In this document: in pieces, positions 1 through 64,000 of the stretch
How positions within the stretch are numbered: the first letter of the stretch is position 1
Layout: every line of letters begins with the position of its first letter
Source: Paraeggerthella hongkongensis
Lineage (GTDB): Bacteria; Actinomycetota; Coriobacteriia; Coriobacteriales; Eggerthellaceae
Length of the DNA stretch: 64,000 bases
NCBI RefSeq assembly: GCF_003340345.1
Contig: NZ_PPTQ01000012.1
Location: 1 to 64,000 of the forward strand
Direction of reading: 5' to 3'
Program-made: the position numbers and the translations under genes
The notes under the pieces: generated by a model
The model's input: the letters and a program-made list of their open reading frames with translations, nothing else
What the model was told of the DNA's origin: nothing
Databases searched by the model: none

Positions 1-127
1 CGACCATGTCGACGATGTTCTTGGCGGTGTCCTTGACCAGCTGGAGCTGCTCCTGGGGCGTGTTGCCCAGGGCGTTGCCGCCCAGCGCGATGACAACGGA
101 CTTGCCGTCACCCTTCTGATAAGGCAT
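1..127 (-). CDS. arcC: carbamate kinase, N-terminal part only
   Basis: Reverse-strand ATG at 127 opens a frame that runs off the left edge after 42 codons. The visible protein contains [11 protein letters not shown] followed by a TPQEQL segment, the N-terminal phosphate-binding signature of carbamate kinase. The enzyme transfers phosphate from carbamoyl phosphate to ADP, the ATP-yielding last step of arginine fermentation. A purine-rich Shine-Dalgarno (AGAGAAG) sits just upstream. It is the downstream member of a minus-strand cluster with ornithine carbamoyltransferase and a citrulline-forming-type hydrolase, which fits the role. A gap with two hairpins separates it from the dehydrogenase gene, so it may have its own promoter. 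Confidence 0.85.
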
Positions 128-303
128 AGCTTCTCTCTTTCTTTCGATAACGAAAACACAGGCCGACAGCCGAAAGAGCTCGGCATCGAAAGCATACGAA
201 CCGCAGCGTCCCATGAAAAGACATAAAGGGGTTTATGCAAGCGACCAGCGGCAGCAAGCCGAGCGCTCCTGCCCGTAAACCGAATTAAACCTCGCAGGTG
301 AAA

Positions 304-327
304 GGCCGGTTTTCGGCAAAACCGGCC
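304..327 (-). terminator. hairpin between dehydrogenase and arcC
   Basis: A perfect 10-bp stem (GGCCGGTTTT / AAAACCGGCC, loop CGGC) lies in the 327-bp gap 128-454. Read on the minus strand it is followed by TTT. It probably ends or attenuates transcription from the 455-1444 gene before arcC. No gene is visible in the rest of this gap. Confidence 0.5.
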
Positions 328-401
328 GTCCTTCTTCTTGCTCCTACCCCTCTTTCGGCATTCGATTCGATGCATGCACGCATCTCCCTCGGCAGATCCG
401 T

Positions 402-439
402 CCGGATGCGATCGGATCTTCATTCTCGATCGCATCCGG
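402..439. repeat. 13-bp inverted repeat just past the dehydrogenase stop
   Basis: CCGGATGCGATCG (402-414) and its exact complement (427-439) flank a 12-base loop, 15 bp beyond the stop of the 455-1444 gene. It lacks a clear U-tract, so it may be an mRNA-stabilising or processing hairpin rather than a classical terminator. Confidence 0.45.
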
Positions 440-454
440 GAAATCAGAAGCCGG

Positions 455-1444
455 CTACACTTGATTGACTAGTTTGAAAACCTTCTCTTTTTCCCCTCTG
501 AGAAAATGAACGATGTTCTCGCAGCTCAAACGCTCAAGATCTTCAATAGCCGTGGTTGAATAGAACGCAGAATGCGGCGTGATGACAACGTTGTCTCGAC
601 CAACCAGCTTATTGGATGCCAAATCGGGCGTTTCGTCATACAGAACGTCGGCACCGAACGCGCGTACTCGTCCTTCATCAAGAGCCTCGACAAGAGCGTC
701 TTCGTCCACGCACAAACCGCGGCCAAGGTTGATGAACAAAGGCTTGCGAACCATGCGGGCAAACGCCGCAGCATCGAAATAGCGCTCGTTGTCGTCGGTC
801 AAGCACATGTGGTTCACGATAATGTCAGACTCCGCAAGTAGTTCGTTCTTGTCGACCTGCGTCACCCCTCGCTCAACAAAATCCGCATTGGGCGCATAAG
901 GATCGCATGCGATTATCCTTTTCACCAGTCCCGATGCCTTCTCGGCCGTGCATTTCCCTATTTTTCCAAACCCAACGATGCCAAGCACCTGATCCTCGAG
1001 ACGAGGCCACTGAGGCGCTGCCGCATAATCCCATTTATGACGTTCGTCAATTTCCTTTTGGTAGAACTTGAAGTGCTTGTTGAGCGCACTCATGTAAGCG
1101 ATGGCGCTCTCCGAAACGTCCCATGTACAATACTCGCCCACAGGGCACACTCCAATGCCGCGCTTGGTCGCCTCGTCCAAATCAACTTGATCGAACCCCG
1201 TCGAATTCAACGACACCACCTTGAGTCGAGAAGCATGATCCATGGCCTCGGCATCCACCGGAACGAATGCCGTAAGCAGCGCGTCAGCATCAGCTAAATG
1301 CTCGTAGAATTCGCCACGCTTGCCGTCTTCGTACTCGTACACCTCAACATCTACATCAGAGCCAAGACCCGTCTTCAGCGTTTCAATCTCCAAGGTATGA
1401 TCAGGCATCATGCAATCTGGATGATCGCAAATCAGAACTTTCAT
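455..1444 (-). CDS. D-isomer-specific 2-hydroxyacid dehydrogenase
   Basis: 329 aa, a normal length for the family, which reduces 2-oxo acids to D-2-hydroxy acids with NAD(P)H. The NAD-binding motif GIVGFGKIGK lies near the middle and FINLGRGLCVDEDAL matches the second signature of the family. The start at 1444 (MKVLICDHPD) is preceded by GGCGGAG; a longer frame upstream adds an unlikely Arg/Ser-rich leader. The gene sits between arcC and an amidinotransferase-type hydrolase, which is not standard for the arginine deiminase pathway. The substrate (glyoxylate, pyruvate or an arginine-derived 2-oxo acid) cannot be read from the sequence. Confidence 0.85.
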   Translation of the reverse strand: MKVLICDHPDCMMPDHTLEIETLKTGLGSDVDVEVYEYEDGKRGEFYEHLADADALLTAFVPVDAEAMDHASRLKVVSLNSTGFDQVDLDEATKRGIGVCPVGEYCTWDVSESAIAYMSALNKHFKFYQKEIDERHKWDYAAAPQWPRLEDQVLGIVGFGKIGKCTAEKASGLVKRIIACDPYAPNADFVERGVTQVDKNELLAESDIIVNHMCLTDDNERYFDAAAFARMVRKPLFINLGRGLCVDEDALVEALDEGRVRAFGADVLYDETPDLASNKLVGRDNVVITPHSAFYSTTAIEDLERLSCENIVHFLRGEKEKVFKLVNQV

Positions 1445-1472
1445 AAATGCTCCGCCTTCCTGAACGACGCCA

Positions 1473-2330
1473 TTACGGACGCTCGATGGGCTGCGTGAGG
1501 CAGTGGGGGCCGCCACCCGCATGGAGGATCTGGTCGAGCGGCACGTCGATCACGTCCAGGCCCAATACGCGCATCTTGTCGTTGATATGCTTGTTCTTCT
1601 CGATGGCGATGACCTTGCCGTCGCCGATGCACTGCACGTTGCAGCCGTGCTTGTACATGTCCTCGCTAGCCACGGGGATCAGCTCGAAGTTGCGGCGCTT
1701 GAGCATCTGCAAGAAGTTGTAGGGAAGCTGGTCGATGCAGGCCAGCGCCACCTGTGGGGCCACGATGTTGAAGATCATATCGAGGTGCAGGTTGTCCGGC
1801 GGACACGGCACGCCCACTACGGTGTAGCCAAGCTTCTGCAGTTGATCGCGCAGATTATCGACGCCAGCCTGGTCGGTGCGGTCCACCTGGCCCCACGCCA
1901 GCGTGTGCTCGTCGATCATCCAGAAGTCGCCGCCCTCCATGCAGCCCGCGTTCACGCGCGCCACGATGGGAACACCCATCTCCTTGAGCTTGTTCTCGTA
2001 CGCCACGGCCTCGACCTGGCGAACCGGATGACGGAAGTGGCCGATCACAGCGCCTTCCTTGATCATGCAGCCGTAGTCGCGGGCGAACGTCATCACCTCG
2101 AACTCGGGACGCGCTTCCACTTCCACGACCTCGATGCCGTTGGCTTTGTAGGCATCCACGAGCATCTGCCACTCGGCCACCATGACGTCGTTCTTCTCTT
2201 GGTCGCCCTTCTTCATCCACTCGGCGGTGATCACATTGATGCCGTTGAACTGGTAGTAGCGCGGCGAGCACATCATCACTTTCTTTAGGGGATTCGTTGC
2301 GTTGGACACGTACACTTTCTCTTCAGCCAT
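1473..2330 (-). CDS. amidinotransferase/DDAH-superfamily guanidino hydrolase (citrulline-forming type)
   Basis: 285 aa, much shorter than classical arginine deiminase (about 400 aa) and close to dimethylarginine dimethylaminohydrolases. The catalytic set of the superfamily is visible: Asp85 in FARD, Glu132/Asp135 in EGGDF, His182 and Asp184 in NLHLD, and the nucleophile Cys277 in GGGPHCLTQ. Enzymes with this set hydrolyse a guanidino carbon; with ornithine carbamoyltransferase and carbamate kinase alongside, a citrulline product is the natural inference. It could act on arginine itself or on a methylated arginine; sequence alone does not decide. The ATG at 2330 has a strong AAAGGAG site. The gene is 28 bp upstream of the dehydrogenase and probably co-transcribed. 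Confidence 0.8.
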   Translation of the reverse strand: MAEEKVYVSNATNPLKKVMMCSPRYYQFNGINVITAEWMKKGDQEKNDVMVAEWQMLVDAYKANGIEVVEVEARPEFEVMTFARDYGCMIKEGAVIGHFRHPVRQVEAVAYENKLKEMGVPIVARVNAGCMEGGDFWMIDEHTLAWGQVDRTDQAGVDNLRDQLQKLGYTVVGVPCPPDNLHLDMIFNIVAPQVALACIDQLPYNFLQMLKRRNFELIPVASEDMYKHGCNVQCIGDGKVIAIEKNKHINDKMRVLGLDVIDVPLDQILHAGGGPHCLTQPIERP

Positions 2331-2409
2331 GGGAGGCTCCTTTCGTTGGTATGTTCGCGAAGATCGTCTGGGAACCGGAGCACGCGAGGTGCCCCGGGAA
2401 AGCGGAGGA

Positions 2410-3924
2410 TTACAACATCACGGCCACAGTAAGGAACACGCAGCACACGAGGAACAGGAAGCCCACGATGGGCGCGGCTTTCTTCACCCAATCGCCGTAG
2501 CTCATATGGGCGGCCGAAGTGCAGGTCATCACCACGATCGAAGTGGGCGAGATCATCTTGGCCAAACCGAGCGCCATGCAGTAGATGGTCACCATGATGG
2601 CCACGTCCACGCCGGCGAACTGCGAGAGCGCCGCCATGATGCCCATGGTCGCAGCCGCCAAACCCGTTGACGACGGGATGAGGCATGCGATGAGAAAGTA
2701 GCAAATCAGCGCTACGATCACGAACGCAACGGGAGGCAGGGCCGACAGCGTGTTCTCGCACATGTGCAGGATGGTGGGCGTGATCTGGCCGCCGTCCATC
2801 ACCACCTGGATGCCTCGCGCCAGCGGCACGACGAACGCGGTGGAAACCAGACCGGCAGCACCCTTGATCAGCGTGTCGATGATCTTGTCGGCTTTGTAGC
2901 GCATGACGATGCCGGCGAGCAGCGTCATCACCATCACGAGCATGGCGATCTCGGGGAAGTACCACGAACCGAATGGCGTGATATCGCTTCCTAGCACCTC
3001 GCGCAGCACCGGTGTGACCCCGATCCACGCGACGAACTGCTCGAAGAACGTCCAATCCGGGTTGATGGACGTCCACGGCACGCACCCTACTACCATGATG
3101 GCGAACGTGAGGACAAAGATGGCCAGCACGCCTTTCTGACGGCCCGACAGATCCAGGTTCTCGTTGGTAGAAACCGGGAACTCGATGAGGTCGAGCTTCC
3201 GGCGGAAGAACTGGACCGATTTCTCAGGGTGCGCCTTCACTTTGTCGGCATAGCGGTTGATAATGAGGATTACAAGCGCAGTAAACACTACGAGCATCAG
3301 CACGCGCATGCCCATGCCGTCGCCGGCCGAGATACCCGCGATGCCCGACGCTATACCCGTAGCGAACGGGTTCACCGTCGAGGCCAAACAGCCGGCTTGC
3401 GTGCCCAGCACCACGATCATGATGGCCACTACGGTGTCGAGCCCGAGCGCCAGGATCACCGGCACGAACATGAGGAAGTACACGATGCCTTCCTCGTAGG
3501 CACCTTCCAAGGTACCGAGGAACGACATAAGGCACACGAGGATACCGATGAGCAGGTGCATGTTGTTCTGGTTCTTCATGGTGATGCGCTTGAGCGCCGT
3601 CTTCACCGCACCGGTTTCCTCCATCATCTCGAGGAAGCTGCCGAACAAGAGGATGGTGAGCGAGATGGCGATGGCGCCGCTGATGGCACCCGAACCCAGC
3701 ATGCCCGTGATGGGTGCCATGAGCACGTCCCACAATCCCTGGGGGTTCGACTCGACGATATGGTATGTCCCCGAAATAGCATCGCCGTTGGCGTTCAGTT
3801 CGTACGCGCCGCCCGGCACGAACCAACTGAGCACGGCGATAAAGCAGATGACCCCGAACAAGATGACGTACGTGTTCGGCATCTTGAATTTCTTCTTGCC
3901 CTTCGCGGGCTCATTGTCTGACAT
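2410..3924 (-). CDS. YfcC/DcuC-family basic amino acid antiporter
   Basis: 504 aa integral membrane protein with about a dozen hydrophobic segments, starting with a short basic cytoplasmic tail (KGKKKFKMP) before the first helix. Hallmarks of the YfcC family are visible: the early FVPGGAYE segment, LEGAYEEGIVYF, and NPFATGIASGIAG. Members commonly exchange arginine for ornithine in arginine-fermenting bacteria. Lying between ornithine carbamoyltransferase and the guanidino hydrolase supports that job here, importing the substrate and exporting ornithine. The chosen start (MSDNEPAKG, 3924) follows a GGAGCTTCC site; the longer frame adds 16 residues without a ribosome site. Confidence 0.8.
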   Translation of the reverse strand: MSDNEPAKGKKKFKMPNTYVILFGVICFIAVLSWFVPGGAYELNANGDAISGTYHIVESNPQGLWDVLMAPITGMLGSGAISGAIAISLTILLFGSFLEMMEETGAVKTALKRITMKNQNNMHLLIGILVCLMSFLGTLEGAYEEGIVYFLMFVPVILALGLDTVVAIMIVVLGTQAGCLASTVNPFATGIASGIAGISAGDGMGMRVLMLVVFTALVILIINRYADKVKAHPEKSVQFFRRKLDLIEFPVSTNENLDLSGRQKGVLAIFVLTFAIMVVGCVPWTSINPDWTFFEQFVAWIGVTPVLREVLGSDITPFGSWYFPEIAMLVMVMTLLAGIVMRYKADKIIDTLIKGAAGLVSTAFVVPLARGIQVVMDGGQITPTILHMCENTLSALPPVAFVIVALICYFLIACLIPSSTGLAAATMGIMAALSQFAGVDVAIMVTIYCMALGLAKMISPTSIVVMTCTSAAHMSYGDWVKKAAPIVGFLFLVCCVFLTVAVML

Positions 3925-4007
3925 GGAAGCTCCTATCTTCGACGCTTCCGGCGTATCAGGGCGCAGCCCCAAGGGTGCCGCCGAAGCGAATCCTTGCAGG
4001 CCGCGCT

Positions 4008-4037
4008 GCCGTGGGGCCCTGCGCAGAACCCCACGGC
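4008..4037 (-). other. intercistronic hairpin between arcB and the antiporter gene
   Basis: GCCGTGGGG (4008-4016) pairs with CCCCACGGC (4029-4037) in the 129-bp gap between the two genes. It may adjust the ratio of ornithine carbamoyltransferase to the downstream genes. There is no clear U-tract. Confidence 0.4.
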
Positions 4038-4053
4038 GTGCCGGGATGCCGTA

Positions 4054-5070
4054 TTAGACGCGGGGAATGTACAGGTCGCCCAGAGTTGCCGCCATGATGG
4101 CCTTGATGGTATGCATGCGATTCTCGGCCTGCTGGAACTGGCGTCCATGATCGGAATAGAACACCTCGTCGGTAACTTCCATTTCTTTGACGCCGAAGCG
4201 CTCGGCTATATCGGCAGCGTATTCGGTATCGGCGTTGTGGAAGGCCGGCAAGCAATGCAGAAAAATGTAGTCGGGATTCTTCACGTGCGACAACAGGCTG
4301 GCATTCACCTGGTAGGGAGACATGAGCTTCACGCGCTCGGCGAACTGAGACTCTTCGCCCATGGCCGCCCACACGTTCGTGTAGATGGCATCCGCGTTCT
4401 CCACGGCCTCAATCGGGTCATTCGTTACGGTGATAGTGGCCCCGCTTTCGGCAGCGAAAGCCCGGGCCAATTCAACGATGGCCGGGTCGGGTTCGAGCTC
4501 GGCCGGCGTGGCATTATAATAATTCACACCCAAGATAGCACTTGTGATCATAAGGGAGTTCTGCACGTTGTTGCGCCCTTGGCCGCAGTAGGCCAGCGTA
4601 AGACCCTCCAACTTGCCGAAGTTTTCCTTCATAGTCATGAAGTCAGCCAGCATCTGCGTGGGGTGCTCTTTGTCGGTGAGGCCATTCCATACCGGCACGC
4701 CGCTGTACTTTGCAAGGTCTTCGACATGCTCCTGCGCGAAGCCGCGAAACTCGATGCCGTCGAACATGCTGCCCAGTACGAGCGCGGTGTCGCGCACCGT
4801 TTCCTTCTTGCCCAGCTGAATATCGTTCTTTCCCAGATATTCAGGGTGCGCACCCAAGTCGATACACGCAGTAGTGAACGCAGCGCGAGTGCGGGTGGAT
4901 GTCTTCTCGAACAGAAGCGCAATGTTCTTGCCCGCCAGATAATGATGCTCGACATTGCGCTGCTTCAAATCCTTGAGATGCTCGGCGAATCCGATGAGAT
5001 ACATCAGCTCGTCTTTCGTGTAGTCCCTCGTGGAGAGGAGGCTGCGTCCTTGGAATACCGACTTAGTCAT
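4054..5070 (-). CDS. arcB: ornithine carbamoyltransferase, catabolic
   Basis: 338 aa, the usual length. The carbamoyl-phosphate loop FEKTSTRTR, the HPTQ motif and the ornithine-binding HCLPAFH are all present, which separates it from aspartate, putrescine or oxamate carbamoyltransferases. In this setting it runs phosphorolysis of citrulline to ornithine and carbamoyl phosphate, feeding carbamate kinase. The start at 5070 ([10 protein letters not shown]) has AGGAGCACTAC in front; an upstream in-frame extension of about 80 codons looks like untranslated leader. It is the first gene of the minus-strand cluster, so the promoter must lie in 5071-5314, shared with the divergent symporter gene. Confidence 0.93.
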
Positions 5071-5228
5071 GTAGTGCTCCTTTCGTTGGATGCCTCTGCG
5101 TCCCAATCCCCGACGGACGTCGCACCCGATTGGCACGACCCCTCCTGGCAGGCCAGGTACTGCATGCATCATACGAAGCGGTGGAGCAACCTCCCACTGG
5201 ACGAAAGGACAAAACTGGAACCAACTGC

Positions 5229-5246
5229 TTTGTTCGCCTGAACAAA
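5229..5246. promoter_or_regulatory. inverted repeat, candidate operator between arcB and symporter
   Basis: TTTGTTC-GCCT-GAACAAA is a perfect 7-bp dyad, and a further GAACA half-site follows at 5254. It sits in the 244-bp divergent region between arcB and the symporter gene, where a regulator such as the nearby PucR protein could act on both. This is inference from position and symmetry only. Confidence 0.35.
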
Positions 5247-5314
5247 CAATTCTGAACAGCAAAAATCTAGGATGGGGTACAAGGCGGGTTCTTCCAAAGA
5301 AGCGGAGGTCGCAC

Positions 5315-6754
5315 ATGGCTCTTTCGTCTATCGACTACGTCATCATCGCGCTGTACTTTGTCGCCATCGTGACCATCGGCTTCGTAGCCGCACGATTCAC
5401 GAAAACCCAAGAAGATTATCTGGTTGCAGGCAGACGACTATCGTTTCCCCTGTTTTTTGGATGCATGGCGGCGCTTACGCTGGGAGGCGGATCCACTATC
5501 GGCAGCGCCCAACTGGGCTACCAGTTCGGATTCGGCGGCATATGGCTCAACCTGAGCATTGGATTCGGATTGATCGTCGCAGGCTTTCTCGTAACAAGCA
5601 AGCTGTCAAAATTACGTGCGCTCAGCGTGAACGAAGTAGTGGAAAGCAGCTACGGGCCCACAGCCCGCGTATTCAGCTCCGTCCTCACCCTCATATACAC
5701 GCTCACCCTCAGCGTAGTCCAAGTCATATCCATAGGCACGATCATCAACGGAACCATTGGGCTCGATCCTACGTTGTCGATGGCGCTAGGCGGCGGCATC
5801 GTAATACTGTACACATTCGTAGGAGGAATGTGGTCGGTCACCATGACCGATATAGTGCAGTTCGTTGTGAAGACCATTGGCATTCTCATCCTTGCACCTC
5901 TTTTCTGCATCTCAGCCGCCGGAGGCTGGGATGCGCTGGTAAGCAAGGTGCCCGAAGCGTACCTTTCAGTGGGAAGCATGGGGTTCGACAAAAGCTTCTC
6001 CTATATCGTGTTATACGTTCCCGGGCTTATCATCGGCCAAGACATCTGGCAACGCATATTCACCGCAAAAGACGAAAAAGTATCGAAGCGGGGCACAATC
6101 GGAGCCGGCCTTTACAGCATCATGTACGCGTTCGCCACGGTGATCGTCGGCATGAGCGTAGCAGTACTTTTGCCCCATCTGGACAATCCGCAGAACGCAT
6201 TCGTAACCGGAATTTCCACATTTCTGCCCGTAGGGATCCGCGGACTTGTTTTGGCAGCTGCCATGGCCGCCACGATGTCGGTTTCTAGCGGCACGATCCT
6301 CGCATCGTCCACTATCCTGTACAACGACCTGTACGTACGCTTCGGCGGAAAGCGATCCCGTCATCTGCGGGAAGTTACGGCAACTCGCCTATCCGCCCTC
6401 GTCATAGGCATCATCGTAATGATCTGCTCCCTATGGATAAACGATGTTCTCGTTGGGATCGATATCTGCTACGGATACCTATCGGGATGCGTGTTCGCGC
6501 CTCTCGTGGCAAGCTTCGTATTGAAGCGATTCAGCCCGAGGGCAGGTCTATACGCATTGGGGGTAAGCTCGGTCGCAGTTACCGTGAGCTTCCTGACGGT
6601 GGGAACGGCAAGCTCCATTCCCATTGTAGCCGGAATGGGGTCGGGCCTGATTGTTTACGCAATCGCCAACGCCGTCAGCAAGAAAAAAATCCCCTCCCCA
6701 TTGCACGAAAGACTTCCCGAAAACATCAAGAACGGCGCCGACCGACTAAAATAA
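5315..6754 (+). CDS. sodium:solute symporter (SSS family)
   Basis: 479 aa with about 13 hydrophobic segments, typical of the sodium/solute symporter family (panthothenate, proline, urea and other substrates). Family features are the LVAGRRLSF loop after the first helix, [16 protein letters not shown], and the late segment [20 protein letters not shown] around the sodium site. The start at 5315 (MALSSIDYV) has a clear GGAGGT six bases upstream; the open frame before it is spurious. It is divergent from the arginine cluster and ends 4 bp from the convergent PucR-type regulator, so a nitrogenous substrate is plausible. The substrate is not determined. Confidence 0.85.
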
Positions 6755-6758
6755 GAAA

Positions 6759-7922
6759 TCAAACAGAATCTCTTTCGGGAAGAAACACAAGATCGAGCAA
6801 ACCGACGAACGCTTTATCGTCCTCATGAGGAATCCCCAGCACAGCTTTCATTTTCCGCATGCGGTAACGTATCGTATTGGGATGCTGGTGCAGTTCCTCC
6901 GCTATCGTCTTGACATCTCCATGCCGCATCACCAACGCTTCGGCCGTGTGAACAAGCTCGGTTCCGTGCTTCTTATCGTAATCGGAAAGCATGGCTCGAT
7001 ACAACGCGCTTGCGCTCATAAACAAACGATCGTAGCGCACGGCATGAGCAAACGCTGCGACATGCAGCTCCGACCAGCGAATCAGATGCTGGCCGCAGCG
7101 ACGTGCGCTATCCGCAGCTGCGAGCGCTTGACGGATGCCAACATCCCCGTCGCCCAAATGAACCGCTTCGCCTACGCCAACATGCAACCCCTCTTCCAGT
7201 CCAGTCATTGAAAGACATCGCTTTTCGGCGGCCAACCGCTCCTCGTCGCCCACGAAACCGTAGGATACGAAAGCAAGAATATGATCGTGGTAGCGACATG
7301 CGCCCACAGATTCCACTGCATAGCATTCCGCTTTCACCGCGTCCAGCGACGAGGACACCGAGTCGAGCATGGCGTAAAACGAGCAGGTGTCACCCGCACG
7401 CAGGGCAAAAGCGAAGCACTGAAGCATAGAGCCGGTCGTGCCGACGATAGCGCTCAACCTTGTACGGATGCGATCGTCATCGTGGGCCGCAAGCAGCTCA
7501 TCCAAAGCCCTTCCCTTGTCCAGCTCCGCCCGATCCCTTCGAATCAGGTCAAGCGATTGGTACGCCACCGTCTCATGGTAGGCACCATCGTACAAATAGA
7601 CGGGGACGCCGCGCTCCTCGCTCTCCTTGCGGACAGCGTCGCTGATGGGAGGGTCGTACACTGTCTTGATCGCAATAGCGGCAACATCTCTGCGCAGCAT
7701 AGCCAAGAGCGATTTTTCTGCAAGCTCAGGATTGCCATATGCGAAACCAAGATTCGTGAGGATGAGTTCTCCCGGAACGTAAACCCTGTAGTCGTTGTAA
7801 TCGGGAGGGCAGTCCAGAATGCCGACATTGCGAACCTCCCGCTGCTGGGACCCTTCACAAGGCGCAATCAGATCTACGCTCTTGAACGCTGGCAACGCAA
7901 CGATGTCCGCAACGGTAACCAA
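6759..7922 (-). CDS. PucR-family transcriptional regulator
   Basis: 387 aa. The N-terminal part matches the PucR ligand-sensing domain (LTNLGFAYGN region), and the C-terminus has the PucR helix-turn-helix: a segment ALYRAMLSDYDKKHGTEL followed by DVKTIAEELHQHPNTIRYR. Regulators of this type control purine, amino-acid or polyamine catabolism genes and usually sit beside their targets. Translation starts at a TTG (7922) placed behind a good GGAGGATTC site. The 3' ends of this gene and the symporter face each other with 4 bp between stops. Likely targets are the symporter and possibly the arginine cluster. The 212 bp upstream (7923-8134) hold nothing else I recognise. Confidence 0.85.
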   Translation of the reverse strand: MVTVADIVALPAFKSVDLIAPCEGSQQREVRNVGILDCPPDYNDYRVYVPGELILTNLGFAYGNPELAEKSLLAMLRRDVAAIAIKTVYDPPISDAVRKESEERGVPVYLYDGAYHETVAYQSLDLIRRDRAELDKGRALDELLAAHDDDRIRTRLSAIVGTTGSMLQCFAFALRAGDTCSFYAMLDSVSSSLDAVKAECYAVESVGACRYHDHILAFVSYGFVGDEERLAAEKRCLSMTGLEEGLHVGVGEAVHLGDGDVGIRQALAAADSARRCGQHLIRWSELHVAAFAHAVRYDRLFMSASALYRAMLSDYDKKHGTELVHTAEALVMRHGDVKTIAEELHQHPNTIRYRMRKMKAVLGIPHEDDKAFVGLLDLVFLPERDSV

Positions 7923-8134
7923 GAATCCTCCGCCTCACCCGCACGAGAAGTGACTATCAAGAAGATACGATGGCTCGCATGATACCGCATCGCGAAGAGT
8001 AAGCCTCGATGGCAAAACGAGTTTAACGAAAATTGCCTATACCGCCTGACAAGCAGGAAAATCAACGCGCACAGTGATAACCGCATGCGAGAAAACAAGG
8101 ACTCGAGCGAAGCGACCGCCTTTTCAGCCGCCTC

Positions 8135-9358
8135 CTACCCCTCTTTCGGCATCCTCCACAACAGGACGAAGCCCACGATGAACAAGACCGCCACGGACAG
8201 CACGCCTACCGACGAATTCCCGGTCATCTGCGTGAACACGCTCACCAGCAGCGTGCCCATAACAGCAGCGTACTTGCCGAAAATATCGAAGAAGCCGTAA
8301 TACTCGTTCGCATGCTCCTTCGGTATGAGCTTGCCGAACTCAGAGCGGGACAGCGCCTGGATGCCACCCTGGAACAGACCCACGCACACGGCCAGAATCC
8401 AGAACTGCAGCGCCTCGCGCAGGAAGAACGCGGCGAACAGCGTGATGCAGAAGTACGCGAACACGGCGACCAGCAGCATGCGCTTCGTTCCGAACTTCGT
8501 GGAAAGCCGCCCGTAGGCGATGGCCGACGGAAACGCCACGAACTGCGTCAGCAGCAGCGCAAGCACCAAATGCGTAGAGTCGATTCCCAGGTCGGTACCG
8601 TAGCTGGTCGACATCTTGATGATGGTATGCACGCCGTCGATGTAGAAGAAGAACGCCAGCATGAAGTACCGCAGGCGCCGGTCGCGCACGATGTTCTTGA
8701 GCGTTTTCCACAACCCCGAGAACGTATCCCGGAACACGCGCTTCGCACGCTCCTTGTAGTGCGTCTGATGCACGTCGCGCACCAACGGAACACTGAACGC
8801 AACCCACCAAGCCGCCGTAATGACGAAGGCGATCTTCATGCCCGTCATCATGTCGATCCCTATGAACGATCCGCCCAGCACTACCGCCAAGCATGCAATA
8901 AATGGAATGCACGAGCCGATGTAGCCCCAAGCGTAGCCCTGCGACGACACCTCGTCGTAGCGCTCTTCGGTGGTAGCGTCCACCAAAAACGCGTCGTAGA
9001 ACACCATCGACCCGTTCACCATAATGGATGCCGCCACGTACACGATCAAAAACGGAAGCGCCTCGGTGGGAATACCCAGCGCCGCGCACGCCACGGCGCC
9101 CGTGCCCACGAAGCCGATGAAGAACTTCTTCTTGTTGCCCTTGAGGTCGGCCAAGCTGCCCAGGATGGGCATGAGCAGCGCCAGCAGCAGCGCCGCCACG
9201 GTTTCCGCATAGCCCCATGCCACGACCACCGACGAGCCCGGCTCGGCAAGCGTTGCGAAGTACACGGGAATGAGCGCCGTCGACAGCATGATGAACGCTG
9301 AATTTCCCACGTCGTAGAGAATCCAGCTTCGCTCTTGCTTGGTCAGCTTTCCGAACAT
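8135..9358 (-). CDS. UMF1/Atg22-like MFS transporter
   Basis: 407 aa, about 12 hydrophobic segments. The opening SWILYDVGNSAFIMLSTAL is the family signature of UMF1 (Atg22-like) transporters, and QGGIQALSRSEFGKLIP plus NEYYGFFDIFGKYAA are the conserved second-half segments. Bacterial members are of unknown substrate; yeast Atg22 exports amino acids from the vacuole. The start at 9358 follows an AGGGGGG run; an upstream ATG adds 21 residues with no site. Divergent from the phospholipase-like gene. Confidence 0.8.
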   Translation of the reverse strand: MFGKLTKQERSWILYDVGNSAFIMLSTALIPVYFATLAEPGSSVVVAWGYAETVAALLLALLMPILGSLADLKGNKKKFFIGFVGTGAVACAALGIPTEALPFLIVYVAASIMVNGSMVFYDAFLVDATTEERYDEVSSQGYAWGYIGSCIPFIACLAVVLGGSFIGIDMMTGMKIAFVITAAWWVAFSVPLVRDVHQTHYKERAKRVFRDTFSGLWKTLKNIVRDRRLRYFMLAFFFYIDGVHTIIKMSTSYGTDLGIDSTHLVLALLLTQFVAFPSAIAYGRLSTKFGTKRMLLVAVFAYFCITLFAAFFLREALQFWILAVCVGLFQGGIQALSRSEFGKLIPKEHANEYYGFFDIFGKYAAVMGTLLVSVFTQMTGNSSVGVLSVAVLFIVGFVLLWRMPKEG

Positions 9359-9480
9359 GCAGCGCCCCCCTGTAAGGTTTTCCACAAGTGAAAAACCGAC
9401 GGTTAACAAGTACCCGCACATTGTATATGATAGCGCGTAGCGTCATCGGTAAAATCAAGGTCAGAAACGGAGTTCACGCT

Positions 9481-10482
9481 ATGCCGGCTATCATCACGCA
9501 TGACTTTTTCGGACGAGACGTGTACGACCGTCTGTTTTCCCTTATCGGCGGCTCGCGCGACGAAGCCGACGCCTTCCTTCTGGGCAACCAGGGCCCTGAC
9601 CCGCTGTTCTACACCGTCATCAGCCCCGGCCTGAGGTCGCACAATCGCCTGGGCAACACCATGCACAGCGAAAAGCCCGCCGAACTGCTCAAAGCGTTCA
9701 AAGACTCGCTCTCGATCCTCAGCAGCGCCGAGCTGCCCATGGGCCGCGCGTACGCGCTGGGCTTCCTGTGCCACTACACGCTGGATTCCACCATGCACCC
9801 GTTCGTGTTCTTCCACGAGTACCGTCTGTGCGACGCCGGCGAACCCGGCCTGTCGCGCGAAGACGGCTCCGAGGTTCACGGCGTCATCGAAAGCGAGCTC
9901 GACGAGCTGGTTCTGTTCAAGAAGCGCGGGGTTACCGTTGCCGCGTTCAATCCCTCCGAGGAAATCCTCAAAGCAAGCGACTTCGCGCTGAACGTAATCT
10001 CGAAGATGTTCGCCTACGCTGCTCTCACCGTGTACGGCGCGATCGTTCCCGCCGACCTGTTCGAGCGAGCCGTGAAGAACTTCCGCCTGGTCCAACGCGT
10101 GTTCTACTCCCCCACCGGAGCCAAGCGCGCCGTGGCGGGACGCCTGGAACGGATTCTGCGCCCGCACTCGTTCTTCCAGTCTATGAGCCATCGCCCGATC
10201 GAGCTGACGGAAAGCCCGTTCGACAACCGGCAGCACCGCCCCTGGGAGAACCCCTTCACGGGAGAGGTGCGCACGGTCGGCTTCTGGGACCTGTACAACG
10301 AAGCGCTCGAAAAAGCATACGGGAACATCTCCGCGTTCGACCGGGAAAGCTTCAACCTGGAAGATGCTCGCACCCTGACCGACAACCTGGACTTTTCGGG
10401 CGAGCCGACGGTAGCGGTGCTCGTTTCCGTCGAAGACGGCGCGAAAGACGAAGCTCCTTCCACCTCGTTTGCGGACGCGTAA
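9481..10482 (+). CDS. zinc-dependent phospholipase C-like protein
   Basis: 333 aa, start at 9481 (MPAIITHDFFG) behind CGGAG. The histidine and aspartate pattern of the zinc-dependent phospholipase C family is visible: ITHDFFG at the N-terminus, LGNQGPDPLF, HSEKP, and GFLCHYTLDSTMHPFVFFH with several metal-binding His residues. No signal peptide is seen, so it is probably cytoplasmic and its lipid substrate is uncertain. It is followed after 6 bp by a TRIC-type channel gene, suggesting one transcript. Confidence 0.75.
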   Translation: MPAIITHDFFGRDVYDRLFSLIGGSRDEADAFLLGNQGPDPLFYTVISPGLRSHNRLGNTMHSEKPAELLKAFKDSLSILSSAELPMGRAYALGFLCHYTLDSTMHPFVFFHEYRLCDAGEPGLSREDGSEVHGVIESELDELVLFKKRGVTVAAFNPSEEILKASDFALNVISKMFAYAALTVYGAIVPADLFERAVKNFRLVQRVFYSPTGAKRAVAGRLERILRPHSFFQSMSHRPIELTESPFDNRQHRPWENPFTGEVRTVGFWDLYNEALEKAYGNISAFDRESFNLEDARTLTDNLDFSGEPTVAVLVSVEDGAKDEAPSTSFADA

Positions 10483-10488
10483 GCGCCC

Positions 10489-11448
10489 ATGCTGGAAGTA
10501 GTCCTCGCCATCCCCTTCTGGCTCGAGCTTGCCGCATCGTTGACCGGCGGGCTGTCCGGCGCCATGAGCGCCGTACGGGCGCGCTACGACATATTCGGCG
10601 TGGTGTGCATCGCCATCATCACCGGTCTTGCCGGCGGCATCATGCGCGACGTGCTGCTTCAGAACTACGGCATTTACGCATTTCAGAAACCTACGCTTAT
10701 CATAGCCTGCGCCGTTGCGGGCGTGGTGGTGTTCTACTTCGGCAAGCTGGCTACGTACTTGGACCCCGTAGTGGATCTTCTGGACAACCTGTCCGTAGCC
10801 CTGTGGGCCGTCATCAGCGTGGGCAAAGCCACGTCGGCCGGGCTCGACATCGTGCCCGCTATCATCTTGGGCACCATCACCGCTGTGGGAGGCGGCATCC
10901 TGCGCGACATTTGCATGAATCGGGAGCCGGAAGCGTTTCAGGCAGGAGCCCTGTACGGCAGCGCGGCGCTGGTAGGCAGCATCGTGTACGCAGTGCTGCA
11001 CCAAAACCATATCCTGGATCATTATGCGGAAATCATCTGCGTGACCATCGTTTTGGGACTTCGTTACGCGTCGCTTTTCTTCGGATGGCGCACGCAAGAG
11101 CCGCGCGATTACTCGGACGTGGTGGCAAGCGCCGTGGCTCGTCCTGTGAAGTCGGTCGCCCGCCGCGTGCGGCCGCCGAAGGGAAAGATCGAACGCGAGC
11201 GCGAGCGCAAAACGGCGTACGACAAGCTGCGTCGCCTTTGGCGAGCGCCGGGCAGCACGTCGCCGTTGCCGCCCGTAGCGAATACGACGAACGCCGACGG
11301 CGACGGGGCCGCAGCATCGATGCCGTCGCAGGCCAGCGACCCCAGCGATCGCATCATCGTCAACCGGGAAGAGCTGCGCCGCTTCATCGACAACACCGGG
11401 GGATCGAACGACGAAGACGAGCGCGACCCCTTCGAGCCGCGCTCGTAG
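10489..11448 (+). CDS. TRIC/UPF0126 family cation channel-like membrane protein
   Basis: 319 aa. The first 200 residues form two homologous triplets of helices with the repeated glycine-rich motif (GLAGGIMRDVL and AVGGGILRDICM), diagnostic of the UPF0126 family that is related to trimeric intracellular cation channels. The remaining 120 residues are hydrophilic, basic then acidic (RRVRPPKGKIERERERK), longer than the usual 200-aa member and probably cytoplasmic. The gene starts 6 bp after the phospholipase-like gene. Confidence 0.8.
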   Translation: MLEVVLAIPFWLELAASLTGGLSGAMSAVRARYDIFGVVCIAIITGLAGGIMRDVLLQNYGIYAFQKPTLIIACAVAGVVVFYFGKLATYLDPVVDLLDNLSVALWAVISVGKATSAGLDIVPAIILGTITAVGGGILRDICMNREPEAFQAGALYGSAALVGSIVYAVLHQNHILDHYAEIICVTIVLGLRYASLFFGWRTQEPRDYSDVVASAVARPVKSVARRVRPPKGKIERERERKTAYDKLRRLWRAPGSTSPLPPVANTTNADGDGAAASMPSQASDPSDRIIVNREELRRFIDNTGGSNDEDERDPFEPRS

Positions 11449-11478
11449 AAGCAAGCGCCCGCACGCCTTGCAGGCGCG

Positions 11479-11514
11479 AGCTCGCCGACGAAGCCGATGC
11501 CTCGTCGGCGAGCT
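11479..11514. terminator. bidirectional hairpin between convergent genes
   Basis: A perfect 13-bp stem (AGCTCGCCGACGA / TCGTCGGCGAGCT) with a 10-base loop lies between the convergent TRIC and DUF47 genes. U-tracts are weak on both sides, but position and symmetry suit a bidirectional terminator. Confidence 0.7.
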
Positions 11515-11520
11515 TGTTCG

Positions 11521-12150
11521 CTACACGTTTTTCAGCAGCACCGTGTTCATGGTGTCGGCAACATGCTCGCATGCGTCGCAGCAGCGCTCCATGCGGTCGA
11601 AGATCTGGGACCACACCAGCACGCGCATGGGGTTTTCGCGGTCGTGCGTATGCAGCTTGCGAATGACCTGCAGGTACAGCTGGTCGGCCTCTTCCTCGTA
11701 CGTGTTGACGTCCACGATCAGCTGCTTGAACTTCTTGGACTTCTTGAAGTTGCGGAAATCCTCCATGGCCGTGTCCAGAGCCTCGCAGCTCTTCTTGATC
11801 AGACAGGCGAACTCGAGTGCGTCATGGTGCATGAAGTGCACGTCGTACATGTAAAAACGCTGGATCACGTCCTCGATGTAGTCGATGATGTTGTCCAAAA
11901 ACTGCGACATGTCGATGATGTCCTCGCGCTCGATAGGCGTGATGAAGTCGGTGGCAACCGTCCTGAAAATCGCATGGTTGATCTCGTCGCCCTCGTGCTC
12001 GAGCTCATGCGCGCGCTCCATGGCGCCTCTCAGGTTCTCAGCCTCCGTGAACTTCTCGATTGCTTCGATCAGCAAGTCGGCTTCCTGCATGGCCAACTTG
12101 GTCTGCTTCTCGAACGCGTCAAAGTAATCGAACTTTTCCTTCTTGGCCAT
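11521..12150 (-). CDS. DUF47/PhoU-like phosphate transport accessory protein
   Basis: 209 aa, soluble and alpha-helical, with the metal-binding pattern AHELEHEGDEINH and later DACEHVADTMNTVL typical of DUF47 proteins. These partner with low-affinity Pit phosphate permeases and probably regulate them. The gene follows the pit gene by 10 bp on the same strand, which fits. The start at 12150 is behind a GGAGG site. Confidence 0.88.
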   Translation of the reverse strand: MAKKEKFDYFDAFEKQTKLAMQEADLLIEAIEKFTEAENLRGAMERAHELEHEGDEINHAIFRTVATDFITPIEREDIIDMSQFLDNIIDYIEDVIQRFYMYDVHFMHHDALEFACLIKKSCEALDTAMEDFRNFKKSKKFKQLIVDVNTYEEEADQLYLQVIRKLHTHDRENPMRVLVWSQIFDRMERCCDACEHVADTMNTVLLKNV

Positions 12151-12160
12151 AAGGGCCTCC

Positions 12161-13213
12161 TTACGAGAACATCAGGAACAAGTGAGCGAACACGAACCCA
12201 AGCAAACCGCAGCCCGGAAACGTAAGTACCCACGTCTTCACCATTTCGACGGCAATTCCCCACTTCACGGCACTTTTTCGCTTTGCCGCGCCCACCCCCA
12301 TGATAGCCGTCGTGTTCGTATGGGTAGTAGACACCGGAAGCCCGGCGAACGTGGAGAGCATAAGACAGAAAAACGTCGCGCAACTGGCAGCGAACCCTTG
12401 GAAGGGCTCCAGCTTGACCATGTCGACCCCGACGCTTTTGATGATGCGCTCGCCGCCTACGGCGGTGCCCAATCCCATGTTGAGCGCGCAGAAGAACATC
12501 AACCAGATGGGAAGGACCATTTGATCGGCTTGGCCCACGCCGGTTGCCAACGTGATGGCAAGAACGAAGATGCTCATGAACTTTTGGCCGTCTTGCGCAC
12601 CGTGCATGAACGCTACGCCCGCGCCCGAAATCACCTGAGCCCACCGAAAGCAAGCCGCGCTTCGATGCCGATCTCTGTTGCGGCATACGCGGCCAATGAT
12701 TTTGGAGTTCGCCCACCCCAGAAAAAAGCCCAGCAACGTGGACAAAAGAATGCCGTATACGACCTTCATCCACTCCCCGCCGTTGATGGCCCCGAAACCG
12801 CCCTGCAACGCAATGGCGGCGCCCGTCAGCCCGGCGATGAGCGAATGACTCTGGCTGGTGGGGATGCCGAAGTACCACGCCGTTGCGCCCCAAACGATAA
12901 TGGCCACCATCGCGGCCATAAGCGCAATGAGCGATTGGCGGGCATCTCCCCCGAAATCGACCATGTTGAATATGGTGTGGGCAACCGCCGACGTGAACAG
13001 GGAGATGACCAGAAGGCCCAGGAAGTTGCAGATAGCCGCCATAAGGATAGCGTGCTTCGGCTTCATGGCGCGCGTCGACACCACGGTTGCGATAGCGTTG
13101 GGAGCGTCGGTCGCGCCGTTGACGACGATCACGCCGATATTGAGCAGGGTCACCGCCACCAGCACCGGGTTGGAGGCGAGCTCGGCCACAAATGCAGCCC
13201 ACTCTATGGTCAC
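12161..13213 (-). CDS. pit: low-affinity inorganic phosphate transporter
   Basis: 350 aa, about 10 hydrophobic segments. The two signature repeats of the PiT family are seen: GATDAPNAIATVVSTRAM near the N-terminus and VSTTHTNTTAIMGVGAAKR near the C-terminus, plus SQSHSLIAGLTG. It moves phosphate with a cation. Translation probably starts at a GTG (13213) behind AAAGGGAAC. It forms a two-gene operon with the DUF47 accessory gene. The 309-bp upstream gap is shared with the divergent narK-like gene. Confidence 0.88.
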   Translation of the reverse strand: MTIEWAAFVAELASNPVLVAVTLLNIGVIVVNGATDAPNAIATVVSTRAMKPKHAILMAAICNFLGLLVISLFTSAVAHTIFNMVDFGGDARQSLIALMAAMVAIIVWGATAWYFGIPTSQSHSLIAGLTGAAIALQGGFGAINGGEWMKVVYGILLSTLLGFFLGWANSKIIGRVCRNRDRHRSAACFRWAQVISGAGVAFMHGAQDGQKFMSIFVLAITLATGVGQADQMVLPIWLMFFCALNMGLGTAVGGERIIKSVGVDMVKLEPFQGFAASCATFFCLMLSTFAGLPVSTTHTNTTAIMGVGAAKRKSAVKWGIAVEMVKTWVLTFPGCGLLGFVFAHLFLMFS

Positions 13214-13522
13214 AAGTTCCCTTTCAACAAACCAGTAAAAAGGCTCAGCAACTCATCAGTTTAACGTAAATCTGACAAACCGAAAGGGTCTTAACCCGCT
13301 TTCCACGTCCTATTTCGTATCCAGAAGTAAAATAAACGTAAAAGGCATCCGGGAAAACCCGCATTATCGGCTCTGCCTTCGTTCGCGCGAACGCTCCGTG
13401 ATAGAGTAAGCAGTTCAATAGGGATTTCGGGCGCCGCGCACAACGCGAAGCCGAGTCCGCTTTGACGAGCGTCCGCCGGCAAACCGCTGCGGCGGCACCC
13501 CAAGGGGGAGGGGGTATCGAAC
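13214..13522. other. divergent intergenic region, pit / narK-like
   Basis: 309 bp without a gene. It must contain promoters for both neighbours. A perfect 14-bp palindrome CGTTCGCGCGAACG lies at 13380-13393, about 130 bp before the narK-like start, and could be an operator. Nothing else is recognised. Confidence 0.35.
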
Positions 13523-14665
13523 ATGGAAAAACGCCTGCAGCTGCCTTTGCAGACAGCCGACCTGATCGCCGGATTCATGGTGTGGGTGGTCTTGTCGTCG
13601 CTGCTTCCCTCCATCAAGCAAGATATCGCGATCCCGTCCGATGCGATCGCGCTGGTGACCGCCATCCCCGTCGTGCTGGGAAGCGTCCTGCGCGTGCCGT
13701 TCGGCTACTGCGCGAACCGCTTCGGCGCGCGAACCGTGTTCCTTGCCAGCTTCGCGGCGCTGCTGGTTCCCGTTTGGCTCCTGAGCGAAGCCACCACCTA
13801 CCAGGAACTGCTGGTAAGCGGCACGTTCCTGGGTATTGCGGGAGCCGTGTTCTCCGTGGGAGTCACCTCGCTGCCCAAATACTACCCGAAAGAACGACAC
13901 GGGTTCGTGAACGGCGTATACGGGTTCGGCAACATGGGAACGGCGCTGACCACCTGGCTTGCGCCGGTTGCGGCGTTGGCGCTGGGATGGCGCGGGGCCG
14001 TCAAGCTGTACCTGGTGCTGCTGGCCGTGTTCGTGATCCTGAACCTTGCGCTGGGCGATCGCAGCGAGCCTCGCGTGAAGACTCCCATCGTGCAGCAGAT
14101 GAAGCAGATCGGCGCAGATGCGCGCCTGTGGATCCTCTCGCTGTTCTACTTCGTGACCTTCGGGGCGTTCGTAGCGCTGACGGTGTACCTGCCGAACTTC
14201 CTCACGTCGCACTACCTTCTTGACGGCGTGAGCGCAGGAGCCGCCACCTCGATCTTCATCGTGACTGCCGCAACGGTTCGCGTCTTGGGCGGGTGGCTGG
14301 CCGATCGATTCGACTGCTACAAGCTGCTGGCCTGCGTATTCGTTGCGCTCGCGGCAGGTGCGGCCGTGCTGGCGCTGGCTCCCGGGCTGCCGGCGTACCT
14401 TGGAGGCATCTACCTGATCAGCATCGCCTGCGGCATCGGCAACGGAACGGTGTTCAAGCTGGTGCCGTTGTACTTCACCAAGCAAGCCGGGCCGGCAAAC
14501 GGCATCGTCTCCATGTGGGGAGGCTTGGGCGGCTTTTTTCCGCCCCTGGTTTTGTCAGCGTCCATGGCGGCCTTCGGCACGAACGCGCCCGGCCTTGCCG
14601 CTTTCGGCCTGTTCGCGCTCGCATGTCTGGCACTATCGCTGAAGATGAAGCAAAGCAGCAGGTAA
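13523..14665 (+). CDS. NarK/NNP-type nitrate-nitrite transporter (MFS)
   Basis: 380 aa with about 12 hydrophobic segments. Segments typical of nitrate/nitrite porters are present: RVPFGYCANRFGAR after helix 2, GNMGTALTTWLAP (the glycine-rich nitrate signature) in helix 5, and GNGTVFKLVPLYF in the second half. The family imports nitrate or exchanges nitrate and nitrite. The start at 13523 has a long G-rich site. No nitrate or nitrite reductase gene is in the window, so the link to respiration or assimilation is open; other small anions are possible. Confidence 0.75.
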   Translation: MEKRLQLPLQTADLIAGFMVWVVLSSLLPSIKQDIAIPSDAIALVTAIPVVLGSVLRVPFGYCANRFGARTVFLASFAALLVPVWLLSEATTYQELLVSGTFLGIAGAVFSVGVTSLPKYYPKERHGFVNGVYGFGNMGTALTTWLAPVAALALGWRGAVKLYLVLLAVFVILNLALGDRSEPRVKTPIVQQMKQIGADARLWILSLFYFVTFGAFVALTVYLPNFLTSHYLLDGVSAGAATSIFIVTAATVRVLGGWLADRFDCYKLLACVFVALAAGAAVLALAPGLPAYLGGIYLISIACGIGNGTVFKLVPLYFTKQAGPANGIVSMWGGLGGFFPPLVLSASMAAFGTNAPGLAAFGLFALACLALSLKMKQSSR

Positions 14666-14677
14666 AACGGAGCAGAA

Positions 14678-14729
14678 GGACGGGGCCGTCAAGGCGAGGC
14701 ATGAGCCTCTTCGCTCGGCGGCCCCGTCC
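14678..14729. terminator. bidirectional terminator
   Basis: GGACGGGGCCG (14678-14688) pairs with CGGCCCCGTCC (14719-14729), enclosing a smaller inner hairpin, between the convergent narK-like and MBL genes. The plus-strand side continues into a T-rich stretch. Confidence 0.75.
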
Positions 14730-14741
14730 AGCCTTGTTTCC

Positions 14742-15407
14742 TTACGCGTAGAACGCGAATACGCGCTTGCGCTCGTTGCCGATCTTGGTCAAAGCCTCGT
14801 GCCCTGGCAAAACGACCGTCTCGTCGGGCAGCGCCGCCAAACGCTTCAGGGAGCGGCGCATGGCGTTCATGTCGCCACCCTGGAAATCGGTCCGGCCGAT
14901 GGATCCGCAGAACAGCGTATCGCCCGAGATCAGCACCGGATCTCCCGCAGGATTCGTGCCGAACTGAGGGTCGAGGAACAAGCACATGCTTCCCTCGGTG
15001 TGGCCGGGGGTGACCAGCACCTTCCACGGCATGGAGCCGATCTTCACGATGTCTCCGTTGCTGACAACATGATCGACCGGGCACGGCTCGGTGCGCATGT
15101 CGTCGCGCGGCAGCTGCTTCTTGCCCTCGATGATGGGCGCGTCGATCGCCGACGCGATGACGGTTGCGCCGGTTTTGTCGCGCAGCTCCTTCGCCGCCCC
15201 CACGTGATCGGAGTGGCGATGCGTCAAAACGATGGCATCGACCGTACGATTGCCCACCGCCTTCAAAATCTCGTCGGCCTTGCAGGAAGGATCGACCACG
15301 ATGGTGGCCTCTCCGTCCGAGATGATGTACACGTTGTTGCCCAGCATGCCAAGCGTCACGAACTCGACGGGCACGCACGTGCTCTTGACCTTCTTCACCT
15401 GAGCCAT
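14742..15407 (-). CDS. metallo-beta-lactamase-fold hydrolase, glyoxalase II-like
   Basis: 221 aa. The metal-binding motif THRHSDHVG is at residues 62-70, followed by TPGHTEGSMC and SGDTLF, the full glyoxalase-II-like set. Such proteins hydrolyse thioesters or related substrates with a dinuclear metal site. It follows rel by 12 bp on the same strand, so it may be the last gene of the recJ-rel transcript, ending at the hairpin at 14678-14729. The exact substrate is unknown. Confidence 0.85.
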   Translation of the reverse strand: MAQVKKVKSTCVPVEFVTLGMLGNNVYIISDGEATIVVDPSCKADEILKAVGNRTVDAIVLTHRHSDHVGAAKELRDKTGATVIASAIDAPIIEGKKQLPRDDMRTEPCPVDHVVSNGDIVKIGSMPWKVLVTPGHTEGSMCLFLDPQFGTNPAGDPVLISGDTLFCGSIGRTDFQGGDMNAMRRSLKRLAALPDETVVLPGHEALTKIGNERKRVFAFYA

Positions 15408-15419
15408 GGACGGCCTCCT

Positions 15420-17810
15420 TTACTTTTTCTTTCCGTTGCCCTGCTTGGGCACCATGCGGCGAGCATCGAACACGCCCTCGATGCCGCGCAGCTTGCTCAA
15501 AATGGTATCGATATGGTTGATGTCCGAAACCTGGAACAAAAAGCGCATCTCCGCCATGCCGTCGCGATGAGCCGTGACGGAGCAGTTCAGCACGTTCGCT
15601 CCCATTTCGGACAGCACCACGGTCACGTCGCGCAGCAGGTTCATGCGATCGAGCGCGTCAAGGAACACCTCCACCTTGAACGACGTGTTCTTGGGAAGGT
15701 CGCGCTCCCACGCCACGTCGATGATGCGCTCCGGCGATTGCTTGAGGTCGGTTGCGTTCGGACAATCCGCGCGGTGCACCGACACGCCGCGCCCGCGCGT
15801 CACGAAGCCCAGAATCTCGTCGCCGGGCACCGGGTTGCAGCAGCGCGACAAGCGAACCAGCACGTCGTCGATACCCTTCACCACCACGCCGTTGCTGGTA
15901 TGGGCTTCGTGCTTTTTCGGACGCTTCACCGACGTCAGCATGGGCGGCAGCTTGCCCGTGGACATATCGGACGCGCCGAAGCCAAGCGTCTCGGCCTCTT
16001 CGTTGCCCTTGTCCACCAAGATCTTGAGCAGGCGGTTCGACACATGCTGGGCGCTTTCCTTGCCCGTGCCGATGTTCACCAGCATGTCGTCGGGATCGTT
16101 GTAGCCCATGTGATCGGCAACGCTCTTGATGGCGCGCATCGACTGGGCGCTCGAAATGCCCAGGCCGTGCTTGCGCATCTCGCGCGTCAGCTTGTCACGG
16201 CCGTTCTGCAAATCGTCCCCGCGGCTCACCCGGCTGAAGTACGACCGAATCTTGCTGCGCGCGCTCGGCGTCTTCACGATGTTGAGCCAGTCGCGCGAAG
16301 GGCTTGCGCTCTTCTGCGTGAGGATGTCCACGCGGTCGCCCAGCTGCAGCTCGTACGTTAGAGGCACGATGGCGCCGTTCACCTTCGCGCCAACGCAGTG
16401 GTTTCCCACCTCCGTGTGGATGGCGTACGCGAAATCGACCGGGGTCGATCCGGCTCGCAAGCTCATGACCTCGCCCTTCGGCGTGAAGACGAACACCTCC
16501 GTAGGCGCCAGGTCAACCTTGAGGTCCTTCAGGAACTCGCGCGAGTCCTGCGACTCGTCCTGCCAGTCCACCATCTGGCGAAGCCACGCCAGCTGCTGGT
16601 CGATGGCATCGCCGCCCTTGCCGCCCTTCTCCTTGTAGCGCCAGTGGGCAGCCACGCCGTATTCGCTCTGCCGATGCATGTCCTCGGTGCGAATCTGCAC
16701 CTCAAGCGGTCGACCGGCAGGGCCGATGACCGTGGTGTGCAGGCTTTGGTACATATTGAACTTCGGCATGGCGATGTAGTCTTTGAAACGCCCCGGCATG
16801 GGGTGCCACAGCGTGTGTACCGCGCCCAGAGCCGAATAGCAGTCCTTGACCGACTTCACGATCACGCGCACGGCGATCAGGTCGTAAATCTCGGAGAAGC
16901 CCTTGCCCTTCTTCGTCATCTTCTGGTAGATGGAGTACAGGTGCTTCGGGCGGCCCATGATCTGCGCCTGGATGTTCACCTTGCCCATCTCGTCATGCAG
17001 GATGCCGATGATCTGGTTGAGGTAGTCCTCCCGTTCGGCACGGCTTTCCGTAACCATGCGGCTGACCTGTTTGAACTTGTTGGGTTCCAGATAATAGAAC
17101 GACAGGTCCTCAAGCTCCCACTTGATGGAGTTGATGCCCAAGCGGTGGGCGATAGGCGCGTAGATCTCCAGGGTTTCGCGCGCTTTGAAAATGCGGCGGT
17201 CCTCGCGCAGCGCGCCCAGCGTGCGCATGTTGTGCAGGCGGTCGGCCAGCTTGATGACGATCACGCGGATGTCCTTGCTCATGGCCACGAACATCTTGCG
17301 AATGGTGGCCGCCTGCTTGTCGGACAGGCTCTCCACCTCGATGCGGGTGATCTTCGTCACGCCCTCGACCAGCTGCGACACCTGGTCGTTGAACTCTTCG
17401 GCCACCTGGGCGGCGGTCACGCTGGTATCCTCCACGGTATCGTGGAGCAACGCGGCGATGAGCGTTTCCACGTCCATGCGCAAATCGGCCAGGATAATGG
17501 CCACTTCCACGGGATGGGCCACGAACGGCTCGCCGCTTTTGCGGCACTGGCCTTCGTGCGCGTCGCTTGCGAAGCGGAACGCCTTGGCAAGAAGAGCCTC
17601 GTCGGCTTCGGAAAGATACGTCGAGGTCAAACGCTGAAGCTCGATGAAGCGGTCCTCGGGAGTATGCGACGCTTGAGCGTCCTTCTTCGCTTCGGGAGCG
17701 AACGATTTCTCGGCCACATGCGGACGGCCCAGCAGATTGTCCTCGACCGTCTGCCTGCCCGTCGATTTCGGGGCCTCGCCCAGCAGCTCTTCGCGATCGT
17801 TCTTAGTCAT
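15420..17810 (-). CDS. rel: bifunctional (p)ppGpp synthetase/hydrolase
   Basis: 796 aa, standard for a long Rel/SpoT protein. In order: HD hydrolase domain (HPVEVA about residue 99, HD at 123-124 in LLHDTVEDT), synthetase domain (FKDYIAMPKFNMYQSLHT and EVQIRTEDMH), TGS domain (VFVFTPKGEVMSL), a linker with RCCNPVPGDEI, and a C-terminal ACT domain. It makes and degrades the alarmone in response to starvation. The start MTKNDREE (17810) is chosen because GGAGGG lies 5 bases before it; the earlier in-frame ATG overlaps that site. The last 8 bp of the upstream recJ-type gene overlap this start, so translation is probably coupled. Confidence 0.93.
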   Translation of the reverse strand: MTKNDREELLGEAPKSTGRQTVEDNLLGRPHVAEKSFAPEAKKDAQASHTPEDRFIELQRLTSTYLSEADEALLAKAFRFASDAHEGQCRKSGEPFVAHPVEVAIILADLRMDVETLIAALLHDTVEDTSVTAAQVAEEFNDQVSQLVEGVTKITRIEVESLSDKQAATIRKMFVAMSKDIRVIVIKLADRLHNMRTLGALREDRRIFKARETLEIYAPIAHRLGINSIKWELEDLSFYYLEPNKFKQVSRMVTESRAEREDYLNQIIGILHDEMGKVNIQAQIMGRPKHLYSIYQKMTKKGKGFSEIYDLIAVRVIVKSVKDCYSALGAVHTLWHPMPGRFKDYIAMPKFNMYQSLHTTVIGPAGRPLEVQIRTEDMHRQSEYGVAAHWRYKEKGGKGGDAIDQQLAWLRQMVDWQDESQDSREFLKDLKVDLAPTEVFVFTPKGEVMSLRAGSTPVDFAYAIHTEVGNHCVGAKVNGAIVPLTYELQLGDRVDILTQKSASPSRDWLNIVKTPSARSKIRSYFSRVSRGDDLQNGRDKLTREMRKHGLGISSAQSMRAIKSVADHMGYNDPDDMLVNIGTGKESAQHVSNRLLKILVDKGNEEAETLGFGASDMSTGKLPPMLTSVKRPKKHEAHTSNGVVVKGIDDVLVRLSRCCNPVPGDEILGFVTRGRGVSVHRADCPNATDLKQSPERIIDVAWERDLPKNTSFKVEVFLDALDRMNLLRDVTVVLSEMGANVLNCSVTAHRDGMAEMRFLFQVSDINHIDTILSKLRGIEGVFDARRMVPKQGNGKKK

Positions 17811-20800
17811 CGTCGCCCTCCTTTCCATGCAGCGCCTTGCCCGGCAAAATGGGCCGGGAAACGCGTATATGCAGGCTAGCAGAATCGCTCTTCATCGCCC
17901 AGTCGCGGAACGCGTGAAATATCTCGCGCTCCCCCAAACCTTCGCGATAGCGAACGCTGTCCGTCAGCTCCACTTTATCCTGCGTGTCCTTCACGTGAAT
18001 GGATCGCGCCATCCCGTCGGCGCCGAACGCCGTATGGGTCTCGATGAGGCCCAGCTCGCGAAACACCGCCACGCCGCATGCTGCGGAAGCGGGGCTCACC
18101 GGGAAGACGTCCGTGCTGGCAGCGGCGGCCAAATCGGCGTTCCCCAAGGTGAAGAACGTATCGGAACTTTCGCGCTGCAAGCTGCGCAGCTTGCGGTACA
18201 CCTGCGCCAAGCAATCGTGGTCGGGAGTCATGTCGCGCAAGATGCTCTCGTTGATGGAACAATCGTTGCGCCCGAACAGCAGGTGAACGCTCGCGCCCTG
18301 CCCGTCGCGCCCCGCACGGCCGCTCATCTGGTTGAACTCTATCTCGTTGAACGGCAGATGGTACAGCACCACATGGCGAATGTTAGGAATGTCCACGCCC
18401 TCGCCGAACGCGCTCGTGGCCACCAGCACGCTCAGCGCATCGGTGCGGAACAGCTCCTCGATGCGCTTGCGCTCGCTGCGCGAAAGGCCCGCGTTGTAGA
18501 AGCCGATGAGCGGCGCCACCTGCGGCACGCGCTTGCGCAAGCTGCGCGCAACGGCCACGGACTGCTCGCGCGAGTTCACGTAGATGACCGTCTTTTCGCC
18601 CGACGCCACCAGATTGGCCAGGTAGTCGTCACGATTGCGCAGGTTACGCCGGTCGTCCACCGCCAGGTTCGGACGATCTGCGGTGTCGAACACGCAGGAA
18701 TCGATGGGCAGCTCGCGTTCGATGGCGGCGGTCACGTCGTCGTCGGCCGTGGCGGTAAGCGCCAGCACCGTGGGGGCGGGGCTTCCCAGCTTCGCAATGG
18801 CGGCGCCAATGGTGGCGTAGGCAACGCGCTGCCCGGCTTTCGCCAAGCCCACGTGATGGGCCTCGTCCACCACCACGAAGCGAACGCGACCCGTAGCGGC
18901 AAATTCGTCCGCATGCCACGCCAGGAACTCGGGCGTGGTCAGGGCGATATCGTACATGCCGTCAGCCAATCCAGCGAACGCCTGACGACGCTCTTCGGGC
19001 GTGCTCTCGCCCGTGAGCGTGACCACGCGCACACCGAACGCATCCAGCGCTTCGCGCAGATGAAACGCCTGATCGGCAATAAGCGCGCGCAAGGGATACA
19101 CGAACAGGCTCACCTCGTGGTTCGCCAGCGCGCGCATGGCGGCGTGCACTTGGAAGGTCAGGGACTTGCCGCGTCCCGTCACCATGACGCCAAGAACCGA
19201 ACGTCCCGCGTCCAGGTGGTCCAAGATGTCGCGCTGGGCGTCGTGCAGCCGACGGTCGCCGATGATGGCGCGCACGATATCGCGCTCCAAACCCTCGGGA
19301 TCCTCGACGGCCTTGGCCTCCCAGAACGCACGGTTCTTCTCGAGCGCAGCCTCGTACGCTTCCACGTCCTCGGGACGATGCTGCACGTTGGCGCACAGCT
19401 CCGCATCGCTCGTGGCATACAGATCGGCCACGAAGCTGAGGTTTTCAGGGTTGAGGCACGCTTCCAGCGCGCCGCACGTACGCGCAGGAGCCAGCGACTG
19501 GAGCATGGCCTTCACCGATTTGCGGCCGCGCCATTCGTCGATCTGCACCTCGAACGCGGCGTTCACCACGCTGTCGGTGCGCATGAGCGTTTCGATGTCC
19601 GAGCAGTGGAACATGATGCCGGCCACCGTGGCTCGCCCGTCCGTGAGCGAGCACGAGAAGTGGTTCTTCTCGGCGCCGACCGCGCGCGCGTTCACCAGCG
19701 TCACGTCGCGCGCCAGGTACACGGGCACCGGATGCTCCTGACCGAACGGAGCAAGCTTGTCCAGCTGAGCCACGCTTTCCAACGTCAGCTCGTCCAGGCT
19801 CACGCAGGCGTCGATCTTCACAAGCGGATGGAACGCGCCCTCGGGCAGCTCGTCCATGTAGGCGCACAGGCGCCGTTCGAATTCGGGGAGCTTGTCGGCC
19901 GGCAGCGTCACGCCCACGGCGGCCTCATGCCCGCCGAAGCGCGTGAGCAGGTCGGATGCGCTTTCCACGGCCTTGAACAGGTTCACCTGGCCCACGCTGC
20001 GACCGCTGCCGCGCGCCTCGTCGCCGTCGATGGTGAACAGCAGGCTGGGCACGCCGTACGTGTTGACCAGGCGGCTTGCCACAATCCCCTTCACGCCTTC
20101 GTGCCAGCTTTCTCCCGACACCACAAGCGCCCGCTGGCCCTGGTACACCTCTGCGGCGCGGGCTTTCGCGATCTCGGAAAGCTCCGCCTCGATGGCACGG
20201 CGCTGGTCGTTCACGTGCTCGAGCTCGGCCGCCAAGCGATTGGCCTCTTCGAAGTCATCGGTCATGAGCAGATCGAGCGCCAGTTGCGCGTCGCCCATGC
20301 GGCCGGCGGCGTTCAGACGCGGAATGACCGAGAAGCTTAAATTGGTGGCGCTGATGGGCTTGTCGATGGCGCCGCTGGTGGCAAGGAGCGCCGCGATGCA
20401 CGGGCGGGGCGCCTTGTTCATGCGCGCGATGCCGTCTGCCACGAGCGCGCGGTTCTCGCCACGCATGGGCATGAGGTCGGCCACCGTTCCCAGGGTGGCG
20501 AAGTCGGTGTAGTCCCGCCACAGGTGCGGCTGCCCCAGGCGACCGCCCAGCACCTGCACCAGCTTGAGAGCCACGCCCACGCCGGCAAGAATGGCGCTGG
20601 GGCAGGCAGGATCGCATTTGGGATCGGCCACGGGCACGCCTTCGGGCACCAGGTCAACCGGCTCGTGGTGGTCGGTGACGGCCAGGCCGAGACCGGCCTC
20701 CACCACCATGGCCGCCTCCGCTTTGCAGGCGATGCCGCAGTCCACGGTCACGATGAAGTCCGGGCCGAACGAGCACGCGCGCAAAAACGCCGCCTCGGAC

Positions 20801-21168
20801 AGCGCGTAGCCTTCCTCGAAACGCAGGGGAATGAACGGCGTAGCCTGCGCGCCTAGGGCGCGCAAACCGCGAGTGAGCACCGTGGTGGCCGAAATGCCGT
20901 CCAGGTCGAAATCGCCAAACACCAAGATATGGTCGCCGCGCTTGACAGCGGCCTCCAGAGCGTCGGCCACCTCGGACAACCCGGGAATAATGTACGGGTC
21001 AAGCCAATCGCGCTCGATAGAGGGCGCAAGGAAGCGACGGACGTCTTCGGGGCGCTCGATGCCGCGCGCGACGAGCGTGGCCGCGATGAAACGCGGCAAG
21101 GCCAATTCGCGTTGCAATAGATCCACGGAAGCGGGATCGGCCGCTTTAATGTTGAACTGGGCAGACAT
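17803..21168 (-). CDS. recJ: RecJ-type exonuclease fused to a RecQ-like helicase domain
   Basis: 1121 aa, about twice a normal RecJ. The first 570 residues hold the DHH nuclease: DFDLDG (86-91), VTVDCG (Asp143), VTDHHE (DHH 166-168), GTVADLMPM, then the DHHA1 part with GRSVGQV and RFGGHEAAVG. Residues about 640-960 form a superfamily-2 helicase like RecQ: TGRGKS (Lys668), DEAH (768-771), LALTATADDD, and QMSGRAGRDG (from residue 947). No HRDC domain is recognised. The C-terminal 165 residues (FRELGLIE, RPILP) look like the tail seen on some RecJ proteins, so the helicase may be inserted before it. The protein could unwind and then degrade single strands in repair. The start at 21168 is chosen on homology; its ribosome site is weak. 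The stop overlaps rel. Confidence 0.85.
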   Translation of the reverse strand: MSAQFNIKAADPASVDLLQRELALPRFIAATLVARGIERPEDVRRFLAPSIERDWLDPYIIPGLSEVADALEAAVKRGDHILVFGDFDLDGISATTVLTRGLRALGAQATPFIPLRFEEGYALSEAAFLRACSFGPDFIVTVDCGIACKAEAAMVVEAGLGLAVTDHHEPVDLVPEGVPVADPKCDPACPSAILAGVGVALKLVQVLGGRLGQPHLWRDYTDFATLGTVADLMPMRGENRALVADGIARMNKAPRPCIAALLATSGAIDKPISATNLSFSVIPRLNAAGRMGDAQLALDLLMTDDFEEANRLAAELEHVNDQRRAIEAELSEIAKARAAEVYQGQRALVVSGESWHEGVKGIVASRLVNTYGVPSLLFTIDGDEARGSGRSVGQVNLFKAVESASDLLTRFGGHEAAVGVTLPADKLPEFERRLCAYMDELPEGAFHPLVKIDACVSLDELTLESVAQLDKLAPFGQEHPVPVYLARDVTLVNARAVGAEKNHFSCSLTDGRATVAGIMFHCSDIETLMRTDSVVNAAFEVQIDEWRGRKSVKAMLQSLAPARTCGALEACLNPENLSFVADLYATSDAELCANVQHRPEDVEAYEAALEKNRAFWEAKAVEDPEGLERDIVRAIIGDRRLHDAQRDILDHLDAGRSVLGVMVTGRGKSLTFQVHAAMRALANHEVSLFVYPLRALIADQAFHLREALDAFGVRVVTLTGESTPEERRQAFAGLADGMYDIALTTPEFLAWHADEFAATGRVRFVVVDEAHHVGLAKAGQRVAYATIGAAIAKLGSPAPTVLALTATADDDVTAAIERELPIDSCVFDTADRPNLAVDDRRNLRNRDDYLANLVASGEKTVIYVNSREQSVAVARSLRKRVPQVAPLIGFYNAGLSRSERKRIEELFRTDALSVLVATSAFGEGVDIPNIRHVVLYHLPFNEIEFNQMSGRAGRDGQGASVHLLFGRNDCSINESILRDMTPDHDCLAQVYRKLRSLQRESSDTFFTLGNADLAAAASTDVFPVSPASAACGVAVFRELGLIETHTAFGADGMARSIHVKDTQDKVELTDSVRYREGLGEREIFHAFRDWAMKSDSASLHIRVSRPILPGKALHGKEGDDD

Positions 21169-21304
21169 GATTCTGATACCTAACGTGCGAAGTTTCGAAT
21201 AGTTCGCCTGCCATTGTCCCACATTCGAGAAGGCGTGTCACCGCCGAAGGCGCAGGCGGCGGCGCAGCCCACGCACGGCGCGCCCCGAAAAGATCGCGGT
21301 AGCG

Positions 21305-21787
21305 TCAGCCTTTCGCCAGCGGAGCAACCACGAACGATACAACCAGGTAGATACCCAGGATGACGGCAAGAACAATGCCCGCGCGTCGATCAAGCTTGGC
21401 GTCCTCGCTCAAGGGCTCGCTATCTTGCTGAGATCTTTTCCGAATCGCACGATTATCGCGCCAGGTAGCAAGGCATGCCCACGCGCAGGAACCCACGATG
21501 CCCGCAATAGCCGCGAATATCGCAATGCCTACGAAGTCGAAACCTCCCAGTTCGCGCACGTACGTCGACCCCAGCAGGAGCAAAAGCGCCGCCGTGCACA
21601 CCAGCATGACCGCCGACATGCGCTTGCCCAACCGCTTCTGCTCAGGTGAAGCAAGCTCTTCGTCGGTAGCCATGGTGTTTCCCGCAATCGACCGCAGCCA
21701 CCGCCCATGCCAGTAGTTCCAGGCCAGCGCCAAAAACAGGGAGCATATCAGCAGCACCAGGATCGTCCCTACCATGAGCTCACTCAT
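21305..21787 (-). CDS. small membrane protein, unknown
   Basis: 160 aa with four hydrophobic segments, the first beginning immediately at the N-terminus (SELMVGTILVLLICSLF). A cytoplasmic-type loop (TDEELASPEQKRLGKR) separates helices 1 and 2, and a charged loop (KRSQQDSEPLSEDAKLDRR) precedes the last helix. I do not recognise the family. A GTG three codons earlier is an alternative start; the ATG at 21787 sits at a better distance from GGGGG. Confidence 0.65.
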   Translation of the reverse strand: MSELMVGTILVLLICSLFLALAWNYWHGRWLRSIAGNTMATDEELASPEQKRLGKRMSAVMLVCTAALLLLLGSTYVRELGGFDFVGIAIFAAIAGIVGSCAWACLATWRDNRAIRKRSQQDSEPLSEDAKLDRRAGIVLAVILGIYLVVSFVVAPLAKG

Positions 21788-21999
21788 CCGCTTCACCCCC
21801 GCTTCTTGCTTCTTCTATAAGCAAGTATATCAAAGTAAGATAAGGCAACCTTGTTGCGGCGCGGAAACGGACCGATCCACCACACGCACGACGGCGAAAA
21901 CGGGAGGTCGCCCTGTCGTTGCGGGCCGCGCAACAAGCGCGTTCGCCGTCGGGGCCGCGAGCCGTCGCGCGGCGGTCGCGGTCGCTGCCGATCCCCTGC

Positions 22000-22147
22000 C
22001 GCTGTCAAAACGGACGAGTTTTGCTGGTCCTCGAATCAGGATAATGGCAGGCGACGAGCCTCTGACCTGGCATGTTATAAAACGCCCACAGCCGGGTCGC
22101 TCCGAAAAAGCTGAAAACCGCCGCAAAACTCGCTCGTTTTGACAGCG
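22000..22147 (+). repeat. family 1 palindromic element, copy A (148 bp)
   Basis: Ends are 25-bp inverted repeats starting CGCTGTCAAAACGGACGAG, 23 of 25 positions paired. The core contains the invariant TCCTCGAATCAGGA mini-hairpin and a second small hairpin around CGCTCCGAAAAAGC. By hand alignment it is about 89% identical to copy C and has exactly the same length. Similarity continues about 40 bp past the right end (GCGC...GGGCCGC). It lies in the 529-bp gap 21788-22316, which otherwise holds only GC-rich sequence also resembling the upstream flank of copy C (CGCCGTCGGGGCCGCG is shared). Confidence 0.9.
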
Positions 22148-22316
22148 AGGGGGGCGCCACGCGCCGCGGGAGCAAGATGGGGCCGCCACGCGAACTGAAA
22201 AAGCGGGCGCAAGTCGCCGCCCCAGGCCCCCGGCACGCCGGATGCCCACGCCCGCGCCGGCAGAGCCGGACGCCCCATGCCCGCACGCCACACCCCACCC
22301 CGCCGCCAGCCTGCGG

Positions 22317-23957
22317 CTACACCTCGTCCAGAAGAGCCAACAGCTCCTGCTTCTTGTGAATGCCCAGCTTGGCGTAGATGCGCTTGCTGTGAGTGCGCAT
22401 CGTGTTCTCGGATATGAACAGCATTTCGGCAATGGCGGGACCTGAATGCCCGCGCGCAACAAGCTCCATGACCTCGGCTTCTCGACTGGACAACCCGTAC
22501 AACTCGCTCAGTCTCAGACACTGCTTCGACAGCCGATCCACCAAAGGCGCCGATCCCGCAGCCGCAACCGCAGACGAAGCCGCGGAAGAGCCCGCCTCGC
22601 CCGACACCGCAGGATTCGAGCCCGCCGCTCGCGTGGCCCGGCCCTTCGCCGCGCTCGCCCGGCCCTCTTCGGACGCATCCGCCTCGGCCGTCGTGCGAGC
22701 GCGCACGGCGCGGCTCACGGCAATCTCCGCCGACGCCTCCTTCCGGCGAGCCTTCGGCGTGAGCATAAGAAACTCCAGGCGGTTGGTGTGCAGCTTGCCC
22801 ACCCTGCGACCGACCAACGCAACCAGCAACAAAACGTACAGCGCAACCAGTCCCACGAACGAAAGCTGCTCGACGCCCAAAGTGACTTCGCTGCCGGAAG
22901 CATAACCCACCACGTACCCGCACATTTGCAGAAAGTACGTGATGGTGCCGTAGAACGCGAAAATGAACACCGGATTGATGCCGCTATCGCGGGATATCTG
23001 GCCGCAGTGCATCATGACCAGCACGGTGGCCAGCATGAAGCAGGCGTACGTAACCCCGCTGCCAATGATGGTGAACCACTCGCCCGCGAACGGAAGCACG
23101 ATCAAGCAAGTCGCCGCCACCGGGAACAGCACCCGAAAAACGCTCATCAAGTCAACGTGGATGGTGCGTATACGCCATGCTCCGTAAAACGCCGCCACCA
23201 CGGCCAGCAGCGCGAACATGGAAAAGATGTTGATGGTGCTGAGCAGGTCCTGGTGCGTAACCGCAATAAAGCGAATGGCGCCCGAGCAAAATCCCAGCGC
23301 GCCCACCGAAAGCGCCGGCAGCAAGCTCTCGCGCAAGGCGTTGCGATACACCAGCGCATGCTCGCGCGGAACGTCGTCGAACATAGGCTGCGCGTCGTCG
23401 GTGCCCTCCGCCGCGATCCACAGGCACAGCCCCGCCAACGGAACCAGCACAAGCGGAATCAAGTACGCCGTCAAAGCCGTGGGAATGAAGCACAGGAAAA
23501 AGTACAGCAGCGCCGAAAAGCCCGTGCCCTTGATGAGCGCCATGTTCCCCCGTGCGCTGTCGAGCGAAGCGAACACGCGCTGCCAGCTCATAAGGTATCC
23601 GGCCGATCCCACGCCTATGAGCGCTGCGGCAACCACGATAAGCGCGAACGCCAGCGATTCCAGGTACATAGCGCCCACCAGCATCAGCGGACCAAACGCC
23701 AGCGGAACGGAAAACGCCAAAACATGGGCCCGCCGGGCGAAGGCCGGACGCGCCCATGTGACCGCCATGCATACGCAGAACGCAGCCCAAAACGACGCTA
23801 TCTGCACCGTGTAAAATACAATGGTAGTAAGCGGGGTCTGGCACGGTGCGGACAGATACGGGAAGATTCCTCCCCAAATCGACGTTGCGTTTATCGACAG
23901 GAATGCAGCGTACCCGAAGCTGGGGACGTCCGGTCTGAGTGCGGTTGGCGCGCGCAT
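22317..23957 (-). CDS. LuxR-type regulator with N-terminal membrane domain
   Basis: 546 aa. About 12 hydrophobic segments fill residues 15-400, followed by an Ala/Ser-rich linker, then a LuxR helix-turn-helix: LSSREAEVMELVARGHSG and ISENTMRTHSKRIYAKLGI at the C-terminus. This architecture is abundant in Eggerthellaceae, where the genes usually sit divergently beside molybdoenzyme or flavoprotein operons. The same holds here, with the dms-like operon starting 273 bp away on the opposite strand. It probably senses a substrate or membrane state and activates that operon. Start at 23957 behind AAAGGAGGG. Confidence 0.85.
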   Translation of the reverse strand: MRAPTALRPDVPSFGYAAFLSINATSIWGGIFPYLSAPCQTPLTTIVFYTVQIASFWAAFCVCMAVTWARPAFARRAHVLAFSVPLAFGPLMLVGAMYLESLAFALIVVAAALIGVGSAGYLMSWQRVFASLDSARGNMALIKGTGFSALLYFFLCFIPTALTAYLIPLVLVPLAGLCLWIAAEGTDDAQPMFDDVPREHALVYRNALRESLLPALSVGALGFCSGAIRFIAVTHQDLLSTINIFSMFALLAVVAAFYGAWRIRTIHVDLMSVFRVLFPVAATCLIVLPFAGEWFTIIGSGVTYACFMLATVLVMMHCGQISRDSGINPVFIFAFYGTITYFLQMCGYVVGYASGSEVTLGVEQLSFVGLVALYVLLLVALVGRRVGKLHTNRLEFLMLTPKARRKEASAEIAVSRAVRARTTAEADASEEGRASAAKGRATRAAGSNPAVSGEAGSSAASSAVAAAGSAPLVDRLSKQCLRLSELYGLSSREAEVMELVARGHSGPAIAEMLFISENTMRTHSKRIYAKLGIHKKQELLALLDEV

Positions 23958-24048
23958 GTACGGAATCCCTCCTTTGGTTGTCGTGGTGCCATTCTAACAG
24001 ACGCTCTCATGCCGAAAAACGGGGTGAAACTCAGCCATTCGACAATAT

Positions 24049-24099
24049 GGTGATAGCTTTTACCTGGGGAAACGAAAATATCACAACATTCTGGTGACA
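24049..24099. promoter_or_regulatory. candidate regulator half-sites upstream of dms operon
   Basis: Three related hexamers occur within 51 bp: GGTGATA (24049-24055), the inverted TATCAC (24079-24084) and GGTGACA (24093-24099). They lie 130-180 bp before dmsA in the divergent region, where the LuxR-type regulator would be expected to bind. A TATAGT at 24121 could be a -10 element. Assignment is by position only. Confidence 0.3.
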
Positions 24100-24230
24100 A
24101 GGTTGCAACCCCGAAACATCTATAGTTTTCGCCAGTTCGAACTGCATGGACGTGCCCTGCCGAGCGTTGACGAGGCGAAGGCAAGGCGCACGAAGCAAAC
24201 GAGGAACCTACGAGTATTGGAGGGGGTTGC

Positions 24231-26660
24231 ATGTCGAACACCACGACATCCCAGGGACTGACCCGCCGCACCTTCGTGAAGGCGACGGGCGCGCTCGGCG
24301 CGCTTGCCGCCGCAAGCGGAGCGGCATCCCAAAGCCTGTTCGCCGACGCTCCGCAAGCCTATGCCGAAGACGCGGCTGGCAACGAGGAGATCGTCTGGAC
24401 GCACTGCCACGTCAACTGCGGAGGCGCGTGCCCGCTGCAGTGCCATGTGCAGGACGGTGAATTGAAGTACGTCGAATCCGACAACACGGGAGACCCCGCG
24501 TTCGGCGCCGTCGAGGCGCGCGCTTGCCTGCGCGGCCGCTCCATCCGCCCGTGGCTGGGAAGCGCCGACCGGCTGAACTACCCGATGAAGCGCGTCGAGG
24601 GCACGAAGCGCGGCGAGGGTCAGTACGAGCGCATCAGCTGGGACGAGGCGCTCGACATCATCGCCAGCGAATTCACGCGCATCACGAAGCAGTACGGCAA
24701 CGAGGCCGTGTTCATCCAGGAATGCTCGGGCGTCGAGCAGAACATCATGATGAACAATCCCTTCTTCCGCCTGTTCAACCTGCTGGGCGGCGAAGTCACG
24801 CGCTACGGCAGCTACTCGAGCGCGTCCATCAGCTTCGGGGCGTACCCGTACACGTACGGCAAGTCGTGGGGCAACCGCTCGCTCAAGACCATCCAGGAAG
24901 GCGAGCTTGTCGTGTTCTTCGGCTTCGCGCCGAACGACATGCGCATGGCCGGTGACGGCCCGGGTTACGACCTGAACGTGGTTCGCGAGAAGAAGAACGC
25001 GCGCGTCATCGTCATCGACCCGCGCCGCAACGAAACCTGCACGAACCAGGGCGCCGAATGGATTCCCATCGTACCCGGCACCGACGCAGCCCTGGTAGCG
25101 GGCCTTGCCCACGTGCTCATTACCGAAAACTTGGTTGACCTGGACTTCCTGCACACGTACTGCGTGGGCTTCGACGAGGAGACCATGCCCGAAGATGCTC
25201 GCGGCAAGAACCTGTCCTACCGCGACTACATCCTGGGCACCGGCTACGACCAGGTGGAGAAGACCCCCGCGTGGGCATCCGCCATCACGAAAGTGCCGGA
25301 AGAGCGCATCGTGAAGCTGGCGCACGAGATTGCCGAATCCGACCCGTGCTACATCTGCCAGGGCCTTGGGCCCCAGCGACACACTAACGGCGACAACGCC
25401 TCGCGCGCCATCATGGTGCTGCCGCAGCTGGTGGGCCAGGTAGGCAAGCCGGGCACCACGTCGGGCGGGACCATCGGCAACGACGACATCGGCCTGAACA
25501 CCCTGCCCACGGGCAAGAACCCCATCAAGGCGAAGTTCCCGAACTTCCTGTGGCCCGAAGCCATCCGCGACGGCGCGAAGCTGACCGCCACCAACGCGGG
25601 CATTCAGAATGCCGACGGCCTGAAGGTGGGAGTCAAATTCCTGGTGAACTACGGCAACAACATGATGGCCAACCAAAACGCCGACATCAACTTCACCACC
25701 GATATCCTACGCGACGAAACCCTGTGCGAGTTCATCCTGCAGTACGACATCGCCTGGACCGACTCGTGCAACTGGGCCGACATCGTCCTGCCCGACTTGA
25801 CCCCGCAGGAAACGTACAGCCTGACGGCCGCCGGCGAGTCCAACGACGTCGAGGGCATCCGTTTCGGCCAGCCCCTCTACGGTCCGAAGTTCGAGCGCCG
25901 CGAAGTCTACGAGGTATGCGGCGAGCTGGCGAAGCGCCTGGGCGTGTACGACGAGTATTCCGAGGGCGGCCTGACCCGCGAAGACTGGTGCCGCAAGCTC
26001 TACGACGAGCTGCGCGAAGACAAGCCCGAGCTTCCCACGTACGACGAGGGCGTGAAGATGGGCGCGTTCACGTACGACATCGAACCGTCCACTAAGGTTG
26101 ACGACTTCATTTTGGATCCCGTGGCAAACCCGCTTAAAACGGCAACCGGAAAGATCCAGATCTACTCCCCCGAGCTGGCGAAGATCGCCGAGACGTGGGA
26201 TCTGCAGGAAGGCGACGTGATCTCGGCCATCCCCGTGTACTATCCTGGTTTCGACGGCCCCGATTCCACGACCGAAGAGTTCCCGTTCCAGATTGTGGAC
26301 TTCCATCACAAGGGAACCACCCACTCGACGTACGCCGCCAACCCGACGCTGCACAAGCTGGCTCCGTTCCAGGCGTGGATCAACCCGATGGACGCCGCTT
26401 CACGCGGCATCGCGGACAACGACAAGGTTCGCCTGGTCAGCGCACAGGGAGAGATCCGCACGACGGCCAAGGTGACGAACCGCGTCATTCCCGGAACCAT
26501 CATGTACCCGCAGGGAGCCTGGCATCGCGCCGACATGCAGGGCGACCGCATCGACCACGGCGGTTGCAGCAACACGCTGACCAGCCGCCATTGCAACCCG
26601 GTGTCGAAGGGCACGGGCCAGCACAGCGTAATCGGCACGATCGAGAAGGTGGAGGGGTAA
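24231..26660 (+). CDS. dmsA: DMSO reductase-family molybdopterin oxidoreductase, catalytic subunit
   Basis: 809 aa. A twin-arginine signal (TRRTFVKATGALGALAAA) at the N-terminus sends it across the membrane folded. The 4Fe-4S motif CHVNCGGACPLQC with a later ARACLRGRS follows. The segment around residues 194-202 (YGSYSSAS) probably supplies a Ser ligand to Mo, as in DmsA-type enzymes. The C-terminal molybdopterin-binding part has HSTYAANPTLHKLAP and YPQGAWHR. With the B and C subunits it should reduce a terminal acceptor (an S- or N-oxide or other organic compound) using menaquinol. Start behind GGAGGGGG. No TorD/DmsD chaperone gene is nearby. The natural substrate is not known. Confidence 0.9.
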   Translation: MSNTTTSQGLTRRTFVKATGALGALAAASGAASQSLFADAPQAYAEDAAGNEEIVWTHCHVNCGGACPLQCHVQDGELKYVESDNTGDPAFGAVEARACLRGRSIRPWLGSADRLNYPMKRVEGTKRGEGQYERISWDEALDIIASEFTRITKQYGNEAVFIQECSGVEQNIMMNNPFFRLFNLLGGEVTRYGSYSSASISFGAYPYTYGKSWGNRSLKTIQEGELVVFFGFAPNDMRMAGDGPGYDLNVVREKKNARVIVIDPRRNETCTNQGAEWIPIVPGTDAALVAGLAHVLITENLVDLDFLHTYCVGFDEETMPEDARGKNLSYRDYILGTGYDQVEKTPAWASAITKVPEERIVKLAHEIAESDPCYICQGLGPQRHTNGDNASRAIMVLPQLVGQVGKPGTTSGGTIGNDDIGLNTLPTGKNPIKAKFPNFLWPEAIRDGAKLTATNAGIQNADGLKVGVKFLVNYGNNMMANQNADINFTTDILRDETLCEFILQYDIAWTDSCNWADIVLPDLTPQETYSLTAAGESNDVEGIRFGQPLYGPKFERREVYEVCGELAKRLGVYDEYSEGGLTREDWCRKLYDELREDKPELPTYDEGVKMGAFTYDIEPSTKVDDFILDPVANPLKTATGKIQIYSPELAKIAETWDLQEGDVISAIPVYYPGFDGPDSTTEEFPFQIVDFHHKGTTHSTYAANPTLHKLAPFQAWINPMDAASRGIADNDKVRLVSAQGEIRTTAKVTNRVIPGTIMYPQGAWHRADMQGDRIDHGGCSNTLTSRHCNPVSKGTGQHSVIGTIEKVEG

Positions 26661-26663
26661 GCC

Positions 26664-27281
26664 ATGACGCAGTACGGTTTCTATTTCGACGCGACGCGCT
26701 GCACGGGTTGCAAGACCTGCGAAGCGGCCTGCCGCGACTATCACGACCTGCCGCTGGACTATTCGTACCGCCGCGTGTACGAACTTGAAGGCGGCGGATG
26801 GACCCAGGCGGCCGACGGCACCTGGAGCACCGATTCCTACACGTACTACACGTCGTTCGCATGCAGCCATTGCGACAACCCGGCATGCACGCACGTATGC
26901 CCCACCGGCGCAATGCACAAAGACGATAACGGCATTGTTTCCGTGGATACGCATCGCTGCATCGGCTGTGGTTACTGCGAGCTGGCCTGCCCGTACGGCA
27001 ACCCGCACGTCGATCGCCAGAAGGGCCACAGCGTGAAGTGCGACGGCTGCGCGTCCCGTGTAGCCGCAGGCAAGCAGCCCATGTGCGTGGAGGCATGCTC
27101 TATGCGCGCCATCGAGTTCGGGCCGATCGACCAGCTGGAGCAAGGCGACGGCCGCGCGGCGGTAGCGCCCTTGCCCGATCCCAGCGTGACCACGCCGAAC
27201 TTTTACATTAAGAACTGCGCGGCAGCGCAGCCGTGCGGCTCGACCTCGTGCGTCGTGGCCAACAAGACGGAGGTGAAGTAA
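26664..27281 (+). CDS. dmsB: 4Fe-4S ferredoxin-type electron transfer subunit
   Basis: 205 aa, the size of DmsB. Four cysteine groups that bind four 4Fe-4S clusters are visible: CTGCKTCEAAC, CSHCDNPACTHVCP, CIGCGYCELACPYG and CDGCASRVAAGKQPMCVEAC. It passes electrons from the membrane anchor to the molybdenum subunit. It starts 3 bp after the dmsA stop and lies immediately before the anchor gene. Confidence 0.93.
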   Translation: MTQYGFYFDATRCTGCKTCEAACRDYHDLPLDYSYRRVYELEGGGWTQAADGTWSTDSYTYYTSFACSHCDNPACTHVCPTGAMHKDDNGIVSVDTHRCIGCGYCELACPYGNPHVDRQKGHSVKCDGCASRVAAGKQPMCVEACSMRAIEFGPIDQLEQGDGRAAVAPLPDPSVTTPNFYIKNCAAAQPCGSTSCVVANKTEVK

Positions 27282-27282
27282 C

Positions 27283-28131
27283 ATGGGTTCCGGATTCGAG
27301 CATGCCGCACTGGCGGTGTTCACCACCCTCGCTCCCATGGGCGCAGGAGCGTTCATCGTCCTGACGTACGCGTTCTTGGCGGGCAAGCCCGACCAGGCGG
27401 CCGCAAAGCGCCTCGACCGCTGGACCGCGCTGCCGCTGGCAGTACTGGCCGTGGGCTTTGCGGGTGCGTTCATGCACCTGGCCAGCCCTCTGGGAGCTTT
27501 CGGGGTATTCGCGGGCGTGGGATCCTCGCCGCTTTCGAACGAGATCCTGGCGGGCGTGCTGTTCGTCGTAGCGGCTGTGATCTATTGGGTGCTTGGCCTG
27601 GCAGGAAAGCTGTCCGAGGGCGCGCGTCGCGCGTTCCTGATTGCGCTGTCGGTTCTGGCCGTCGTGTTCTCGGCGTTCTGCGGCCTGGCGTACATGATGC
27701 ACACCATCCCCACGTGGAACACCCCGACGTCCATTGTTCAGATGGTGGGCTTCATGGTGGCCGGCGGCACGGTGCTGGGATTCTGCACTGTAGGATTCGC
27801 CCAGGTAGGACTGCCGAAGGGCGCCGGCACGGTAGCTCTGGCCCTCACGCTGGCCGGCGTTGTGGTAGCCTCTGCGGGCTTCGGCATGCAGATCGCCGGG
27901 CTTGAAGGCATCCGCAACATCTGGGGATCGGCAGCGCAGCTGGTTCCGGCCATCGGCATGATGCTGGCAGCGTTCGCCGCGTGCGGTCTGCTGGGAGCAG
28001 TGCTGGCCTACGTCGCGTCGAAGAAGGCGTTCGCGCCGGCGCTTATGGTAGGCTCGTGCGCCATCGTGGCTGTCGGCGTGTTCGTAGCGCGCATCGGATT
28101 CTACGGACTGTTCATGGGAATTGCCCTGTAA
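27283..28131 (+). CDS. dmsC: DmsC-like membrane anchor
   Basis: 282 aa with eight hydrophobic segments, matching DmsC, the menaquinol-oxidising anchor of DMSO reductases. The FMHLASPLGAFGVF segment followed by SSPLSNEIL is the conserved helix 2-3 region. The gene starts one base after the dmsB stop and ends before a strong terminator at 28159-28197. Confidence 0.88.
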   Translation: MGSGFEHAALAVFTTLAPMGAGAFIVLTYAFLAGKPDQAAAKRLDRWTALPLAVLAVGFAGAFMHLASPLGAFGVFAGVGSSPLSNEILAGVLFVVAAVIYWVLGLAGKLSEGARRAFLIALSVLAVVFSAFCGLAYMMHTIPTWNTPTSIVQMVGFMVAGGTVLGFCTVGFAQVGLPKGAGTVALALTLAGVVVASAGFGMQIAGLEGIRNIWGSAAQLVPAIGMMLAAFAACGLLGAVLAYVASKKAFAPALMVGSCAIVAVGVFVARIGFYGLFMGIAL

Positions 28132-28158
28132 CATCTCGTACAAAGCAGTATCCTCCCG

Positions 28159-28197
28159 GAATACGGGCGAGCGGTCTCCCTCCGCTCGCCCGTATTC
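28159..28197 (+). terminator. intrinsic terminator after dmsABC
   Basis: A perfect 16-bp stem (GAATACGGGCGAGCGG and complement) with a 7-base loop is followed by TTTATA. It separates dmsABC from the second anchor gene. Confidence 0.9.
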
Positions 28198-28269
28198 TTT
28201 ATACTGGTGGTTGCCGATGCACGTATCGGAAACCACCGCCCACGACACGCGAAAAGAGGCCCGACGCTC

Positions 28270-29172
28270 ATGGAGACGGCGATCAACGAGATCACGCTCG
28301 TGCTGTTCACCACCATCGCACCCGCAGGCGTGATAGGCTATCTGCTTATGGCCGCGGCCATCGTACGCGCCAGCAAGAAGGACCGCGCCGACGCCATCAG
28401 TCGCCATCTGGTGGTTCCGCTTGTGCTGGCCATTTCCGGCCTCATCGCATCGGCCACGCATCTGGGCACCCCGGCGAACGCGCTGTACGTGATTACGGGC
28501 ATAGGCAGGTCGCCGCTTTCGAACGAAGTGGTGGCCGCTGTGGCGTTTCTGGCACTTGGCGGCATCTACTGGATCATCTCGTTTCGCAACGACCTTACCC
28601 GCGCCTTTCGCACCGCTTGGCTTGTGCCCACCATCGCGGCGGGCCTCGCGTTCGTGTGGTTCATCGGCGTGGCGTATTCGGTGCCCTCGGTTCCCACGTG
28701 GAACCTGCCCACCGCGCCGCTGACGCTATGGCTGAACGCGCTGTCGAGCGGGCCCATCGTGGGACTGTTCGGGCTGGCGCTTGCTCGCCAGGAGCCGTCG
28801 CGGCGCGCGGCCTTCGTCGCGCTTGCGGTTACGGCCTGCGCAGCTGCGGCGAACGCGGGTGTTCTGGCTTTGGAGTGGCAAGCGCTTGAAGGCATTGTCA
28901 CCACCACGACGCGCGCGACCGACCTTGTTCCCAACCTTGGCCTTTTGCTGGGCTTGTACCTGACGTTGGAAGCCGGGGCCGTTGCTTTGTGCGCCGTTGC
29001 CTCGCTGCGCAAAACGCTGCCAGCGCCCGCGTCGATCGACCCCTTCACCGTTGCCCGGCGCACCGGCACGGTGCGGCTGCTGCTCACTGCGGGCGCCGGA
29101 GTGCTGGCCCTTGCCGCTTCGTTCGCCGTGCGCTTCGCGTTCTACGCCATGCACATGACCGTGGGCGTGTAG
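28270..29172 (+). CDS. second DmsC-like anchor protein
   Basis: 300 aa with about eight hydrophobic segments and clear resemblance to the preceding DmsC: THLGTPANALYVITG with RSPLSNEVV matches FMHLASPLGAFGVFAG with SSPLSNEIL, and PTWNLPTAP matches PTWNTPTS. It is therefore a diverged paralogue. It lies beyond the terminator that ends dmsABC and has its own start (28270), so it may be expressed separately, giving an alternative anchor or an accessory. The ribosome site (AGAGG) is rather distant, so the precise start is uncertain; an in-frame ATG-like start at 28207 would add 21 residues. Confidence 0.75.
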   Translation: METAINEITLVLFTTIAPAGVIGYLLMAAAIVRASKKDRADAISRHLVVPLVLAISGLIASATHLGTPANALYVITGIGRSPLSNEVVAAVAFLALGGIYWIISFRNDLTRAFRTAWLVPTIAAGLAFVWFIGVAYSVPSVPTWNLPTAPLTLWLNALSSGPIVGLFGLALARQEPSRRAAFVALAVTACAAAANAGVLALEWQALEGIVTTTTRATDLVPNLGLLLGLYLTLEAGAVALCAVASLRKTLPAPASIDPFTVARRTGTVRLLLTAGAGVLALAASFAVRFAFYAMHMTVGV

Positions 29173-29213
29173 GAACCCCGAACCTGCCCGGCTTGGACCG
29201 CCCGGCCCCCCTC

Positions 29214-29361
29214 CGCTGTCAAAACGGACAAGTTTTTCTGGTCCTCGAATCAGGATAATGGCCGGCAGCAAGCTTCTGACCTGGCATGTTGCAAAACGCC
29301 CGCAGCCGGGTCGCCCCGAAAGGGCAGAAAACCGCCGCAAAACTCGTCCGTTTTGACAGCG
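29214..29361 (+). repeat. family 1 palindromic element, copy B (148 bp)
   Basis: Same length and orientation as copies A and C; about 95% identical to C by hand alignment. Arms 29214-29238 and 29337-29361 pair at 23 of 25 positions. It lies 41 bp after the second anchor gene in the 426-bp gap before the Mop gene. The rest of the gap holds nothing I recognise. Confidence 0.9.
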
Positions 29362-29598
29362 AGGGGCACGGCGCGCACCGCGTGAGCAGGATTGAGCCGC
29401 TGCCGCAAGCGCCGACCGCAGGTCGAAAGCGAGACACGGTGACCGGGCGCCCCGAATACCGCCCGCAAAAGCCGGTCAAGAATACAAATGGGAGACGATT
29501 CCGCCCGACTTCTTCACGAAACCGTCGGGTGCTGCGATACTGCGGCCATACCCAATCGGCCTCCGACATACCGGAGGCCCCAACGAAAGGAATCGCAC

Positions 29599-30024
29599 AT
29601 GAAGATTTCCGCTCGCAACCAGCTTAAAGGCACCGTTTCGGGAATAACCGAAGGAGCCGTCAACGGCGTGGTGTCCATCAACTTGGGATCCACCGTAGTC
29701 AAAGCCGACATCACCATGGAGGCCATCGCCGACCTGGGGCTTGCCGAGGGCATGAGCGCCACGGCTATCATCAAGGCCAGCAACGTCATGTTCGCTGCCG
29801 GAACCAAGCGCATCGCAGGCATCTCCGCCCGCAATCAAATTCCCGGAACCATCGCATCCGTGAAAAAGGGCGCCGTCAACGGCCAAGTGGCGTTGAAAAC
29901 CGCCGAGGGTTTCCTCATCAAGGGATCCATCACCAACGAGGCCATTGAAGAGCTGGGGCTGGCAGAAGGCGGCGAGGCGCTTGCCATCGTGAAGTCCACC
30001 GACGTTATGGTGGGCGTGGAGTAG
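29599..30024 (+). CDS. tandem Mop (TOBE) molybdate-binding protein
   Basis: 141 aa made of two Mop domains of about 68 residues: the first begins ISARNQLKGTVSGITEGAVN and the second ISARNQIPGTIASVKKGAVN. Free-standing di-Mop proteins (molbindins) bind molybdate or tungstate and buffer it for cofactor synthesis. Lying next to a molybdoenzyme operon fits that role. The chosen start (29599) has AAAGGA in front; a longer upstream frame is unlikely. It is flanked on both sides by family 1 repeat copies. Confidence 0.9.
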   Translation: MKISARNQLKGTVSGITEGAVNGVVSINLGSTVVKADITMEAIADLGLAEGMSATAIIKASNVMFAAGTKRIAGISARNQIPGTIASVKKGAVNGQVALKTAEGFLIKGSITNEAIEELGLAEGGEALAIVKSTDVMVGVE

Positions 30025-30255
30025 CCCCTCCCCCATCATCAGGTCGACGCGCTTGAGCTGCGTCGACAGTCCCTTCCTTTGGAGTCGGAGCCCGCAAAAG
30101 GCGCCGGCTCTTTTCACGCGCGGCGACAACGGGGCAGGAGGCCGCCCTGCCGTCGCGAGTCGCGCGAACCGTTGCAAGCCGCTGCGCGGCGGGCACGCTC
30201 GCCGTCGGGGCCGCGCGAACCGTTGCGCGACGCCCGTATTCGCCGTTGTAGCCGT

Positions 30256-30403
30256 CGCTGTCAAAACGGACGAGTTTTGCTGGTCCTCGAATCAGGATAA
30301 TGACCGGCGGCAAGCTTCTGACCTGGCATGTTGCAAAACGTCCGCAACCGGGTCGCCCCGAAAGGGCGGAAAACCGCCGCAAAACTCGTCCGTTTTGACA
30401 GCG
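30256..30403 (+). repeat. family 1 palindromic element, copy C (148 bp)
   Basis: The most perfect copy: its 25-bp arms (30256-30280, 30379-30403) are exact complements. The core carries TCCTCGAATCAGGA and a GCCC-CGAAA-GGGC hairpin. It lies in the 534-bp gap between the Mop gene and the first ECF sigma gene. The left flank (30140-30255) resembles the flank of copy A and contains GCGCGAACCGTTGC-type short repeats. Confidence 0.9.
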
Positions 30404-30558
30404 GAGAGAGCGTCACGCGCCCCGGCACTGGAATCGGGCCGCTGCAAGCGCCCCTTCGCCTCATTCCGCAGCAAGCTATAAGAATCTCGCCGAATTCTCA
30501 ACCGGTTGAAACGTTTTGCCATCCTGTCGCATGTTAGAACCATAGAAAGGTGATGCGG

Positions 30559-31113
30559 ATGGATGAGAACTGCCGATCGGAATCGTTTATGGAGCGTGCC
30601 ATGGGCGCATGGGGGCCCATGGCGTATCGCCTTGCGCTCAGCCAGACGCGCTCGACCTGCGATGCCGACGACGTGGTGCAAGACGTGTTCTTGAAGCTAT
30701 TCAAAGACAACACCTGTTTTCGCAGCGACGAGCACCTGAAAGCCTGGCTCATCCGGGTCACCATCAATCGGTGCCGGGAACTTCGCCGTTCCGCCTGGCG
30801 GCGGCGCGTGTTCGCCACGGATTCCGACGACCCCGCGTTCACAAGCCTCGAAGCGCCCGAACAGGAGCTGTTCGCAAGCGAAACATGGGCGGCCGTCGGA
30901 CGTCTGCCCGAGAATCTGCGCCTTATCGTGCACCTGCACTATTACGAGGGATACTCCCTCGAAGACATCGCCCGCATGCTGGACTGCAAGCCAGCCACCA
31001 TACGCACGCGCCTGCATCGCGCGCGCAAACGGCTCAAACTCGATCTGGAACAGGAGGCGGAACGTGAAGCAATCGAACTGGGACGAGTATCGCTCGCTGA
31101 TGAACGACGTTGA
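30559..31113 (+). CDS. ECF-type sigma factor (module 1)
   Basis: 184 aa. Region 2 is visible (ADDVVQDVFLKLF and EHLKAWLIRVTINRCREL) and region 4 near the C-terminus (LPENLRLIVHLHYYEGYSL, then ATIRTRLHRARKRLK). The start ATG at 30559 is at the best distance from AAAGGTG; two nearby starts at 30550 and 30553 are possible. A TGAAAC hexamer at 30507 resembles an ECF -35 element. The 3' end overlaps the next gene by 50 bp, the usual arrangement with a cognate anti-sigma. Confidence 0.88.
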   Translation: MDENCRSESFMERAMGAWGPMAYRLALSQTRSTCDADDVVQDVFLKLFKDNTCFRSDEHLKAWLIRVTINRCRELRRSAWRRRVFATDSDDPAFTSLEAPEQELFASETWAAVGRLPENLRLIVHLHYYEGYSLEDIARMLDCKPATIRTRLHRARKRLKLDLEQEAEREAIELGRVSLADERR

Positions 31114-32095
31114 GCTCCCCGATCGCGTGCACGCTCGCGTGATGCGAGAGGTGCGAAAGGAGCACGCTGCGGAAACCGGCCCGAAACCGCGACCGCGCCC
31201 AAGGGCTCGTCGAACGCAGCCGAGCTTCGCGTTCAAGGCCGCCGTGGCAGCATTCTGCGCAGTGGCCCTTACCACCGGCGTCGCATTCGCCAGCGGAATG
31301 GTCGAGCTTCCCGAGCAGCTATTCTCGTTCAACCAGCTGTCCGACAAGCCCAACTCGTTCACGCTCGAAGCATACGCGGCCGAAGGCTCCGAAGGAGGAG
31401 ACACAGTGCTTTTGGACTCGTCTTTATTTCGCGGCGGCGGGGGCTACAGCGGGTCTTGGTACAACCCAGCAGACGGCACGTTCTGGGGACCCGAATGGGC
31501 CGGCTACAAGTTCGCTTTCAACCTCAAGTGCTCCGGACAGAACATTGAATCCCTCACGTACGAAATAGAAGGAGATCGTTCGTATTTCGAATTCCTCGAT
31601 CCAACCATGTCATCCATCCCGCTTGAAGAACGAGAAGGGGACGGAAAGGCATTCCATTACCGGAAGTCGTTCACCGTAGGATACGGCGAACAATGGGATC
31701 CCAACGGAGAGTTCAAGCACCTCTACAAGAACCAGATCGTTCACCTGTACGTGGGATTCCCCTTGCCGCAAGACGCCATCGACGCCATGCACCACATCAC
31801 CACGATAGAGCACACCGACGATCTGACCAAGCTTCTCGATACGGCCGTAGAAACCGGCGCCGCGCGCGAGATCAGCGCGTCGCTCCTTACCGTAACCGCC
31901 ACGTTCTCCGACGGCACATCCCAATCGAAAGCATACGCCATTGCGCCCATCGACACCTTTGCCGAAGCATATTCAACCTTTTGGGACGCGCGAAACGAGG
32001 CCGCCAAGCAGGAACGCGAGCAGGGGAATTCGAACGGGATCACCCGCCCCGACATGCCCCGGTTGTACACCATCACCGAGGTAGACGCGTCGTAG
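31064..32095 (+). CDS. membrane anti-sigma-like protein (module 1)
   Basis: 343 aa starting at a GTG behind GGAGGCGGAAC. A cytoplasmic part of about 57 residues (WDEYRSLMNDVELPDRVH, then a run of Arg/Pro), one hydrophobic segment at about residues 58-77, and a large extracytoplasmic domain of unknown fold. The topology and overlap with an ECF gene suggest a transmembrane anti-sigma factor that senses outside conditions. No HxxxCxxC zinc motif is seen, so it is not a ZAS-type anti-sigma. It is paralogous to the protein at 32930-34006 (DGTSQSKAYAIAPID versus DGSTQSKTYRLAPVD). Confidence 0.75.
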   Translation: MKQSNWDEYRSLMNDVELPDRVHARVMREVRKEHAAETGPKPRPRPRARRTQPSFAFKAAVAAFCAVALTTGVAFASGMVELPEQLFSFNQLSDKPNSFTLEAYAAEGSEGGDTVLLDSSLFRGGGGYSGSWYNPADGTFWGPEWAGYKFAFNLKCSGQNIESLTYEIEGDRSYFEFLDPTMSSIPLEEREGDGKAFHYRKSFTVGYGEQWDPNGEFKHLYKNQIVHLYVGFPLPQDAIDAMHHITTIEHTDDLTKLLDTAVETGAAREISASLLTVTATFSDGTSQSKAYAIAPIDTFAEAYSTFWDARNEAAKQEREQGNSNGITRPDMPRLYTITEVDAS

Positions 32096-32164
32096 CCCCG
32101 AGCCCTGAACGCAGGCAAAAGGATCTGAATCAATCTTCTGCACTCTTACTTTCGGAATCATTAC

Positions 32165-32202
32165 GGCAATCTCCCGGTCAAAGAAAAGACCGGGAGATTG
32201 CC
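32165..32202 (+). terminator. hairpin between the two sigma modules
   Basis: A perfect 15-bp stem (GGCAATCTCCCGGTC and complement) with an A-rich 8-base loop, 70 bp after the module 1 stop. There is no U-tract, so it may be a weak terminator or an mRNA end-protecting structure. Confidence 0.6.
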
Positions 32203-32255
32203 TAGCGCTTGGCTTGGGGCAAACAAGCAAAGAGAGGCGCATAAAACAAAGCCTT

Positions 32256-32284
32256 TGGAACAATAAGCGCCCCTGCGCCGTATT
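32256..32284 (+). promoter_or_regulatory. candidate ECF-type promoter for module 2
   Basis: TGGAAC (32256-32261) and CGTATT (32279-32284) are 17 bp apart, close to the TGAAAC / CGTA pattern of ECF promoters, and end 20 bp before the start codon. Such a site would let the module 2 sigma factor activate its own operon. Confidence 0.5.
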
Positions 32285-32304
32285 ATCGACAAGGAGGTGA
32301 ATTG

Positions 32305-33015
32305 ATGCAAATAGGAAAACGATCCACCCAAGAAAACAAGGACAACCCCCAGCCCACTGCCAACGATGCACGATCTTCGGACAAAGCGCTGCGATCCGAC
32401 GCATTCCTGACACGAGCCATGCAGTTGTTCGGCGATGCAGTCTACCGCGTCGGACTCGCACAAACAGGATCGCCCGTCGATGCAGACGACATCTACCAAG
32501 ATGTGTTCTTGCGCCTGCTCAAAGACACAACCGCGTTCTCAAATGACGAGCACCTGAAAGCCTGGCTGCTGCGCGTGACCATCAACCGATGCCGCGACCT
32601 CGCACGCACCGCATGGAAACGCCGAACGGGACCGTTCGAGCAAGAACACGCCGACACAGCTGCGCCGAGCGCGTTTCGCGCCGAAATATGGGACGTGGTA
32701 GGCGCGCTGCCCGAGAACTTGCGGATTGCAGTACACCTGTTTTACGTCGAAGGATACTCAACCGACGAGATAGCGCACATCATGCAATGTCAGCCAGCCA
32801 CCGTGCGCACGCGTCTGCACCGTGCTCGCCAGCAAATAAAGGATCGTCTGGAACCCCATGACGCACCGCTCGTCAGCCCACCCGCAAACAACTCCTCGAA
32901 CCGCACCGGTCCCAGAAAGGAGGCCCCCTATGACCGCGAGCCGAAAGCAACCGAACCTCGACGACTACCGTTCGATGATGAAGAAAGCCCATGCGCCCGT
33001 TCATCTGCAATGTGA
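32305..33015 (+). CDS. ECF-type sigma factor (module 2)
   Basis: 236 aa starting at the ATG behind a consensus AAGGAGGTGA. Regions 2 (ADDIYQDVFLRLL, EHLKAWLLRVTINRCRDL) and 4 (LPENLRIAVHLFYVEGYST, ATVRTRLHRARQQIK) are closely related to module 1. It has a hydrophilic N-terminal extension of about 30 residues and a C-terminal tail of about 50 residues rich in Pro, Arg and Asp, most of it encoded where the frame overlaps the next gene (86 bp). The tail may be a by-product of the overlap rather than a domain. Confidence 0.87.
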   Translation: MQIGKRSTQENKDNPQPTANDARSSDKALRSDAFLTRAMQLFGDAVYRVGLAQTGSPVDADDIYQDVFLRLLKDTTAFSNDEHLKAWLLRVTINRCRDLARTAWKRRTGPFEQEHADTAAPSAFRAEIWDVVGALPENLRIAVHLFYVEGYSTDEIAHIMQCQPATVRTRLHRARQQIKDRLEPHDAPLVSPPANNSSNRTGPRKEAPYDREPKATEPRRLPFDDEESPCARSSAM

Positions 33016-34006
33016 CGTCCTAGCCGAAGCCGCCGCCATTCGCGCGCAAGCAACCCCGGAAGACGAGCATCCGCAACCAACGCCACACGCTGCGGCAAAC
33101 AAAGCCCCCGTTCCACGAGCGTTCGCCGCCAAGCGGTCTCGAATGAAAAACTTGGCGATCGCAGCATGTTTCGCACTTGTCGCTGGCGTCGGCATCATGG
33201 CAATCGGCCCGCTCGTCGCGCAACACGATCCAATCGAAGATGCGCAACGCGGCGCATCGGAAAACTATTTCCAGATGGCGGCGTTTGCCGACGAGGGTGG
33301 CGCATTGCAGAAAGGACCCGTCGCTCTTGATTTTGAAGACTTCTTTCCTGTTCGAGCATCGGTAGGCCCACGCTACGATGCAGATATCGATTCATATACA
33401 GGAGATATCGATTCATCCCGCTCGTACAACCTCAACCTCACCTGCACGGGTTCCAATATAGCATCCCTGACGTACCGGATTGAAGGCGAGGGCGTGTCTT
33501 TCAACAACTGGCAGCTAACCGAAGCGGCCCATGAAGCAAAACCCGACATCGGTACCGTCATGGCAACCAATGATCAGTCGAGCGAGTTTACGGTCTCGTA
33601 TGAAAACCAGGACATGAGTTCCACCGACAGCCTCCATCATGAAATATACCTGAATTACACGCTCGATGGCGCATTGATCGACGCATGGAACGAGTGCAAG
33701 GCCGTCACTTCGCAAAACACATACTCGGGAGGGTTTATACCCGAAGATCAACGCGTTGCGTCCGTTAAAGCGCGGGAAACACTGGACCTGGCACTCGCCC
33801 TCCACGACGCTACGGTGATCTCGAAAGCAAAACTCATACTTACTGCAACATTCACCGATGGCAGCACCCAGAGCAAAACGTACCGGCTGGCCCCCGTAGA
33901 CAATTTCGAGCAGGCATACAGCGAGTACCTTGAGTCCCGAAGGGCTGCCAGCGAAGCCAATACACCTCGATTCCCTGTGCTGTACACGCTCGAAGAGATC
34001 TCTTGA
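32930..34006 (+). CDS. membrane anti-sigma-like protein (module 2)
   Basis: 358 aa, start at 32930 behind AAAGGAGG. Layout as in module 1: cytoplasmic N-terminus (LDDYRSMMKKAHAPVH), one hydrophobic segment (NLAIAACFALVAGVGIMAI) at about residue 70-88, and an extracytoplasmic domain. The N-terminal DDYRSMM and the C-terminal LYTLEEI mirror DEYRSLM and LYTITEV of the first module, so the pair arose by duplication of the whole two-gene unit. The external ligand is unknown. Confidence 0.75.
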   Translation: MTASRKQPNLDDYRSMMKKAHAPVHLQCDVLAEAAAIRAQATPEDEHPQPTPHAAANKAPVPRAFAAKRSRMKNLAIAACFALVAGVGIMAIGPLVAQHDPIEDAQRGASENYFQMAAFADEGGALQKGPVALDFEDFFPVRASVGPRYDADIDSYTGDIDSSRSYNLNLTCTGSNIASLTYRIEGEGVSFNNWQLTEAAHEAKPDIGTVMATNDQSSEFTVSYENQDMSSTDSLHHEIYLNYTLDGALIDAWNECKAVTSQNTYSGGFIPEDQRVASVKARETLDLALALHDATVISKAKLILTATFTDGSTQSKTYRLAPVDNFEQAYSEYLESRRAASEANTPRFPVLYTLEEIS

Positions 34007-34027
34007 TCTCCCGAACCCCGCGCACCA

Positions 34028-34060
34028 AAAGGGCCCGGATCAATTCGATCCGGGCCCTTT
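34028..34060. terminator. bidirectional intrinsic terminator
   Basis: A perfect 14-bp stem (AAAGGGCCCGGATC and complement) with a 5-base loop; A-tract on one side and T-tract on the other let it serve both the sigma modules (plus) and nrdD (minus). Confidence 0.9.
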
Positions 34061-34167
34061 CGACTTGCTGGGCGCATGCTGCGAATATGCCGCTGCGTTG
34101 CACGTGTATGCTTGCCGTGCGCCCTTTCCTCGAACCGGCGAAGCCGCCGGGGATCAGCCTGGGAACG

Positions 34168-36645
34168 CTACGCCGGTACCTGGGCCTTCATAGCGTTGAT
34201 GCGCTGGAACACCGAGGCGGCTCCCGCGACAACGTCCACGGACCCGTCGGCCGCAACCTCCAGCAACGTCGGCGCCTGCATGATGCGGTACCGCTGCGCA
34301 AGCTCCGCGTTCTCCTCGGCCAGCAGCTCTTCGTGCACGATGCCGGCTTCGTCCATCTGCGCCGCGGCGAACTTGCAGTTCGGGCACGTGCGCGTGGCAA
34401 CCAGGTACAAGCCCGCGGGCAACGAGCTATGCGCCGGCGCGGTCGGAACCGTCTCAATACTTGCGACATCCGCCGCTGCAGCCTGGGGCGCAACGTCCGC
34501 CACCGTCACATGCGACCCTGCCTGCCCCGCCTTCTCGGCCGCCGCCGTCATCTGCACGCCCTGGTGCGTCAGACGGGAATGCCCCAAATCGTACTCGACG
34601 CGATCGGCAAACTCCTGCGCCTTGCCGTCGTTCCAGTTCTTCACCGGGCGATAGTAGCCGGTGATGCGCGAGTACACTTCCGTTTCCTCGTGGCAGCACG
34701 GGCATTCGTACACCTCGCCCGCAATGTAGCCGTGGTTCTTGCACACGGAATACGTCGGCGACATGGTGTAATACGGCAGCTTGTAGTTCTGCGCGATCTT
34801 GCGCACCAGCGTGGCCGTGCTCTGCCAGTCGGGCAGCTTCTCGCCCAAAAACGCATGAAACACGGTCCCCGACGTGTACAGCGTCTGCAATTCGTCCTGC
34901 ACGTCGAGCGCGCTGAAGATATCCTCGGAGAAGTTGACCGGCAGGTGCGACGAGTTCGTGTAGTACGGCGTACCCTGGTCGTTCGCCGTGACGATCTCGG
35001 GGAAGCGAGCCTTGTCGTGCTTGGCGAATCGATACGTGGTGGACTCGGCAGGCGTTGCCTCCAAGTTGTACAGGTCCCCGTATTTCTCCTGGTAATCGGC
35101 CAGACGGTCGCGCATGTGGTTGAGCACGTCCTTCGTGAACGCCTGGGCGGGACCCTGCGTCATGTCGGCGCGCAGCCATGCGGCGTTCAGGCACGCCTCG
35201 TTCATGCCCACCAATCCGATGGTGCTGAAGTGGTTCTCGAACGTGCCCAGGTAGCGCTTCGTGTACGGATACAGGCCCGCGTCCAACAGCTTGGCGATGA
35301 CCTGGCGCTTGGTGTGCAGCGAGCGCGCGGAAACGTCCATGAGGTGATCGAGGCGGCGGTAGAAATCGGCTTCGTCGGTTGCCAGGTAAGCGATGCGGGG
35401 CATGTTGATGGTCACCACGCCGATGGAGCCCGTAGACTCGCCCGACCCGAAGAAACCGCCGGACTTCTTCCGCAGCTCGCGCAGGTCAAGGCGCAGACGG
35501 CAACACATGGAGCGCACGTCGGACGGCTCCATGTCCGAGTTGATGTAGTTGCTGAAATAGGGCGTGCCGTACTTCGACGTCATTTCGAACAGCAGCCGGT
35601 TGTTCTCGGTATCGCTCCAGTCGAAGTCCCGCGTGATGGAATAGGTGGGAATGGGGTACTGGAAGCCGCGGCCGTTCGCATCGCCCTCGATCATGATCTC
35701 GATGAACGCCTTGTTGACCAGGTCCATCTCGTGCTGGCAATCGCCGTACGTGAACGCCTGCTCGCGCCCGCCCACAATGGCCGGCTGATCGCGCAGGTCG
35801 GCAGGGCACACCCAATCCAGCGTGATGTTGCTGAACGGGGCCTGCGTGCCCCAGCGCGACGGCGTGTTCACGCCGAACACGAACGACTCGACGCACTGCT
35901 TCGTCTCTTCGTACGTCAGGTCGTCGGCCTTCACGAACGGAGCCAAGTAGGTGTCGAAACTGGAGAACGCCTGGGCGCCCGCCCATTCGTTCTGCATGAT
36001 GCCCAAAAAGTTCACCATCTGGTTGCACAGGCTGGACAAGTGGCTGGCCGGCTTCGACGTGATCTTGCCGGGCACGCCGCCAAGGCCCTCCTGAATAAGC
36101 TGCTTGAGCGACCAGCCGGCGCAGTAGCCGGTCAGCATGGACAGGTCGTGCAGATGGATCTCGGCGTTGCGGTGGGCGTTCGCCACCTCGTCGTCGTAAA
36201 TCTCCGACAGCCAGTAATTCGCCGTGATGGCGCCCGAGTTGGACAGGATCAGGCCGCCGACGGAATACGTGACCGTGGAGTTCTCCTTCACGCGCCAGTC
36301 TTCCACCTTCACGTACTGATCGACCAGGTCCTTGTAGTCAAGAAGCGTGGCGTTGGCGTTGCGCACCTTCTCGCGCTGACGACGGTACAGGATGTAGGAC
36401 TTCGCCACGTCGGCGTACCCGGCGGTGGAAAGAACCTCCTCCACGCTGTCCTGAACGTCTTCGACCGAAATGATGCCGTCTTTGATCTTCGGCTCGAAAT
36501 GAGCGGTCACGTTGAGGGCCAGCAGGTCGATGGTAGACGGATGGTACTGCTTCTCCAGCGCATCGAAAGCCTTGGCGATTGCAGACGAAATCTTGGCAAT
36601 GTCGAATTCCGCGATCATGCCGTCACGCTTTTGAACCTGGTACAT
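34168..36645 (-). CDS. nrdD: anaerobic ribonucleoside-triphosphate reductase with C-terminal redoxin domain
   Basis: 825 aa. An ATP-cone (VQKRDGMIAEFDIAKI) opens the protein. The catalytic part ends with a zinc cysteine set (CKNHGYIAGEVYECPCC) followed by RITGYYRPVKNWNDGK, where Gly663 is the expected glycyl-radical residue. Beyond about residue 740 an extra domain begins: LYLVATRTCPNCKFAAAQM with Cys754 and Cys757, then a MQAPTLL cis-Pro loop, a glutaredoxin/thioredoxin-like fold. The enzyme makes dNTPs without oxygen; the fused redoxin suggests a dithiol rather than formate as reductant. Start at 36645 behind AGGAGCAG. Its activase is at 37619-38323 on the other strand. Confidence 0.92.
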   Translation of the reverse strand: MYQVQKRDGMIAEFDIAKISSAIAKAFDALEKQYHPSTIDLLALNVTAHFEPKIKDGIISVEDVQDSVEEVLSTAGYADVAKSYILYRRQREKVRNANATLLDYKDLVDQYVKVEDWRVKENSTVTYSVGGLILSNSGAITANYWLSEIYDDEVANAHRNAEIHLHDLSMLTGYCAGWSLKQLIQEGLGGVPGKITSKPASHLSSLCNQMVNFLGIMQNEWAGAQAFSSFDTYLAPFVKADDLTYEETKQCVESFVFGVNTPSRWGTQAPFSNITLDWVCPADLRDQPAIVGGREQAFTYGDCQHEMDLVNKAFIEIMIEGDANGRGFQYPIPTYSITRDFDWSDTENNRLLFEMTSKYGTPYFSNYINSDMEPSDVRSMCCRLRLDLRELRKKSGGFFGSGESTGSIGVVTINMPRIAYLATDEADFYRRLDHLMDVSARSLHTKRQVIAKLLDAGLYPYTKRYLGTFENHFSTIGLVGMNEACLNAAWLRADMTQGPAQAFTKDVLNHMRDRLADYQEKYGDLYNLEATPAESTTYRFAKHDKARFPEIVTANDQGTPYYTNSSHLPVNFSEDIFSALDVQDELQTLYTSGTVFHAFLGEKLPDWQSTATLVRKIAQNYKLPYYTMSPTYSVCKNHGYIAGEVYECPCCHEETEVYSRITGYYRPVKNWNDGKAQEFADRVEYDLGHSRLTHQGVQMTAAAEKAGQAGSHVTVADVAPQAAAADVASIETVPTAPAHSSLPAGLYLVATRTCPNCKFAAAQMDEAGIVHEELLAEENAELAQRYRIMQAPTLLEVAADGSVDVVAGAASVFQRINAMKAQVPA

Positions 36646-36799
36646 GCTCTGCTCCTTTTGCTGTACGTTTCGTATCTGCTTCGATCGGTCCGCGAGGCCT
36701 TTGGAGGGGCTGATTTCGGAGCCGGTAAGAATAAGGCGTCGGGTATCGGGTAACCGCTTCACCATACCCGCGAGAATTGCCATCGTCAATGGGGGTCAC

Positions 36800-36841
36800 C
36801 AATATGTTGAATACAGAACTATAGTGCGCATCAATATATTG
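36800..36841. promoter_or_regulatory. pair of NrdR-box-like sites
   Basis: CAATATGTTG (36800-36809) and CAATATATTG (36832-36841) both fit the NrdR-box core CWATATATWG, the first with one mismatch. Their offset is exactly 32 bp, about three DNA turns, as is usual for paired NrdR boxes. They lie 155-196 bp upstream of nrdD in the 439-bp divergent region 36646-37084, so they could repress nrdD and perhaps the nrdG-containing transcript. The rest of the region holds no gene. Confidence 0.7.
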
Positions 36842-37084
36842 TGGTTTTCCACCTGGGGTTTTAGAAATGGGCATTTTGGCGTTCTATGAAAAGCGACCTG
36901 CAAAAATAGAACAAACTGCCCCAAACGCCAACGCCGGCGGCAAAAAACACAACTCCGCAGACATCGTGGATTTCGGCAAGCGGAAAAAGGCTCGCGGCAT
37001 TTGCGTCCAAGGAAGCGGCGGTCTATGATGAAGGCGATCCGCATCCCTTTTGACGCGGGGCCCGGCCCAAGCGAAGGAGCCTTT

Positions 37085-37615
37085 ATGATCGACCATCCCA
37101 TGCGGCGCTCCGACCGCGCCCTCTCCCCTGACGAAGCGCTCGCCGTGCTCGACGATGCGGCGTTCGTCACGCTGTCGACCGTCGACGAAAGCGGCGCCCC
37201 CTACGGCGTGCCGCTTTCGTTCGTGCGCCGCGGAAGCACGCTCTACGTGCACGCCACGAACCAGGGCGGCCTCAAGTTCGACTGCTTCCGGCGCGACGCG
37301 CGCGCATGCGCCACCGCCGTAACCGACGTGGTTCCGTTTTTCGCGAACGGCGATTTCTCCACGTACTACCGGTCCGCCATGGCGTTCGGGTCCATGCGCG
37401 AAGTGGAGCCGGGGGTCGAGTTCAAGCGCGCGTTGGTGGATCTGTGCACGAAGTACGTGCCCGAGGCCAAAGCGCACATCGGCGAAGCCATGCGCTGCGA
37501 GGGGCCGAACACTTCGGTGTGGGCGCTGGACATCCGGCGCGTGACCGGCAAAGCCCAGCCCCTTCCCCCATCGGGCGCCGCGCCCGCCAGCCCCCATGCG
37601 GAACAGGTGCGCTAG
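37085..37615 (+). CDS. PNPOx-fold flavin-binding protein (NimA-like)
   Basis: 176 aa, start at 37085 behind AAGGAGC. The N-terminal pattern RRSDRALSPDEALAVLDDA and VTLSTVDESGAPYGVPLSF is typical of the pyridoxamine-phosphate-oxidase-like family that includes the 5-nitroimidazole resistance protein NimA. LYVHATNQGGLKFD supplies the likely flavin/haem-site His. The reaction is unknown. It lies 3 bp before nrdG and is probably co-transcribed with it. Confidence 0.75.
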   Translation: MIDHPMRRSDRALSPDEALAVLDDAAFVTLSTVDESGAPYGVPLSFVRRGSTLYVHATNQGGLKFDCFRRDARACATAVTDVVPFFANGDFSTYYRSAMAFGSMREVEPGVEFKRALVDLCTKYVPEAKAHIGEAMRCEGPNTSVWALDIRRVTGKAQPLPPSGAAPASPHAEQVR

Positions 37616-37618
37616 CCC

Positions 37619-38323
37619 ATGCGCATCGCAGGATTGCAGAAGCTCACGCTGCTGGACTTCCCCGGCAAAACGGCCGCCACCGTGTTCACTCCAGGGTGCA
37701 ACTACCGTTGCCCGTTCTGCCACAACGCCGACCTGGTGATCGACGCGGCGCGCATGCCCGACGCCGTTTCCCTCGACGAGCTCTTCGCATTTTTGGACAA
37801 GCGCCAAGGACTGCTCGACGGCGTGTGCGTCACAGGCGGCGAGCCGCTTTTGCAGCCAGGCATCGAAGATTTCCTGTCGCGCGTGCGCGATCGGGGATTT
37901 GCCACGAAGCTGGACACCAACGGCAGCTTTCCCGATCGACTGCGCGCCCTCGTCCAGGCCGATCTCGTGGATTACGTGGCCATGGACGTGAAGAACGCGC
38001 CGTACCGGTATGCGGAAACCGTGGGCGTGCCGGGCTTCGACCTTGCGCCCGTGCAGACCTCGATCGAGTTCTTGATGGAAGGGCACGTGCCCTTCGAGTT
38101 TCGCACCACGGTGATGCGGGAGCTGCACGCGGCCGACGATCTGCTCGCTATCGCTTGCTGGATCGAGGGCGCTCCCCGCTGGTTCCTGCAAAACTACCTG
38201 GACGCGGAAAGCGTTCTTGCGGGCCCGGGGCGTTTCCATGCATGGGACGTCGACGAACTTGAAGCGCTCCTGCCCGAGCTGCGCGCACATGTGCCCGCCG
38301 TGCAGCTACGAGGATCGAAGTAG
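37619..38323 (+). CDS. nrdG: anaerobic ribonucleotide reductase activating protein (radical SAM)
   Basis: 234 aa. The radical-SAM cluster motif CNYRCPFC lies at about residues 27-34 in a FTPGCNYRCPFCHNADL context, and CVTGGEPLLQPG is the SAM-binding motif. The opening GLQKLTLLDFPGKTAATVF is characteristic of this activase subgroup. It should generate the glycyl radical on NrdD, encoded divergently. The gene is separated from nrdD by the PNPOx gene instead of following it, which is unusual. Confidence 0.88.
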   Translation: MRIAGLQKLTLLDFPGKTAATVFTPGCNYRCPFCHNADLVIDAARMPDAVSLDELFAFLDKRQGLLDGVCVTGGEPLLQPGIEDFLSRVRDRGFATKLDTNGSFPDRLRALVQADLVDYVAMDVKNAPYRYAETVGVPGFDLAPVQTSIEFLMEGHVPFEFRTTVMRELHAADDLLAIACWIEGAPRWFLQNYLDAESVLAGPGRFHAWDVDELEALLPELRAHVPAVQLRGSK

Positions 38324-38625
38324 CGCAGGGCCGGACGGACGGACGGACGGGCGAGAGCGTCCCGCGAGGGCATGCGGCTGCCCGCATGTTCGCCTGGCAG
38401 CACGCCCGCCGGCCCGCCGCGAAACGCCGCCGGCCCGCGCCGCGCCGCTGCCGAGCCGCCGCGTTTCGCAGCGCGCGCCGCCGCTCGCCCGGCCGCGAAA
38501 ATCGTTGCTCGTGGAAAGCGCAAGGAAATGGAGCCGCTTCGGTTCCGTGCGATCATAATAGGACGCTACCCCGCGCACCGGCCGGGGGCGCACGTCCGCA
38601 CCACCGCAGAACAGGAGCATGCATC
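38324..38625. other. GC-rich intergenic region with a short tandem repeat
   Basis: 302 bp without a gene. It begins with four perfect copies of GGAC (38333-38348), then a weak CATGCGG/CCGCATG hairpin (38371-38388) that may end the nrdG transcript, then very GC-rich low-complexity sequence. A promoter for the phosphofructokinase gene should lie near its right end. Confidence 0.5.
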
Positions 38626-39840
38626 ATGGCGAATTGTCTTGTCGCGCAATCCGGCGGGCCCACCGCCGTCATCAACGCCAGCTTGGCCGGCGTCGTCCGC
38701 GCCAACCAGCTAAACCCCGTGTACAACCGCGTGTTCGGCGGCCTGCACGGCATCGAGGGCACGCTCGCGGGCAAGCTCTACGACCTGACCGATCTGCCCA
38801 GCCGAGATATCGACGTTCTCAAGCAAACCCCCTCGTCGGCGCTTGGCACGTGTCGCTATAAGCTCAAGCGCGGCAACGACGCCGACTACCGCCGTCTTGT
38901 CGACGTCATGGACGCGCACGACATCAGCACCATGTTCTACATCGGCGGCAACGACTCCATGGACACGGTAGACGCGCTGGCTTCGTGGGCGCAGGAGCAC
39001 GCGCCCAGCAAGCGCTTCATCGGCATACCCAAAACCGTCGACAACGACCTGGTTCCCGTGGACCACTGCCCCGGCTTCCCCAGCGCGGCGAAGGTCGCCT
39101 GCCAAATCACGCATGCAACGTATTTGGATTACGCCGCGTACACCCGCCCGGAGGTGTTCGTCCTCGAGGTCATGGGGCGCGATGCGGGCTGGCTGGCCGC
39201 AAGCACCTGCGTCACCGGCGACGTCGACCTGCTGATCTTGCCGGAAACGCCGTTCAACAAGGATGCGTTCTTGTCCGAGGTGCAGAAGAAGTTCGACCAG
39301 AAGGGCGAATGCTACATCGTCGCATCCGAAGGCGCTCGCTACGCCGACGGCGCCTACCTGTCGGCCGGCGAAGCGGCCAACGACGGTTTTGCGCACGCGG
39401 TGCTGGGCGGAGCCGCAGCTACGCTCAAGCAGATGATCGTCGATGCGGGCATCGCCCCGCGCGGCGTGGTGCAGGATCTGTCGCGCGCCGCGCGGTCGAG
39501 CAACTTCGCCCAAAGCCTTGTCGACGTGAACGAAGCCTATGACCTGGGATTGAGCGCGCACATGCGCAGCGCCGACCCCGCGTTCACCGGCCAGGTGGTG
39601 GGCGTGCGCCGCAACGCCGCGGCGGCAGCGGAGGGTCGCTACGATGCCGAGTTCTTCGCCGGTCCCGCCAGCGAGTTCGCGAACTTCGTGAAGCAGTTCC
39701 CCGCCGCATGGATCCGCCCGGACTACCAGGGCATCACCGACGAAGCGATCGCCTATTTCCGCCCGCTCATCGAAGGCGAGCCGAAGCTGATCATGGACGG
39801 CGGCCTTCCGGCTACGCTGACGCCGTTCAACAAGCGGTAG
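38626..39840 (+). CDS. 6-phosphofructokinase (PPi-type subgroup)
   Basis: 404 aa. The phosphofructokinase signatures are visible: SGGPTAVINASLAG at the N-terminus, GTCRYKL, IGGNDSMDT, PKTVDND and EVMGRDAGWLAA. The second-substrate loop reads GGNDS where ATP enzymes have GGDGS and pyrophosphate enzymes GGDDS, so a PPi donor is likely but not proven. It converts fructose 6-phosphate to the 1,6-bisphosphate. The start at 38626 is behind AGGAG; an ATG seven bases earlier is in another frame. Confidence 0.88.
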   Translation: MANCLVAQSGGPTAVINASLAGVVRANQLNPVYNRVFGGLHGIEGTLAGKLYDLTDLPSRDIDVLKQTPSSALGTCRYKLKRGNDADYRRLVDVMDAHDISTMFYIGGNDSMDTVDALASWAQEHAPSKRFIGIPKTVDNDLVPVDHCPGFPSAAKVACQITHATYLDYAAYTRPEVFVLEVMGRDAGWLAASTCVTGDVDLLILPETPFNKDAFLSEVQKKFDQKGECYIVASEGARYADGAYLSAGEAANDGFAHAVLGGAAATLKQMIVDAGIAPRGVVQDLSRAARSSNFAQSLVDVNEAYDLGLSAHMRSADPAFTGQVVGVRRNAAAAAEGRYDAEFFAGPASEFANFVKQFPAAWIRPDYQGITDEAIAYFRPLIEGEPKLIMDGGLPATLTPFNKR

Positions 39841-39941
39841 ACAAAAAACGCGCGCCGCAACCCGACCGCGTATGCTAGCATGACGCAAACAATTACGCGC
39901 AATCGGCCGTGCGGCGCGCGGCCCTCAGCAAGGGAGTCCTC

Positions 39942-41354
39942 GTGTCCGCAGAAGTAGCAGTGCCAACCTTCATCATCCTCGGCGCGTTCGTCGCGCTTTT
40001 GGCAGCACTCAAGATCCTGAAAAGCAAAGGCGTCGCATTCACGCCGCGCGTGTTCGCCGCCTTAGGCATGGGCATCGTGCTGGGCATCGGCATCCAGCTT
40101 GGCGCAGGCCGAGGAACGGAAGCGGCCACCGTGGCGCTCGACTGGATGTCGATCGTCGGGCAGGGCTACATCGGGCTTTTGAAGATGCTCGTCATGCCGC
40201 TTGTGTTCGTGGCTATCGTGGGCGCGTTCACCCGCACCGAAGACACGCTGAACCTCGGTCGCATCGGCGCTATCGTGCTGGCCGTGCTGCTGGGAACCGT
40301 GGCGATATCGGCCCTAGTCGGTTGGGCGTCGGTCGCGTTCACGGGGCTTGCCGGAGCCAGCTTCACCAGCGGAAGCGTCGACGCCGCGAAAATGGACGTG
40401 CTGCAAGGCCGCCAGGAGCAGGTGGCGAACCTCACCCTGCCGCAGGAAATCCTCTCGTTCATCCCCACGAACATCTTCGCGGACTTGGCCGGCACCCGCT
40501 CCACCTCCACCATCGCGGTTGTGATCTTCTCCGCCATCGTCGGCATCGCCTACCTCAAGCTGCGCGACAAGGACTCCGGCCAGGCATCGTTTTTCAAGCA
40601 GCTGATCGACAGCCTGTACGGCATCGTCATGCGCATCGTGTCCATGGTGCTGGGGCTTGCGCCTTACGGCGTGATGGCGCTCATCGCGCACGTCATGGCC
40701 ACGAGCGACTACAACGCTATCCTTGATCTGGGAAAATTCGTGCTGGTATCCTACGCGGCCATCGCGTTCATGTTCGCAGTGCACTGCCTGATCCTGCTGG
40801 CGAACCGCACCAGCCCCCTCATGTACCTGAAGAAGGCCTTCCCGGTTCTGAGCTTCGCCTTCGTGGCGCGCACAAGCGCCGGAGCGCTGCCCCTCAACAT
40901 AGAAACGCAGACGCGCGCGCTGGGCGTGGATTCCGCCACGGCCAACTTCTCCGGCAGTTTCGGGCTGTCCATCGGCCAAAACGGATGCGCGGGCATCTAT
41001 CCGGCCATGTTGGCCACCATCATCGCGCCCACGGTGGGCATCGACGTGTTCTCGCCCACGTTCATCATCGGTTTGATAGCCGTGGTGGTCATCAGCTCGT
41101 TCGGCGTAGCGGGCGTGGGCGGCGGCGCAACGTTCGCCTCGCTCATCGTTTTGGGAACCATGGGGCTGCCCATCGAGATCGTGGGCCTGCTGGCGTCGGT
41201 CGAGCCGCTGATCGACATGGGGCGAACCGCGCTCAACGTGAGCGATTCCATGGTTGCCGGCGTGACCGCGTCAAACGCCGTGGGCAAGCTCGACCGCGAA
41301 ACGTTCAGCGATCCCGAAGCGCGGGTGAGCAGCTCCGCGCAAGCCGAGCTGTAG
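39942..41354 (+). CDS. tcyP: dicarboxylate/amino acid:cation symporter, TcyP-like
   Basis: 470 aa. Translation probably begins at a GTG (39942) 6 bases after AGGGAG; the open frame 11 codons longer lacks a site. The protein has the DAACS fold: LLKMLVMPLVFVAIVGAF, the serine-rich hairpin loop region (VARTSAGALPLNIET), NGCAGIYPAMLATI and the tip GVGGGATFASLIVLG. The closest subgroup known to me is the cystine importer TcyP. It moves the amino acid with sodium or protons. Confidence 0.8.
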   Translation: MSAEVAVPTFIILGAFVALLAALKILKSKGVAFTPRVFAALGMGIVLGIGIQLGAGRGTEAATVALDWMSIVGQGYIGLLKMLVMPLVFVAIVGAFTRTEDTLNLGRIGAIVLAVLLGTVAISALVGWASVAFTGLAGASFTSGSVDAAKMDVLQGRQEQVANLTLPQEILSFIPTNIFADLAGTRSTSTIAVVIFSAIVGIAYLKLRDKDSGQASFFKQLIDSLYGIVMRIVSMVLGLAPYGVMALIAHVMATSDYNAILDLGKFVLVSYAAIAFMFAVHCLILLANRTSPLMYLKKAFPVLSFAFVARTSAGALPLNIETQTRALGVDSATANFSGSFGLSIGQNGCAGIYPAMLATIIAPTVGIDVFSPTFIIGLIAVVVISSFGVAGVGGGATFASLIVLGTMGLPIEIVGLLASVEPLIDMGRTALNVSDSMVAGVTASNAVGKLDRETFSDPEARVSSSAQAEL

Positions 41355-41390
41355 ACGCCACGCTTCGTCGACGGCCGTCGCCTGCTCCTG

Positions 41391-42185
41391 CTAGCTGCGT
41401 GCGCCCTCCAGCAGCCCGCGCAGTTCCTTCTGCACGCTGTTGTCGACGTTCGGACCGATGATCTTCGACGCAATCTGCTTGATGGCGGAACGACCGTTGC
41501 CCATGGCTACGCTTTGACCTGCCATGCGAAGAATCTCGTAGTCGTTCATTGAATCGCCGAACGCCATCATCTGGTTCGCCGCAAGCCCGTGCGCGTCGAG
41601 CACTTGCTGGATGCCCGTCGCCTTGCTCACGCCGCGTTGCATGACGTCGATCCACTTGCGCCCCGACGGAGCGAACACGAAGTCGTCGTCAAGCTCGCGC
41701 GTGAGGATGTACGCCATATCCATCACGTCCTCGTCGCAGTACACCGAAGCCTTCAGGATGCTCGTCGTGGGGGAAGGCACGGCCAATACGCGCGTCGGGT
41801 TCGGCAGGTTCTTGTCCACCTCGCGCTCGAAGCGCGCTTCGTCGTCAAGCAGGTAGCTGCTGGTTTCGTCGAACAGGGCCAGGTGCATGGTGTCGAACAG
41901 GTCCACGATGCGAGCCAATCGGCGCACGGCGGCATGCGAGAACACCTCTAAGTCGACCAACTCGCCCCCAACGATAACCTGCGCGCCGTTCGATGCCACG
42001 AAGTCCATGCAGTCGGCCACCGGCTCGAACAGCTCATGCAGCGTATCGAAGCGCCGACCCGACGAAGCGACGAACTGAATGCCCGCGTCGCGCAGGCGCA
42101 AAATGAGATCGTACGACCCTTCGGGCACCCGCTCGCTTCCATCGAGGAACGTGCCGTCCATGTCGCTGGCGATAAGCTTGATCAT
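41391..42185 (-). CDS. Cof-type HAD phosphatase
   Basis: 264 aa. HAD motif I is IASDMDGTFL at the N-terminus; ASSGRR is motif II; AFGDSMNDYEIL near the end is motif IV. The cap is of the Cof/IIB type. These enzymes dephosphorylate sugar phosphates, nucleotides or cofactors; the substrate is unknown. Start at 42185 behind GAAGGAGG. It converges with tcyP. Confidence 0.88.
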   Translation of the reverse strand: MIKLIASDMDGTFLDGSERVPEGSYDLILRLRDAGIQFVASSGRRFDTLHELFEPVADCMDFVASNGAQVIVGGELVDLEVFSHAAVRRLARIVDLFDTMHLALFDETSSYLLDDEARFEREVDKNLPNPTRVLAVPSPTTSILKASVYCDEDVMDMAYILTRELDDDFVFAPSGRKWIDVMQRGVSKATGIQQVLDAHGLAANQMMAFGDSMNDYEILRMAGQSVAMGNGRSAIKQIASKIIGPNVDNSVQKELRGLLEGARS

Positions 42186-42484
42186 GTCTGCCTCCTTCGC
42201 GGACTCCCCGCGAGCCCGCTTCTTTTCCGTATGCTCTCGTATGTTCTCCCCTCATTGTAAAGCCCGTTTTCGCGCGCCACTGTTTCTCCGCGAAGAGTTT
42301 GCAAGCCGTTGACGTGCAGCGCAGGGCGTAGGGCAAGGGCGCAAGGTGTAGGACGCGGGACGCAAGGCGCGAACGGGTACGGCGTCTCGTTTTGCAGGCG
42401 GCCCGTCGTTTCGAAAGGGACGCTTTCTTTGTCGAAGCACCTTCGACCCGCCAGCCCTTCGGTGCGCGCCGGGCGCCCGTCCGC

Positions 42485-42635
42485 GGCTCAAAATTGCGGG
42501 TCTGCGCTCCTCAGCCAACCCATCATTCGCAATTGCTTTGAGCGGTTGCATCAACTGCCCAGTTCATCATGGTGCAACAAATTCGATATTCGGCAGAAGC
42601 CCTTCTCGAAGAGCGCAGGTCCGCAATTTTGAGCC
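42485..42635. repeat. family 4 palindromic element (151 bp, single copy)
   Basis: 25-bp inverted ends starting GGCTCAAAATTGCGG (42485-42509 and 42611-42635) pair at 23 positions. Inside, GTTGCA/TGCAAC (42545-42578) encloses AACTG-CCC-AGTT, giving a nested hairpin. It lies in the 783-bp gap 42186-42968. That gap also holds a G-rich degenerate short repeat at about 42317-42370 and a 10-bp inverted repeat CATCCTGCGA (42711-42720 with 42768-42777); no gene is seen in it. Confidence 0.85.
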
Positions 42636-42968
42636 AAATCCGATGCGCGGCCAGACTCGACAGGCCCCGGGTTCGCGGACGTTCGCGCAGCAGCGCAAGC
42701 CCCTCCGCGGCATCCTGCGACGCAACAAGAGGCGCATCGCAAAATGCCGCGAGCAGACTCTTCAGTCTCGCAGGATGACAAGACGGACATCTAGCACACA
42801 AAATACCTGGTCACAGCCTACGCAACCTGAGCGTGCGCAAAAAATAGCGAAACGCAACGCCAAAGTGGTGGAACGGGCAAGCCCGCAATCGCATCATACG
42901 AGCCACCCCAGCGCACGGCGCCGCGCTTCGGGTATCATGAATCAGATCAAACAGAAGGGACCAACCAC

Positions 42969-44195
42969 ATGAGCTTCGCCGACAACCTTGTCTACCTTCG
43001 CCAGCACTACGGCGTGACCCAGGAAGGGCTTGCCGAGCAGCTTGGCGTATCGCGCCAGACCGTATCGAAATGGGAAGCGGGCACGAACTACCCCGAAATG
43101 GACAAGCTGCTTGCGCTGTGCGACCTGTTCCACACGAACCTCGACGACCTCATGCGCGGAAGCGTGCACGTGGTAAAGGAAAACGACACCGAGAGCTATG
43201 ACCTCCACATGAACCGCTACAACCTGTCCATAGCGATGGGCGTGGGGCTCATTTTGGTAGGCGTCGGTGTGATCGCGCTGCTGGAGACCTTCGGATGGCC
43301 GAGCAACCTGCAAACCGTTGCACTGCTGTCGTTCGTGGTCGTGGGCGTGATGCTTCTCATCGTCGGCGGAATGAATCACGCGGAGTTCAAACGCCGCAAC
43401 CCCTCCATCGAGCCGCGTTATTCCACCGACGTGCTCGAGCGATTCGGGCGGCGCTATCCCGTCATGATCGCCGGAGGCGTAGGGCTCATTCTGCTTGACG
43501 TCATTTTCCTGGTAGGGCTGTCTCCGGAAGACGCCTCTTTCGACGTCGTGCGCGGGATTCACATGGAAGAGCTTCTCATGGGCCCGTTCATGTTCGCGAT
43601 GGCTCTTGCCGTGGGGATCCTCATTTGGGCCAGCATGCAAAAGTCGAAGTACGACCTGTCCGAGCTTACCTACATTGCGCATCGTCAAGACCTGGGAGCC
43701 GATCTGCCGCCGTCCGCCATCGTCAAAACGCCTGAACAGGTGCGCGCCGAACGCATCATGGGCGTCATCTGCGGGTGCATCATGCTGCTGGCTACTATCG
43801 TGTTTCTGGTGTGGGGCTTCGTTCCGCCGTTCGACCAGATCGGCACCTGGGACGGCCTGGACAAAAGCGCGCTCAAAGACGCTATCCGAGACGGCCAAGG
43901 CGGGTTCTACATCAGCTGGATCGCGTTCGTGGTGGGCGGCATCCTGTGCGGCATCGTTTGCCTGATCGGCAGCGTGTTCACCAAGTCGAAGGAAGACTGG
44001 ATTGCCGAGGCGCGCCAAGAGGACGCTTGGATGAAGATCGCGCACGCCAACGAGCAGCAGAACAACCCCTGGTCGCACGGGACGAACCCGACTTCGCAGC
44101 CGCCCGCGCCCGGTGCGCCCGGTGTGCCCGTGCCGCCCCCGGCGCCGAAGCCCACGACGAGCGATCGCGACCGCACGGGAACCAGCTGGCGATAG
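42969..44195 (+). CDS. XRE-family regulator with membrane domain
   Basis: 408 aa. The N-terminal helix-turn-helix (residues about 5-60, VTQEGLAEQLGVSRQTVSKWEAG) is followed by six or so hydrophobic segments in three pairs and a C-terminal Pro-rich cytoplasmic tail (PPAPGAPGVPVPPPAP). Such membrane-bound XRE proteins tie DNA binding to the membrane; the signal is unknown. The start ATG at 42969 follows GAAGGGACC. It converges with the ABC-F gene. Confidence 0.8.
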   Translation: MSFADNLVYLRQHYGVTQEGLAEQLGVSRQTVSKWEAGTNYPEMDKLLALCDLFHTNLDDLMRGSVHVVKENDTESYDLHMNRYNLSIAMGVGLILVGVGVIALLETFGWPSNLQTVALLSFVVVGVMLLIVGGMNHAEFKRRNPSIEPRYSTDVLERFGRRYPVMIAGGVGLILLDVIFLVGLSPEDASFDVVRGIHMEELLMGPFMFAMALAVGILIWASMQKSKYDLSELTYIAHRQDLGADLPPSAIVKTPEQVRAERIMGVICGCIMLLATIVFLVWGFVPPFDQIGTWDGLDKSALKDAIRDGQGGFYISWIAFVVGGILCGIVCLIGSVFTKSKEDWIAEARQEDAWMKIAHANEQQNNPWSHGTNPTSQPPAPGAPGVPVPPPAPKPTTSDRDRTGTSWR

Positions 44196-44246
44196 CTCGG
44201 CAGCCCCGATCGGGGCTGCCGGCCCGTGCGGGTGCACGCCGGAGAA

Positions 44247-44304
44247 CATTGTCGCCCCAAACGGACGGTTTTCGGCGCCAAAGCGTCCGTTTGGGGCGAC
44301 AATG
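44247..44304. repeat. family 3 hairpin element, copy F (58 bp)
   Basis: 21-bp perfect arms starting CATTGTCGCCCCAAACGG surround a 16-base loop. It is 58 bp long, the same as copy G at 56732-56789. Lying between convergent genes it could act as a bidirectional terminator, but its recurrence at another site argues for an element. Confidence 0.85.
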
Positions 44305-44359
44305 CCCCTCGCTTACTGCACGCAGCCCCTAGCTGTCGCCGGTGCGGCGGCCCGGCGCC

Positions 44360-46228
44360 CTATTCGCCGAGCTTTTCCGCTGCTTCGAGCCACTCTTCCT
44401 CAAGCGCGTCGACCTGCGCCTCTAGATCGTTGATGCGCGCCTGCAAATCACCGAGCGCCATGAAGTCGGAGGGATCCGCCGTCGACATCTCCGCCCGCAC
44501 TCCTTCGACCTTGCTGCGCAGCGTGTCCATCTTCCGCTCGTTCGACTGCATCAGCTTGCGCAACGTGCGAATCTCCCCACCCGAAAGAGAAGCGCCCGCG
44601 GAAGCAGAATCCGAAGCAGGCTCCCCGTTCCCGTCCGGTCGGCCCGCGGCGCCCGCCGATCCGCGTTCGCCGCCAGACGAAGCCTGCTTGGGCGCTTGAG
44701 CACCGCCGCTGCCGGTCGGGCCGCCGTCCGTCATTCGCAGGTACTCCTCGACTCCGCCAGGCAGATGACGGATTTTGCCGTCGATGACGGCAAACTGATG
44801 ATCGGTCACGCGCTCCATAAGGTAGCGATCGTGCGTGACCAGCAGCAACGTGCCGGGCCACGCATCCAGCAAGTCCTCCACCGCGGCAAGCATATCCGTA
44901 TCCAGGTCGTTGCCCGGCTCGTCCAAAATGAGCACGTTCGGCTCATCCAGCAGAATCAACATCAAGGCAAGGCGACGCTTTTGACCGCCCGACAAATCGC
45001 ACACCGGCTCGTTCAGGTCGGCGTTCGTGAAGCCCAGGCGCTCCAGCAGCTGACCGGGCGTCATCTCCTTGCCGTCGAGCATCGTGCGGCGATTGTAACG
45101 CCCGATAACCTGACGCACGCGATCGTCGCCCAAACTGGACAGATCGTCCAAGTGCTGGGACAGCACGGCGAAACGCACGGTCTTGCCAATCTTCACCAAA
45201 CCGGACGTAGGCGCCTGCAATCCTTGAATGGTGCGCAGAAGCGTGGTCTTGCCTGCGCCGTTCGCGCCCACGATGCCGTAGCGGTCGCCCGGCCCGATAA
45301 TCCACTCCACATCGTCGAGAATCGGCTGGTCGGCACCGTCGAAGCGCACGGTCACGTGCTCCAGATCCACCACCTGCTTGCCCAGGCGCGCCATCGCCAT
45401 GCGCTTGAGCTCCAACTCGTTGCGCAAGGGAGGAACGTCGGCGATCAGCTCCTGAGCCGCGGCCACGTGGAACTTCGGCTTCGTTGCGCGAGCGCGGGCA
45501 CCGCGCGACAGCCAAGCCAGCTCGCGGCGCAGCGCGTTCTGCCGCTTCTGCTCGGCCAATGCCGCCAGCCTATCCCGCTCGACGCGCTGCATGATGTACG
45601 CCGAGTACCCGCCCTCGAATGGCTCGACCACCTTGTCATGCACTTCCCACATGCTCGTGCACACTTCATCGAGGAACCAGCGATCATGCGTGACCACCAG
45701 AAGGGCGCCTTGCCCCTGGCGCCACCGCCGCTTGAGATGGTCGGCCAACCAGGTGATGGCGCGCACGTCCAGGTGGTTCGTGGGCTCGTCGAGCGCCAGC
45801 ACATCCCAATCGCCGATGAGCAAGCGAACCAGGTCGACCCGGCGGCGCTGTCCACCGGACAGCGTGCCCACCTGCGCATCCCAAGGAATGTCGGATGCCA
45901 AACCGGCGATGATCTCGCGGATGCGCGCATCGCCCGCCCATTCGTATTCAGCACGGTCTCCCACAACCGCGCGCTCGACGGTGTCTTCGTCGCGCAGGGC
46001 GTCGGACTGCGCCAGCACGCCCACATGCACGGTCCCGTTCCTCAGGACGCGCCCCTCGTCGGGCTCTTGCATGCCGGCCAGCAATGCGAGCAGCGTCGAC
46101 TTCCCGTCGCCATTGCGTCCGACGATGCCAACACGATCGCCCTCGTCGACGCCAAGCGATATGCTTTCAAATACCTCTTTGGTCGGAAACTCAACCCGAA
46201 CCTTCTCGCAGCCAAGCAAAAACGCCAT
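44360..46228 (-). CDS. ABC-F family ATPase (Uup-like)
   Basis: 622 aa, no membrane segments. Two ATP-binding cassettes: first GRNGDGKST, LSGGQRRRVDL, LALDEPTNHLD; second GANGAGKTT, LSGGQKRRLAL, LILDEPGNDLD. The linker between them is basic (SRGARARATKPKF). The C-terminus is a coiled coil (IRTLRKLMQSNERKMDTLRS onwards) after a low-complexity stretch. ABC-F proteins work on ribosomes or, for Uup, in DNA-related processes. Its P-loop in the first cassette has GDGKST in place of GxGKST with an unusual Asp. Stands alone, convergent to the XRE gene. Confidence 0.88.
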   Translation of the reverse strand: MAFLLGCEKVRVEFPTKEVFESISLGVDEGDRVGIVGRNGDGKSTLLALLAGMQEPDEGRVLRNGTVHVGVLAQSDALRDEDTVERAVVGDRAEYEWAGDARIREIIAGLASDIPWDAQVGTLSGGQRRRVDLVRLLIGDWDVLALDEPTNHLDVRAITWLADHLKRRWRQGQGALLVVTHDRWFLDEVCTSMWEVHDKVVEPFEGGYSAYIMQRVERDRLAALAEQKRQNALRRELAWLSRGARARATKPKFHVAAAQELIADVPPLRNELELKRMAMARLGKQVVDLEHVTVRFDGADQPILDDVEWIIGPGDRYGIVGANGAGKTTLLRTIQGLQAPTSGLVKIGKTVRFAVLSQHLDDLSSLGDDRVRQVIGRYNRRTMLDGKEMTPGQLLERLGFTNADLNEPVCDLSGGQKRRLALMLILLDEPNVLILDEPGNDLDTDMLAAVEDLLDAWPGTLLLVTHDRYLMERVTDHQFAVIDGKIRHLPGGVEEYLRMTDGGPTGSGGAQAPKQASSGGERGSAGAAGRPDGNGEPASDSASAGASLSGGEIRTLRKLMQSNERKMDTLRSKVEGVRAEMSTADPSDFMALGDLQARINDLEAQVDALEEEWLEAAEKLGE

Positions 46229-46299
46229 GTGTCCATCCTTCTTCGCCTACGTTCCACTCCCCATGATAGCGAAACAGCACGGACGCGACGTTCCCATTC

Positions 46300-49200
46300 T
46301 TAAAACTGCGTGCGTCCTCGACGGCATCGCGCAACCGCCGCAACCGCAGTCGCCACCGCAGCAAAGGCGATCGCAATCATCGCAAAGGCGGCTCCGGCTG
46401 CACCGTCGCCCGTAGAGACGAGGGGCTTCGCCGCTTTGCCGCCTGCGCCACCTGCACTGTTCGTTTCGTCAGCAGACGGAACGTCCCCACCGCCAGCGGG
46501 ACCCTTTGCAGCCACTTCGTACGATACGCTGGCGGAATCGGGCAGCGCGTAGTTGGCCGCATGCGCGCCCGTCAAGCTTACCGCCGTGGCCGCATGCTTC
46601 CCCGCCGTGGTTGCGTCCGCGCCTTCGACGGTCACCGCAACGTCATCGCCTGCCAAAACGCCCAGCGCCTTGGCCATGACCTGCTTGCCGTCGCCCTCGA
46701 CGCGCCCTTCGATGTTGGACCACTCCAGGCCCACCGCCTTGGGATGCACCGTGAGCTCAATGACTGCGCTCGCTTCGGCCATGTTGTCCGAAGCAACGTA
46801 GCGCGCCGTCAAGGTTACCGCACTGCCAACGGGAACGCTGCCGCTCGCCGTGTCGTACTCCAGCGTATACACGCCCTCGGCATCCGCATCGACCGCGTCG
46901 CTCACCTGCACGTCGCCGCAGAACAACGCCATCTGCCCCGATGAGGCGGGAGCGGAATTCGCCGCGCTAAGCGTGCGAACACGCGTCGGAGCGCCTTCGC
47001 CGGTAGGCGTCGGCTTCGCCGTCACCTTCACCTTCTGGCCGTACGAGAAAGAAGCAGCACCTTCGACAACGTTGCCCTGCGCGTCAAGAACCTGCACGCT
47101 TCCCGGTTTGAACTCGGATCCGGACTGCGCGATGGCGTAAGAAGCGCGCGCGATATCGTCCGCCAGCACGTACCGGCTCGCCTGCGCGCCCGTCAGCGTT
47201 GCCGTTGCCGTATGCTCCCCGGCGTCGCGCGCGTCGCCGCCGCCCACTGTCACGCCCACCTCGTCGCCAGACAGAATGCAACCGTCCTTGATGACCGCTT
47301 CAACCTGCTTGCCGTCCCCGAAGAAGCGCCCTTCGGTGTTGCTCCACGCCAGGTCAACAACCCGGGGCGCCACCGTGACACGCACGACGCCCGTCAGAGG
47401 CTGGTAGTTGAAGGCGTCTTCAGGCGTGAAGGTCCATGCAGCGCGATGATCTCCCGGAGTCGGCACGACGTCAGGGTTGCTCCAGGCAAACGTACCGGCC
47501 ACCACCTCGCCGGCTGCATTCTTGGCCTCGCCGGAAAGCGCAACCGCGTCGCCCAGCGTCCTGCCGTCGTATTCGTAGGTCGAAGGAGTGGCGCTTACCG
47601 CAGCGCTTAGAACCTCGCGCTCCACCGCGTTCACCATAATGGCGTTGGAGAACGTCCGGTAGTTCTGCGATTCAATCTGGATGACAAGCAGCCCGACGGG
47701 GCCAACGCTCACGTCAGCGGCCTCAAGAATAGGCAGCGTCAGCTCACTCTGCGCGATGGTCGCCGTGCCTGGCGTGTACAGTTCGGCAGGCATACCGCTG
47801 TCATCCGCAAGCGAATACGCAAGCGTCCCGTACGAGCACGCGTCCTCTAAAACAGGAAGCAGCGCATCAAGCGTATACGTGTAGTCAAACGCAACGCCCA
47901 ACTTCACGTCCAAGGAGGCGCCCGTCACCTGCGGCGCTGGTGCCGGGTTCACGATCAGCCTGTTGGACTCGAAGGAAATGTTGTAGTTGTTGCTGGTCAG
48001 ACCCTTGGGCGTAAGGTAGTAGTCGCCCGCATTGCCATACTGGCTATACGTGAAATCGTAGTCGAGCGCACCCGTCAGCACGGCTTCCGTTTCGCCGTTC
48101 ACGAAGCCGCGGTAGGACACCCCGGCACCTGCCGGCTTTTGGCCGTACGTGATAGCGCTGCTGTTGGCCGTGACGGTAAGGGGCGCTTTCGCAATGGTGA
48201 GCTGGCTTTCAACCTTGCTCTGCTCGTAATGCGTGCCGCCCACGTCCTTGGCTTTGAGGGTGGCTTCGATGGTATAGGTGCCCGCGTCCTTGGGCAGGCC
48301 CGCCTGCTGGGCGCCCGATGCGGCCTTATGCGTGAACGCCACATCCGCAGCCATATCGGCTGGCGTTGAACCGTAGCGAGCCGTGGCCACCACGTCAGCC
48401 GCCTCGAGTGCTGCACCATCGTAGACCAGGCTTGTGCCTGCCGGCTTGAGCGTGAGGGTGCTGGGTTCCGGCGCTTTCACAACGGTCAGGGGATACGCGT
48501 CTTTGGTGGCCGGGGCTTCGTTCGCCATCGTCTTGTATCCACTGTCAGGCGCAACGCCGTACACCTTGTTGTCGATCACAGGCGTGCTGTCGGCGAACAG
48601 GCCTCCCTTGATGACTACATACGCACCATCGCTTCCGCCCAGATAGGGTCCAGCCCCTACTTTAGTAAGAGAAAGCGCACCGCCGGTGATCTCAATCGAG
48701 GCGAACGCCCCCGAATGCCCACTGCCGATGCAAGCTGCGCCCTGACCTCCGCTTTCCGCCTTGACCACGCCACCTTTAATGGTGATGCCATTCGCGAACG
48801 TTTTGTCGGATATATGCGAACCGCCGCCAATGCCAGCGGCCATGGAACCGCCCTTCGCGGTAACGTCGCCTCCCGTTATGGTCACGCCGTTGCCGAGCCC
48901 TCCGCTTCCGCCGCCAATGCCGGCAGCACCGGAACCACCCGTTGCAGTAACCGAACCGCCGTCTATGGTTATATCGTTGCCCTTCGCGCCGTTTCCGCCG
49001 CCAATGCCAGCAGCACCACTTCCGCCCGTTGCGACAATTTCGCCACCGGCTATGACAACGCTCGAAACCTCTCCAGCGCGGCCTCCTCCAATGCCGGCGC
49101 CATAGGAACCACCCGTTGCCGTAAGCTTGCCGCCACCCGAAATGGTCAAAGGAACATAAGCACCCGTCTCCTTTTGCAGCCCAGCGCTGTTCGCTCCCGA

Positions 49201-49734
49201 TGCCAGCTCATTCTGCGTTCCGTCTTTGAGCACGAGGTCAACGCTCCCCTTCACGATTCTCATCGCAGCAGAAGAGCCGGTCTGCTTGATGGTTACGCCA
49301 GCCAGCGTGACATGGGCCAGCTCACTATCGGAAAGCAGGGCAATCCAAATCCTATTGGTGGTTTGGTTAACGCCGTCTTTCATGAGTATCTCAATCGGCG
49401 TGGAGGTTTCCACGGTAAGGACGCCGTTGTACCACGTAAAGTCAGTACCCTCCTCGCCGCCGATCACGACAAGATCGCCGAGCTCCGTACCCGCGTTAAC
49501 AAGGGAGTTACCTGATCCGTTGTCGGCGATGTTGTAGCGTGCCGGATAATCCGCACCCAACTGGCCGCCTTCAACATGAAAAGGGCCAGTGGGGTCGTCA
49601 GCCCACGCCGTTGCAGGACAAGCCAGCAATACCGCGCAAAGAAGTCCAACCACTGCGCCCATCATGCACGCGAAGCTCCGCATGCCGCAATTCCTTGCGT
49701 CGTCCTGCGCGCGTCCGATCGATACCGTCGTCAC
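46300..49734 (-). CDS. large secreted surface protein with Gly-rich repeats, MBG-type domains and C-terminal membrane anchor
   Basis: 1144 aa. GTG at 49734 has a perfect AGGAGG six bases upstream and is preferred to the internal ATG at 49683. The signal peptide ends near ACPATAWA-DDP (about residue 45). Residues about 180-380 carry five glycine-rich units of the type ATGGSGAAGIGGG, a pattern of beta-helical surface proteins. Later come Ig-like/MBG-type modules (LTVTANSSAITYGQKPAGAG) and two related modules introduced by LAWSNTEGR and LEWSNIEGR. The C-terminus is KPLVSTGDG, a hydrophobic helix and RCRRGR, resembling a sortase-like signal with STG in place of LPxTG. Its function, perhaps adhesion, is inferred. 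Confidence 0.8.
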   Translation of the reverse strand: MTTVSIGRAQDDARNCGMRSFACMMGAVVGLLCAVLLACPATAWADDPTGPFHVEGGQLGADYPARYNIADNGSGNSLVNAGTELGDLVVIGGEEGTDFTWYNGVLTVETSTPIEILMKDGVNQTTNRIWIALLSDSELAHVTLAGVTIKQTGSSAAMRIVKGSVDLVLKDGTQNELASGANSAGLQKETGAYVPLTISGGGKLTATGGSYGAGIGGGRAGEVSSVVIAGGEIVATGGSGAAGIGGGNGAKGNDITIDGGSVTATGGSGAAGIGGGSGGLGNGVTITGGDVTAKGGSMAAGIGGGSHISDKTFANGITIKGGVVKAESGGQGAACIGSGHSGAFASIEITGGALSLTKVGAGPYLGGSDGAYVVIKGGLFADSTPVIDNKVYGVAPDSGYKTMANEAPATKDAYPLTVVKAPEPSTLTLKPAGTSLVYDGAALEAADVVATARYGSTPADMAADVAFTHKAASGAQQAGLPKDAGTYTIEATLKAKDVGGTHYEQSKVESQLTIAKAPLTVTANSSAITYGQKPAGAGVSYRGFVNGETEAVLTGALDYDFTYSQYGNAGDYYLTPKGLTSNNYNISFESNRLIVNPAPAPQVTGASLDVKLGVAFDYTYTLDALLPVLEDACSYGTLAYSLADDSGMPAELYTPGTATIAQSELTLPILEAADVSVGPVGLLVIQIESQNYRTFSNAIMVNAVEREVLSAAVSATPSTYEYDGRTLGDAVALSGEAKNAAGEVVAGTFAWSNPDVVPTPGDHRAAWTFTPEDAFNYQPLTGVVRVTVAPRVVDLAWSNTEGRFFGDGKQVEAVIKDGCILSGDEVGVTVGGGDARDAGEHTATATLTGAQASRYVLADDIARASYAIAQSGSEFKPGSVQVLDAQGNVVEGAASFSYGQKVKVTAKPTPTGEGAPTRVRTLSAANSAPASSGQMALFCGDVQVSDAVDADAEGVYTLEYDTASGSVPVGSAVTLTARYVASDNMAEASAVIELTVHPKAVGLEWSNIEGRVEGDGKQVMAKALGVLAGDDVAVTVEGADATTAGKHAATAVSLTGAHAANYALPDSASVSYEVAAKGPAGGGDVPSADETNSAGGAGGKAAKPLVSTGDGAAGAAFAMIAIAFAAVATAVAAVARCRRGRTQF

Positions 49735-49896
49735 GAATCGTCCTCCTATGAGGATCTTGCCGCCGCAGCGACTTTTCAGGAAGTTTGATTCTAGCAATCC
49801 GCACGATGCCTTTACGGCTGCCAGCGAAACCGGCATCGCCCACAACGAAATCGGACTTCGGCGCCTCCGGAAAGCGCCGCGCGGCGCGACAAGACA

Positions 49897-51021
49897 TCAC
49901 ATCATGACCGCAACGGCAACCACGAAAGCAACCGTCAGCACGAGCCCTCCCACCATGATGGCCCAAACCGCAGGGCGTCCCCAGTTCATGGTCCAACCGA
50001 TGCCGAACCGTTCGGGCAAGAACAGGCTGGGATCATCGGGGTTGAAGTAGAACACGCCCAGCTTCCAATGCTCGTCATCGTCGGCCAAGAGCTTTTCCGA
50101 GCCTCCCATGCGCGTGAACACGCGCGCGCCGCCTTGCCCGTACACCACGCTGATCACGATGGATCCCACCACCAACGCCAACGCCAGCACCACCACGAAC
50201 ACGCCCGCTTCAGCTAAGCCGATCACGCCGATGAACGCAAGCTCCATAACCGGCCCCAGCAAGCTGAGAATCAGGCCGCCCACCACCAGCAGAATGCTCT
50301 GAGCGCGCGCGAACATACCGTACGCCAGCGCAGACGTGGCGGGCGCACCCGGGTCGGATGGCTTCTTCGACCGCAGGATAGTCCAATGGGAAAACGCCAT
50401 GCAAGCTGCCATGAAAGCCACTATGAGCACGGGCGCCAGGACCACGAACGGGGATTTCTCCATGTAGTCCGTCACCTCGCCCTGGAAGTTAACATGTTGC
50501 GGAATCAGATCGGGCATCTGCGCATAGCCTACCGCGCCGATGAGCAGCGTAACGGCCATGACCGGCACGTACAGCAGGTTCCACTTGAGCGACACCGCGC
50601 GAGGCACCGGCGCATCGCCCACCACCGCCACGGATTCCTGCGCTTCGGCCTTCCAACCGCGCTCCTTTTTATAAGCGTTCACCTTGGCGCGGAAAAACAA
50701 CATCAGCCCGTAGCTGCAAGCGCAGATCAGCAGCGTACCCGCGCAAAGCGTCGCAAGGGTAACGGCAGGATTCTGCATACATGCGCCCCATGCGCCAACG
50801 ACCGTCAGGATTGCGGTAAGTCCCAGCATGGCGATCGCGTACCGGCGCTTGAGCGACCGCAGGTACGGATCGCGCGCGGCTGCATCGGGCACGGTAACCG
50901 CGAATACCTCGCCGCGCCGCATGAGAAACGGCGTCACCACCGTCATGAGGCCGGTCAGCGGGACCAGCGACATCGTGAGAACAAGCATCGCCGATGCGAA
51001 TTCAGTTGCAGGTGCCTCCAT
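49897..51021 (-). CDS. DUF1648/DUF5808 membrane protein
   Basis: 374 aa, about nine hydrophobic segments. The central MPDLIPQHVNFQGEVTDYM matches DUF1648, and the C-terminal DDEHWKLGVFYFNPDDPSLF with RFGIGWTMNWGRP matches DUF5808. Proteins of this kind are regularly encoded after YtrA-type GntR regulators, as here (9 bp gap). A role in membrane stress or peptide resistance is possible but unproven. Confidence 0.8.
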   Translation of the reverse strand: MEAPATEFASAMLVLTMSLVPLTGLMTVVTPFLMRRGEVFAVTVPDAAARDPYLRSLKRRYAIAMLGLTAILTVVGAWGACMQNPAVTLATLCAGTLLICACSYGLMLFFRAKVNAYKKERGWKAEAQESVAVVGDAPVPRAVSLKWNLLYVPVMAVTLLIGAVGYAQMPDLIPQHVNFQGEVTDYMEKSPFVVLAPVLIVAFMAACMAFSHWTILRSKKPSDPGAPATSALAYGMFARAQSILLVVGGLILSLLGPVMELAFIGVIGLAEAGVFVVVLALALVVGSIVISVVYGQGGARVFTRMGGSEKLLADDDEHWKLGVFYFNPDDPSLFLPERFGIGWTMNWGRPAVWAIMVGGLVLTVAFVVAVAVMM

Positions 51022-51030
51022 AGCGATACC

Positions 51031-51534
51031 TTATCCTTCCGTCCCGAAAACCCCGGATCCCCCGCGCACGGTAGCGCACTGCGCAGCGGCCGACCGGCCA
51101 GCCGATGCCGACGGGTTCGCCCCTCGGCAATCCGTGCGCTCGCCCGCTCCGTACGCGCGCGCCGCCTGAGCCTGCGCGCATTCCAGAAACTCGCCCCAGC
51201 TGCCGCCGCGCGCACGATGGGCCAGCGCCAGCTCGAACAGCTCATCCTCCATTTTCGCCAGCTCGATCTGCATGCGATCGGCCCGATCCTCCTCGCACGG
51301 ATCGGCGATGAACGCCCCCGACCGACCGCGCATGAGCACGTATCCCTCGTCACGAAGCACGGCGTACGCCTTGTTCACGGTATGCAGGTTGATGCCCAAA
51401 TCGCTTGCCAGCGACCGCACGCTGGGCAGCGCCTGGCCGGCAACCAGCTCGCCTCGCGCGATGGCTGCGATGATCTGACTGCGAATCTGCAGGTACAGCG
51501 GCTCCTCCGCCTTCTGATCGATGCGCAAGATCAT
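51031..51534 (-). CDS. GntR-family (YtrA subgroup) regulator
   Basis: 167 aa. The winged helix is N-terminal: PLYLQIRSQIIAAIARGEL, then LPSVRSLASDLGINLHTVNKAY. The C-terminal part is short, as in the YtrA subgroup that has no large ligand domain. The last 40 residues are low-complexity and Gly/Ala-rich. The gene precedes the DUF1648 membrane gene, probably its target. A dyad at 51582-51602 lies just upstream. Confidence 0.85.
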   Translation of the reverse strand: MILRIDQKAEEPLYLQIRSQIIAAIARGELVAGQALPSVRSLASDLGINLHTVNKAYAVLRDEGYVLMRGRSGAFIADPCEEDRADRMQIELAKMEDELFELALAHRARGGSWGEFLECAQAQAARAYGAGERTDCRGANPSASAGRSAAAQCATVRGGSGVFGTEG

Positions 51535-51581
51535 GTCGATCGCACCCCACTTTCATTTCGCCGCAAAATTTCTTTCCTGTT

Positions 51582-51602
51582 TGTTATATTTATGCTATAA
51601 CA
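51582..51602. promoter_or_regulatory. dyad operator candidate, gntR / CPBP divergent region
   Basis: TGTTATA-N7-TATAACA is a perfect 7-bp inverted repeat 48 bp upstream of the gntR start, in the AT-rich part of the divergent region. Autoregulation by the GntR protein is likely; it also overlaps a possible TATGCT/TATAAC -10 for the CPBP gene. Confidence 0.5.
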
Positions 51603-51749
51603 GATGGAACAAAGATGCAAGTTCACAAGGGCAACGCGCGTGAAGCGTGCCGCAAAGCGAGCCGCAGCGCCGAAACGAGTTGCAGCGTCGAAACGGGTCG
51701 AAGCGCCCAGGCGGAGCTGACGCACCTTGCCTATCGAGAGGGGGGCACC

Positions 51750-52730
51750 ATGAAGCGAATCGTGGTATTTCTTGTTGTTACCTTTATATTGACCTGGGCA
51801 TACGAATTTGGCGTTGTGTATCCACTCGCAACGGGCGCCATCGAGGGCGTTCCGGCCATGGCTACGCAGCTTGCCGTCGGCGCGGCCATGTTCTTCCCCG
51901 CCTTGGGCGTGCTCATCACGCGCCTGGTCACGCGCGAAGGTTTCAAAAACAGCGTCATCAAACCCAAGCGGTTCAAGAAGTCCGCGATCTGGTTCGTCGT
52001 GGCATGGTTCGCACCGGCGGCGCTGGCTGTCATCGGAGCAGGCGCGTACTACCTGGCATTTCCGCACGACTTCGACCCCAGCATGTCCGCCATGATCGCT
52101 TCCCAACAGCAGGCGGCCACGGCGGCTGGCGCAGGGAACATCCCCGCCGACCAGCTGCGTACCATGCTGCTGGTTCAACTGCCCGTCGCCGTGTTCCTGG
52201 CCCCCGCGCTCAACATCGTCACAACGTTCGGCGAGGAATGGGGCTGGCGCGGCTATCTGGTGCCGAAGGTGTCCGAGCGTCTGCGCATTGTGCCGACGCT
52301 GCTGGTCACTGGCGTAATTTGGGGGCTTTGGCACGCGCCGATCACCGCGATCGGGCACAACTACGGCACGGACTATCCCGGCTGGCCGTTCGTGGGAATT
52401 GCCGCCATGTGCGTATTCTGCATCGTTATCGGCATCTTCCTGACGTACGTCACCGTGCGCACGGGCAGCTGCCTGGCCGCAGCCATCGGCCACGGTGCCA
52501 TCAACGGCTTCCTGAGCGCCGTGCTGCTGGTCTCGGCAACGGGCGGCAACCCCTTCGTGGGGCCGTTGGCCACCGGCGTCATCGGAGGCAGTGCTTTCAT
52601 CGCCGTCGCGGCGCTCATGCTCTGGGACCTGCACCGTCGTGAAAGGGCCGGCACACTCGATATGCCGAAGGCAGGGCTGCCCGACAACACGACGAAGGCG
52701 GATCGAGCCCACAGCACGTCTGCAAGCTAG
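51750..52730 (+). CDS. CPBP-family intramembrane metalloprotease
   Basis: 326 aa with about eight hydrophobic segments. The CPBP/CAAX protease motifs are seen: EEWGWRGYL (EExxxR), GLWHAP, and IGHGAING. The family cleaves or processes membrane substrates, in bacteria often linked to bacteriocin immunity. The chosen ATG (51750) is behind GAGAGGGGG; a longer frame to 51615 adds a polar leader that is unlikely. It is divergent from the GntR/DUF1648 pair. Confidence 0.82.
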   Translation: MKRIVVFLVVTFILTWAYEFGVVYPLATGAIEGVPAMATQLAVGAAMFFPALGVLITRLVTREGFKNSVIKPKRFKKSAIWFVVAWFAPAALAVIGAGAYYLAFPHDFDPSMSAMIASQQQAATAAGAGNIPADQLRTMLLVQLPVAVFLAPALNIVTTFGEEWGWRGYLVPKVSERLRIVPTLLVTGVIWGLWHAPITAIGHNYGTDYPGWPFVGIAAMCVFCIVIGIFLTYVTVRTGSCLAAAIGHGAINGFLSAVLLVSATGGNPFVGPLATGVIGGSAFIAVAALMLWDLHRRERAGTLDMPKAGLPDNTTKADRAHSTSAS

Positions 52731-52746
52731 CGTTTCGCGCAACACG

Positions 52747-52783
52747 AAGGCCGCGACCCGTTGCAGCACGGGATCGCGGCCTT
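52747..52783 (+). terminator. terminator after CPBP gene
   Basis: AAGGCCGCGA-CCCG (52747-52760) pairs with its near complement ending CGCGGCCTT (52783); 17 bp after the CPBP stop. Confidence 0.7.
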
Positions 52784-52801
52784 TCACTGCTCGGACGTGG
52801 G

Positions 52802-52912
52802 CTAGCGATAACCGTAAGCCTTCCAGTTATCCGGAACGTCGGCGTCGGCATGGCATTGCGTGCAAGCATTGACCGACGGTTCGTGAACCTTGTGGCAGTC
52901 GCCGCATGCCAA
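52802..52912 (-). pseudogene. remnant of a multihaem cytochrome c, C-terminal fragment
   Basis: 37 codons on the minus strand read LACGDCHKVHEPSVNACTQC followed by HADADVPDNWKAYGYR and a stop. Two intact CxxCH haem motifs (CGDCH, CTQCH) in so short a stretch identify a cytochrome-c3-like C-terminus. There is no start codon with a ribosome site, no signal peptide and no upstream homologous sequence: the frame runs directly into the 3' end of the MFS gene, which stops 6 bp away. The rest of the gene was lost, probably when the MFS gene region was joined here. Confidence 0.7.
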
Positions 52913-52917
52913 CTGCT

Positions 52918-54300
52918 CTAGCGCACCTTCGCCACGATAAACCCGAGCGTAGCAACCGCCATGACGGCGGAGAATCCGAAGGCAACCTGATACGCCAGCG
53001 CCGGGTCCGCCACGCCCGCCGATGTTGCGCCCACCGCCGTGATGGCGAACACCATCACCGACGTTCCCAGCGACGCGCACGCCTGCCGCGCCGCAATGCA
53101 AAACGACGATCCATCAGCGACGATCGGGCGCGGCAGTTTCGCCAAGCTCCACGAAGTCAGCGGCCCCACCAGGCCCGATACTCCCACCGCGCGCACTGCT
53201 TGACAGAGCGTCACCGCCCAAAGCGGCGTGTCGGATTCCAGAAACGACATGAGCACCGCGCCAGCCGCCAGAAACACGCCCGACACCACCGCGACCGGAC
53301 GCACGCCCACGCGGTCGGTCAGCACGCCGGCCAGGGGATTCAACAACAGCGCAGCCACTGTTCCCGGAAGCAGCACCACTCCGGCCTCAAGCGCAGTTCC
53401 GCCGCACAGGCCTTCCACATACAGCGGCACGATCAGGGTAACGCCCATGAACGAGGCGTTCAGCAGGTTTTGCGCCACGAACCCCGCCGTGTACTGGCGC
53501 GATGCGAATATCTCCATCGTAATAAGCGGATGGTCAACCCGCTTTTGCCGACGAACGAACAACGTCAAGAACAACGCACCCAGCACGATGGGAGCCCAAA
53601 TGAACGGACTGCTGGGTGCAAAGCTGCTTGCGTTCGAAAACCCCAGCAGCAACCCGCCGAATCCAATCGTGGACATTGTCAGCGACACGATATCGAGACG
53701 TGCGCCCGTATCACGCGCGGAAGCAGGCTTGATGGCAATGGCCGCGGCAATCGCAAGCATCACCGTAAGGGCGGCCAGCAGCACGAAGAAGCTGCGCCAA
53801 CCCCACGAGAAGCTCATGGCGCCGCCAATGGTAGGTCCGATGTTCGGCGCGAACCCCATAGCCACGCCCGCAATGCCCATGGCGGTAGCCTGACGGCCAG
53901 GCGGGAAGCTGGTCATGGCGATGGTCTGCATGAGCGGCATGAGCAAGCCCGTGGAAACCGCCTGCAAGACGCGCCCCACCAGCAAAACCGCAAAGTTCGG
54001 AGCCAGCAGATCGGCAAGCGCGCCTACCAGGAAAAACGAAAGAGCCAGAAACACATGACGGCGAACCGAGAACCGTCGCGAAAGAAACGTGGCAACGGGA
54101 ACCGTTACCCCAAGCACCAGCATATAGCTGGTCGTAAGCCATTGCCCCAGATCAACAGATAGAGCGAACTCCCCCATGATGTCGCCCAGCATGGCGTTCA
54201 CCGCTGTTTGCGACAGGTTTCCCGAAGCCGAAGCCAATACCACGATGGCGAACAGCGCGTACACCGCACCGCGCTTTCTTGCCTGGTTTTCGCCCGCCAT
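52918..54300 (-). CDS. DHA2-family multidrug MFS exporter
   Basis: 460 aa with about 14 hydrophobic segments, as in DHA2 (EmrB/QacA) exporters. FLSRRFSVRRHVFLALSFF is the cytoplasmic loop 2-3 motif and VGRVLQAVSTGLLMPLMQT motif B-like region; GFAPNIGPTIGG is the antiporter motif C. The start at 54300 (MAGENQARKR) has GGAGGCGGT before it; the open frame upstream extends into the repeat region and is spurious. Substrate unknown. Confidence 0.85.
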   Translation of the reverse strand: MAGENQARKRGAVYALFAIVVLASASGNLSQTAVNAMLGDIMGEFALSVDLGQWLTTSYMLVLGVTVPVATFLSRRFSVRRHVFLALSFFLVGALADLLAPNFAVLLVGRVLQAVSTGLLMPLMQTIAMTSFPPGRQATAMGIAGVAMGFAPNIGPTIGGAMSFSWGWRSFFVLLAALTVMLAIAAAIAIKPASARDTGARLDIVSLTMSTIGFGGLLLGFSNASSFAPSSPFIWAPIVLGALFLTLFVRRQKRVDHPLITMEIFASRQYTAGFVAQNLLNASFMGVTLIVPLYVEGLCGGTALEAGVVLLPGTVAALLLNPLAGVLTDRVGVRPVAVVSGVFLAAGAVLMSFLESDTPLWAVTLCQAVRAVGVSGLVGPLTSWSLAKLPRPIVADGSSFCIAARQACASLGTSVMVFAITAVGATSAGVADPALAYQVAFGFSAVMAVATLGFIVAKVR

Positions 54301-54460
54301 ACCGCCTCCGCTCCAGAACCGTCGCTCCCGCAAGGCCAGTATATCCCAAGCGTTTCGGCAGTAGGGGGAAAAGACCGCCCGCAGGCGCTTGCGCCGATTG
54401 CAGGCGGTTTGCGCTGCTCGTCGGACGAGCCGCGTCGACTTCGACTGAGCCGCGGAGCCT

Positions 54461-54508
54461 CTGGGCCACGGGGTCGCTGGGCCGCTGGGCCACGGGGTCG
54501 CTGGGCCG
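54461..54508. repeat. 24-bp tandem repeat, two perfect copies
   Basis: The unit CTGGGCCACGGGGTCGCTGG plus GCCG occurs twice without change (54461-54484, 54485-54508), with a degenerate third copy after it. It lies 36 bp outside the left arm of the family 2 element in the 514-bp gap 54301-54814. Confidence 0.85.
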
Positions 54509-54544
54509 CTGGACCGCGGAGCCGAGGGGCCACAGGGCCAGGCT

Positions 54545-54752
54545 TGCGCTCGAAAAACCGCTCCCGCTGGCAGGTTTTGACGGTTTGCGGTCGTCAAGCC
54601 GAGCACTGTTCCGGTCGTCGCTCGGCTTCCGTTTCATTTCGCCTGTTCACAGCCTTGAGCTGTCGCGTCGCGCCCTTGCGCGCGACCAACCGGCCAGATA
54701 CGACGACTCCTAAACGTCAAAACCTGCCAGCGGGAGCGATTTTTCGAGCGCA
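54545..54752. repeat. family 2 palindromic element, copy D (208 bp)
   Basis: Inverted arms of 51 bp (54545-54595, 54702-54752) match at 46 positions; the shared core is CGCTGGCAGGTTTTGACG. The 106-bp interior has its own AAGCCGAGC/GCTCGGCTT hairpin. Interior segment 54630-54673 matches the reverse complement of 62153-62196 in copy E at 32 of 44 positions, while arm-specific bases (GGTTTG left, GTTTAGG in the right arm) keep the same order in both copies. Confidence 0.88.
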
Positions 54753-54814
54753 CGGCGCCAAAGCGACAGCAAGGTGGGCGCGCGAGCCGTCAACCCGCGC
54801 ACCCACCTTGCCTA

Positions 54815-55372
54815 TTAGTTGAACGTCTGCTGGGTCTTCTCCAAGCCTACCTGCACAAGCGACAGTGCAGCCTGGGCGCCTCGATCCACCGCGTAAGCGA
54901 AATCGTCGGCCGCCTCCTTCTTAGGCTGCGACAACACCCAATCCACCACGGGCATGCGTCCCGGCGGACGACCGATGCCGATGCGCACCCGAAACCAATC
55001 GCGCGTTCCCAGCTTGTCGCAGATAGAACGCAACCCGTTGTGCCCGGCATGCCCGCCGCCGAATTTCACGCGCACCGTGCCCGGATCGATGTCCAGCTCA
55101 TCGTGCACCACAACCACGTGGTCCGCGTCTACGCCGTAGGCGTTCATCAGCTGCTTGACCGGTCCGCCCGAAGTGTTCATGTAGCTCTGCGGCTTAGCCA
55201 GAATCAAATCATGATCGCGGTACACGCCCTTCGCCGTCAGGGCTCCGCATTCAGTCTTCCAATAGCGCGCGCCCACCTCCTCGGCAAGGGCGTCGACGGT
55301 GTCGAACCCGGCGTTATGCCGCGTATGCGCATACTCCTCGCCCGGATTCCCCAGGCCAACGATTAAGAACAT
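54815..55372 (-). CDS. pth: peptidyl-tRNA hydrolase
   Basis: 185 aa, the normal size. GLGNPGEEYAHTRHNAGF holds the catalytic His, and KPQSYMNTSG, HDELDIDPG and GGGHAGHNGLRSI complete the family pattern. It releases tRNA from peptidyl-tRNA dropped by ribosomes. The start at 55372 is fixed by homology; its ribosome site (GGAAAG) is weak. It probably follows prs in the same transcript, as often seen. Confidence 0.93.
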   Translation of the reverse strand: MFLIVGLGNPGEEYAHTRHNAGFDTVDALAEEVGARYWKTECGALTAKGVYRDHDLILAKPQSYMNTSGGPVKQLMNAYGVDADHVVVVHDELDIDPGTVRVKFGGGHAGHNGLRSICDKLGTRDWFRVRIGIGRPPGRMPVVDWVLSQPKKEAADDFAYAVDRGAQAALSLVQVGLEKTQQTFN

Positions 55373-55432
55373 GAAAATCAGCTTTCCACTTGCAGGTTGT
55401 TCAGCTTGCGCGTCGAACGTGCAAGCCGGCAA

Positions 55433-55532
55433 GAAGGACCGCGGTGCCCGAGATTCGCGGGACAGAGAAGGCAAGCGCACTTCAGTACGCAAACCTTCGT
55501 CATCGCGCGAAGAAGGGGTGCCGCGGTCCTTC
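55433..55532. repeat. 12-bp inverted repeat between pth and prs
   Basis: GAAGGACCGCGG (55433-55444) recurs inverted at 55521-55532, spanning 100 bp of the 204-bp gap. It resembles the other palindromic elements in plan, but has shorter arms. Confidence 0.5.
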
Positions 55533-55576
55533 GCAGCGTCGACTTGTTACGCCGTTCGCAGAACAGCGCAACTTCT

Positions 55577-56542
55577 CTACTCGAACAGCGACGCCACCGA
55601 GCCGTTGTTGTACACGTTGTTGATAGTCTCGGCGAACAGCGAAGCCAAGGACAGCACCTTGATCTTGCCCGTCTGGCGCTCCAGCGGCACGGGCACCGCG
55701 TTCGTAACCACAACTTCCTCGATGACGGAGTTCGCGATACGATCGTACGCCGGGCCGCTGAACAGGCCGTGCGTTGCGCAGGCGTACACCTTCGCCGCGC
55801 CCTTCGCCTTGAGGGTGGCCGCTGCAGCAACCAAGGATCCCGCGGTGTCGATCATGTCGTCGTTCAGGATGCAGATCTTGTCCTTCACGTCGCCGATCAG
55901 CGCCGTAATCTCGGCCTGGTTGTGCTTCGGACGGTCCTTGTGCATGATGGCGATGTCGCAGCCCAGCATGGTGGAGAACTTCTTGGCGGCTTTCGCGCGG
56001 CCCACGTCGGGAGACACCACGCACAGGTCCTCGGGGTTGAATCCCATGGACTTGTAATAGTCCACGAAGATGGGCATGGCCGTCATGTGGTTCACCGGAA
56101 GATCGAAAAAGCCCTGGATGGCGTCCTGGTGCAGATCCACGGTGATCACGTTGTCCACGCCCGCCGCAGCCAGCAGGTCGGCGACCAGCTTGGCGGTGAT
56201 GGGCTCGCGCGGAGCGGCCTTGCGGTCCTGGCGCGCGTAACCGTAATGCGAGACCACGGCAGACACGGAGCGAGCGGAAGCGCGCTTGGCGGCATCGGTC
56301 ATGATAAGCAGCTCCATCAGGGCGTCGTTCACATCGTAGCCGTCGGCGCCGCACACCGACTGAATCAGAAACACGTCGGCGCCGCGCACGCTCTCCTGAT
56401 AGCGCGCGTAAATTTCGCCGTTTGCGAACTTCTCAAGCTTGACGTTGCCCAGCGAGACGTTCAGGTCCTTCGCGATCTCGTCGGCGAGCCCGGGGTTAAC
56501 CGACCCCGAGAACAGGGCCATGCTCTTCTGCACTTCCGTCAT
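55577..56542 (-). CDS. prs: ribose-phosphate pyrophosphokinase
   Basis: 321 aa. FSGSVNPGLADEIA, YGYARQDRK, and the PRPP-binding loop NDDMIDTAGS are characteristic; SPDVGRAKAAKKF is the flexible-loop region. It makes PRPP for nucleotide, His and Trp synthesis. Start at 56542 behind AAAGGAGC. It lies downstream of glmU, a conserved gene order (glmU-prs-pth) in many Gram-positive bacteria, although here a terminator and a family 3 element separate glmU from prs. Confidence 0.94.
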   Translation of the reverse strand: MTEVQKSMALFSGSVNPGLADEIAKDLNVSLGNVKLEKFANGEIYARYQESVRGADVFLIQSVCGADGYDVNDALMELLIMTDAAKRASARSVSAVVSHYGYARQDRKAAPREPITAKLVADLLAAAGVDNVITVDLHQDAIQGFFDLPVNHMTAMPIFVDYYKSMGFNPEDLCVVSPDVGRAKAAKKFSTMLGCDIAIMHKDRPKHNQAEITALIGDVKDKICILNDDMIDTAGSLVAAAATLKAKGAAKVYACATHGLFSGPAYDRIANSVIEEVVVTNAVPVPLERQTGKIKVLSLASLFAETINNVYNNGSVASLFE

Positions 56543-56731
56543 GTACGCGCTCCTTTGCGTCACCTCATGGGCCGCCGCGCTGCGCGACCGTCACCCCTTA
56601 TCCCGTTCCCTCCATTGTATCCGCAGGTGGCTCGGTCGCACAGGGGGAACGCCCGCTTCTTCGCAGATTGATCGCAAGAGAATTTCCATGCACGGCGTCG
56701 CAACCCCTCCTCCGACCGGCGCGCCGTAGAG

Positions 56732-56789
56732 CATTGTCGCCCGAAACGTACGGAATTCCCGCAAAAACCGTACGTTTCGGGCGACAATG
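56732..56789. repeat. family 3 hairpin element, copy G (58 bp)
   Basis: Arms of 22 bp starting CATTGTCGCCCGAAACGT are exact complements around a 14-base loop. Compared with copy F the stem differs at two positions (C/G at 12, G/T at 18), each with the matching change in the opposite arm. It sits between glmU and prs, next to the glmU terminator. Confidence 0.85.
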
Positions 56790-56801
56790 CGTATATGAAA
56801 A

Positions 56802-56823
56802 ACGGGGCGATCTCTCGCCCCGT
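56802..56823 (-). terminator. intrinsic terminator after glmU
   Basis: A 9-bp stem ACGGGGCGA / TCGCCCCGT with a four-base loop; on the minus strand it continues into TTTTT, the classical form. It lies 24 bp past the glmU stop. Confidence 0.88.
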
Positions 56824-56846
56824 CGCAGTTTCCATTTTCCGCGTTC

Positions 56847-58226
56847 CTACGCTTCCGCTTGCCTCGCGCGCTTCTTGGCGGCCCAACCGGGAATCTCGCG
56901 CTGCTCGGGTCGCGTCAACGCCAAAGCGTCGGCCGCCACGTCCTTGGCAATGCACGATCCCGCACCGATAATCGCGCCCGCGCCGATGGTGACCGGCGCC
57001 ACCATCATGGTATCGCTGCCCACGAACGCACCGTCGCCGATAACCGTCGGCCACTTTTTCTTGCCGTCGTAGTTGCAGGTGATCGAGCCCGCACCGATGT
57101 TCACGTCTTCGCCGATGGTCGTGTCGCCGATGTAGGACAGATGCGGGACCTTCGACCCCTTGCCCACCGTGGACTTCTTGATCTCCACGTGCGTGCCGGC
57201 TTTCGCGCCTTCGCACAGATGGGCGGCAGGGCGCAGGTACGCGCGCGGACCAGCCGTCGCGCCGTCGTCCAGGCGCGCTTCCACGGCCACGGTCTCGTCA
57301 ACCGTGCAGCCGCGGCCCACCACCGTGTCGGTCAGGCGGGAATGCGGCCCGACCACGCTGTCTTCTCCTATGCGCGTGGACCCCATCAAAAACGTCTGGG
57401 GCAGCAGCTCGACATCCTGCTCGATAACCACGTCCGGCCCGATCCACACCTGGTCGGGATCGGTCATGGTCACGCCATTCGCCATGTGACCAGCGTTGAT
57501 GCGACGCTGCAGCAGCTTCGTGGCCTCGGCCAGCTGTGCACGCGAGTTCACGCCCAGGCACTCGGAAGCGTCATCGCACGGCAGCGCCAGCACCGGACGG
57601 CCAGCACGGCGGCAAATCTCCAACACGTCGGTCAAATAGAACTCGCCCTGGGCATTGTCGTTGCCAACCTGGGCCAGCGCGTCGAACAAAGCACGCGCGT
57701 CAAAGCAGTAGAACCCGGAGTTGCATTCGCGCAAAGCCGCCTCTTCGGGCGTTGCGTCCTTCTGCTCCACGATGCGCGCCACCGAGCCTCGCTCGTCGCG
57801 CACGATGCGCCCGTACCCGAACGGATCGTCCAGTTCCATGGTCAGCACCACCACGGCAGCGTTATCGCGCTCGCGCGCCTCGACCAGCTGCGCAATCGTT
57901 CGGGACGTGATAAGCGGGCAGTCGCCCGACAGCACCACCAGCGAGCCGTCGAAGTCGGCAAGCGCGTCCGCGCACACCAGAACCGCGCCCGCCGTGCCGT
58001 TCTGCTCGCTTTGCACAACGGCCTGCGTATCGCCCTCGATCAGCGGAATCACCTGCTCGCGAGCATGCCCCACCACGGAAACCACGCGGTCCACGCCAGC
58101 TTCGCGGGCCGCGTCCACCACCCAGCGAACCAGCGGTTTTCCCAGCACCTCGTGGGCAACCTTGGGCTTCTTGGACTTCATGCGGGTGCCCGCACCCGCA
58201 GCTAGAACGATAGCAGCTGCTTCCAT
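56847..58226 (-). CDS. glmU: bifunctional UDP-N-acetylglucosamine pyrophosphorylase / glucosamine-1-phosphate acetyltransferase
   Basis: 459 aa. The N-terminal uridylyltransferase has LAAGAGTRMKSKKPKVAHEV, GYGRIVR and NSGFYCFD; the C-terminal acetyltransferase is a left-handed beta-helix with hexapeptide repeats (IGDTTIGEDVNIGAGSITCN). It supplies UDP-GlcNAc for peptidoglycan. Start at 58226 behind AAGGAA; five extra codons upstream lack a site. It is 23 bp downstream of nhaA. Confidence 0.94.
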   Translation of the reverse strand: MEAAAIVLAAGAGTRMKSKKPKVAHEVLGKPLVRWVVDAAREAGVDRVVSVVGHAREQVIPLIEGDTQAVVQSEQNGTAGAVLVCADALADFDGSLVVLSGDCPLITSRTIAQLVEARERDNAAVVVLTMELDDPFGYGRIVRDERGSVARIVEQKDATPEEAALRECNSGFYCFDARALFDALAQVGNDNAQGEFYLTDVLEICRRAGRPVLALPCDDASECLGVNSRAQLAEATKLLQRRINAGHMANGVTMTDPDQVWIGPDVVIEQDVELLPQTFLMGSTRIGEDSVVGPHSRLTDTVVGRGCTVDETVAVEARLDDGATAGPRAYLRPAAHLCEGAKAGTHVEIKKSTVGKGSKVPHLSYIGDTTIGEDVNIGAGSITCNYDGKKKWPTVIGDGAFVGSDTMMVAPVTIGAGAIIGAGSCIAKDVAADALALTRPEQREIPGWAAKKRARQAEA

Positions 58227-58249
58227 GTCATTCCTTCGCAACGTGGCTT

Positions 58250-60049
58250 CTATTCTTTCCCGGACATACCGGTAACATCATCTTCCTCGCGACGCAACGC
58301 GCGCTGTCGAGCCGCCTCGCCGCCTTCGCGCACCAAGGCTTCCTCCACGCTTACCAGCGGAGGCTTATCCTGGTTCTCGTGCAAATCCTCCTGCACCTGC
58401 TCCAGCAGATCTTCCTTGCCCTCCTCGCGCAACACGCGCGCCACCTCCTCGCGCAGCGCCTCGCGAACGTCCCTGATGGAGCCGCCGCCCAAAAGACCGG
58501 TCGGGCCCAGATCGACCACGATCTCGAACATGTGGCCCCGCGAATGAGCAGCCGCGAACTCCTCCTTCATCTGAGGGTTCTCGATGTCCCGCAGCATTTC
58601 CTCGTACTCGCGCGCCGCATCGCGGTCGGCCGTCTGCAGGTTCTCGTCGTCCTCACGAGCCGTGGACAGGTAAGCCACGCCGCGCTTATGGGCGCGCTTC
58701 GCCTGCAAAAGCAGGAACAGGAAGCCGATGATGCCTGCCAGAAGCGACGCCGCCAGAATGCCCAGCTTCGCCGTAGCCACCAGGACCTCGTCGTCGAACG
58801 CCAGGTTAGCAACGAAAATAGCCATCGTGAAGCCAACGCCGCCCAGGATGCTCGCGCCCAGCATGTGCCCCCAGTTCACGTTCTCGGGAAGCGACGCCAG
58901 CTTGCTCTTCACAATGGCGAAGCTCATCACCATGATGCCAAGCGGCTTGCCCACCAGCAAACCAAGCAGAACGCCGTACAGAACAGGGTCGGTCAGCATG
59001 GCCCCAACGTCCACGCCGGTAAAGCTCACATCGGCGTTCGTCAGCGCGAACAGCGGCAGAATGGCGAAATACACCCACGGGTACAGCTTGTGCTCCAAAC
59101 GCGTCGCGGGGGGCACCACCTGACGCGCCACGCGGCTCAGCGACGAAACCGTCTCGATGTACTTGCCCTGCGCGATAACCGGCGTCTCGGGCTGGAATGC
59201 CTCGTGCGCTTGCCGCACCTTGGTGCCCGACCAGTCGGTGAAGCTCTTCAGGTCAACGCGCGAGCCCGACGGGATGGCAAAGGCCAGCAGCACGCCGGCG
59301 ATGGTGGAGTGCACGCCCGACATGAACACGCAGTACCACAGCACAGCGCCCACCAGCAAATACGGGACAAGCGAATAAATATGGCTGCGGTTCATCAAAA
59401 CCAGCACCACCAGCACCGCCGCGGCGGCCCCCAGCCAGAACAGCGAAGGGCTCTGGCCGTAGAAGATGGCGATGACCAGGATAGCCATGATGTCGTCGGC
59501 CACGGCAAGCGTGCTCAGGAACACGCGAACGCCGCTAGGAACGCGATTGCCCAGCAAGGCCAGGATGCCCAGAGCGAACGCGATGTCGGTTGCGGTGGGA
59601 ACGCCCCAGCCGTGAGCCGTTTCAGGATTCGTCGCGTTGAACAGCAGGTAGATGCCAACCGGCACGATCACGCCGCCGAGCGCCGCCATAATAGGCAGCA
59701 GAGCTTGGCGGATGTTCGTCAGCTCGCCCACCGTCAACTCGTACTTGACCTCCAAACCCACCAGCAAGAAGAAGATGGCCATGAAGATGTCGTTGATGAT
59801 GTGCGCCATGGACATGCCGGCGAACGCATCCCCGAAGAAAAAGCCCACTTCCGTGTGCCAAAAATGGATAAAGGCATCGTACGCGCCCGTATTCGCAACA
59901 ACAAGCGCAACCACAGCCGCCAGCAGCATTGCGCCCGCAGCCTTCGTAGACGAATGAGTGAACTGGATGAGCTTCCAATATCGAGCCTGATGGCCCTGAA
60001 CCTCCGAAATGAAAATACGCTGAGTGCCTTCTTGGTTCGTATCAGTCAT
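58250..60049 (-). CDS. nhaA: Na+/H+ antiporter NhaA with long C-terminal extension
   Basis: 599 aa compared with about 390 in E. coli. The first 430 residues are the transporter: IFFLLVGLEVKYEL, TATDIAFALGILALLGNRVP, and LAVADDIMAILVIA with the two sodium-binding Asp residues. The last 170 residues are hydrophilic and strongly charged (EEMLRDIENPQMKEEF, REEGKEDLLEQVQEDL), with heptad-like stretches, and are probably cytoplasmic. The protein exchanges internal sodium for protons. Start at 60049 behind AAGG. It is the first gene of the nhaA-glmU pair. Confidence 0.88.
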   Translation of the reverse strand: MTDTNQEGTQRIFISEVQGHQARYWKLIQFTHSSTKAAGAMLLAAVVALVVANTGAYDAFIHFWHTEVGFFFGDAFAGMSMAHIINDIFMAIFFLLVGLEVKYELTVGELTNIRQALLPIMAALGGVIVPVGIYLLFNATNPETAHGWGVPTATDIAFALGILALLGNRVPSGVRVFLSTLAVADDIMAILVIAIFYGQSPSLFWLGAAAAVLVVLVLMNRSHIYSLVPYLLVGAVLWYCVFMSGVHSTIAGVLLAFAIPSGSRVDLKSFTDWSGTKVRQAHEAFQPETPVIAQGKYIETVSSLSRVARQVVPPATRLEHKLYPWVYFAILPLFALTNADVSFTGVDVGAMLTDPVLYGVLLGLLVGKPLGIMVMSFAIVKSKLASLPENVNWGHMLGASILGGVGFTMAIFVANLAFDDEVLVATAKLGILAASLLAGIIGFLFLLLQAKRAHKRGVAYLSTAREDDENLQTADRDAAREYEEMLRDIENPQMKEEFAAAHSRGHMFEIVVDLGPTGLLGGGSIRDVREALREEVARVLREEGKEDLLEQVQEDLHENQDKPPLVSVEEALVREGGEAARQRALRREEDDVTGMSGKE

Positions 60050-60288
60050 AATTGCCTTAGCGCATGCCCGCGACCCTTCCGGGGCGCCTCTCTTGCCTGT
60101 CATCGCGGGAGCCGGGCACGCGGCGCTCCCCTAAAACACCCTCGTATTATCCATCATCGCCCGGCACTTCCTTGTATCCACGCTACGTTTTTAAACCGAT
60201 TTCATAACATGGTGCAAAATAGCCCTCCAAAACAAAGGGTTTTGCGCTATGCTATTCCTATCAGTTCGACGAAAGGAGTCGGCTTGCA

Positions 60289-60339
60289 ATGCGACGAAAA
60301 AAGCTTCTTTTTGCCCGCATGACCAGGCCAGGCGCTTGA
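60289..60339 (+). CDS. possible 16-residue leader peptide upstream of hpf
   Basis: A short frame, MRRKKLLFARMTRPGA, starts 10 bases after AAAGGAG and ends 43 bp before hpf. The DNA has a small A/T-rich hairpin (AAAAAGCTTCTTTTT). It could be a regulatory leader, or a chance frame in the hpf 5' untranslated region. The rest of the 333-bp gap 60050-60382 shows a possible promoter (TATGCT at 60248) and nothing else. Confidence 0.25.
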   Translation: MRRKKLLFARMTRPGA

Positions 60340-60382
60340 TCGAGCTGTTTTTTTATTCGCCACGAGGTAAGAGGTGATTGCT

Positions 60383-60958
60383 ATGAGCATTACCGTCACC
60401 GGACGCAAAATGCCTGTAACCGATGCACTGCGTCAGTACGCCGAAGAAAAGATCGGCAACTCCATGAAGGTCATGGACATCGATCCTCTCGTAGCCGAAA
60501 TCGTTCTGTTCGTCGAGAAGAACCCCGCCAACCCTCGCCCCGCCGTCTGCGAAGTGACGCTGCGCACGAAGGGCCACATCATTCGCGTTGAAGAAAGCGA
60601 AGAAGACATGTACGCGGCCATCGACGTCGCCGCCGCTAAGGTGGTACGTCAGCTGCGCAAATACAAGACGAAGGTCATCGACCGCAAACTGCGCGCCGAA
60701 GACGAGACCATCCGCATCCAGCCCGCCGCTGCTGGAGAGCTCGACGTTGACGGCCTCATGCAAGAGCTTGCCGGCGACGAGGTTGTTCGCGTGAAGGAAA
60801 TGGAATTCGCACCGCTGACCGAAGAAGAGGCGCTGGTTCAGATCGACCTTCTGGGCCACGACTTCTACGCCTACACCGACCGCGACAGCGGCCTGGTCAA
60901 CGTACTGTATCGCCGTGACGGCGGCGGCTACGGCCTGCTCAAGCAAAAGGAGGATTAA
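60383..60958 (+). CDS. hpf: long-form ribosome hibernation promoting factor
   Basis: 191 aa. The N-terminal YfiA domain (SITVTGRKMPVTDALRQYAE) and a C-terminal dimerisation domain (LTEEEALVQIDLLGHDFYAY) joined by a linker define the long form, which pairs two 70S ribosomes into an inactive 100S dimer in stationary phase. Start at 60383 behind GAGGTGA. The acp gene begins 5 bp after its stop. Confidence 0.93.
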   Translation: MSITVTGRKMPVTDALRQYAEEKIGNSMKVMDIDPLVAEIVLFVEKNPANPRPAVCEVTLRTKGHIIRVEESEEDMYAAIDVAAAKVVRQLRKYKTKVIDRKLRAEDETIRIQPAAAGELDVDGLMQELAGDEVVRVKEMEFAPLTEEEALVQIDLLGHDFYAYTDRDSGLVNVLYRRDGGGYGLLKQKED

Positions 60959-60963
60959 GCTTC

Positions 60964-61182
60964 ATGCCCACTATCGACACCATCAAGGAAGTGCTGCAGG
61001 AGAACCTGGACATCGATCCCGCCAACGTGACGGAAGAGTCCACGTTCGACTCCTTGGGCATCGATTCGCTCGACATGGTAGAGCTCATCTGCGACCTCGA
61101 AGAGAAGTGCGAAGTCGACTTCGGAGAGCCTGAAGGCCTGAACTCCGTAGGCGACCTGGTGCAGTACGTAGATTCGCTGTAA
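60964..61182 (+). CDS. acpP: acyl carrier protein
   Basis: 72 aa. GIDSLDMVEL contains the serine that carries phosphopantetheine. It is acidic and helical like normal ACPs. It lies alone after hpf, with no fatty-acid synthesis genes in the window, so it may serve general lipid synthesis or a dedicated pathway. A strong terminator follows. Confidence 0.92.
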   Translation: MPTIDTIKEVLQENLDIDPANVTEESTFDSLGIDSLDMVELICDLEEKCEVDFGEPEGLNSVGDLVQYVDSL

Positions 61183-61197
61183 CGCTTCGCCATCCAT

Positions 61198-61226
61198 GAA
61201 AAAGGACCCCTCAGGGGTCCTTTTTC
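61198..61226. terminator. intrinsic terminator after acp
   Basis: AAAAAGGACCCCT and its complement form an almost continuous palindrome ending in TTTTT. It works for hpf-acp and, because of the A-tract, probably also for the convergent gene at 61271-61792. Confidence 0.9.
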
Positions 61227-61270
61227 ATGCGTCGGAAGGATTAACGCCAGCTAGCCCTGCGCAAAACAAC

Positions 61271-61792
61271 CTACCTGCCGCCAAAAGACCGCGCCGTGAA
61301 CACCAGAGACAGGTAACCTGCCGCTGCTCCGCCGAAAGCGCACGCGCAGCCCTTGAGCGCCATCATGGTCGCCACGGAGATAGGTGCAGAAAGGGCGGAT
61401 GCGGCGACAACGCCCAGCAACCCCATGAAAGTTCCCGCGACGACGGCTATAATCAGCATCGCCACACCATAACTGCGCGGAACGACACCCGCAACACCCC
61501 CGAACGTCTCAGGCGAGACGAACGCACCGGCCCGCATATCCCTCTTGGTGAGAGGCACTGCGCATGCGAACAGAATCGCACCCAAAATGAGGCCCGTGAT
61601 AGCAAGATCGGCCACGATACCAACGAAATCGAACTGCACGGTCATATCGCCGCTGTGCATGAACCAGAATATGACAGCGTTCAACACACCGTTAACGGCG
61701 CCAAAACCGATAAGGCATTTACGTAGGGCATAGGATGAGAACTTTACCGTATTTCCGGATATGGAGTTCCCTTCCGTCACATTTACGGCCAT
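61271..61792 (-). CDS. membrane protein, unknown
   Basis: 173 aa with four hydrophobic segments after a polar N-terminus of about 25 residues. No motif I recognise; Gly/Ala-rich helices (GLLGVVAASALSAPISVATM) dominate. Start at 61792 (MAVNVTEGNS) behind GGAAGGAACC. It converges with acp. Confidence 0.65.
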   Translation of the reverse strand: MAVNVTEGNSISGNTVKFSSYALRKCLIGFGAVNGVLNAVIFWFMHSGDMTVQFDFVGIVADLAITGLILGAILFACAVPLTKRDMRAGAFVSPETFGGVAGVVPRSYGVAMLIIAVVAGTFMGLLGVVAASALSAPISVATMMALKGCACAFGGAAAGYLSLVFTARSFGGR

Positions 61793-62072
61793 GGATGGTT
61801 CCTTCCATCGGGGATTTATTGGTGAGGAATTATAGCAACAAGCCTAGGTAGTCTCTGATGAGCTATTTCCGTTAATACGGTAATTTACTGCTTCAAATCT
61901 CAGATAATCGCACCTCTGCGGAGGCTGCAAAGAGGTCTTTGCCTCTAAACGGACGCGCGCTGGATAGGCCATTCGGCTGCGTCGGCAAAAAATCACGGCC
62001 GAAGCCCGTTTCCAGATGCGAAGTCGCCCTCAAGTTGGTATCGAAGAGGTGCCGTCCCGGCAAAGGCAGGAC

Positions 62073-62282
62073 TTGCGCACGAAAAAACGCGTTCGCTGGC
62101 AGGTTTTGACGGTTTGAGGTCGTCGGAGTTTGCGAATCGGGCGCACCCGAAAGCGCGACGAAGCAGGCCAACGCTGTGACCAGCGGAAACAAAACGCAGG
62201 TCGCGCGGCGGCAAACGCGATGCCCAACTCGACGACCCCTAAACGTCAAAACCTGCCAGCGAGAGAGACTTTTCGTGCGCAA
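62073..62282. repeat. family 2 palindromic element, copy E (210 bp)
   Basis: Arms begin TTGCGCACGAAAA and share CGCTGGCAGGTTTTGACG with copy D. The left arm has GGTTTGAGGTCGTC and the right arm (complemented) GTTTAGGGGTCGTC, in the same left/right order as copy D, although the interior matches copy D only in the reverse orientation. It lies in the 639-bp gap 61793-62431, the rest of which holds the tandem repeat at 62310-62399 and no gene. Confidence 0.88.
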
Positions 62283-62309
62283 GCCCTTCGCGCACGGCGG
62301 CAGCAAGCC

Positions 62310-62399
62310 GCAGGCCGAGTAGCAGCAGCCTGACGCAGGCCGAGTCACGGGCGCGCAGGCCGAGCAGCAGCAGCCTGACGCAGGCCGAGTCGCAGCAGC
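62310..62399. repeat. 45-bp imperfect tandem repeat, two copies
   Basis: Units start at 62310 and 62355, each built from two GCAGGCCGAG-containing halves (GCAGGCCGAGTAGCAGCAGC, then GCAGGCCGAGTCACGG). A degenerate third part runs to the folC stop. It lies 28 bp outside the right arm of copy E. Confidence 0.85.
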
Positions 62400-62431
62400 A
62401 AGCCGCAAATCGAGTCACGGGCGCGCAGGCG

Positions 62432-63772
62432 TTACCAGCCCGCTCGACGCATGGCAGCCCGAAGCGCGGCGATGCTGTACAAGCTGCCGAACGCGCATAC
62501 CAACCCGTCGGAACCGGCCAGTTCGCAAGCCTTGGCCACCGCGTCGTCGAAATCGCGCGCTTCGCAGGGATTCACGCACGCAGAGCACCCGAGCAGATCT
62601 TGCCCCGTCCATCGAATGGCGCGCGCCAGCTTCGCCGCCGAAAGGGCGCGGGGGTTCGGGGGCGCAACGGCCACGAACGCGCTGCCCAGCGGCAAAACCG
62701 CTTCCAACATGGTGGGGTAATCCTTGTCCTCCAACACTCCGATCACGAACACAGCCTTGCGATCAGGGAACACGTCGCGCAAGGAATCCGCGAGCGCCTG
62801 CGCGCCCTGCGGGTTGTGCCCGCCGTCTATCACGAACGTCGGTCGGCCATCCCGACTTGGCAGCACCTCGAAACGACCCGGCCACTGCGCCTGCGCGACG
62901 CCCGCGCGTAACGCCTCGTCCGAAATATCCCACCCGCGCAAGCGCAACGCGAACGCGGCCTCAAGGGCAAGCGCCGCGTTCATCGGCTGATACCGGCCAA
63001 GAAGCTGCGTTTCGTACGATTCGCCGCAATAGGAGAACGGCCGAACATGCGCCTCCCCCGCTTCCGTAACGCGATGCTCGACCGGCCGCACGTCCAAACA
63101 AGAAACATCGGGCTTCACCAGCGCATCGCCGCAATCCGTCGCAACGCGCTCGATCACGGCCATGGCCTCGGCCTCTTGTGGCCACGACACGACGGTCGAA
63201 CCCGCTTTCACGATGCCGGCTTTCTCGCCGGCGATCGCGGCAAGCGTGTTGCCCAGCAAAGCCGTATGATCCAAGCCGATGCGCGTGATGACCGCAACCT
63301 CGGGGGCATCTATGGCGTTCGTGGAATCAAGGCGACCCCCCAACCCCACTTCAAGCACGGCGATCTGGCATCCGCTGCGCGCGAAATGCTCGATGGCAAC
63401 AGCGGTCATCAGTTCGAACTCGGTGGGATGATCGCCCGTATCGGCGGCCATCGCTTCGGCGTGGTCTTTAACCTCCAGCGTTACCGCCGCAAGGTCTTCC
63501 AAGGAAATGGAACGTCCGTCCACGCGAATGCGCTCCTCAAACGTCTCGATAAACGGGCTGGTGAACAGCCCCGTGCGCAATCCGGCGGCACGCAGTATGG
63601 AAGACAGGAACGCGCTTGTCGACCCCTTACCGTTCGTGCCCGCCACGTGAACGAACCGCATGCGATCCTGTGGGCGGCCCAAACGGTCCAGCAACTCGCG
63701 AATGCGGTCGAGCCCCAGGCGGGACGCTTGCCAGTGCGGCTCGTTGATGTAGGCGATAGGGTCGAATTCCAT
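62432..63772 (-). CDS. folC: folylpolyglutamate / dihydrofolate synthase
   Basis: 446 aa. HVAGTNGKGSTSAFL is the P-loop, followed by LFTSPFIETFEERI and VLEVGLGGRLDSTNA. FVIDGGHNPQGAQAL is the second FolC signature. It adds glutamate to folates. Start at 63772 behind AGGAGCTG; a frame 23 codons longer is less likely. Confidence 0.93.
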   Translation of the reverse strand: MEFDPIAYINEPHWQASRLGLDRIRELLDRLGRPQDRMRFVHVAGTNGKGSTSAFLSSILRAAGLRTGLFTSPFIETFEERIRVDGRSISLEDLAAVTLEVKDHAEAMAADTGDHPTEFELMTAVAIEHFARSGCQIAVLEVGLGGRLDSTNAIDAPEVAVITRIGLDHTALLGNTLAAIAGEKAGIVKAGSTVVSWPQEAEAMAVIERVATDCGDALVKPDVSCLDVRPVEHRVTEAGEAHVRPFSYCGESYETQLLGRYQPMNAALALEAAFALRLRGWDISDEALRAGVAQAQWPGRFEVLPSRDGRPTFVIDGGHNPQGAQALADSLRDVFPDRKAVFVIGVLEDKDYPTMLEAVLPLGSAFVAVAPPNPRALSAAKLARAIRWTGQDLLGCSACVNPCEARDFDDAVAKACELAGSDGLVCAFGSLYSIAALRAAMRRAGW

Positions 63773-63871
63773 GATCAGCTCCTCTGCAAAACGAAAGCGA
63801 GCGCTTCGCACGAAACGCTCGCCCCCAAGATAGCACAACACCCCGCAAGCAGCACGGCGGCCGGACGGCCG

Positions 63872-64000
<129 letters not shown>

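Follow-up and report, generated by a model that had tools for sequence, protein, structure and literature searches.

Our analyses show that a 148-bp palindromic repeat, present three times around a molybdoenzyme locus of Paraeggerthella, belongs to what is, as far as we searched, an unrecorded family of selected intergenic palindromes of the Eggerthellaceae. The members of this family are distributed over the genome, have a fixed length, lie at orthologous positions in two species and are under selection in place, without RNA covariation and without any link to a class or an orientation of genes. In the open-access literature we found no description of repeats of this kind from either Eggerthella or Paraeggerthella. 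We tend to regard them, with somewhat better than even confidence and from their sequence features, as a REP-dimer-like, fixed-length intergenic family of putative protein-bound chromosomal sites.

The window, namely the whole stretch of 64,000 nucleotides that we analysed, contains three elements of what we call type 1 (copies A, B and C). Sequence comparison within the window agreed with a previous sequence-only reading, which had noticed three direct copies of the same length and orientation; they start exactly at 22000, 29214 and 30256.

22000..22147, + strand: copy A, type-1 element, 148 bp
22000..22024, + strand: left inverted end of A, a hyphenated palindrome (CAAAAC-GGACGA-GTTTTG)
22063..22085, + strand: central core of A, TGACCTGGCATGTTATAAAACGC, at its midpoint (family consensus TGACCwGGCATGATGnAAAACGC)
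22123..22147, - strand: right inverted end of A, its inverted-repeat partner
29214..29361, + strand: copy B, type-1 element, 148 bp
30256..30403, + strand: copy C, type-1 element, 148 bp; its ortholog on contig C36 of P. hongkongensis is interrupted by an insertion sequence (IS)

Copy A is 89% identical to both B and C, B and C differ by 7 mismatches in 128 compared bases, and identity among the three ranges from 89 to 94%. Their inverted ends are 25 bp long and, like the ends of the family at large, are small hyphenated palindromes, here of the form CAAAAC-N6-GTTTTG; TGTCAAAACGRRCGAGTTTTG, the end motif, is found at 6 places in the window and was never seen in 100 shuffles. A long single hairpin is predicted for the whole element (z between -5 and -8 in the three copies). 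The Poisson probability of a triple within one given 8.4-kb stretch is 2e-4. Nevertheless, with about 37 copies in the genome, the chance of finding such a triple anywhere is ~0.16 and pairs of elements less than 8.5 kb apart are as frequent as expected, so that the clustering of A, B and C by itself tells little. It is because they are more alike to each other and have related flanks that we consider them local duplicates.

Full type-1 copies measure 147 bp (+/-1) and align almost without gaps, though paralogs are often just ~75% identical. Their conserved boxes comprise the two ends, GGTCCTCaAAccAGGATAA beside the left end, the core at the midpoint and GGCGAAAAATCGCC beside the right end, and the stretches between these boxes vary in sequence while keeping a constant length. 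The midpoint core is asymmetric, and equivalents of it exist in the copies of Eggerthella as well as in type 2, a second subfamily. An Eggerthella genome (G097) carries at least 13 copies, with a frame of 140 bp running from TGGACAAAA to TTTTGTCCA in 11 of them and frames of 139 and 142 bp in the remaining two, with the boxes in the same order as in Paraeggerthella and the core likewise in the middle of the element; the ends read TGTCAAAAC in Paraeggerthella versus TGGACAAAA in Eggerthella. Eggerthella copies also have a conserved right flank, TGATGnTTTnnATCAT, without counterpart in Paraeggerthella. Type 2, found in the window's genome, is 208 bp long (14 copies measured), with inverted ends of 50 bp, a TGACCAGG core near the midpoint and an inner end motif, CGTCAAAACC. 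The window includes two of these elements:

54545..54752, - strand: type-2 element, 208 bp, with 50-bp inverted ends; P. hongkongensis has type 1 at this site
62074..62281, + strand: type-2 element, 208 bp

The window's genome (2.86 Mb in 53 contigs) contains ~37 type-1 copies, counting fragments at contig ends, and the genome of the sister species, P. hongkongensis DSM 16106, about as many, the majority of copies being located at orthologous intergenic sites in both Paraeggerthella species. Their neighbours include the genes for ribosomal protein L2, EF-P, a GroEL-like Cpn60, complex I and glutamate dehydrogenase, and the flanking genes as a whole are a mix of housekeeping and accessory functions in every relative orientation, without association to any gene class or gene orientation. 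This functional mixture implies that the elements are not operators of a single regulon. BLAST searches with the element, extended to 58 other genomes of the family and order, retrieved no match. With a covariance model derived from 63 copies, divergent relatives came up in 22 of the 138 Eggerthellaceae genomes searched (best E 3e-9); among 248 genomes sampled across the class, matches at E 1e-4 fell in 10, all 10 of them Eggerthellaceae. An exact search of viral contigs yielded none, hence no link to phages.

The comparison of the two Paraeggerthella species indicates how these sites have evolved. In 23 orthologous pairs of elements from this single species pair, only 43 of 1549 positions (2.8%) differ in the columns that are at least 90% conserved in the other copies, versus 303 of 1825 (~17%) in the remaining columns (Fisher P 1e-44, a value that assumes independent sites). 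Along 18 of these pairs, the elements accumulated 261 substitutions (10%) and 4 indels over 2552 aligned bases, as against 506 substitutions (21%) and 42 indels over 2383 bases of their 70-bp flanks, indels being thus ~10 times rarer in the elements than in the flanks. The variable columns are locus-specific, mostly common to orthologs and not to paralogs, so that wholesale gene conversion does not account for the pattern. Gene conversion limited to the conserved boxes could account for part of it, but variable bases a few nucleotides away from these boxes do diverge. Purifying selection on the conserved letters at each site is the simplest reading of these alignments and, since the key letters are kept site by site, the elements probably serve the chromosome in some way.

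These observations bear on the possibility that the elements are miniature non-autonomous sequences of the MITE or REPIN kind, copied in the past by an enzyme acting in trans, mostly immobile now and devoid of any function for the host. We hold this reading to be possible but not probable. It would fit the inverted ends, the ~37 dispersed intergenic copies and the existence of two subfamilies with differing ends. It would also fit the far greater abundance of type 2 in the window's species, where at least 128 match pieces (some 45 copies) were counted as compared with 13 in P. hongkongensis, with several type-2 sites being element-free at the matching place in the sister and type 2 standing where the sister carries type 1. 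However, the protection of conserved columns in place since the species split is unlike what is expected of dead insertions. Type-2 sites compared with the sister, the flanking intergenic DNA of which is too diverged for a firm call, display no clear target duplication, and no clean empty site was found for type 1. The Y1 transposase (RAYT, PF01797) has 0 matches in the window's genome and 2 in P. hongkongensis, and the genome-wide search of the 53-contig draft recovered copies, end fragments and IS-broken copies, without any longer, autonomous relative having the same ends. The elements are themselves targets of insertion: at least five copies are interrupted by an IS at one and the same position, which within the right end palindrome lies immediately behind GCCGCAAAAC (L023 and L072 in the window's genome; L032, L063 and L148 in P. 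hongkongensis). In L072, whose intact counterpart is L050, the inserted DNA encodes an rve/HTH_21 transposase similar to those of the IS3 family.

Selection in place could alternatively act on an RNA constrained by its sequence rather than by pairing, either a structured non-coding RNA or a hairpin for RNA processing or termination, something that we judge quite improbable. The strong predicted hairpins, the intergenic location and the position of the core at the hairpin apex agree with such an RNA. Against it, the aligned copies contain practically no compensatory base changes in the hairpin arms, only invariant pairs; the inner arms pair with their own partner no better than with that of another copy, the outermost bases of the ends being the only ones that match within copies; and both strands fold equally. 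With neither covariation, nor a fixed orientation to genes, nor any Rfam covariance-model match at gathering score in the window, the RNA structure reading was set aside. Coding capacity was ruled out because invariant columns occupy all codon positions. The TTGACA that faces outward in the ends was also considered, from sequence only, as a candidate promoter, but no -10 was seen in the Paraeggerthella flanks. Finally, the geometry of arms around a 6-bp centre, in two inverted sites, recalls the crossover sites of site-specific recombinases (invertible or lox/dif-like), for which the palindrome centre would be the overlap. This is very unlikely indeed: the two 6-bp centres of an element do not match beyond chance (12 of 60 versus 11.6 expected, p 0.5), on which ground the recombinase and inversion reading was rejected, and the orthologs inspected retain the same interior orientation.

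At the locus in which the three copies were noticed, Pfam searches showed A to have a DUF3784 gene on one side and the LuxR gene on the other, B to follow the second DmsC-like gene and C to follow the TOBE/Mop gene, confirming the arrangement that had been described, with A before the LuxR-dmsABC-second-anchor block, B after it and C after the Mop gene.

21865..21999, + strand: left flank of A, 67% identical to the left flank of C and 73% to that of the C ortholog
21923..29368, no strand: segment missing from the P. hongkongensis locus, with A, the LuxR gene, dmsABC, the second anchor gene and B
22148..22195, + strand: right flank of A, with weak similarity to its counterparts at B and C and to the sister junction
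22317..23957, - strand: membrane protein with a C-terminal LuxR-type (GerE) DNA-binding domain (PF00196)
24231..26660, + strand: dmsA-like molybdopterin oxidoreductase (Pfam)
26664..27281, + strand: dmsB-like 4Fe-4S protein (Pfam)
27283..28131, + strand: dmsC-like anchor (PF04976)
28270..29172, + strand: second dmsC-like anchor (PF04976)
29599..30024, + strand: Mop-like protein with two TOBE stretches (Pfam), its gene present in both species

The sequence-only reading had further suggested that the elements delimit the dms/mop block as a cassette and had served its insertion, which now seems unlikely. Part of the proposal holds. On contig C36 of P. hongkongensis, window position 21922 joins directly to 29369, followed by mop and then by copy C, so that the missing segment starts 77 bp before A and stops 7 bp after B and its ends thus coincide closely with these two copies. 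The dmsA of the module has no ortholog in P. hongkongensis (best match 49% identity), and its nearest relative among the genomes searched, 66% identical, belongs to another genus. The continuity of C36 across the junction and the lack of a dmsA ortholog indicate that the segment around A-B is accessory. The expected presence or absence of the cassette is hence true of the A-B segment, but not of mop, which both species have. As boundaries, however, A and B are two of ~37 copies found genome-wide beside housekeeping genes, and same-orientation pairs also surround ordinary genes elsewhere (C50:48402/49785, C52:61433/63204). The whole-genome search, where scattered copies stand beside unrelated genes and most of these copies have an equivalent at the matching site in the sister species, speaks against the idea that the elements were used to insert the cassette. 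So does the P. hongkongensis junction, which lacks the module and does not carry the single repeat predicted for an empty site. Both outcomes had been named beforehand as contrary to the proposal. At this junction, relatives of the A/C left flank and of the B right flank lie side by side, suggesting that an element may once have stood there and then been lost. In addition, identity between left flanks is lower for A and C (67%) than for C and its ortholog (79%), from which this duplication apparently predates the species split. Judging by this arrangement, a crossover between copies might have produced the present A-B configuration, by gain here or by loss in the sister, and the segment was probably gained or lost through homologous recombination from copy to copy. 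This exchange would most likely be a by-product of the homology between copies, as are probably the apparent cassette borders; the elements are not made for the cassette. A pair of these repeats should, as a caution, not be taken as the borders of a gene cassette.

Interspersed palindromes of bacteria are usually regarded as selfish or loosely useful debris, and the BIMEs among them bind gyrase and IHF. If the Eggerthellaceae elements are REP-dimer-like protein-bound sites, as we favour, each would consist of duplex DNA of constant length recognised by at least one sequence-specific protein, with a protein dimer on each end palindrome and another contact on the core. The result would be a nucleoprotein complex, looped or cruciform, for which the constant length and the midpoint core would serve. 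Such a complex would act on the chromosome generally, like gyrase- or IHF-binding BIMEs, rather than on one regulon, and at the dms locus the copies would have been duplicated locally together with their flanks. Protein binding and a chromosomal role are the parts of this explanation that we infer. Although more speculative, the elements might even represent a site class specific to the Eggerthellaceae with its own dedicated protein, the recognition sequence of which would have shifted by genus in all copies while the geometry and the midpoint core remained constant; this tentative reading would make them a chromosome-organising system without known counterpart. The conservation of letters and length at fixed sites in ~37 copies per genome, without coding, RNA covariation or gene class to account for it, makes the function of such repeats testable in culturable gut bacteria.

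Several known repeat systems share features with these elements. Like CGTC-tagged REPs, whose tag often reads TGTC and which lack a known transposase (Di Nocera et al. 2013, PMC3733652), they have short palindromes with an unpaired CGTC/TGTC tag and A/T at the stem start (TGTC-AAAAC in type 1, CGTC-AAAACC in type 2), and they are intergenic and paired in inverted orientation, without known dedicated transposase; CGTC-tagged REPs occur mostly as inverted dimers, in some cases with conserved spacers, and some of these dimers also sit within larger palindromes (PMC3733652). Unlike these REPs, with stems of 8-9 bp and loops of 4-5 nt, type 1 has a stem of 5-6 bp, a loop of 6 nt, no CCA tail, tags that face outward and a constant spacer of ~98 bp with a conserved midpoint core; the type-2 stem is longer and bulged. 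Among the host families in that study (PMC3733652), we did not find the Eggerthellaceae. As in REPINs (Bertels and Rainey 2011, PMC3116915), two inverted palindromic ends and a spacer of constant length form one unit, replicated as such and dispersed at random in extragenic space. REPINs, however, are associated with RAYTs, undergo compensatory changes and have a less conserved spacer, in contrast with the absence of RAYT from the window's genome, the lack of compensation and the conserved core observed here. Failing both the CGTC details (stem, loop, tail) and the REPIN details (RAYT, compensation), the elements are members of neither group. They share with MITEs their small size, inverted ends and dispersal, and differ from them in having fixed sites under selection; our searches, in diverged intergenic DNA and a draft genome, revealed no clear target duplications and no parent transposon. 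Like the BIMEs of Escherichia coli, they are inverted palindromes located between all sorts of genes and hit by IS. BIMEs are targets of REP-specific IS elements, including IS1397, which like ISKpn1 is an IS3-family element that targets REP sequences, and strain-specific segments are associated with them (PMC1525189). The IS hits that we observed parallel this targeting by IS1397 and ISKpn1 (PMC1525189), although BIMEs are mosaic, variable in length and unrelated in sequence to the elements described here. Taken by their sequence, the latter resemble REP dimers in outline, and their nearest kinds are REP dimers (especially the CGTC-tagged ones), REPINs and BIMEs.

The window also carries elements of a second subfamily, type 2, which share the layout and midpoint core of the ~148-bp palindromic type 1:

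54545-54752, type-2 element, 208 bp, 50-bp inverted ends
62074-62281, type-2 element, 208 bp, 50-bp inverted ends

The window's genome has roughly 45 type-2 copies, whereas P. hongkongensis, the sister species, has few. At two intergenic sites the species differ in element type: at window 54000-55100 (locus L139) the window's genome has type 2 where P. hongkongensis has type 1 (L061), and the second site shows the same difference (L140 versus L048). At a further locus, L074, a lone type-1 end adjoins a type-2 copy. An imperfect, GC-rich 8-bp tandem repeat (about CTGGGCCR; window 54445-54545) directly adjoins a type-2 element.

Type-2 elements also lie upstream of both other close paralogs of the molybdopterin oxidoreductase gene dmsA in the window's genome (G000), within about 0.5 kb of C23:78575 (element C23:77929-78112) and within about 2 kb of C4:72062 (element C4:69803-70013), a proximity that could be due to chance.

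The first few bases outside the ends of type-1 elements tend toward mutual complementarity, as though these elements sat in small palindromes; the tendency is strongest at the second base, with p values of 0.003 in one species and 0.005 in the other. In Eggerthella sp. G097 (L116-L135), a conserved TGATGnTTTnnATCATnnTTA directly follows one element end in most copies; this stretch is absent beside the element in Paraeggerthella. Two additional single end palindromes stand in tandem after a complete element at L030:1649-1730, with no counterparts found at L060, the orthologous site. Finally, five element copies from two species (L072, L023, L032, L063 and L148) harbor an IS at the identical position of the right end palindrome; it carries an rve-type transposase and, in L072, spans L072:1632-3043.
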